Source of the DNA: Streptomyces lydicus
GTDB lineage: Bacteria > Actinomycetota > Actinomycetes > Streptomycetales > Streptomycetaceae
Assembly (NCBI RefSeq): GCF_000717345.1
Contig: NZ_JNZA01000061.1
Location: 1 to 29,737, forward strand
DNA: 29,737 bases
Reading direction: 5' to 3'
Shown: positions 1-29,737 of the stretch, piece by piece
Layout of the letters: every line of letters begins with the position of its first letter
Position numbering within the stretch: position 1 is the first letter of the stretch
Notes under the pieces: model-generated
Database searches by the model: none
What the model was told of the DNA's origin: nothing
Seen by the model: the letters and a program-made list of their open reading frames with translations, nothing else
Made by a program: the position numbers and the translations under genes

Positions 1-37
1 GGAGTCTCGTGGGCTCGGAGATGTGTATAAGAGACAG
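1..37 (+). other. Illumina Nextera adapter remnant (not genomic)
   Basis: Bases 4-37 read as the Nextera read-2 transposase adapter, ending in the 19-base Tn5 mosaic end at 19-37 (AGATGTGTATAAGAGACAG). Bases 1-3 may be the end of an index. Genomic sequence starts at about 38. This is a library artefact left on a contig end and should be trimmed; it is not a transposon scar in the organism. Confidence 0.98.
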
Positions 38-120
38 GTCCCTAGGGGGCGGGAGGTCCCCTTGCGAGCCAACTACCCGGATTGCGGCGGGAGTTAACGT
101 CGCCCGTACCGGCTGACGCC

Positions 121-1314
121 TCACCTCCGCAGCAGCGTCACCACCGCCGCCCCACCCAGGCCGATGTTGTGGGCGAGGCCGATCCGGGCGCCGGGGACCT
201 GACGGTCGCCGGCCGTGCCGCGGAGCTGCCAGACCAGTTCGGCGGCCTGGGCCAGGCCCGTCGCGCCGAGCGGGTGCCCCTTGGAGATCAGGCCGCCGGA
301 CGGATTGACCACCCAGCGGCCGCCGTAGGTGGTGGCCCCGTCGGCGACCAGCTTTCCCGACGCGCCGTCCGGACACAGGCCCAGCGCCTCGTACGTCAGC
401 AGCTCGTTGATGGAGAAGCAGTCGTGCAGCTCGATGACGTCCACGTCCTCGATGCCGAGGCCGCTCGCCGCGTACGCCCGCAGGGCGGCGGCCCGCGACA
501 TCGGTTTGCCGACGACGTCGATGCAGGAGCCGGACGTGAAACTCTCCTCCGTGTCGGTCGTCATGGCCTGGGCGGCGATCTCCACCGCCCGGTCGGTCAG
601 ACCGTGCTCGCGGACGAACCGCTCGGAGGCGACGACCGCCGCGGCCGCGCCGTCGGAGGTCGGTGAGCACTGGAGCTTGGTCAGCGGCCGGTGGACGGTC
701 CGGGCGGCGAGCACCTCCTCGACCGTGTAGACGTCCCGGAACTGCGCGTACGGGTTGTGCGCGGAATGCCGGTGGTTCTTGGCGCCGACGGCGGCGAGCT
801 GCTCGGCGGTGGTGCCGTACCGCTCCATGTGCTCCCGGGCCGCGTTGCCGAAGATCTGGGCGGTGGACGGGGTCTGCTCGAAGCCGTGGGCGGCCGCCAT
901 CACGCCGTAGTGGCGGGCCACCGGAGAGGTCGCGAAGTCCCCGCCGTCCGCACCGCCCCCCAGCGCGCCACGCCGCATCTTCTCGAAACCGAGGGCCAGC
1001 ACGCAGTCGTTGAGGCCCGCCTCGACGAACTGCCGCGCCATCATCAGCGCGGTCGAGCCGGTCGCGCAGTTGTTGTTGACGTTGTAGACGGGGACGCCGG
1101 TCAGGCCCAGTTCGTAGACGGCGCGCTGACCGGCCGTCGAGGACTGGTAGCAGTAGCCGGCCGCCACCTGCTCGACCGCCTCGTAGCCGGTCCCGGCGTC
1201 CGCGAGGGCCTTGCCGCCCGCCTCCTTCACCATGTCCCAGTACTGCCACGCGCGGGTCTCGGGCTTCTCGAACGCGGTCATGCCGACGCCGACGATGTAT
1301 GCCTTGCCAGCCAT
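121..1314 (-). CDS. SCPx/Ltp1-type thiolase (lipid-transfer protein family)
   Basis: A 397-residue thiolase of the sterol-carrier-protein-x N-terminal domain type. The nucleophile is Cys83 in [11 protein letters not shown]. His297 lies in ELHDCF, and His347 lies in [14 protein letters not shown]; these are characteristic of SCPx thiolases, which cleave 3-oxo or branched acyl-CoAs of sterol side chains and branched fatty acids. There is no C-terminal SCP2 lipid-binding domain. The ATG is preceded by a good GGAGG ribosome site. The gene lies 95 bp downstream of the fadE34-like gene on the same strand, so the two probably share a transcript. It resembles Ltp1 of mycobacteria more than Ltp2, the DUF35-dependent aldolase, because the full thiolase motifs are intact. 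Function within steroid catabolism is inferred from context. Confidence 0.92.
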
Positions 1315-1343
1315 GCGGTCCTCCGGAACGGTCAGCGTGGAAC

Positions 1344-1388
1344 GGGGAATGGGGAGCGGGGAATGGGGAGCGGGGAGCGGGGAGCGGG
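1344..1388. repeat. G-rich heptamer tandem repeat
   Basis: Six direct heptamer units, GGGGAAT or GGGGAGC, run head to tail from 1344 to 1385, followed by GGG. They occupy the gap between the acyl-CoA dehydrogenase stop and the thiolase start. Runs of four G separated by three bases could form a G-quadruplex on the plus strand, which is the template strand of both flanking genes. Confidence 0.9.
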
Positions 1389-1409
1389 CGCCGGGTGGGG
1401 GCGGCGGGG

Positions 1410-3620
1410 TCAGACCAGGGGGCGGGGCTCCGGGTCGCGGGGCAGGCCGAGCAGCCGCTCCGCCACGACGTTGCGCTGCACCTGGGTCGTACCGCCGGCG
1501 ATGGTCAGACAGCGCGACATCAAGAAGCCGTGCAGCGCCCGCTCACCGGCCCCTTCGCGCACCGCGCCGGCCGGACCGAGCAGCTCCAGGGCCAGCTCGG
1601 CGACCTTCTGCTGGTGTGGGGTCTGCACCAGCTTGCGGATGCTCGCGCCGGCGCCCGGCTCCAGCCCCGACACCTGCTGGAGCGTGGTGCGCAGTCCGAT
1701 GCAGCCCAGGGCGTGCGCCTCCGCGGCCAGCTCGCCCACCTTCCCCAGCACCCCCTGCGGGTCGGCCCCGGCCCGCACCGGTCCGTCCGGCGCGGCGACC
1801 CGTTCGACGATCGCCTCCAGACCGGTGTCGAAGGTCAACTGGTCGGCCATGTGGACGCGTTCGTTGTCCAGGGTGGTGCGGGCCACCTTCCAGCCGTTGT
1901 TCACCTCACCGACCACCGCGTCGGCCGGCAGCAGCACGTCGTCGAAGTAGACCTCGTTGAAGAGCTCCTCCCCGGTGATCTCCTTCAGCGGGCGGACGTC
2001 GATGCCGGGGCTCGCCATGTCGACGACGAAGAACGTCAGCCCCTGGTGCTTGGGCGCGTCCGGGTCGGTACGGGCGAGCAGGATGCCGTGGCTCGACCAC
2101 CGGGCGGCCGACGTCCACACCTTCTGGCCGTTGACCCGCCAGCCCCCGCCGTCGACCCGTTCGGCGCGGGTCCGCAGCGACGCCAGGTCCGAGCCCGCCC
2201 CGGGCTCGGAGAACAGCTGGCACCACAGCAGTTCGCCGCGCAGCGTCGGCCCCAGAAAGCGCTCCTGCTGGGCCGGGGTGCCGTGCGCGAGCAGCGAGGG
2301 CACCACCCAGGTGGCGATGCCCAGCTCGCTGATCCGCACCCCGGCGGCCGCCAACTCCTGCTGGATCGCCAGCTGCTGGACGGGGTCGGCGCCCAGTCCG
2401 TAGGGCCTGGGGAGGTGCGGGGCGGCGTAGCCGGTGGGGGCGAGCCGGCGGCGTACGGCGGCGGGGTCCAGGCCGTGGACGCGCTCGATGACGACCCGGG
2501 CCTCGGCGCGGTACCGGTCGGCTTCGGCGGGCAGTTCCAGGCGCAGCGCACGCCGGGCGCCGTCCGCGGCGAGGCGGGCGGCGCGCCGCCGGTGGACGTC
2601 GCCGCCGCCGAGCAGCTGGCGGGCCACCAGCGCCCGGCGCAGGTGCAGATGGGCGTCGTGCTCCCAGGTGAAGCCGATGCCGCCGAGGATCTGGATGCAG
2701 TCCTTGGCGCAGCTGAAGGCGGCGTCCAGGGCGGTGGCGGTGGCGAGCGCGGCGGTCAGCCCGCGGGGGCCGGGCGGCTCGTGCGCCGCGCGGGCCGCGT
2801 CCCACACGAGGGCGCGGGCCTGCTCGCAGCGTACGAGCATGTCGGCGCAGAGGTGCTTGACGGCCTGGAACTGGCCGATGGGGCGGCCGAACTGTTCGCG
2901 TACGGTGGCGTGTTCGGTGGCGGTGGTGAGCGCCCGGGCGGCTGTGCCGCAGGCTTCCGCGGCGAACAGCACGCCGGCCAGGTCGTGGACGAGGGTGTCG
3001 TCGAGGTCCAGCAGCCGTGCGCCGGGCACCCGGACGCCGTGGGCGACGACCTCGGCGGTGGGCCGGGTCGGGTCGGCGCTCTCCTGGACGCGTACGGTCA
3101 GCGCCGCGGCGTCGACGGCGAGCCACACCGTTCCGGTGGGCGCCTCGGCGGCCAGCACGATCAGGTCCGCGTCGGCTCCGGCGAGGACCGGCGGCGCGGT
3201 GCCGTCCAGGACGTAGCCGTCGGCGGTCTCGGCGGCGGTGAGCGTGCCCGGGCCGAGTGCGACGGCGCCGAGGAGTTGGCCGGTGGCGAGGGCCCGTACG
3301 AGGGGTCGGGCGCCGGCGCGGTGCAGCAGCGCGGCGGCGAGGGTGGTGGGCAGGAAGGGGCCGGGGAGTGCGGCGCGGCCCAGCTCCTCCAGCACCACGG
3401 CGAGGTCGAGGAGCGCGCCGCCGCCTCCGCCGTCGGCCTCGGGGAGGTGGAGGCCGAGCAGGCCCTGCGCGGCGAGGGCGTCCCAGTAGGCGGGGCGCCC
3501 GTGCCGTCCGGGTGCGGCGTCGAGCAGTTTGCGCACTTCCTCGGGCGGCACGGTCCGGGCTACCCATCCGGCCACGGCTCCGGCCAGGTCGCGTTGCTCC
3601 TGCGTGATTCCGATGCCCAT
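1410..3620 (-). CDS. fadE34: Fused two-domain acyl-CoA dehydrogenase, FadE34/ChsE3-like
   Basis: A 736-residue protein with two acyl-CoA dehydrogenase (ACAD) modules. Module 1 (about 1-350) has [16 protein letters not shown] at 241-256 and [10 protein letters not shown] at 313-322, with Glu320. Module 2 (about 365-736) has the FAD/substrate loop SEPGAGSDL at 471-479 and ends in a [15 protein letters not shown] tail. Where many ACADs carry the catalytic Glu of YEGTSQIQR, module 2 has AGGTTQVQR. Fused ACADs of this size include mycobacterial FadE34 (ChsE3), which dehydrogenates steroid side-chain CoA esters and is encoded next to kstR. ATG 3620 was chosen because the protein then begins at the usual ACAD N-terminus (MGIGITQEQ) and the start lies 7 nt after a -10 element, as expected for a leaderless mRNA. 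A longer in-frame start at 3755 would translate through the operators. A KstR box lies just upstream. Confidence 0.88.
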
Positions 3621-3627
3621 GCGGGGC

Positions 3628-3633
3628 AGACTA
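3628..3633 (-). promoter_or_regulatory. -10 element of fadE34-like gene (leaderless)
   Basis: The minus strand reads TAGTCT, then 7 nt, then the ATG at 3620. This matches the TAnnnT-N7-start arrangement of leaderless actinobacterial genes, and there is no Shine-Dalgarno sequence. The -35 is weak, near TTCCGT about 17 bp upstream. Confidence 0.6.
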
Positions 3634-3645
3634 GAACACGTTCCA
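3632..3645. promoter_or_regulatory. KstR operator 1 (fadE34 promoter)
   Basis: TAGAACACGTTCCA is an exact match to TnnAACnnGTTnnA, the operator of the TetR-family steroid regulator KstR. It overlaps the -10 element of the fadE34-like gene, a position where bound repressor would block RNA polymerase. Confidence 0.82.
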
Positions 3646-3647
3646 AT

Positions 3648-3662
3648 CTGACGGAAGGTCAG
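3648..3662. promoter_or_regulatory. Inverted repeat CTGAC-N5-GTCAG (second operator at fadE34)
   Basis: CTGAC GGAAG GTCAG is a perfect 5-bp inverted repeat two bases beyond the KstR box, over the expected -35 region. The same symmetric pattern occurs at 6789-6803 before the LLM oxidoreductase, and a variant occurs at 14767-14787. It is likely the site of another TetR-type regulator; the protein is not identified. Confidence 0.6.
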
Positions 3663-4008
3663 GTGCGGGTTTTGATGCGGGGCCGGGCGGATGCGGGCGG
3701 TTCGGTGAATTCCGCCCCGGCTCCCCCCCCCACGAATTCCCCGCTTTCGCGGCATCCACGGAAACGGCCGCCGGTAAAAGCGCGTCGCGGAGCGAACGTA
3801 AGGAAGCGGTGAAAAGAGGAAGAAGGGCAGGAAAGCGAGGGAAGAAATCTCACTCCCGCCCCGATAGCCCCCTCCGCATCACGAGCCCACCTCCTGCGTA
3901 CCACGAGCCCACCCGCCGCATCGCTATCCGCCCACACCACCCACGCATCACGCGTCCCACCCCATACGGCACGATGAGCCATCCGACCGCACCACCAGGA
4001 GGAAGCCC
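3663..4008. other. Intergenic leader with short direct repeats
   Basis: This non-coding stretch lies between the fadE34 operators and the methyltransferase. It holds a nine-C run at 3723-3731, two copies of CACGAGCCCACC (3880-3891 and 3902-3913) and two of CGCATCACG (3875-3883 and 3944-3952). A longer in-frame N-terminus of the acyl-CoA dehydrogenase could be read in part of it but looks unlike protein. No clear -35/-10 pair for the downstream gene was found. Confidence 0.5.
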
Positions 4009-4674
4009 ATGCCCGGTCCCACGGCTCCGTCCGCTCCGAAGCCGGAGATACTCGCCGCGTTCGAGGCGGCGAAGGGCTTCATGCCCGTGGACGAGGGGCT
4101 CGCGCTGTACGCGGCGGCGGCCGAGGCGGCGGCGCTGGGGCTGCCGCTGGTGGAGGTCGGCACCTACTGCGGCCGGTCCACGATCCTGCTCGCGGACGCC
4201 GCGCGGGAGGCCGGCGTGGTGGCCGTCACCGTCGACCACCACCGGGGCAGCGAGGAGCAGCAGCCGGGCTGGGACTACCACGATCCGGACGTCGTGGACC
4301 CGGAGGTCGGCCGGATGGACACCCTGCCCACCTTCCGCCGCACGCTGCACGCCGCGGGCCTGGAGGACCAGGTGATCGCCGTGGTGGGCCGCTCGCCGCA
4401 GGTCGCGGCGGTGTGGCAGGCGCCGGTGGGCCTGGTCTTCATCGACGGCGGGCACACCGACGAGCACGCGGGCGCCGACTACGAGGGCTGGGCACCGCAT
4501 GTCGCGCCCGGCGGTCTGCTGGTGATCCACGACGTGTTCCCGGACCCGGTCGACGAATGGACGGGCCAGGCCCCGTACCGCATCTACCGCAGGGCCCTGG
4601 AGTCCGGCGCCTTCACCGAGATCTCGGCGCACCGGTCGCTGCGCGTCCTGCGACGCACGGGCCCCGGCAGCTGA
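4009..4674 (+). CDS. Class I SAM-dependent methyltransferase (Methyltransf_24-like)
   Basis: A 221-residue protein with a Rossmann methyltransferase fold. Motif I is VEVGTYCGRST (48-58), an acidic turn TVDHH follows, and the post-II segment VFIDGGHTDEHAGADYEGW (143-161) is typical of the Methyltransf_24 group. A GGLLVIHD strand precedes the C-terminal region. The substrate is unknown; nothing indicates a steroid. AGGAGG 6 nt before the ATG gives a strong start. It is transcribed divergently from the fadE34-like gene, but the KstR box sits about 360 bp away on the far side, so coregulation is not indicated. Confidence 0.85.
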   Translation: MPGPTAPSAPKPEILAAFEAAKGFMPVDEGLALYAAAAEAAALGLPLVEVGTYCGRSTILLADAAREAGVVAVTVDHHRGSEEQQPGWDYHDPDVVDPEVGRMDTLPTFRRTLHAAGLEDQVIAVVGRSPQVAAVWQAPVGLVFIDGGHTDEHAGADYEGWAPHVAPGGLLVIHDVFPDPVDEWTGQAPYRIYRRALESGAFTEISAHRSLRVLRRTGPGS

Positions 4675-4680
4675 GCCAGC

Positions 4681-4686
4681 TACGAT
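4681..4686 (+). promoter_or_regulatory. -10 element for leaderless amidase mRNA
   Basis: TACGAT is followed by 7 nt and then the GTG at 4694, the usual spacing when transcription begins on the start codon. It lies just after the methyltransferase stop, so the amidase can be transcribed independently despite the short gap. Confidence 0.55.
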
Positions 4687-4693
4687 CGCCCAC

Positions 4694-5620
4694 GTGTCGA
4701 ACGGCAGTACTTTCCCCCCGCACCGCCGCCTGCGCGGCACCCTGCTCCTCGTCCTGGCGGCCGTGGTGGTCGTGAGCCTGGGGGGCTGGCTGCTCTGGCG
4801 GGCCTGGGGTGACGGCGGCCCGCCGGGGGCCGGGCGGCCCGCGGCGAGCGGGCCGTCGGACGCGGCCTCCGGGGGGCAGTCGGCAGGCGGGAGCGGGTCC
4901 GACGGCAAGAAGGGCGCCGGCTCCGGCGGTACGACGGCTCCGGGCGCCGGCCTCAAGGGCAGGACCGTGCTGATCGACCCGGGACACAATCCGCACAACC
5001 GCGATCACGGCCGGGAGATCGGCCGGCTGGTGGACATCGGCACCGGGCGCAAGGAGTGCGACACCACCGGCACGGCCACCGACGACGGCTACGCCGAGGC
5101 GTCCTTCACCCTGGACGTCGCCCGCCGCGCCCGCACCCTCCTCCAGCGCGAGGGCGCCAAGGTGGTCTTCACCCAGGACGGCGACCGCCCCTACGGGCCG
5201 TGCGTGGACGAGCGGGCGGCCGCCGGGAACAAGGCGCACGCCGATGCCGCGGTCTCGATCCACGCCGACGGCTCGGCGGCCGGCAACCGCGGCTTCCACG
5301 TGATCCTGCCCGCGCGCGTGTCGGCCGGCCCGGCCGACACCGCCGCGATCGTCGGACCCTCGCGGCGGCTGGGCGAGCAACTGGCCGGCCGGTTCGGCGC
5401 GGTAACCGGAAGCAAACCGTCCAATTACATCGGCGGCGGCACCGGACTCGACACCCGCTCCGATCTCGGCGGCCTCAACCTCTCGGACGTACCGAAGGTG
5501 TTCATCGAGTGCGGCAATATGCGCGATCCGAAGGACGCCGCGCAATTGACCGACGCGCGGTGGCGGGAAAAGGCGGCCCGGGGGATCACCGCGGGCATTA
5601 CGGACTTCTTGGCGCACTGA
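4694..5620 (+). CDS. N-acetylmuramoyl-L-alanine amidase (Amidase_3), membrane-anchored
   Basis: A 308-residue cell-wall hydrolase that would cleave the MurNAc-L-alanine bond of peptidoglycan. An N-terminal signal-anchor helix spans about 15-36 and is followed by a Gly/Ser/Ala-rich linker (37-88). The Amidase_3 domain (about 90-308) shows the zinc-ligand pattern His98 (IDPGH), Glu135 and His190 (SIHADG), and the catalytic Glu272 (FIECGN). The GTG start follows a -10 element by 7 nt, and no Shine-Dalgarno sequence is visible. The start gives a normal signal anchor. It acts outside the membrane, most likely in wall turnover, and has no evident link to the neighbouring steroid genes. Confidence 0.9.
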   Translation: MSNGSTFPPHRRLRGTLLLVLAAVVVVSLGGWLLWRAWGDGGPPGAGRPAASGPSDAASGGQSAGGSGSDGKKGAGSGGTTAPGAGLKGRTVLIDPGHNPHNRDHGREIGRLVDIGTGRKECDTTGTATDDGYAEASFTLDVARRARTLLQREGAKVVFTQDGDRPYGPCVDERAAAGNKAHADAAVSIHADGSAAGNRGFHVILPARVSAGPADTAAIVGPSRRLGEQLAGRFGAVTGSKPSNYIGGGTGLDTRSDLGGLNLSDVPKVFIECGNMRDPKDAAQLTDARWREKAARGITAGITDFLAH

Positions 5621-5841
5621 CCGCGCCCCCGCACCGGATCCGATACACCCGCGATACCGCCTCCTGTACACCTCCGGTACCGGTTCTCCTACGGCGCCCG
5701 ATAGCGCGCCGAAACGAACACGACGGCCCGCCGGATTCGGCGATAGGTTCCCCTTTACGATGGGTGGCCACCGCCGTGCCTCGCACCGCGCGCACCGCGA
5801 CAGCGACGACCAGACCCGCGAAAGAGACAAAGGACCCTTAC

Positions 5842-6687
5842 GTGAACATCCGCTCCCTCACTCGAGGCGACGGCGTGGTGATCGGAGCAGCGGTGTTGCT
5901 GTTCATCGCCTCGTTCCTCGACCTCACCGGCGGCCCGGACTGCTCCGGCCCGTACGCCAAGTTCTGCGAAGCCCAGGACTACAGCAGCAGCAACGCCTGG
6001 GACGCGCTGTCCACGCTCATGAGCATGTACCTGGCCGGAGTGATCGGCGCGGCGATCGTCATCATCAGCCGTGCGCTGCCGCAGCCGCGCAAGGTCGCCG
6101 GTCTCGACCTCGGCCAGTTCGGCGTCGCCCTGACCATCTTCGCGGCGTGGACGGCGTTCTGGAGCATCATCGACGCCAACAGCGCGGGCGCGGGCCTGAT
6201 CATCGGTCTGATCGCGGCGCTGATCCTGGCCGCCGGCGCGGTCGCCGGACCGCTGGTCCCGGCACTGCAGCCCGCCCTGATCGGCTCCCCCAAGCCGCAG
6301 GCCGCCCCGTACGGCGCCGGCCCCAACCCGGGTTACGGCTACCCGGGCGCGCAGCAGCAGGCGGGCGGTTACGGCTACCCGGGCGGCCAGCAGCAGCCGC
6401 AGGCCGGTCAGACGCACGGTCAGCAGGTCCCGGCCGAGGCGACGGCGGGCGGCGCGGCGGGTGCCACTCCGGCGGCCGGCACCGCGCCGGAGTTCGCACC
6501 GTTCTGGTTCGCGGTGCCCGTGGCGCGCCCGCTGTACGGCGAGGACGGTTCGCCGTCGCCGATCGCCGAACTGGCGCCCGGCACCTGGTACCTCGCGGTG
6601 GAGCAGCGCGGCCAGGCCCTGATCGCGCAGACCCAGGACGGCCGGCGCGGCGTCCTTCAGGACACCACCGGCATCCAGCGCGGCTGA
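5842..6687 (+). CDS. Four-helix membrane protein with YGYPG/Gln-rich linker (DUF5336-like)
   Basis: A 281-residue protein with four hydrophobic segments at about 11-29, 61-80, 94-112 and 117-141. A Pro/Gly/Gln/Tyr-rich linker follows with repeated YGYPG motifs (about 165-185), then an Ala/Gly-rich spacer and a soluble domain (about 212-281) beginning EFAPFWFAVPVARPLYGEDG. The layout resembles actinobacterial DUF5336 and 34-kDa-antigen-like membrane proteins; that assignment is tentative and the function is unknown. The GTG start is supported by AAAGGA at a spacing of 8 nt. The 221 bp upstream hold no promoter I can defend. A strong stem-loop follows the stop codon, so it is probably monocistronic. 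Confidence 0.75.
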   Translation: MNIRSLTRGDGVVIGAAVLLFIASFLDLTGGPDCSGPYAKFCEAQDYSSSNAWDALSTLMSMYLAGVIGAAIVIISRALPQPRKVAGLDLGQFGVALTIFAAWTAFWSIIDANSAGAGLIIGLIAALILAAGAVAGPLVPALQPALIGSPKPQAAPYGAGPNPGYGYPGAQQQAGGYGYPGGQQQPQAGQTHGQQVPAEATAGGAAGATPAAGTAPEFAPFWFAVPVARPLYGEDGSPSPIAELAPGTWYLAVEQRGQALIAQTQDGRRGVLQDTTGIQRG

Positions 6688-6711
6688 CCCGCACGCCCAG
6701 CGGTCCTTTCC

Positions 6712-6742
6712 CGGCCCCTCGCCCTCCACGGGCGGGGGGCCG
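6712..6742 (+). terminator. Stem-loop terminator after the DUF5336-like gene
   Basis: A 13-bp stem (6712-6724 with 6730-6742, one T-G wobble) encloses a 5-nt loop, 24 bp after the stop codon. There is no long U tract, which is usual for Streptomyces terminators. Confidence 0.75.
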
Positions 6743-6771
6743 TTGCCATGTCCGCGGCCCGGCCGTACAGT
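6743..6771 (+). promoter_or_regulatory. Promoter of the LLM oxidoreductase
   Basis: TTGCCA at 6743-6748 and TACAGT at 6766-6771 are separated by 17 bp, a good sigma-70/HrdB-type pair. Transcription would start near 6778. The CTGAC-N5-GTCAG inverted repeat lies just downstream. Confidence 0.65.
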
Positions 6772-6788
6772 CGCCGCACGCACGGCAT

Positions 6789-6803
6789 CTGACGTTCAGT
6801 CAG
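6789..6803. promoter_or_regulatory. Inverted repeat CTGAC-N5-GTCAG (LLM operator)
   Basis: CTGAC GTTCA GTCAG is a perfect inverted repeat about 10-25 bp after the predicted transcription start, a position where a repressor would block initiation or clearance. It has the same arms and spacing as the element at 3648-3662. Confidence 0.62.
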
Positions 6804-6840
6804 CACACGGTGTGGGCACCGTCCGAGAGGGGCGATCGGC

Positions 6841-7851
6841 ATGCGACTCGGTCTGGCACTGGGCTACTGGGGCCGCGGCCCCGACCCCCGGCACCTCGCT
6901 CTCGCCCGCGAGGCGGAGCGGCTGGGCTACGACTCGGTGTGGACCGCGGAAGCCTGGGGCTCGGACGCGTTCACCGCGCTGACCTGGATCGCCGCCCACA
7001 CCTCCCGTATCCGGCTGGGTACCGGCATCGCGCAGATGGCCGCCCGCACCCCCACCGCCACCGCGATGCACGCCCTCACCCTCGACCATCTCTCCGGTGG
7101 CCGGCTGTTGCTGGGCCTGGGACTGTCCGGGCCGCAGGTCGTCGAGGGGTGGTACGGGCGGCCGTTCCCCAAGAGCCCGCTGACCGCCACCCGCGAATAC
7201 GTGGACACGATCCGTCAGGTCCTGCGCCGCGAGGGCCCGGTGGAGGTGGACGGGCTGTTCCATCCGCTGCCCTACCGCGGCGCGGACGGCACCGGTCTGG
7301 GCAAGGCGCTCAAGCCGATCACCCATCCGCTGCGGGCCGGGATCCCGCTCCTGCTGGGCGCCGAGGGCCCCAGGAACATCGCCCAGACGACCCGGATCGC
7401 GGACGGCTGGCTGCCGCTGTACTGGTCGCCGCAGCGCACCGGCGTCTACCGGGACGCGCTGGCCGACGCCCCGCCGGGCTTTCTGATCGCGCCCATGGCA
7501 CGCGCCGTGGTCTGCAATGACGTCGCCGAAGGGCTGCTGCCGGTCAAGGCGATGCTCGGCTTCTACATCGGCGGGATGGGCGCCGCGGCCAAGAACTTCC
7601 ACGCCGACCTGATGGCGCGGATGGGCTTCGCGGAGGACGCCCGGCGGGTGCAGCGGCTCTTCCTCGAAGGCCGCAGGGAGGAGGCCGTACGCGCCGTGCC
7701 GGACGCCTTCGCCGACGAGATATCCCTGGTCGGGCCACGTGAACGGATCGCCGAGCGGCTGGCGTTGTGGCGTGCGGGCCCGGTCACCGACCTGCTGGTC
7801 ACCGCACCGGACCCGCACACGCTACGGGTGCTGGCCGAGCTGAACTCCTGA
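6841..7851 (+). CDS. LLM-class F420-dependent oxidoreductase
   Basis: A 336-residue luciferase-like (LLM) TIM-barrel protein. The N-terminus MRLGLALGYWG, the segment LGTGIAQMAARTPTATAMHALTLDHLSGGRLLLGLG (about 59-95) and SGPQVVEGWYG just after it are typical of F420-using LLM oxidoreductases. F420 rather than FMN is inferred from family resemblance. The opening and the SGPQV-EGWYG block recall mycobacterial Rv3520c, which as I remember lies in the KstR-controlled region of M. tuberculosis. GAGAGGGG before the ATG gives a good start. The gene has its own promoter with a symmetric operator, and it converges on the next gene with only 14 bp between stop codons. Confidence 0.88.
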   Translation: MRLGLALGYWGRGPDPRHLALAREAERLGYDSVWTAEAWGSDAFTALTWIAAHTSRIRLGTGIAQMAARTPTATAMHALTLDHLSGGRLLLGLGLSGPQVVEGWYGRPFPKSPLTATREYVDTIRQVLRREGPVEVDGLFHPLPYRGADGTGLGKALKPITHPLRAGIPLLLGAEGPRNIAQTTRIADGWLPLYWSPQRTGVYRDALADAPPGFLIAPMARAVVCNDVAEGLLPVKAMLGFYIGGMGAAAKNFHADLMARMGFAEDARRVQRLFLEGRREEAVRAVPDAFADEISLVGPRERIAERLALWRAGPVTDLLVTAPDPHTLRVLAELNS

Positions 7852-7853
7852 CC

Positions 7854-7865
7854 GCGGCCGGCCGC
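7854..7865. repeat. 12-bp perfect palindrome between convergent stops
   Basis: GCGGCCGGCCGC fills almost the whole gap between the LLM stop (7849-7851) and the stop of the opposing gene (7866-7868). It could act as a very short bidirectional hairpin, but it is small and may be chance in such GC-rich DNA. Confidence 0.4.
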
Positions 7866-8669
7866 TCACCCGAACGACGCCCACGCCAGCCACCGGTCGA
7901 GCAGCGCCCGCTCGCCCAGCACCTCGACCCGGTCGCTGTCGGCGGGCAGCCGGCGGTAGACGACGCGGAGCACGTCACTGAGCGGGCCGCGCAGCGCGAC
8001 CGCCGCCTTCTCGTGGGTGCGCCGGTGGGTGGGCGCCTCCCCCGTGAGGTCGAGGAGCCACTCGGCGGTCAGTCCGGGCGGGGCGTCGGTGGCGTGGACG
8101 TGCAGCGTACGGCCCGGACCGAAGAGTTCCGTGCCGCGTCCGGTGAAGCGTTCCGCGACCACCGGCAGCTCGCAGATCTGCAGCCACTCCTCCAGGCAGT
8201 CCGCGGCGACCGGCGCCGGCACGTCGAAGGCGGCGCCCGCGGTGAGCGCGGCGTCGGCCCGGTGGATCACCGTCTCGTGCGTCATCCGGCGGGCCCAGAA
8301 GCCGGCCCGCTGCACCGGCGACCAGGACCACACCTCGGCGTCCGGGCCGGCCTCCCGCAGCGCCGCCACGGTCCGCTCGGCGCCCTCCGCCAGCCAGGCG
8401 TCCAGCGCCGCCGCGTCCTCGCCCGCGGGCCCGTCGCCCTCCGGGATGTCCGCGTCGTCGACGTTCTTCGTCGCGCGGCGGGCGACGAGGGTGCCGGCCC
8501 AGCGGTGCGCGCCCCCCACGTGCCGGGCGAGGTCGGCCAGCGTCCAGTCGGGGCAGGTCGGCACGGTCACCGAGAGATCGGCGTGCCGCACGATCTCGCG
8601 GAACGCGTCGGTCTCGGCGAGGAGTTGGGCGCAGTATTCCTCGTGGGTCAGGGAGCCTTGGAGTGTCAT
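7866..8669 (-). CDS. Maleylpyruvate isomerase / DinB-fold family protein
   Basis: A 267-residue protein of the mycothiol-dependent maleylpyruvate isomerase superfamily. The N-terminal four-helix metal-binding domain has CPDWTLADLARHVGGAHRW (39-57) with candidate ligand His50, and RMTHETVIHRADA (128-140) with His131, Glu132 and His136. A smaller C-terminal domain follows (about 170-267). Most members in Streptomyces have no assigned substrate and may use mycothiol. ATG 8669 is preferred over GTG 8678 because a TACTGT -10 lies exactly 7 nt before it and no Shine-Dalgarno sequence exists, which suggests a leaderless mRNA. It follows the toroid gene on the same strand but appears to have its own promoter. 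Confidence 0.82.
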   Translation of the reverse strand: MTLQGSLTHEEYCAQLLAETDAFREIVRHADLSVTVPTCPDWTLADLARHVGGAHRWAGTLVARRATKNVDDADIPEGDGPAGEDAAALDAWLAEGAERTVAALREAGPDAEVWSWSPVQRAGFWARRMTHETVIHRADAALTAGAAFDVPAPVAADCLEEWLQICELPVVAERFTGRGTELFGPGRTLHVHATDAPPGLTAEWLLDLTGEAPTHRRTHEKAAVALRGPLSDVLRVVYRRLPADSDRVEVLGERALLDRWLAWASFG

Positions 8670-8670
8670 G

Positions 8671-8690
8671 CGGCGCACAGTAGTGCGCCG
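8671..8690. promoter_or_regulatory. 8-bp-arm inverted repeat over the -10 of the DinB-fold gene
   Basis: CGGCGCAC-AGTA-GTGCGCCG is a perfect inverted repeat with 8-bp arms and a 4-bp spacer. It begins two bases upstream of the ATG. The -10 element (TACTGT, 8682-8677 on the minus strand) lies within it. It could be an operator or a hairpin terminator of the upstream operon; the overlap with the -10 favours an operator. Confidence 0.55.
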
Positions 8691-8725
8691 CCCCCCGCCC
8701 GGCGCCGCATTTTCCGGCGGTGTCC

Positions 8726-9808
8726 CTACGGGCCGGTCCGCCCGCAGCAGTCCGGGTCCAGGCCCGCCGGCAGCTGCTCCCCGCCGAAGACCGTGGTGGT
8801 GGCCTCGTCACCGCCGACGGCCGCGACCGCGAGCAGCAGCGAGCCGGCCGTCCAGGAGGTCAGTTCGCGGGGCCAGATCGCGTCGTCGTCGAAGACGTAG
8901 CCGGTCCAGTACATGCCGTCCTCGGCGCGGAGGTGCTGCATCCACTTGAGGATCTGCACGGCCCGCTCGGACTCGCCGGTCGCCCACAGGGCGAGGGCCA
9001 GCTCCGCGCTCTCGCCGCCGGTGACCCAGGGGTTGGGCAGCACGCAGCGCACGCCGAGCCCGGGCACCACGAACTGTTCCCATGCGGCGTCGATGCGCTC
9101 CCGCGCCGCCGCACCGCGTACGGCGCCGCCCAGGATCGGGTAGTACCAGTCCATGGAGTAGCGGGCCTTGTCCAGGAACCGTTCGGGGTGGCTGCGTATC
9201 GCGTGGCCGAGACGGCCGACCGCGAGTTCCCAGTCGGGCTGCGGCTCCTCGCGCTGTTCGGCGAGCGCGAGCGCGCAGCGCAGCGCCTGGTAGACGGAGG
9301 AGGAGCCGGTCAGCAGCGCGTCGTTGACGGGGGTCCCGTCGTCCTCGCGCTTCCAGCCGATCTCACCGCCGGGCTGCTGGAGCTCCAGTACGAACTCGAT
9401 CGCCGAGTACACCGCGGGCCACATGCGGTCGAGGAAGGTCTCGTCGCCGGTGGACAGGAAGTGGTGCCAGACGCCGACCGCGATGTAGGCGCAGAAGTTG
9501 GTCTCCCGGCCGCGGTCGGTGGGTACCTCGGCGTCGCCGTCGGCGTAGGCCGCGTACCAGGACCCGTCCGGGTTCTGATGGCGTACCAGCCAGTCGTACG
9601 CGGCCTCGGCGCGCTCGTGTTCGCCGGCCGCGTCCAGGGCCATGGCGGCCTCGGTGTGGTCCCACGGGTCGAGGTGGTGGCCGCGGAACCAGGGGATGGC
9701 GCCGTCCTCGCGCTGGGTCGCCAGGATGCCGGCGACCGTACGGGCTGCCTGTTCGGCGGTGAGCACCCCCGGCAGGACGAGCCGTTCGGTACGTCCGGGA
9801 CTCGTCAC
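8726..9808 (-). CDS. Alpha/alpha-toroid protein (prenyltransferase/glycosidase-like fold)
   Basis: A 360-residue protein rich in paired helices, with recurring motifs such as HQNPDGSWYAAY (77-88) and SVYQALRCALALAE. Acidic and aromatic residues (DPWDHTEAAMALDAAGEHERA, NPWVTGGESAELALALWATGE) would line an alpha/alpha barrel. Similar proteins are often named prenyltransferase because of the fold. No DDxxD-like prenyl diphosphate site or DxDD cyclase motif is visible, so a glycoside-processing or binding role is equally possible. The GTG start overlaps the methyltransferase stop (GTGA), so translation is coupled. It is the last gene of a glycosyltransferase, methyltransferase and toroid operon whose promoter carries a KstR box. 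Confidence 0.75.
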   Translation of the reverse strand: MTSPGRTERLVLPGVLTAEQAARTVAGILATQREDGAIPWFRGHHLDPWDHTEAAMALDAAGEHERAEAAYDWLVRHQNPDGSWYAAYADGDAEVPTDRGRETNFCAYIAVGVWHHFLSTGDETFLDRMWPAVYSAIEFVLELQQPGGEIGWKREDDGTPVNDALLTGSSSVYQALRCALALAEQREEPQPDWELAVGRLGHAIRSHPERFLDKARYSMDWYYPILGGAVRGAAARERIDAAWEQFVVPGLGVRCVLPNPWVTGGESAELALALWATGESERAVQILKWMQHLRAEDGMYWTGYVFDDDAIWPRELTSWTAGSLLLAVAAVGGDEATTTVFGGEQLPAGLDPDCCGRTGP

Positions 9809-10659
9809 TTGGCGGCCCCTGCGGAGGACTTGGCGGAGGACTTGGCCGCGCGGGCCTTGGCGCCCGGCTTCACGGCGGGGGCCTTCGCGGCGGGTTCGGC
9901 GGCCTCGGCGGGCGCGCCCGTCGCGTCGGCGGCCTGCGCCTCGGGCAGGTGCGGCTTGGTGGCGTAGACGACGAAGCTCTTGCCGATGACGGGGTTCAGC
10001 GCCCGCTCGGCGAGCCGGGTGGCCAGCGGCTTCTTCATGATGTCCCAGACCAGCAGCTTGTGGTACGCCTGCACCGGCAGCGCCTTGTCGTTGTCCACCC
10101 CGAAGGCGCACTTGAGCCACCAGTACGGGCTGTGCAGCCCGTGCGCGTGGTGCGTGCCGTACGGCTCCAGGCCGGCCTCCCGCATCTTGCCGAGGAGTTC
10201 GTCGCCGCGGTAGATACGGATGTGGCCCCCCTCGACCTCGTGGTACGCGTCGCTGAGCGTCCAGCAGATCTTCTCGGGACCGTAGCGGGGCACGGTGACG
10301 GCGATCCGGCCGCCGGGGCGCAGCACCCGCACCATCTCGGCGAGCACGCCCTTGTCGTCCGGGATGTGCTCCATCACCTCGGAGATGATCACGATGTCGA
10401 AGCTGTCGTCGGGGAAGGGCAGGTTGAGCGCATCGCCCTCCATGGCGGTGGCGGAGGCGCCCGCCGGGGCCTCGCCGGCCTCCTCCATCGCGGCGAACCA
10501 CTTGGCGACCTCGCGGATCTCGTCGCCGTTCTGGTCGAGGGCGACGACCTGCGCGCCGCGCCGGTAGCACTCGAAGGCGTGCCGGCCGGCGCCGCAGCCC
10601 AGGTCGAGCACGCGGTCGCCCGGGGCGAGCGGGAAACGGGAAAAGTCGACGGTCAGCAC
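9805..10659 (-). CDS. Class I SAM methyltransferase with Ala/Lys-rich tail
   Basis: A 284-residue methyltransferase of the Methyltransf_11 type. Motif I is VLDLGCGAGRHAFE (17-30), the acidic residue is in VVALDQN, and further motifs are DALNLPFPDDSFDIVIISEVMEHI and VLRPGGRIAVTVPRYG. The last 50 or so residues are a low-complexity Ala/Lys/Pro tail resembling histone H1 or PAKKA repeats, probably basic and disordered. The GTG start at 10659 was chosen because homology begins there; a much longer frame upstream reads as shadow sequence. It is the middle gene of a three-gene operon, 64 bp downstream of the glycosyltransferase, and its stop overlaps the next start. The substrate is unknown. Confidence 0.85.
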   Translation of the reverse strand: MLTVDFSRFPLAPGDRVLDLGCGAGRHAFECYRRGAQVVALDQNGDEIREVAKWFAAMEEAGEAPAGASATAMEGDALNLPFPDDSFDIVIISEVMEHIPDDKGVLAEMVRVLRPGGRIAVTVPRYGPEKICWTLSDAYHEVEGGHIRIYRGDELLGKMREAGLEPYGTHHAHGLHSPYWWLKCAFGVDNDKALPVQAYHKLLVWDIMKKPLATRLAERALNPVIGKSFVVYATKPHLPEAQAADATGAPAEAAEPAAKAPAVKPGAKARAAKSSAKSSAGAAK

Positions 10660-10723
10660 GGCGTTCTGCTTTCGTCCGGCGGTGATTTGCGGGGGTGGCT
10701 GCGGGGGTGCAGGGGTGCGCGGG

Positions 10724-12079
10724 CTAGCTGCGCAGGGTGCGGGCGGCGGTGCGGCCGCCCTGGAGGGCGATCGCCTCGCGGTAGCGCTCGGCGGTGCCGA
10801 GGGCGGCCTGCCGCCAGGTGAAGCGGGCCAGCACCCGCTCCCGGCCGGCGGCGCCGAGCCGGCGGCGCAGGGGCTCGTCGCCGAGGAGGCGGAGCAGTCC
10901 GGCGGCCAGCGCGCCGGCGTCGCCCGGCGGAACGGCGAGACAGGTCTCACCGTCGGTGCCGGCGACCTCGGGGATGGCACCGCCGGTGGTGGCCAGCAGC
11001 GGGGTGCCGGTGGCCATCGCTTCGGCGGCGGGCAGCGAGAAGCCCTCGTAGAGGGAGGGGACGCAGGCGACCTGGGCGCCGCGGACCAGGTCGACGAGTT
11101 CGCGGTCGCTGATGCCCTTGACGAACTCGATGGCGCCGGCCAGCCCGAGCCGCTCGATGGCGGCGGCGACCGGGCCGTCGTCGGCGCGCTTGCCGACGAC
11201 CACCAGGTGGGCGTCCGGGTTCTCGGTGCGCACCTTGGCGAGCGCCTCGACGAGGTGGATCAGGCCCTTGAGGGGCACGTCGGCGCTGGAGGTGGTGACG
11301 ATCCGGCCGGGCACCTCGGGCACGGACGCGTCCGGCGAGAAGAGGTCGGTGTCGGCGCCGATGTGGACGACGTGGATCCGGCCGGAGGGAACGGCGAGGT
11401 CGTCGATGATCTCCTGGCGGGAGGAGCCGGAGACGGTCAGCACGGACGGCAGCCGGCGGGCGACCCGCTTCTGCATCCGGGTGAAGCCGTACCAGCGGCG
11501 CACCGAGAGGCGGCGCTTCCAGTCGGGCGCGGCGGCCAGGTCGAGCCGCCGGTCGACGGTGATGGGGTGGTGGATCGTGGTGACCAGCGGGGCGCCGAGC
11601 GCGCCGGGGCCGCCGAGCAGGCCGTAGCCGAGGGTCTGGTTGTCGTGGACGACATCGAACTGGCCGCGGCGGGCGGCGAGATGGCGCCGGGCGCGCAGCG
11701 AGAAGGTCAGCGGCTCGGGGAAGCCACCGGTCCACATCGTGCCGACCTCGACGGCGTCGACCCAGTCGCGGTACTCGCCGCGGCCCGGCGTGCGGAACGG
11801 GTCCGGCTGGCGGTAGAGGTCCAGGCTCGGCAGCTCGGTGAGGGTCACTCCCTCGTCGAGGACGGGGTAGGGCTGGGCGCCGATGACCTCGACGGTGTGG
11901 CCGAGGCGGGCCAGTTCACGCGAGAGGTGGCGTACGTAGACGCCCTGTCCCCCGCAGAACGGGTTCCCCTTGTACGTGAGCATCGCGATGCGCAGGGGCC
12001 GCTCGCCGTTCGTCGGGGTGGAGGCGGAGGCGGCCTCTGCGGGGCGCGGCGCGGCTGCGTGGACGGCCTCTGCGGTCAC
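10724..12079 (-). CDS. GT4-family glycosyltransferase
   Basis: A 451-residue GT-B retaining glycosyltransferase. The acceptor domain has the Gly-rich loop GNPFCGGQGVYVRHLSREL (38-56). The donor domain has the E-x7-E motif (Glu345 to Glu353, EGFSLPAAE) and GGAIPEVAG. The donor is probably a nucleotide sugar; the acceptor is unknown. GTG 12079 was chosen because AAGGGGG lies 6 nt upstream; the longer frame to 12220 would run through the promoter and KstR box. A promoter (-35 TTGTTC, -10 TACGCT, 18 bp apart) lies directly upstream, with KstR operator 2 over its -35. This is the first gene of the operon with the methyltransferase and toroid protein. Confidence 0.88.
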   Translation of the reverse strand: MTAEAVHAAAPRPAEAASASTPTNGERPLRIAMLTYKGNPFCGGQGVYVRHLSRELARLGHTVEVIGAQPYPVLDEGVTLTELPSLDLYRQPDPFRTPGRGEYRDWVDAVEVGTMWTGGFPEPLTFSLRARRHLAARRGQFDVVHDNQTLGYGLLGGPGALGAPLVTTIHHPITVDRRLDLAAAPDWKRRLSVRRWYGFTRMQKRVARRLPSVLTVSGSSRQEIIDDLAVPSGRIHVVHIGADTDLFSPDASVPEVPGRIVTTSSADVPLKGLIHLVEALAKVRTENPDAHLVVVGKRADDGPVAAAIERLGLAGAIEFVKGISDRELVDLVRGAQVACVPSLYEGFSLPAAEAMATGTPLLATTGGAIPEVAGTDGETCLAVPPGDAGALAAGLLRLLGDEPLRRRLGAAGRERVLARFTWRQAALGTAERYREAIALQGGRTAARTLRS

Positions 12080-12111
12080 GCTCGGCCCCCTTCTCACTGG
12101 ACTTTCGCCGG

Positions 12112-12141
12112 AGCGTAACCGCTGGCGGTAATCTAGAACAA
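12112..12141 (-). promoter_or_regulatory. Promoter of the glycosyltransferase operon
   Basis: On the minus strand TTGTTC (12141-12136) and TACGCT (12117-12112) are 18 bp apart, placing the transcript start near 12105, about 26 nt before the GTG. The -35 lies inside KstR operator 2. Confidence 0.55.
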
Positions 12142-12147
12142 GTTTCA
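12134..12147. promoter_or_regulatory. KstR operator 2 (kstR / glycosyltransferase operon)
   Basis: TAGAACAAGTTTCA is an exact match to TnnAACnnGTTnnA. It lies between the glycosyltransferase operon and the divergent kstR-like gene and overlaps the -35 of the former. Autoregulation of kstR is established in mycobacteria, so this site may serve both directions. Confidence 0.8.
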
Positions 12148-12172
12148 GAACTGATTGGCTACTGATCAGTTC
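12148..12172. promoter_or_regulatory. Long inverted repeat GAACTGAT-N9-ATCAGTTC
   Basis: Perfect 8-bp arms with a 9-bp spacer start one base after the KstR box. The right arm also sits in a self-complementary 10-mer, ACTGATCAGT (12161-12170). A shortened form, GAACTG-ATAC-CAGTTC, recurs at 14802-14817. It may be an operator for a second regulator or an extended KstR footprint. Confidence 0.5.
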
Positions 12173-12318
12173 ACAGAGCCTCGAATCTACCGGCCAGGAC
12201 AGATGCGAAAAGAGCCGCACCAGGTGATTCGCGCCACCACCCGCCCCCCTGCCATGCTGTGCCGATCACACCACCGGCACTCCCCGCATCGCGGACGGAA
12301 TGCCACGGAATGGGAAAT

Positions 12319-12999
12319 ATGACTACGGAATCCAAGGCGGCCAAGCCGGCGCTTCCCGCGAGTCCTCCCCTGACCGAGCGTCAGGAGGCCCGGCGGCGGC
12401 GCATCCTGCACACCAGCGCCAAGCTGGCGTCCCGTGGCGGTTTCGACGCCGTGCAGATGCGCGAGGTCGCCGAGTCCTCGGGCGTCGCACTCGGCACCCT
12501 CTACCGCTACTTCCCCTCCAAGGTGCACCTGCTGGTCGCCACCATGCAGGACCAGCTCCAGCACATGCACGAGACGCTGCGCAAGCGCCCGCCGTCGGAG
12601 CAGGACCCGGGCGCGCGGGTCGCGCAGACCCTGATGCGGGCGTTCCGCGCCCTGCAGCGCGAACCGCACCTCGCGGACGCCATGGTGCGCGCGCTGACCT
12701 TCGCCGACCGGTCGGTGAGCCCGGAGGTGGACACCGTCTCGCGGCTGACGACGGCGATCATCCTGGACGCGATGGCGCCGCCCGCCGCCCACCGTTCGCA
12801 GGAACCGGCGCGCCCCGCCGCCCCGCCCACCCCCGAACAGCTCTCCGCGGTCCGCGTCATCGAGCACACCTGGCACTCGGCCCTGATCACCTGGCTCTCG
12901 GGCCGCGCCTCGATCGCCCAGGTGAAGATCGACATCGAGACGGTCTGCCGCCTGATCGACCTGACGACACCGGAGCGGGGCGGGCAGGACGGCCGGTAG
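12319..12999 (+). CDS. kstR: TetR-family steroid-catabolism repressor KstR
   Basis: A 226-residue TetR regulator. The N-terminal DNA-binding domain reads RRRRILHTSAKLASRGGFDAVQMREVAESSGVALGTLYRYFPSKVHLLV (25-73, quoted here only as key blocks GGFDAVQMREVAE and LGTLYRYFPSKVHLLV). This is nearly the mycobacterial KstR sequence, and the ligand domain retains WHSALITWLSGRAS near the C-terminus. KstR represses steroid catabolism genes and is released by 3-oxo-cholestenoyl-CoA-type ligands. ATG 12319 gives an N-terminal length close to known KstR; ATG 12310 and GTG 12259 are in-frame alternatives, and no start has a strong ribosome site. The middle (about 165-190) carries a Pro/Ala-rich insertion. 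The gene is divergent from the glycosyltransferase operon, with a KstR box between them. Confidence 0.9.
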   Translation: MTTESKAAKPALPASPPLTERQEARRRRILHTSAKLASRGGFDAVQMREVAESSGVALGTLYRYFPSKVHLLVATMQDQLQHMHETLRKRPPSEQDPGARVAQTLMRAFRALQREPHLADAMVRALTFADRSVSPEVDTVSRLTTAIILDAMAPPAAHRSQEPARPAAPPTPEQLSAVRVIEHTWHSALITWLSGRASIAQVKIDIETVCRLIDLTTPERGGQDGR

Positions 13000-13062
13000 G
13001 GCGAGTGGTGGGGCGGGTGGTGGCTGAGCCCCTCGCACCCCTAGGCCGTGGCCGCACCGCGT

Positions 13063-13296
13063 TCAGTCCTCCGGCGGGAACACCGCCTCGCCGTTGTCGG
13101 CCGCGGTGAGGGTGATGGCCTCCACCGGGCATCCCTCGGCCGCCGCCAGGACGCTCTCGGTGGCTTCCGCCTCCGGGGCCACCGGGTGCGACTGCCGCGC
13201 CGTGTCCAGCCGGAAGCCGTCCGGTGCCGCGCCGACGCACATCCCCGACCCGATGCAGACGCTCCGGTCCACCTCCACCCGCCAGCGGTCGGCCAT
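13063..13296 (-). CDS. [3Fe-4S]-type ferredoxin
   Basis: A 77-residue ferredoxin with only three cluster cysteines: Cys14 and Cys20 in VCIGSGMC, and Cys56 in GCPVEAI. The missing cysteine of the usual CxxCxxC is replaced within IGSGM, which suggests a [3Fe-4S] cluster, the kind that feeds electrons to actinobacterial P450s. Its ATG overlaps the aldehyde dehydrogenase stop by one base (TGATG), so the two are translated together. A CYP125-type P450 about 12 kb away in the window is a plausible partner; this is inference from the shared operator set. Confidence 0.9.
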   Translation of the reverse strand: MADRWRVEVDRSVCIGSGMCVGAAPDGFRLDTARQSHPVAPEAEATESVLAAAEGCPVEAITLTAADNGEAVFPPED

Positions 13297-14747
13297 CACG
13301 CCCCCGCCGGCAGATGGATCATCTTGTGCTCCAGGTATTCGCCGAAGCCCTCCGGGCCGAACTCCCGCCCGATGCCGGAGTTCTTGTAGCCGCCGAACGG
13401 GCCGAGCATGTCGATGCTGAAGGTGTTGACCGAGTACGTACCGGTGCGCACCTGCCGGGCGAGGTCGATGCCGTGGTCGACGTCGGCCGTCCAGACCGAG
13501 CCGGAGAGCCCGTAGTCGGAGTCGTTGGCGATCTCCACCGCCTCCGCCTCGTCCTGGTACGGCAGCAGGCAGATGACCGGGCCGAAGATCTCCTCGCGGG
13601 CGATCCGCATGGAGTTGGCCACCTCGCCGAAGAGGGTCGGTTCGACGTACCAGCCCGTGGCCCGGTCCTTGGGCCGGCCGCCGCCGGTGAGGAGCTTGGC
13701 GCCTTCCTTCTGGCCGAGCGCGATGTAGTCGAGCGAACGCTGCTGCTGGCGGCGGGCGACGAGCGGCCCGACCTCGGTGGCCGGATCCAGCGGGTCGCCC
13801 ACGGTGAGCGCGGCGGCCGCGGCGGTGAACCGTTCGGCGATCTCGTCGTAGCGGCCGCGCGGTACGAGAATCCGGGTCTGCGCCACACACGCCTGACCGT
13901 TGATCATCCAGGCGAACGGCACGATGCCGGCCACCGCCGCGTCCAGATCCGCGTCCGGGAGGATCACCGCGGCGGACTTGCCGCCGAGTTCCAGCGTGAC
14001 CCGGCTGAGGTGGCGGGCCGCGACCTCCATGACCCGCTTGCCCGCCGCCACCGAGCCGGTGAACGACACCTTGTCCACGCCGGGGTGCCCGACCAGGTAC
14101 TCGCTCACCTCGCGGTCCGCCGGCAGGATCGACAGCACGCCCCGTGGCAGCCCGGCCTCCGTCGCGATCTCCGCGAGCAGGTACGCGTCGAGCGGGGTCT
14201 CCGGCGACACCTTCAGCACCACCGAGCAGCCGGCCAGCAGCGCCGGTGCGAGCTTGGCGGCGGCGGTGAACTGCGGGACGTTCCACGGCACGACGGCCGC
14301 GACCACGCCGACCGGTTCCCGCCGTACCAGGATCGGCCCCAGCACCCCGGCCCGCCGCTCCTCGAACGGGAAGTCACGCGCCACCGTCAGCGCCGCGTCC
14401 CAGGCCAGCACCGAGGCCAGCGACTGCACCATGACGCCCGAGGTGTACGGGGTGCCGTTCTCGGAGCTGATGACCCTGGCGATCTCCTCGCTGCGCGCCG
14501 CGAAGGCGTCCTTGATGCGGGTCACCACCGCGATCCGCTCCGCCAACGGGGCGTTCGCCCACACCCCGGACGCGAAGGACGCGCGGGCCGCGGCCACCGC
14601 GCGGTCGACGTCGGCCCGCGAGGCGTGCGGGACGCGGCCGATGACCTGTTCGGTGTGCGGCGAGACGACCTCGATGGTGTCCCGGCCGGCCGGATCGACC
14701 AGCTCACCGCCTATGTAGAGCTTGCCGTGCTCGACGAGGTCGCTCAT
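13296..14747 (-). CDS. Aldehyde dehydrogenase (NAD(P)-dependent)
   Basis: A 483-residue ALDH superfamily enzyme of normal length. It has PWNVPQ with Asn156, the cofactor Lys179 in VLKVSPETP, the general base Glu253 in LELGGKS, and the nucleophile Cys287 in NGQACVAQTRI. It ends with the usual EEIFGPV and GPFGGYKNSGIGRE blocks. It would oxidise an aldehyde to the acid; in a steroid pathway the C26/C27 aldehyde made by CYP125 would be a fitting substrate, but nothing in the sequence fixes this. GGGAGG 8 nt before the ATG supports the start. It is the first gene of a two-gene operon with the ferredoxin. Two inverted repeats lie in its promoter region. Confidence 0.92.
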   Translation of the reverse strand: MSDLVEHGKLYIGGELVDPAGRDTIEVVSPHTEQVIGRVPHASRADVDRAVAAARASFASGVWANAPLAERIAVVTRIKDAFAARSEEIARVISSENGTPYTSGVMVQSLASVLAWDAALTVARDFPFEERRAGVLGPILVRREPVGVVAAVVPWNVPQFTAAAKLAPALLAGCSVVLKVSPETPLDAYLLAEIATEAGLPRGVLSILPADREVSEYLVGHPGVDKVSFTGSVAAGKRVMEVAARHLSRVTLELGGKSAAVILPDADLDAAVAGIVPFAWMINGQACVAQTRILVPRGRYDEIAERFTAAAAALTVGDPLDPATEVGPLVARRQQQRSLDYIALGQKEGAKLLTGGGRPKDRATGWYVEPTLFGEVANSMRIAREEIFGPVICLLPYQDEAEAVEIANDSDYGLSGSVWTADVDHGIDLARQVRTGTYSVNTFSIDMLGPFGGYKNSGIGREFGPEGFGEYLEHKMIHLPAGA

Positions 14748-14766
14748 CGCTGCCGCCTCCCGACGC

Positions 14767-14787
14767 TTTCTGACGTTGCATCAGAAA
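14767..14787. promoter_or_regulatory. Inverted repeat at the ALDH-ferredoxin operon
   Basis: TTTCTGA and TCAGAAA are perfect 7-bp arms around a 7-bp spacer, 20 bp upstream of the ALDH start. The core reads CTGAC-N5-ATCAG, one base from the CTGAC-N5-GTCAG sites at 3648 and 6789, so the same regulator may bind. Confidence 0.58.
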
Positions 14788-14801
14788 CTTTTCACTGCCC
14801 C

Positions 14802-14817
14802 GAACTGATACCAGTTC
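14802..14817. promoter_or_regulatory. Inverted repeat GAACTG-ATAC-CAGTTC
   Basis: Perfect 6-bp arms with a 4-bp spacer, 55 bp upstream of the ALDH start. The left half GAACTGAT matches the arm of the inverted repeat at 12148-12172 beside kstR. Confidence 0.5.
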
Positions 14818-14943
14818 CAGTGGGAGGAGTCCACGGCACGGGCCGAATACCCGCCCGCCGTCAACGGGGAGGAGTACGGGGCGAGATGGGGCCCGGGGCG
14901 CGGGCTCGCGCCCCCGTCCCGTGCGAGGCACTTCACGCCACCC

Positions 14944-14957
14944 TGTAACTCGTTCTA
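14944..14957. promoter_or_regulatory. KstR operator 3 (MBL-fold hydrolase promoter)
   Basis: TGTAACTCGTTCTA is an exact match to TnnAACnnGTTnnA. It ends two bases before a TATAGT -10 element on the plus strand (14960-14965), so it occupies the spacer of the promoter facing the MBL-fold gene. Confidence 0.78.
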
Positions 14958-14959
14958 GT

Positions 14960-14965
14960 TATAGT
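14960..14965 (+). promoter_or_regulatory. -10 element of the MBL-fold gene
   Basis: TATAGT is a near-consensus -10; the -35 is weak. The start point would be near 14972, giving a leader of about 87 nt to the ATG at 15059. Confidence 0.5.
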
Positions 14966-15058
14966 GAGCGGGTGTGGGGGCGGGTTCCCGGAGGCAGGGC
15001 GGGAGGCGTCCGCAGGGTGTTTCCGCAGTGGGTGTGTCCGCACCGAGAGGGGACCGGG

Positions 15059-16192
15059 ATGACCACGCAGGTGACCGACCACCGAGGCGGCGTCTGGAGC
15101 ATCGCCGTCCCCATCCCGGACAACCCGCTGGGCCACACCCTGGTCCACCTCCTGGAGACCGACCGCGGGCCGGTGCTCATCGACACCGGCTGGGACGACC
15201 CGGACTCCTGGGACACCCTGGTCGCCGGCGTCGCCGCCTGCGGCTTCGACGTCGCCGACCTCCACGGCGTCCTGGTCACCCATCACCATCCGGACCACCA
15301 CGGGCTCTCCGCCAAGGTGCGGGAGGCGTCCGGCGCGTGGATCGCGATGCACGCCGCGGACGCGGCCGTGGTCCGCCGCACCCGTGAGGCGGAACCGGGC
15401 CGATGGCTCGACTACCTGCTCGCCAAGCTGACGGCGGCGGGCGCACCGGAGGACCATCTGACGCCGCTGCGCGAGGCGCGTGCGGGAGGACGCGGCCGGC
15501 GGCTGCCCGGGCGGCGGGCCGCGCTGCCGGACCGCGGGATCGAACCCGGCGAGCTGCTCGACCTGCCGGGGCGCCGGCTCCGCGCCATCTGGACGCCGGG
15601 CCACACGCCGGGGCACGTGTGTCTGCATCTGGAGGAGCGGCATCCGGTACTGGAGCCGGCGCGGCCGGCAGCGGCGGAGGCGGGCGCGGCGGGTCCGGGG
15701 GCGGGCCGTGGGGCGATTGGCGGAACGGCCGGTGGCGGAACGGCCAGCGGTCGGGGCCGGCTCTTCTCCGGTGATCACCTGCTTCCCGGCATCACCCCGC
15801 ACATCGGTTTGTACGAGGACCCGGACGACGAGAGGGAGGCCACCGACCCGTTGGGCGACTACCTCGACTCCCTGGAACGTGTCGGCCGGCTCGCCCCCGC
15901 CGAGGTCCTGCCGGCCCATCAGCACGCCTTCACCGATGCCGAGGGCCGGGTCGGCGAGCTCATCGCTCACCATGAAGAGCGGCTCTCCGGATTGCGAGCA
16001 CTGCTCCGCGAACCCCGCACGCCCTGGCAGCTCGCCGTGGCCATGGAGTGGAACCGCCCGTGGGACCGGATCCCCTACGGCTCCCGGAACATCGCCGTAT
16101 CGGAGGCCGAGGCACATCTGCGGCGCCTGGTGAAGCTGGGGCACGCGGAGCGGGTACCGGGGTCCGACCCGGCGACGTACCGGGCGGTGTGA
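15059..16192 (+). CDS. MBL-fold metallo-hydrolase
   Basis: A 377-residue metallo-beta-lactamase-fold hydrolase. The binuclear metal site is seen as THHHPDHHG (74-82; His75, His77, Asp79, His80), TPGHTPGH (179-186), the bridging Asp of SGDHLLPG (237-244) and a late LPAHQHAF. The C-terminal part (about 290-377) is helical and looks like the winged-helix tail of the LACTB2/glyoxalase-II-like group. Residues about 198-234 are a low-complexity Ala/Gly insertion. The ATG follows GAGAGGGG. Such enzymes hydrolyse thioesters, lactones or other esters; hydrolysis of a CoA thioester or steroid lactone would suit the KstR box upstream, but this is inference. Confidence 0.88.
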   Translation: MTTQVTDHRGGVWSIAVPIPDNPLGHTLVHLLETDRGPVLIDTGWDDPDSWDTLVAGVAACGFDVADLHGVLVTHHHPDHHGLSAKVREASGAWIAMHAADAAVVRRTREAEPGRWLDYLLAKLTAAGAPEDHLTPLREARAGGRGRRLPGRRAALPDRGIEPGELLDLPGRRLRAIWTPGHTPGHVCLHLEERHPVLEPARPAAAEAGAAGPGAGRGAIGGTAGGGTASGRGRLFSGDHLLPGITPHIGLYEDPDDEREATDPLGDYLDSLERVGRLAPAEVLPAHQHAFTDAEGRVGELIAHHEERLSGLRALLREPRTPWQLAVAMEWNRPWDRIPYGSRNIAVSEAEAHLRRLVKLGHAERVPGSDPATYRAV

Positions 16193-16207
16193 GACGCGGG
16201 TGAGGCC

Positions 16208-16227
16208 GGCGGGCGCGGCCGTCCGCC
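16208..16227 (+). terminator. Possible terminator after the MBL-fold gene
   Basis: GGCGGGCG-CGGC-CGTCCGCC forms an 8-bp stem with one G-T wobble and a 4-nt loop, 15 bp after the stop codon, followed by a C/T-rich stretch. Confidence 0.45.
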
Positions 16228-16342
16228 CGTCCCCCCTTCTGGTCGCCTGCCCCCCGTCTGCCCGTCCTCGCCTCCGCCCGCCCGATTCGCACGCTCCGTC
16301 CGCCCGATTCGTACGCGCGGGCGAGTGGCCGCAGGGCGCCGG
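16228..16342. other. Intergenic spacer with a short direct repeat
   Basis: C-rich spacer between the MBL-fold gene and the riboswitch. CCGCCCGATTCG followed by C/T and ACGC occurs twice in close succession (near 16276 and 16301). No gene or clear promoter -35 was found; TAAGGT at 16344-16349 could be the -10 for the riboswitch RNA. Confidence 0.45.
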
Positions 16343-16349
16343 TTAAGGT

Positions 16350-16530
16350 GTGCGGGACAACTTCATCCGTACCTGATCGGGGGAAGCCGGTGGAAATCCG
16401 GCGCTGCCCCTCCCCCAAGCTCTCGGCTTCGCTCGAGCTCGGGGGCACCCCATCCGTGAGGGCGGCCGCCCGCGCACCGCGCGCCCGGCCGTACGAGCCG
16501 GAGCACCCGATGGGGCACGACCAAGGCTCG
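16350..16530 (+). promoter_or_regulatory. Cobalamin riboswitch
   Basis: The conserved cobalamin aptamer core is visible at about 16380-16410: GGGGGAAGCCGGTGGAAATC followed by CGGCGCTGCCCC. The downstream B12-box-like segment AGCCGGAGCACCCG lies at 16496-16509. Adenosylcobalamin binding would reduce expression of the downstream genes. The usual CCCGCAACTGT-type stretch after the core is not seen; a hairpin repeat sits there instead. The ends are approximate. The long region to the first start at 16700 presumably holds the expression platform. Confidence 0.85.
16412..16445 (+). repeat. Streptomyces intergenic hairpin repeat inside the riboswitch
   Basis: A hairpin with CCCCC and AGCTC in the left arm and GAGCT and GGGGG in the right arm, loop rich in CGGCTTCG. 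This CCCCCAAGCTCTCGGCTTCG-type element is, from memory, one of the most frequent small repeats in Streptomyces intergenic DNA. Here it falls between the aptamer core and the B12 box. Confidence 0.75.
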
Positions 16531-16699
16531 CGCCACCGGAACCGCCGCCTGTACGGACGGACCGGTGCGCGGCACCGTCGAGGTATGCGGAGCCGAGCCC
16601 GGTGCCCGCGCGGCGCCCGATCGCAGGATCGGCGTGCGGCGGTCGGCCGAGCGCGGCTGCGCACCACCGCCGCGACCCGACCCGAGAGGCACCGACCCG
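16531..16699 (+). other. Leader between aptamer and first B12-operon gene
   Basis: GC-rich untranslated leader. It contains several complementary GC segments (for example CACCGGAACC with GGACCGGTG) that could form alternative hairpins with the aptamer, as an expression platform needs. GAGAGG at 16684-16689 is the ribosome site for the ATG at 16700. Confidence 0.45.
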
Positions 16700-18043
16700 A
16701 TGGCCCCCATGGCCCCCCTGGCTCCCATGGCTCAGCAGGCCCCTTCGACGCACCCCGTCGCCTTCCTGGCGCGCCGCGCCGCCATGGCGCTGGCGGCCGC
16801 GGCGGTGCTGGGCGGGGCCGCCGCTCCGGCCGCGTACGCGGTGGACGGTGCCGATGGCGCGCCCGCCGCCGGCTCCCCCAAGAAGCTGCCCGAGGGGCTG
16901 TACGGCACCAAGGACCCGCAGTACGACGGCGTCTGGCGGCAGTCGCTCGCGCTGCTGGCGCAGCACACGGTGGGCGTGCGGCCCGCGACGTCGGCCGTGC
17001 GGTGGCTGGTCGGGCAGCAGTGCGCGGACGGCGCGTTCACCGCCTTCCGGGCCGAGCCGGGCAAGCCCTGCGACGCCAAGACCATGCGGGACACCAACCA
17101 GACGGCCGCCGCGGTGCAGGCGCTGGCCGCGCTCGGCGGCCACGACGAGACCGTGCAGAAGGCCGTGAACTGGCTGAAGTCGGTACAGAACGACGACGGT
17201 GGCTGGAGCTCGATGGCCGGCTCGCCCAGCGACGCCAACTCCACCTCGGTGGTCGTCGGCGCCCTCGCGGCGGCCGGTGCGAAGCCGGAGTCGGTCACGT
17301 CGAAGAAGGGCGGCAGGACCCCGTACGACGGGCTGCTCACCTTCCGGCTGGGCTGTGACGTCAAGGAGGGCGAGCGCGGGGCCTTCACCTTCCAGCTCAA
17401 GGGCGCGGCCGCGAACGCGGACGCCACCGCGGCGGCCGCGACCGGAGCACTCGGCAAGGGCTTCGTCGTCGCCCCGGCGGGCGGTGCCGCCGACACCCCG
17501 GTCAAGCCGCTGAGCTGCAAGGACGGCAAGGCGGACGGCAAGTCGGGCGACAAGGGTCCGGCGGCGGCCGAGGGCGGCGCCGGCTACCTCGTCGCGCAGC
17601 TCGACAAGAACGGGCACCACCTGCTCTCCGCGATGCCGGGCCAGGAGAAGCAGCCGGACGTCGGCAACACCGCCGACGCCGTGGTGGCGCTGGCGGCCGG
17701 CGGCCACCGCTCCGCCGCGCAGCAGCCGCTGAAGTGGCTGGAGAAGAACGCGGCGGCCTGGGCCCGGCAGAACGGCCCGGCCGCCTACGCCCAGCTGGTG
17801 CTCGCCGCGCACGCCACCGGCACCGACCCGCGGTCCTTCGGCGGCACCGACCTGGTGACCGCGCTCAACGCCACCGGTCCCGAGCCGGCCGGCACCACCC
17901 CCGGCAAGGACGCCCGGGCCGCCGACGCCGCCAAGGACTCCGACGGCGGCGTCAACGTCTGGTGGGTCGTCGGCGTCGGGCTCGCCGTCGGCGCCGGCAT
18001 CGGCTTCCTGCTGAGCGGCCGCCGGAAGAAGAACGACCTCTGA
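16700..18043 (+). CDS. Surface-anchored alpha/alpha-toroid protein, transcobalamin-like
   Basis: A 447-residue secreted protein. The signal peptide is about 1-47 (hydrophobic core after ARRAAMALAAAAVLGG, cut near AYA). The body has prenyltransferase/squalene-cyclase-type repeats: VRWLVGQQCADGAF, DTNQTAAAVQALAALGG, NWLKSVQNDDGGW, DANSTSVVVGALAAAG and a second set after a Lys/Gly-rich break (about 275-290). One C-terminal helix (about 418-437) ends in RRKKNDL, so the protein stays on the outer face of the membrane. Eukaryotic intrinsic factor and transcobalamin bind B12 in the same alpha6/alpha6 fold. With a cobalamin riboswitch upstream and an ECF transporter downstream, a B12-capture role is likely. 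ATG 16700 has GAGAGG 10 nt upstream; ATG 16709 and 16727 are possible. Confidence 0.85.
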   Translation: MAPMAPLAPMAQQAPSTHPVAFLARRAAMALAAAAVLGGAAAPAAYAVDGADGAPAAGSPKKLPEGLYGTKDPQYDGVWRQSLALLAQHTVGVRPATSAVRWLVGQQCADGAFTAFRAEPGKPCDAKTMRDTNQTAAAVQALAALGGHDETVQKAVNWLKSVQNDDGGWSSMAGSPSDANSTSVVVGALAAAGAKPESVTSKKGGRTPYDGLLTFRLGCDVKEGERGAFTFQLKGAAANADATAAAATGALGKGFVVAPAGGAADTPVKPLSCKDGKADGKSGDKGPAAAEGGAGYLVAQLDKNGHHLLSAMPGQEKQPDVGNTADAVVALAAGGHRSAAQQPLKWLEKNAAAWARQNGPAAYAQLVLAAHATGTDPRSFGGTDLVTALNATGPEPAGTTPGKDARAADAAKDSDGGVNVWWVVGVGLAVGAGIGFLLSGRRKKNDL

Positions 18044-18756
18044 TGCGGCTGTTGCGGCGGATGCGGCTGATGCGGCGAACCAGGGCCGCCGGCGCGCTGC
18101 TGCTGGCCGGCGCGGTCACCGTGCTGGCGGCGGCCGGGCCGGCCCAGGCGCAGGAGTACCGCTACTGGGCCTTCTGGGACGGTGCGGACCGTGGCTCCTG
18201 GACGTACGCCACCCAGGGGCCCGCCACCGTACGGCCGGCCGACGGCGCGGTGGAGGGCTTCCGGTTCACGGTCAGCGCGGACTCCGCCGCGGCCGGCCGA
18301 CCGCGCGCGGCCGCCGACTTCGACGCCCTCTGCCGTGCCACGCCGGCCAAGGACGGCCGCAAGCGGATCGGCATCGTCATCGACTTCGGCACCGCGGCGG
18401 ACGCGCCCGGCGGCGCGCGGCCGCCGGCGGCGCGGACCGCGTGCGCCCAGGTGCCCGAGGACGCCTCGGCGGGCGAGGCGCTGGCCGCGGTCGCCCGGCC
18501 GCTGCGCTACGACTCCAACGCGCTGCTGTGCGCCATCGCCGGCTATCCGACGTCGGGTTGTGCGGACCAGGTCAGCGGCGCGGACGGGGCGAAGGGCGCG
18601 CCGAAGGGTGCGGACGGATCGACGGCTGTGGGCGGGTCGAAGGGGGCCGGTGACGGTGGCGACGGCGGGCCGTCCGCGGGGCTGCTCGGCGGTGTCGCGG
18701 CCGTCGTCGTACTGGGTGGGGCGGCTGTCTGGCAGGCACGCCGCCGGCGCGGATGA
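18043..18756 (+). CDS. SCO2322-family secreted, membrane-anchored protein
   Basis: A 237-residue protein with a signal peptide (about 1-36, ending AQA), a compact domain starting EYRYWAFWDGADRGSWTYA, with GPATVRPADGAVEGFRF following, and a C-terminal anchor helix (about 212-230) ending in ARRRRG. It carries four or more cysteines in the mature domain (ALC, TACAQ, ALLCA, GCADQ), which may form disulfides. The family is known by its S. coelicolor member and is found with ECF genes. Its start overlaps the previous stop by one base (TGATG), and its stop overlaps the next start (ATGA). It is a plausible second part of a B12-binding unit, functionally like the small beta domain of transcobalamin; this is inference. 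Confidence 0.8.
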   Translation: MRLLRRMRLMRRTRAAGALLLAGAVTVLAAAGPAQAQEYRYWAFWDGADRGSWTYATQGPATVRPADGAVEGFRFTVSADSAAAGRPRAAADFDALCRATPAKDGRKRIGIVIDFGTAADAPGGARPPAARTACAQVPEDASAGEALAAVARPLRYDSNALLCAIAGYPTSGCADQVSGADGAKGAPKGADGSTAVGGSKGAGDGGDGGPSAGLLGGVAAVVVLGGAAVWQARRRRG

Positions 18757-19985
18757 GCGCCCCGCAGGCGACCCGTACCACCGCGCTGCACGCCGGCGCC
18801 TGGTGGCTGTGGGCGCTCGGCCTGGCCACCGCGGCCTCCCGCACCACCAACCCGCTGCTGCTGGGGCTGCTGGTGGGGGTGGCCGGCTATGTCGTCGCCG
18901 CCCGCCGCACGGACGCGCCCTGGGCCCGCTCGTACGGGGCGTTCGTCAAGGTCGGCCTGGTCGTGCTCGGCATCCGGCTGGTCTTCGCGTTCTTCCTCGG
19001 CTCCCCCATCCCTGGCACGCACACGCTGCTCACGCTGCCCGAAGTGCCGCTGCCGGACTGGGCGCAGGGCGTCCGGATCGGCGGCCGGGTCACGGCCGAG
19101 GGCATGGTCTTCGCGCTCTACGACGGACTGAAGCTGGCTGCCCTGCTCATCTGCGTCGGCGCCGCCAACGCCCTCGCCAACCCCTCCCGCCTGCTGAAAT
19201 CCCTGCCCGGCGCGCTCTATGAGGCGGGCGTGGCGGTCGTCGTCGCCATGACCTTCGCACCGAACCTGATCGCCGACGTGCAGCGGCTGCGCGCCGCCCG
19301 CCGGCTGCGCGGCCGTCCCGACCGCGGTGTCACGGCGCTCCTCCAGGTCGGTCTGCCGGTGCTGGAGGGCGCCCTGGAACGGTCGGTGGCGCTGGCCGCG
19401 GCCATGGACGCGCGCGGCTACGGCCGCAGCGCGCAGGTGCCGCGCGCCGTACGGCACACCACGTCCGTCCTCACCCTCGGCGGGCTGCTCGGCATCTGCG
19501 CGGGCACGTACGGCCTCCTCGGCGACACCGGGGCCGGCTACGGTCTGCCGCTGCTGCTGGCCGGTCTGACCGCGGCACTGGCCGGGCTCCGGCTCGGCGG
19601 CCGCCGCTCGCTGCGCACCCGTTACCGCCCCGAACGCTGGGGCGTCCGGGCCTGGCTGGTCTCCGGCTCCGGCGTCGCCGTGGCGGTCCTGATGATCTGG
19701 GCCAACGGCTACGCCCCGGCCGCCCTGCACCCGCCGGCCGTCCCGCTCACCACGCCGGTGCTGCCGCTCTGGCCGGCCGTGTCCGTCCTGCTCGGGCTGC
19801 TGCCCGCGCTCGTCGCGCCGGTACCGCGCGCCCCGGAACGTCCGCGGCGCGCCGAACGCGCGCCCTCCGGAACCCGCGCCGTACGCAACGGGCGTGACGA
19901 CGGCGACGACCGCCTGCGTGGCGCCGGCGGCCACCCGGGCGGCGGCCCGCACTCCCCTCAGCACACGAAGGAGCCGACTCCGTGA
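18753..19985 (+). CDS. ECF transporter transmembrane component (EcfT/CbiQ family)
   Basis: A 410-residue membrane protein, the T component that couples ATP hydrolysis to the substrate-binding S subunit. It has hydrophobic helices in the first 130 residues and again from about 230 to 360. The cytoplasmic coupling helices carry the Ala-Arg-Gly signatures RAARRLRGRPDRG (about 178-192) and MDARGYGRS (about 217-225). A hydrophilic tail of roughly 50 residues (rich in Arg, Gly and His) is longer than in typical EcfT. Its start overlaps the previous stop (ATGA), and its stop overlaps the ABC gene start (GTGA). The cobalamin substrate is predicted from the riboswitch. From memory, actinobacterial relatives have been called CbrV. 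Confidence 0.9.
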   Translation: MSAPQATRTTALHAGAWWLWALGLATAASRTTNPLLLGLLVGVAGYVVAARRTDAPWARSYGAFVKVGLVVLGIRLVFAFFLGSPIPGTHTLLTLPEVPLPDWAQGVRIGGRVTAEGMVFALYDGLKLAALLICVGAANALANPSRLLKSLPGALYEAGVAVVVAMTFAPNLIADVQRLRAARRLRGRPDRGVTALLQVGLPVLEGALERSVALAAAMDARGYGRSAQVPRAVRHTTSVLTLGGLLGICAGTYGLLGDTGAGYGLPLLLAGLTAALAGLRLGGRRSLRTRYRPERWGVRAWLVSGSGVAVAVLMIWANGYAPAALHPPAVPLTTPVLPLWPAVSVLLGLLPALVAPVPRAPERPRRAERAPSGTRAVRNGRDDGDDRLRGAGGHPGGGPHSPQHTKEPTP

Positions 19986-21619
19986 TCCGGTTCGAGCAGG
20001 TCTCGGTCACCTACGGCGACGCCGCGGCGCCCGCCGTCCGGGGCATCGACCTGACCGTCCCCGAGGGCGAACTGTGCCTCCTGGTCGGCCCCTCCGGCGT
20101 GGGCAAGTCCACCGTGCTGAACGCCGTCTGCGGACTCGTCCCGCACTTCACCGGCGGCACCCTGCACGGCCGCGTCACCGTCGACGGCCGCGACACCCGC
20201 ACCCACAGGCCACGCGAACTCGCCGATGTCGTCGGCACCGTGGGCCAGGACCCGCTGGCCCACTTCGTCACCGACACCGTCGAGGACGAACTCGCCTACG
20301 GCATGGAATCGCTCGGCCTCGCCCCCGACGTGATGCGCCGCCGCGTCGAGGAGACCCTGGACCTGCTCGGCCTGGCCGGTCTGCGGGACCGCGCCCTCAC
20401 CACGCTGTCCGGGGGCCAGAGGCAGCGGGTGGCGATCGGCTCGGTCCTCACCACCCACCCCAAGGTCCTGGTGCTCGACGAGCCCACCTCGGCCCTCGAC
20501 CCGGCCGCCGCCGAAGAGGTGCTCTCCGTACTCCAGCGGCTGGTCCATGACCTCGGCACCACGGTCCTCCTGGCCGAACACCGCCTGGAGCGCGTCATCC
20601 AGTACGCCGACCAGGTCATCCTGCTCCCCGCACCGGGGGCGCCGCCGGTCATGGGCAGCCCCTCCGAGATCATGGCGATCTCCCCCGTCCACCCCCCGGT
20701 CGTGGCCCTGGGCCGGCTCGCGCAGTGGTCCCCGCTCCCCCTCACCGTCCGCGACGCCCGCCGCCGGGCCGCTCCCCTGCGGGACCGCCTCAGGGACCGC
20801 ACCCCGCCGACCGCCGGGCGGCCGGCGCCGGGCCCCGGACCGGAAGCGGACCGGAACGGACCCGCCGCCGAGGTCCGCGGGCTCGGTGTCCGCCGGGGGC
20901 CGACCGACGCCTTGTACCGGGTGGACCTGACCGTCCGGGCCGGTGAGACCGTCGCGCTGATGGGACGCAACGGCGCGGGCAAGTCCACGCTGCTCAACAC
21001 CCTCGTGGGGGTCCACCAGCCGTCCTCCGGAACGGTCCGGGTCGCCGGTGCCGTCCCGCACCGCACCGCACCGCGCGCCCTGCTGCGGCACGTCGGCCTG
21101 GTGCCCCAGGAACCGCGCGACCTCCTCTACGCGGACACCGTCGCCGCCGAGTGCGCCGCCGCGGACCAGGACGCGGACGCCCCGGCCGGCAGCTGCCGGG
21201 TCCTGGTGTCCCGGCTGCTGCCCGACGTCCCGGACTCCGTCCACCCCCGTGATCTCTCCGAGGGCCAACGTCTCGCGCTCGCCCTCGCGCTCGTGCTCAC
21301 CGCGCGTCCCGGGCTGCTGCTGCTCGACGAGCCCACCCGCGGCCTGGACTACGCCGCCAAGGCCCGCCTGGTCGAGGTGGTGCGGGCGCTGGCCGCCGAG
21401 GGGCACGCCATCGTCCTTGCCACCCACGACGTGGAACTCGCCGCCGAACTGGCGCACCGCGTGGTGATCCTCGCCGACGGTGAGGTCGTCGCCGACGGCC
21501 CCACCGACGACATCGTGGTGTCCTCGCCCTCCTTCGCGCCGCAGGTCGCCAAGGTGCTCGCCCCGCTGCCCTGGCTGACCGTGCCGCAGGTGGCCCGCGC
21601 GCTGGAGGCCACCGCATGA
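19982..21619 (+). CDS. ECF transporter ATP-binding protein, two fused ABC domains
   Basis: A 545-residue protein joining both ATPases of an ECF transporter. Domain 1 has Walker A GPSGVGKST (36-44), Q-loop VGQDP, signature LSGGQRQRVAIG (about 141-152) and Walker B VLVLDEPTSALD. Domain 2 has Walker A GRNGAGKST (about 328-336), Q-loop VPQEPRDLLY, a less usual signature LSEGQRLALALAL (about 425) and Walker B LLLLDEPTRGLD. A Pro/Arg-rich linker of about 60 residues (around 245-300) separates them. The GTG start overlaps the EcfT stop, and the stop overlaps the S-component start, so all subunits are made together. From memory, comparable fused A subunits were named CbrU. Confidence 0.93.
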   Translation: MIRFEQVSVTYGDAAAPAVRGIDLTVPEGELCLLVGPSGVGKSTVLNAVCGLVPHFTGGTLHGRVTVDGRDTRTHRPRELADVVGTVGQDPLAHFVTDTVEDELAYGMESLGLAPDVMRRRVEETLDLLGLAGLRDRALTTLSGGQRQRVAIGSVLTTHPKVLVLDEPTSALDPAAAEEVLSVLQRLVHDLGTTVLLAEHRLERVIQYADQVILLPAPGAPPVMGSPSEIMAISPVHPPVVALGRLAQWSPLPLTVRDARRRAAPLRDRLRDRTPPTAGRPAPGPGPEADRNGPAAEVRGLGVRRGPTDALYRVDLTVRAGETVALMGRNGAGKSTLLNTLVGVHQPSSGTVRVAGAVPHRTAPRALLRHVGLVPQEPRDLLYADTVAAECAAADQDADAPAGSCRVLVSRLLPDVPDSVHPRDLSEGQRLALALALVLTARPGLLLLDEPTRGLDYAAKARLVEVVRALAAEGHAIVLATHDVELAAELAHRVVILADGEVVADGPTDDIVVSSPSFAPQVAKVLAPLPWLTVPQVARALEATA

Positions 21620-22494
21620 CCCCGCGCCCGCAGCGCCCCGGCCGTACGGTCCGGGCCGTGCGGCTCGGGCCGCGCTCCGTCGCCGCGCTGGTCCTGATCT
21701 CGGCCATCGGCGTGATGGCGTTCGGCTGGCCGCTGCTCGCCGACTCGGCGTCCGGGCTCGCCCATTCCAAGGACGCGCCCTGGCTGTTCGCCGCGCTGCT
21801 GCCGATGCTGCTGGCCGTCGTGGTGGCGACCATCGCCGACACCGGCCTGGACGCCAAGGCCCTCGCCATGCTCGGTGTGCTGGCCGCTGCCGGCGCCGCG
21901 TTGCGCCCGCTGGGCGCGGGGACGGCCGGCATCGAGCCGATGTTCTTCCTGATGGTGCTGGCGGGGCGGGTGCTCGGGCCCGGTTTCGGCTTCGTGCTGG
22001 GTTCGGTGGCGATGTTCGCGTCGGCGCTGCTGACCGGCGGCGTCGGCCCCTGGATGCCGTTCCAGATGCTGACCATGGGGTGGGTGTCGATGGGCGCCGG
22101 GCTGCTGCCGGGCCCCGACCGGCTGCGGGGGCGCCGCGAGGTGGTCATGCTCGCCGGCTACGGCGCCGTCTCCGCCGTCCTCTACGGCCTGGTCATGAAC
22201 CTCCAGGGCTGGCCGTACATCGCCGGTCTGGCCTCGGGGGTCTCCTTCGTGCCCGGCGACCCCGTCGACCAGAACCTCGCCCGTTACGTCGCCTACTGTC
22301 TCGCCACCTCCCTCGGCTGGGACCTGCCCCGCGCGCTGGTGACCGTGGTCCTCACCTGCACGCTGGGCAGTACCGTCCTGGCGGCCCTGCGGCGCGCCAC
22401 CCGCCGCGCCGCCTTCGACGTGCCGGTGTCCTTCGCCTCCGCCGGGCCGGCTGCTTCCACCACGGCGCCGGCCGGCGGGTGCCGTTCGGAATGA
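21616..22494 (+). CDS. ECF transporter S component (predicted cobalamin-specific, CbrT-like)
   Basis: A 292-residue integral membrane protein with about six or seven hydrophobic segments: SVAALVLISAIGVMAFGW, the helix after DAPWLFAALLP, and segments around LDAKALAMLGVLAAAGA, EPMFFLMVLAGRVLG, FGFVLGSVAMFASALL, VVMLAGYGAVSAVLYGLV and LPRALVTVVLTCTL. The PMFFLMVLAGRVLGPGFGFVLG region resembles S components that bind vitamins. It gives the transporter its specificity. Cobalamin is inferred from the riboswitch, and the predicted CbrT family is the best fit I know. The C-terminal 35 residues are cytoplasmic and low-complexity. The stop is only one base from the stop of the opposing gene. Confidence 0.87.
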   Translation: MTPRPQRPGRTVRAVRLGPRSVAALVLISAIGVMAFGWPLLADSASGLAHSKDAPWLFAALLPMLLAVVVATIADTGLDAKALAMLGVLAAAGAALRPLGAGTAGIEPMFFLMVLAGRVLGPGFGFVLGSVAMFASALLTGGVGPWMPFQMLTMGWVSMGAGLLPGPDRLRGRREVVMLAGYGAVSAVLYGLVMNLQGWPYIAGLASGVSFVPGDPVDQNLARYVAYCLATSLGWDLPRALVTVVLTCTLGSTVLAALRRATRRAAFDVPVSFASAGPAASTTAPAGGCRSE

Positions 22495-22495
22495 C

Positions 22496-23803
22496 TCAGC
22501 GGATCCGGGGCAGGTCGCGGGCGAGGGACGGCTGGGAGCGCCGGAAAGAGGTGAAGTGGTCGGCGTCGGCACCCTGGTCGACCACCGTGGGCCGGGCGCC
22601 GTGGGCCCGCAACTCCTTGGCGCAGCTGATGCTGTTGGCCATGGGGACGTCGTGGTCGCCGCCGGCGGTGTAGAGGGTGATCCGGACGCCGCGGGCCGGC
22701 GTCCAGTCGCAGGTGCGGTCGTTGGCCCGCAGGACGGTCAGCAGGGCGCCGGACGGGTGCCGGAGCTTCTGGTACCAGGTGTCGGTGAGCAGGTCCTCCA
22801 GTCGGCCGGGCAGCTTGCCGGCGATCTTCTCCGCCGGGTGCTCGCCGTCGAAGAGGGCCTCGACGCGGTCGGCGTAGGGGGCGCGGAACACCTCGCGGGG
22901 GCTGCGGTAGAGCGGGTGCAGACGGTTCTGGGCAGTCAGGAAGAAGGAGACGTAGAAGACGGCTGAGCGGGGGCTGACCCGGCCGTCGAACATCCCGGGG
23001 AGTTCGCTGCCGTCCAGGTCGAACGGGCCGCCGACCGGCGCGACGGTCCCGGGGCGGAAACGGGGATCGGCACCCCGGCCCAGCTCGCGCGCCAGTTCCA
23101 TGGCGACCTGGCCGCCCTGCGAGAAGCCGGTGAGGGACACCCTGCGGTCCAGGGTTGCGCCGAGCCGGGAGGTGGCCGTGCGGGCCGCCCGGAGCATGTC
23201 GAGCGAGGCCGAGCCGGCGGACCGTGCGTCCATGTACGGGTGGCGGCCGGGGCCGGTGCCGAGGCCGAGGTAGTCGGGGGCGACGGCGGCGCGGCCGGCC
23301 GAGGCGTACAGCATCGAGACGGTCCGGTCGAGGCCGTCGCCGACGGAGGGTGCGTAGCCGCGGTAGGCGAGGGTGCCGTGGGCGTGCACGACGGCGGGGA
23401 GCCGGTGCCGGCCGGTGCCGAGCGGGAGGGAGAGCAGGCCGGAGGCGGTGGTGGGACGGCCGTCGGCGGTGATCGTGCGGTAGGTCAGGCGGTAGTTGGC
23501 GACGTCGTGGCGGGCGGTGTGGGCGTCCAGGCCGGTCTGCCGCGCCTGGTCCACGATCCGGGATCGGTGCTGCCGGCCGAGGGGGATGAGGGAGAGCAGG
23601 CTGCCGCGCCAGGCGGCGGTGCGGGCTGCGGTTCCCTGTGCCGTGGCGGGCCGTGCCGTCTCCGCCTGCCGGGCGGGGAGGGGATGCGCGGCCGCCACGG
23701 CCGGTGCCGTCGTGAGCGCCGTCAGCAGGAGGGCGGCGCCGGTGGCCACCCCGCGCGAGAGGCGGCGGGACCGCGGTAAGTGCTGCTGGGTCGTGTTCTT
23801 CAT
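22496..23803 (-). CDS. Secreted lipase-like alpha/beta hydrolase
   Basis: A 435-residue exported hydrolase with a signal peptide (about 1-39: RSRRLSRG, hydrophobic core, cut after AVAAA). The alpha/beta-hydrolase core shows the oxyanion segment HAHGT (140-144), the nucleophile Ser228 in GFSQGG, an acid in GGDHDVP (381-387) and His416 in DADHFTSF. It fits the secretory-lipase family, which hydrolyses triglycerides and other esters. ATG 23803 has no Shine-Dalgarno sequence but follows TACCGT by 6 nt, as in leaderless genes, and gives a normal signal peptide. It converges with the B12 operon, one base apart. Steryl-ester cleavage is possible given the neighbours but is not shown. Confidence 0.85.
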   Translation of the reverse strand: MKNTTQQHLPRSRRLSRGVATGAALLLTALTTAPAVAAAHPLPARQAETARPATAQGTAARTAAWRGSLLSLIPLGRQHRSRIVDQARQTGLDAHTARHDVANYRLTYRTITADGRPTTASGLLSLPLGTGRHRLPAVVHAHGTLAYRGYAPSVGDGLDRTVSMLYASAGRAAVAPDYLGLGTGPGRHPYMDARSAGSASLDMLRAARTATSRLGATLDRRVSLTGFSQGGQVAMELARELGRGADPRFRPGTVAPVGGPFDLDGSELPGMFDGRVSPRSAVFYVSFFLTAQNRLHPLYRSPREVFRAPYADRVEALFDGEHPAEKIAGKLPGRLEDLLTDTWYQKLRHPSGALLTVLRANDRTCDWTPARGVRITLYTAGGDHDVPMANSISCAKELRAHGARPTVVDQGADADHFTSFRRSQPSLARDLPRIR

Positions 23804-23879
23804 GGTGCGACGGTACGGACGTCCCGCGGCGCACAGCAGGCGTTTTCCGCACAACTCAACCGGGGTGCACGACGGTTGA

Positions 23880-23917
23880 CGGCGGGCGTGCGGAGGGGAA
23901 CCCCCGCACGCCCGTCG
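23880..23917 (-). terminator. Stem-loop terminator of the fadA5-like gene
   Basis: A 14-bp stem (23880-23893 with 23904-23917, one G-T wobble) with a 10-nt loop lies 28 bp after the thiolase stop. The loop itself could pair partly. The adjoining stretch up to the lipase start shows no gene. Confidence 0.75.
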
Positions 23918-23944
23918 CCGCGCGCGCCCGGCCCCGGCCGTGCG

Positions 23945-25298
<1,354 letters not shown>

Positions 25299-25364
25299 CA
25301 CCGCGACCCCCACAGCTGATGCACCGTCAGAAGTCTGGATGGAACCACGGACCAGGAGCCGCCG

Positions 25365-26597
25365 ATGCCATGCCCAGCGCTGCCCGAGGGGTTCGACTTC
25401 ACCGATCCCGACGTCTACCAGTCCCGCGTTCCGCTCCCCGAGTTCGCGCAGCTGCGGCAGACCGCGCCCGTGTGGTGGAACGCCCAGCCGCACGGCATTG
25501 CCGGCTTCGACGACGACGGCTACTGGGTCGTCACCCGGCACCAGGACGTCAAGGAGGTGTCCACCAAGCCGGAGCTCTTCTCCGCGCACCTGAACACCTC
25601 GATCATCCGCTTCAACGCGTCCATGACCCGGGACCAGATCGACGTACAGAAGCTGATCATGCTGAACATGGACCCGCCGGAACACACCAGGGTCCGCCAG
25701 ATCGTGCAGCGGGGCTTCACCCCGCGCTCCATCCGCGCCCTGGAGGAGGCGCTGCGCGGGCGGGCGGCGCGTATCGTCGCCGCGGCGCGGGAGAGCGGTA
25801 CCGGGGACTTCGTCACCGATGTGGCCTGCGAACTCCCCCTCCAGGCCATCGCCGAGCTCATCGGCATCCCGCAGGACGACCGGGCCCGCATCTTCGACTG
25901 GTCGAACAAGATGGTCGCGTACGACGATCCCGAACTCGCCATCACCGAAGAGGTCGGCACCAACGCGGCGATGGAGCTGATCTCGTACGCCATGAACCTC
26001 GCCGCGGCGCGCAAGGAGTGCCCGGCCAAGGACATCGTCAGCCAGCTGGTCGCGGCCGAGCACGAGGGGAACCTCGGCTCCGACGAATTCGGCTTCTTCG
26101 TCCTGCTGTTGGCGGTGGCCGGCAACGAGACCACCCGCAACGCCATCACCCACGGCATGCACGCCTTCCTCACCCACCCCGAGCAGTGGGAGCTCTACAA
26201 GCGCGAGCGGCCCGCGACGGCGGCGGAGGAGATCGTGCGCTGGGCGACGCCGGTGGTGTCCTTCCAGCGGACCGCCACCCAGGACACCGAACTGGGCGGG
26301 GCGAAGATCAAGAAGGGCCAGCGGGTCGGGATCTTCTACTCGTCGGCCAACAACGACCCCGAGGTCTTCGACCGTCCCGAGCTCTTCGACATCACCCGCG
26401 ACCCCAATCCGCATCTGGGCTTCGGGGGCGGCGGTCCCCACTTCTGCCTCGGCAAGTCCCTGGCGGTCCTGGAAATCAACCTGATCTTCAACGCTCTCGC
26501 GGACGCCATGCCCGACATCTCCCTGGCCGGCACCCCGCGGCGACTGCGGTCCGCGTGGCTCAACGGGGTGAAGGAACTACGGGTCCGTTACCGCTGA
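25365..26597 (+). CDS. cyp125: Cytochrome P450, CYP125 family (steroid C26-monooxygenase)
   Basis: A 410-residue P450. The heme ligand is Cys361 in FGGGGPHFCLG, the I-helix acid-alcohol pair is in AGNETTRN (252-259), and the ExxR motif is Glu289-Arg292. Blocks such as GFDFTDPDVY, WWNAQ, MLNMDPPEHTR-RQIV-RGFTPR, DEFGFFV, HPEQWELYK and IVRWATPV follow mycobacterial CYP125A1 closely. CYP125 hydroxylates C26(27) of cholesterol and cholestenone and can carry on to the acid, the first step of side-chain degradation. AGGAG 6 nt before the ATG supports the start. Electrons could come from the [3Fe-4S] ferredoxin at 13063; no reductase is in the window. CYP125 members are known from Streptomyces that do not grow on cholesterol, so the true substrate may be another sterol or terpenoid. 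Confidence 0.93.
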   Translation: MPCPALPEGFDFTDPDVYQSRVPLPEFAQLRQTAPVWWNAQPHGIAGFDDDGYWVVTRHQDVKEVSTKPELFSAHLNTSIIRFNASMTRDQIDVQKLIMLNMDPPEHTRVRQIVQRGFTPRSIRALEEALRGRAARIVAAARESGTGDFVTDVACELPLQAIAELIGIPQDDRARIFDWSNKMVAYDDPELAITEEVGTNAAMELISYAMNLAAARKECPAKDIVSQLVAAEHEGNLGSDEFGFFVLLLAVAGNETTRNAITHGMHAFLTHPEQWELYKRERPATAAEEIVRWATPVVSFQRTATQDTELGGAKIKKGQRVGIFYSSANNDPEVFDRPELFDITRDPNPHLGFGGGGPHFCLGKSLAVLEINLIFNALADAMPDISLAGTPRRLRSAWLNGVKELRVRYR

Positions 26598-26652
26598 GCG
26601 CGGTGGCCGGGGGCGGGCCCGGCCGGCGGCGTGACGAGGTCCTCGCACGCAC

Positions 26653-26688
26653 TGTGCCCGGTGGCCGGCAACGGCTGCCGGGCACAGC
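26653..26688 (+). terminator. Strong stem-loop terminator after cyp125
   Basis: A 16-bp stem (26653-26668 with 26673-26688, two G-T wobbles) is closed by a GCAA tetraloop (GNRA type), 55 bp after the P450 stop. There is no U tract. Confidence 0.8.
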
Positions 26689-26959
26689 GGTATGTCCGAA
26701 AACGGTTTGTCGCTCAACCTTGCCAGTCGTCGTTGGCGCACTTACATTCAACTCAACTCGCCAGTAACACCCGGCAGTCAGCTCCACTCGGCAGCGCGCC
26801 GCAGCACGCGCCGCCCGGCACGACACCGGCCGGTGCCGCTCTCCCCACGCACCCCCGCTCGGCCCGCTCCCCACGCCTGTTCACCGCACCACGGTCACGC
26901 ACCTTCCCCCCACCTTGTTTCGACAGCGCGCTCCACGCTCTTCGAAGGGGAAACACACC
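26689..26959 (+). other. Promoter and long leader of the DUF6230 operon
   Basis: TTGCCA (26720-26725) and TACATT (26743-26748) lie 17 bp apart, a good promoter, giving a start near 26755. The leader to the ATG at 26960 would be about 205 nt, unusually long for Streptomyces. It contains a small symmetric AAACGGTTT at 26699-26707, upstream of the -35. No KstR box was found here. Confidence 0.6.
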
Positions 26960-27580
26960 ATGAAGGACGCACACGGCAGACCTGTCACGGGACGCATCAG
27001 CTGGCGGAAGTTCGCCGTGCTGTCCGTCCCGGCCCTCGCCGGCACCGCGGCGCTGGGCATCGCGCTCGCCAACGGCGCCCTCGCGGCGTCATTCGCCGTA
27101 TCGGGCCAGCAGTTCAAGGTCTCCGCCGACAGCCTCACCGGCGACGGATTCGCCCAGTACGGCAGTGTCGACACCAACGCCAGGGGCGACCTCCTGCCGG
27201 TGGCGGTCACCGCCATCAAGACGGCACAGCTGAACAACCTCTGTCAGTCAGTGGTCACGCACCTGCCCGTGGTCGGTGACATCTCGCTCAACCTGCATGC
27301 GGGGACGGGCAGCAAGCCCGTCGAGGCCCGCGATCTCTTTGTGGACGCCACCCAGCTCTCCGGCAACGCGTCCTTCAACAACATCGAGATCGGCCGGGAC
27401 GCCTCCACCCTGGACAAGGGCCCGGCCAGCGCCCAGGGAATGCAGGACCTCTTCGCCCAGCAGGCCGACGACGTCCGGATCAGCAATCTGCACCAGACCG
27501 CCTGGGCCACCAACGCCGGGACGTTCAAGCTCTCCGGGCTGAGCATGAAGATCTCCAAGGGTACGAAGGAATGCTTCTGA
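26960..27580 (+). CDS. DUF6230 family exported protein
   Basis: A 206-residue protein. One N-terminal hydrophobic segment (about 18-43, KFAVLSVPALAGTAALGIALANGALA) acts as signal peptide or anchor. The remaining domain is soluble and rich in Ser, Asn and Thr, with Cys near NNLCQSV and near the C-terminus (TKECF). It fits DUF6230 of Streptomyces; older annotations call such proteins cholesterol esterase, but no GxSxG motif or catalytic triad is visible here, so that name is not supported. The ATG has GAAGGGG 9 nt upstream. Its end overlaps the DUF6114 gene by 10 bp, so both are translated together. Function unknown. Confidence 0.8.
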   Translation: MKDAHGRPVTGRISWRKFAVLSVPALAGTAALGIALANGALAASFAVSGQQFKVSADSLTGDGFAQYGSVDTNARGDLLPVAVTAIKTAQLNNLCQSVVTHLPVVGDISLNLHAGTGSKPVEARDLFVDATQLSGNASFNNIEIGRDASTLDKGPASAQGMQDLFAQQADDVRISNLHQTAWATNAGTFKLSGLSMKISKGTKECF

Positions 27581-27939
27581 CCTGGCGGCGCTGGCGGAGG
27601 GGCCGCCCCTTCTGGGGTGGCCTGGCGGCCGTCCTCGCCGGCGCCGAGATCTGTGCCCTCCCTCTGGCCCCGCTGAAGATCATGCTCCAGCAGGGCATCG
27701 CCGGTATCCCGTCGGTGCTCATGGGGCTGGTGATGATCGTGATGGGGCTCTCGGCGTGGTTCGCGCCGCACTACCGGGGCCTCGCGGGCGTCCTGACCGT
27801 CCTGTGCGCGGCGGCGGCCCTGGTGATGTCCAACCTCGGTGGCTTTCTGATCGGCACCGTTCTCGGGATTCTCGGCGGCTCCATGATCTTCGCCTGGCAG
27901 CCGGTGGTCGTCGGCGACCAGCCGGCCCTCAGCAAGTGA
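27571..27939 (+). CDS. DUF6114 family membrane protein
   Basis: A 122-residue protein with four hydrophobic segments (about 14-33, 44-64, 69-87 and 89-110) and a positively charged N-terminus (TWRRWRRGR), which points to the N-terminus being inside. It fits DUF6114, regularly encoded after DUF6230. Its start codon lies within the last codons of the DUF6230 gene, in another frame, with AAGGA directly before the ATG. The role is unknown; it may be a membrane partner of the exported DUF6230 protein. Confidence 0.82.
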   Translation: MLLTWRRWRRGRPFWGGLAAVLAGAEICALPLAPLKIMLQQGIAGIPSVLMGLVMIVMGLSAWFAPHYRGLAGVLTVLCAAAALVMSNLGGFLIGTVLGILGGSMIFAWQPVVVGDQPALSK

Positions 27940-28725
<786 letters not shown>

Positions 28726-28743
28726 CGAGCCGGCCGGCCGAGC

Positions 28744-28771
28744 CGCTGAGCTGCTTCGGGCCTGCTCAGCG
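28744..28771. terminator. Possible convergent terminator
   Basis: CGCTGAGC and GCTCAGCG are perfect 8-bp arms with a 12-nt loop, between the secreted-protein gene and the end of the opposing small membrane-protein gene, overlapping the latter by 6 bp. Confidence 0.45.
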
Positions 28772-29104
28772 CGCGGCCAGGCCGGCGGCCGCCATGGCCA
28801 CCACCACCGCCACGGCCAGCGTGCCGCTGAGGAACGCGGTGACCAGCCGTCGCCGCAGGGCGCGGTAGACGCTCTCGTATTCGGTCCGCAGACTGGCGCT
28901 GCGGACCGCAATACGTTCCAGATAGGCGCGCGAGGTGTCCCGTTGGTCCTCGCAGTAGCGCGACTCGACTTCCTTCCGCTGGGTATCGGTCAGCCAGGGC
29001 AAGCCGGCGCAGAAGGCATGGGCGCGGGACCGCGCCCGGTCCTTCTCCGCCTCCCAGAGGAGATATCCCTCGATCTCGTTGATGGCCTGGTCCATCCGGT
29101 TCAT
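28766..29104 (-). CDS. Small single-helix membrane protein coupled to ctaD
   Basis: A 112-residue protein with a charged helical N-terminal part (about 1-86, rich in Arg and Glu, Cys32 and Cys51) and one C-terminal transmembrane helix (about 88-110), a tail-anchor arrangement. Its ATG overlaps the cytochrome oxidase subunit I stop (ATGA), so its translation depends on ctaD. It does not resemble CtaF (subunit IV), the usual small partner. I do not recognise a family. It may be an assembly or accessory factor of this oxidase; that is inferred only from the coupling. Confidence 0.75.
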
Positions 29105-29737
29105 GGGCGGGCCCCGATTTCCCTGCCGCGGGCGTTCTCGGCGTCCGGCAGGGCCGCGATCTCCTGGGCGATCTCGGGGTGGTGCAGGTCGAATGCCGGG
29201 GATTCGGAGCGAATTCTGGGCAGGGTCAGGAAGTTGTGCCGCGGCGGCGGGCAGGAGGTCGCCCACTCCAGCGAACGGCCGTAGCCCCACGGGTCGTCGA
29301 CCTCGACCTTCTTGCCGTACTTCGCCGTCTTCCAGACGTTGTAGAGGAACGGCAGGATCGACAGGCCGAGGAGGAACGAGAAGATGCTGGAGACGGTGTT
29401 CAGGGTGGTGAAGCCGTCGGCGGCGAGATAGTCGGGAATGCGGCGCAGCATGCCCTCCGCGCCCAGCCAGTGCTGGACGAGAAAAGTGCCGTGGAAGCCG
29501 AGGAACATGGTCCAGAAGGTGATCTTGCCGAGGCGCTCGTCCAGCATCTTGCCGGTGAACTTCGGCCACCAGAAGTGGAAGCCGGAGAACATCGCGAAGA
29601 CGACCGTGCCGAAGACCACGTAATGGAAATGGGCCACCACGAAGTACGAGTCGGAGATGTGGAAGTCCATCGGCGGCGAGGCCAGGATGACACCGGTCAG
29701 ACCACCGAAGGTGAAGGTGATCAGGAAGCCGACCGCC
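29101..29737 (-). CDS. ctaD: Cytochrome c oxidase subunit I, 3' part (aa3-type)
   Basis: Only the last 211 residues are in the window; the start lies beyond base 29737. The frame opens with [18 protein letters not shown], and the heme ligands appear as VAHFHYV, the paired histidines for heme a3 and heme a. Further helices follow ([58 protein letters not shown]), and a C-terminal cytoplasmic tail contains [21 protein letters not shown]. It is the catalytic subunit of the terminal oxidase. The gene downstream is not ctaF, so this may be an additional ctaD copy rather than the main ctaCDFE locus; the sequence upstream would show this. Confidence 0.95.

Follow-up and report, generated by a model that had tools for sequence, protein, structure and literature searches.

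A putative two-chain transcobalamin with both halves circularly permuted, encoded with an ECF transporter in Streptomyces lydicus

Known B12 carriers and the five-gene operon

In transcobalamin and intrinsic factor, a toroid and a beta-grasp domain of the SLBB type together sandwich B12 (excerpts of PMC1796856). Transcobalamin-type SLBB domains also occur in bacteria, where, according to the same excerpts, they are commonly fused to a toroid, many of the proteins are secreted or anchored, and their genes generally share an operon with CbiO-like and CbiQ-like ones, the role proposed for them in 2007 being the scavenging of B12 or its precursors (PMC1796856). Excerpts of a 2007 review of the beta-grasp fold list circular permutation for the E1/UFD family (PMC1949818). 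Other ways of taking up B12 are known from ECF-CbrT of Lactobacillus delbrueckii, an ECF-type importer in which CbrT binds B12 itself and shares the ECF module with other S components (excerpts of PMC5997447), and from the BtuG-type lipoproteins of gut Bacteroides, which capture B12 in a surface-exposed position (excerpts of PMC6143338).

The locus described here lies in a stretch of 29,737 nucleotides from Streptomyces lydicus, in the following called the window. Like the proteins treated by Burroughs and Aravind in 2007, it combines a surface-anchored toroid and an SLBB domain beside CbiO/CbiQ genes, but its halves are separate chains, and both appear to be circularly permuted; the excerpts of PMC1796856 give low-GC Gram-positives and archaea for this clade, and neither Streptomyces nor permutation occurs in the text (0 occurrences each). 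Transcobalamin and intrinsic factor are each one soluble chain in canonical order, whereas the window encodes two anchored, rotated chains with predicted binding, and unlike in ECF-CbrT the module is dedicated and is preceded by two surface-protein genes, B12 being the likely substrate also here. BtuG belongs to an outer-membrane setting and differs in fold from the two anchored proteins. The novelty claimed in the initial annotation has to be narrowed, as B12 capture by toroid and SLBB domain beside CbiO/CbiQ genes had already been proposed (excerpts of PMC1796856); of the split, doubly rotated form, no description was found in the open-licence PMC literature searched.

The operon with an anchored toroid protein, an anchored SCO2322-family protein and an ECF transporter is real and covers positions 16700 to 22494; the feature had been given as starting at 16350, and its coding part begins at 16700. 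The features are as follows:

16357 to 16531, forward strand: cobalamin-class riboswitch aptamer, interrupted (lineage model R1, 36.5 bits, E 2.1e-9)
16411 to 16451, forward strand: palindromic dispersed repeat of about 41 nt inside a hairpin loop of the aptamer
16700 to 18043, forward strand: g1, anchored alpha/alpha toroid of the SCO2321 family, suggested as the alpha-like half (NF053823)
18043 to 18756, forward strand: g2, anchored protein of the SCO2322 family with an SLBB domain of the transcobalamin type in rotated order, suggested as the beta-like half (NF040672, rotation test)
18753 to 19985, forward strand: g3, CbiQ-like ECF T component (PF02361)
19982 to 21619, forward strand: g4, ECF ATPase with two ABC domains in a single chain (PF00005, two stretches)
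21616 to 22494, forward strand: g5, ECF S component (PF12822)

The start-stop coupling of all genes, the two anchored proteins and the full ECF transporter had been recognized correctly in the initial annotation. The genes overlap at all four junctions (TGATG at 18041-18045 between g1 and g2, ATGA at 18753 between g2 and g3, GTGA at 19982 between g3 and g4, and ATGA at 21616 between g4 and g5). With 588.1 bits, g1 is well above the NCBIfam cut-off of 300 for SCO2321_fam (NF053823), it matches squalene-cyclase/prenyltransferase toroids as well, and its best homologue among the matches listed is 97% identical; g2 reaches 217.2 bits for SCO2322_fam (NF040672, NCBIfam cut-off 85) and contains a GPS-CTERM segment (35 bits, cut-off 28). 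Both proteins are hydrophobic at the N terminus and contain a single hydrophobic segment at the C-terminal end, and both have conserved cysteines, which would fit the expectation for secreted domains. The transporter families likewise all exceed their cut-offs, with PF02361 at 27.9 bits in g3 (cut-off 25), two PF00005 stretches in g4, and PF12822 at 36.2 bits in g5 (cut-off 30.7), the sole PF12822 match within the genome. Judged from these families, the T component, the ATPases and the S component in this one operon constitute an ECF transporter with a dedicated module. Neither g5 nor its alignment had a useful match among PDB sequences, and no sequence tie to CbrT was found.

Coupled rotation of the toroid and the SLBB domain

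Native g2 has no Pfam match at all (E up to 0.1), and as DUF4430 (PF14478) matched neither native nor swapped g2 at E up to 1, profile-profile comparison was used instead; a newer accession, PF28005, is carried by 120 g2 homologues among the matches listed. Distant cassettes contain the same two sequence blocks as g2 in the opposite order, which is the order of DUF4430. Compared with 17 canonical-order SLBB proteins, the native g2 profile scored 81.1 with 43 columns aligned and the rotated profile 143.2 (E 1.7e-25) with 100 columns, the controls being 60 column shuffles with at most 20.2 and a reversed alignment with 11.6 (this test used set A2 with 66 sequences; from set A, 6 of 49 proteins had been dropped by the pattern). 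With 27 DUF4430 domains (taken from 30 loci, with L086, L101 and L104 dropped because their extraction was empty), rotated g2 scored 38.3 with 74 columns aligned and native g2 37.1 with 39 columns, against no more than 17.5 in 60 shuffles, and since these two scores are nearly equal, the kinship with DUF4430 holds either way, while the alignment becomes twice as long after rotation. An independent match comes from NCBIfam, where positions 8-56 of the SCO2322 model correspond to residues 243-292 of the L057 protein, in the later part of the domain of that protein. The comparisons support that the g2 domain is a circularly permuted relative of the transcobalamin-type SLBB domain, with full-length alignment only after rotation, and so the beta-like identity of g2, a guess in the initial annotation, is supported as far as SLBB kinship is concerned, with a strand order that is permuted and not canonical.

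When the PDB was searched with a DUF4430 profile built from 8 sequences, the match was 3u7z (E 3.5e-5) and not transcobalamin, which is why the link between DUF4430 and transcobalamin is taken from excerpts of PMC1796856 and PMC4350170. The AlphaFold2 model of g2, made with 65 relatives, has a pLDDT of 92.0 and a pTM of 0.88 and contains short strands after a helix; Foldseek and VIA found no structural relative of this model, which is expected of a permuted fold and proves nothing. The block that matches the later SLBB strands contains the invariant tryptophans W7 and W18 and the nearly invariant W10, and these three would be candidate corrin contacts.

The domain of g1 is an alpha/alpha toroid, as found in transcobalamin and intrinsic factor. 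Against eight type II toroids, native g1 scored 213 over 178 columns, and g1 cut near residue 198-216 scored 304 over 298 columns, with at most 18.1 in 30 shuffles. On this sequence comparison, the g1 toroid is circularly permuted relative to its canonical relatives, like g2. Among the VIA matches listed for g1 are terpene cyclases, sugar epimerases and other toroids, and transcobalamin and intrinsic factor are absent from the best 50 rows of the pre-ranked list. Class II terpene cyclases have a DxDD motif, and as this was found in 1/58, an assignment of g1 to these enzymes was set aside.

The rotation is coupled. By best model, the neighbouring toroid/SLBB pairs were rotated/rotated in 112 cases, canonical/canonical in 17, and mixed in one (L056). 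At L056, the match to the type I toroid model is split into two pieces with swapped order, and scanning over rotations gave the highest score at the rotated cut (361.7 vs 276.1 native), so this toroid has the canonical order and none of the pairs is truly mixed, which brings the counts to 112 rotated/rotated, 18 canonical/canonical and 0 mixed; as some genomes are in the set twice (e.g. L054/L128), the 130 pairs are not independent observations. The rotated state may trace back to one event or one ancestor, and L056, which is nearer to type I in sequence yet canonical in order, is a possible intermediate.

A natural fusion of both domains was found in L113, alone among the loci examined for fusions. 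There, a single open frame of 1228 codons from stop to stop has a signal-like segment, followed by the SLBB domain at 79-220 with 108.6 bits and the toroid at 389-752 with 481.6 bits; another toroid match lies at 845-1107 (85.4 bits), and by eye there is a hydrophobic segment at the C terminus. An aptamer lies in front of the fusion, and behind it come ECF genes and one more SLBB gene, separate from the fusion. In the window, toroid and SLBB domain are on separate genes and not in one chain. The alpha- and beta-like halves of the initial annotation can be kept in part: a toroid with a beta-like partner at an ECF operon and the L113 fusion speak for them, with the amendment that both halves are permuted.

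Conservation of the cassette and the interrupted riboswitch

NF053823 exceeds its cut-off in 27 of 296 genomes of the class, all 27 in the genus of the window, and is present in 27 of the 28 same-genus genomes listed. A scan of genome contigs gave 287 relatives, of which the best 80 were kept; these include Candidatus Nanopelagicales, other Actinomycetes MAGs, an Acidothermaceae MAG and a Frankiaceae MAG as well as Peterkaempfera and Streptomyces, and some organism names among them look misassigned (Bifidobacterium breve, Rubrivirga, Acidobacteria). Among 66 loci whose sequence extends 900 nt or more beyond g1, g2 is the next gene in 64, and the order g1-g2-g3-g4-g5 is kept in 49 of 52 loci with 5 kb downstream. 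The exceptions to this order are L152 and L166, which keep g1 and g2 but have no ECF genes inside 6 kb, and L179, in which g2 is missing from this range as well. In L183, g2 is slightly beyond the 900-nt limit, perhaps since the g1 match stopped early.

Searching the window with Rfam at gathering score gave no riboswitch, RF00174 reaching just 17.1 bits against a cut-off of 31.5, and a lineage model was therefore built from 33 aptamers of relatives, with the window left out. At E up to 0.0012, this model detected an aptamer in front of g1 in 95 of 100 loci, 33 of which match by construction, having built the model; it found none at L071 (E 0.1), L196, L200, L159 and L179, the contigs of the latter two beginning 203 and 2 nt ahead of the g1 match. 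With Rfam, matches of the cobalamin class (E up to 1) are seen at 13 of 16 Streptomyces loci, and 6 of 16 reach the gathering score, as do 5 of 9 distant loci in one set and 8 of 10 in another, and the aptamer also precedes canonical-order cassettes, so that the linkage is seen across families. The cobalamin riboswitch that had been claimed is thus borne out by the lineage model, with the qualification that the RF00174 match is sub-threshold and the aptamer interrupted, and the window's own aptamer may have lost its response to B12. In L224 and L234, the 3' half of the aptamer is missing, as judged by eye.

The interrupting palindrome (16411-16451) sits in a hairpin loop which we take to be that of P6. 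The letters of the insert were compared over 13 loci. Its core (16414-16438) recurs at 4 further places in the same genome with up to 2 mismatches, and with up to 3 mismatches the number of copies per genome ranges from 0 to 15, with the palindrome present in 11 of 21 same-genus genomes, the reversed control giving none in these 21 at the same threshold. A junction pattern, again with up to 3 mismatches, matched in 31 of 199 same-genus genomes, and since its reversed control matched in 11 of 199, only matches in front of SCO2321 were counted; SCO2321 lies beside the match in 12 of 30 junction loci, all 12, including the window, with the insert at the same site, and L063, L077 and L189 carry it too. 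On a g1 tree with 47 rows, five changes are required to explain the 12 insert-labelled rows, and supported branches force five (the labels are imperfect, as L070, L197, L199 and L202 are marked none/other yet score 72-80 bits, and L063 and L236 carry inserts without the label), which means that insertion, removal or exchange took place more than once at this site. The operon genes behind the interrupted aptamer remain open.

The genome itself has seven RF00174 matches (E up to 0.001), five of them over the cut-off and none at the operon. By eye, we take the genes behind them to be like metE, cobD, a nickel/cobalt permease and cobN, and further a BtuC-like permease, a cobalt transporter and ribonucleotide reductase. 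It is likely that this organism synthesizes B12 and possesses a further importer, and the cassette may therefore serve very-low-level salvage or another corrinoid.

Probable corrinoid capture and its alternatives

It is probable that the operon serves the uptake of a corrinoid, either B12 or a relative of it, with g1 and g2 as anchored, permuted transcobalamin-like halves that pass the corrinoid to g5 and its ECF module g3-g4. The toroid of g1 would provide the cavity and the SLBB strands of g2 the lid, and the paired ectodomains would clamp one corrinoid on the outside of the membrane and then deliver it to the S component g5, which together with the CbiQ/CbiO module would import it at the cost of ATP; expression would be, or would have been, B12-controlled through the aptamer. 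Binding, pairing, hand-over and inward transport are what we infer from the gene content and the domains. For a two-chain transcobalamin in the full sense, with halves permuted together in one actinobacterial lineage and anchored chains that clamp B12 and load the S component, we see about an even chance. Toroids serve many enzymes, and this generality was counted against the preferred explanation, as were the absence of transcobalamin and intrinsic factor from the 50 VIA rows for g1, the lack of a Pfam or structure match of g2, the nearly equal DUF4430 scores of native and rotated g2, the missing tie to CbrT, the loci L152, L166 and L179, and the B12 genes of the host.

L152 and L166 keep g1 and g2 behind an aptamer, with ECF genes absent within 6 kb, and this would agree with an ECF module that imports the corrinoid with g5 alone, leaving for g1 and g2 the role of a reservoir or receptor at the surface that has a different partner; in ECF-CbrT, too, the substrate binder is the S component itself (excerpts of PMC5997447). 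This arrangement is nevertheless unlikely, as five start-stop-coupled genes in an order common to nearly all of the loci point to one machine. Rather improbable is also that g1 and g2 bind a corrinoid precursor, a corrinoid-bound molecule or some other ligand and that B12 is the regulatory signal only. Such a ligand would suit a genome that, by eye, appears to have its own B12 synthesis and another route of corrinoid import, and the conserved aromatic insert residue reported as central for B12 binding by transcobalamin-type SLBB domains (excerpts of PMC1949818) is not evident in g2 as we read the alignments, but toroid plus SLBB is the combination of the known B12 carriers (excerpts of PMC1796856), and the association with the aptamer is kept from family to family.

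The CbiQ/CbiO-type module would fit a CbiMNQO-like cobalt transporter to which the surface proteins are unrelated, and metal-transporter-like genes do appear, by eye, behind B12 aptamers elsewhere in the genome. Such a transporter is highly improbable all the same, since 20 of 27 g5 relatives match PF12822 and 5 of 27 the riboflavin S family, with no metal S-component family among the 27 at E up to 0.01, and we know of no metal ECF system with toroid and SLBB proteins.

If corrinoid capture by the two anchored halves is correct, two Streptomyces families of unknown function would gain a testable role and bacterial B12 capture would be tied to the animal carrier, and as the carrier is broken into two chains here, the part that each half plays in the sandwich mechanism could be studied separately. 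Some ECF transporters would then use external capture proteins and not the S component alone, and the coupled circular permutation of two interacting proteins would be notable in itself. Many carriers of the cassette are, by annotation, freshwater Nanopelagicales, which have been discussed as depending on their neighbours for B vitamins (excerpts of PMC7527133).

Setting of the operon and content of related cassettes

The neighbours of the operon in the window are ordinary:

15056-16189, plus strand: protein with metallo-beta-lactamase fold
22499-23854, minus strand: secretory lipase-like protein

Among the fetched loci of relatives, two (L152 and L166) carry the aptamer in front of the pair of g1 (the anchored toroid protein SCO2321) and g2 (the SCO2322-family SLBB protein), and ECF genes were not found within 6 kb of this pair. 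Three genomes of the same genus possess a rotated cassette together with one in canonical order, namely G089 (L076, L108), G234 (L033, L109) and G285 (L075, L110). In L108 and L109, a small DUF4430 protein that looks secreted comes after a cassette in canonical order and a gene for a toroid protein, and a protein of this kind is also encoded in L112:

L108, 7870-8634: small, secreted-looking DUF4430 protein
L109, 9003-9530: the same type
L112, 8598-9287: the same type

Two unusual cassettes

L056, 5331-8764 (genome G010): cassette nearer to type I in sequence, both proteins in canonical order
L113, 5736-9419, minus strand (genome G154): a single long frame that contains an SLBB domain, a toroid and a further match to the toroid

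The L056 cassette may be an intermediate in the rotation. The L113 frame also contains a C-terminal hydrophobic segment, seen by eye, and it has the aptamer upstream and ECF genes downstream.

A palindromic repeat in the B12 aptamer

Window 16411-16451: low-copy palindromic repeat inside the B12 aptamer before SCO2321

The repeat is found at the identical aptamer site also in L063, L077, L189, L208, L211, L215, L216, L220, L224, L226, L227, L234, L235 and L236. In L224 and L234, as seen by eye, the aptamer lacks its 3' half beyond the palindrome and the start codon of SCO2321 follows closely behind it; in L196 and L200, a search with the model built from relatives did not find the aptamer upstream of SCO2321. 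The site is occupied in several Streptomyces lineages, and on the g1 tree (47 rows) the 12 rows labelled as having the insert in the aptamer require five changes. The aptamer site before SCO2321 appears to be a recurrent target of the palindromic repeat.
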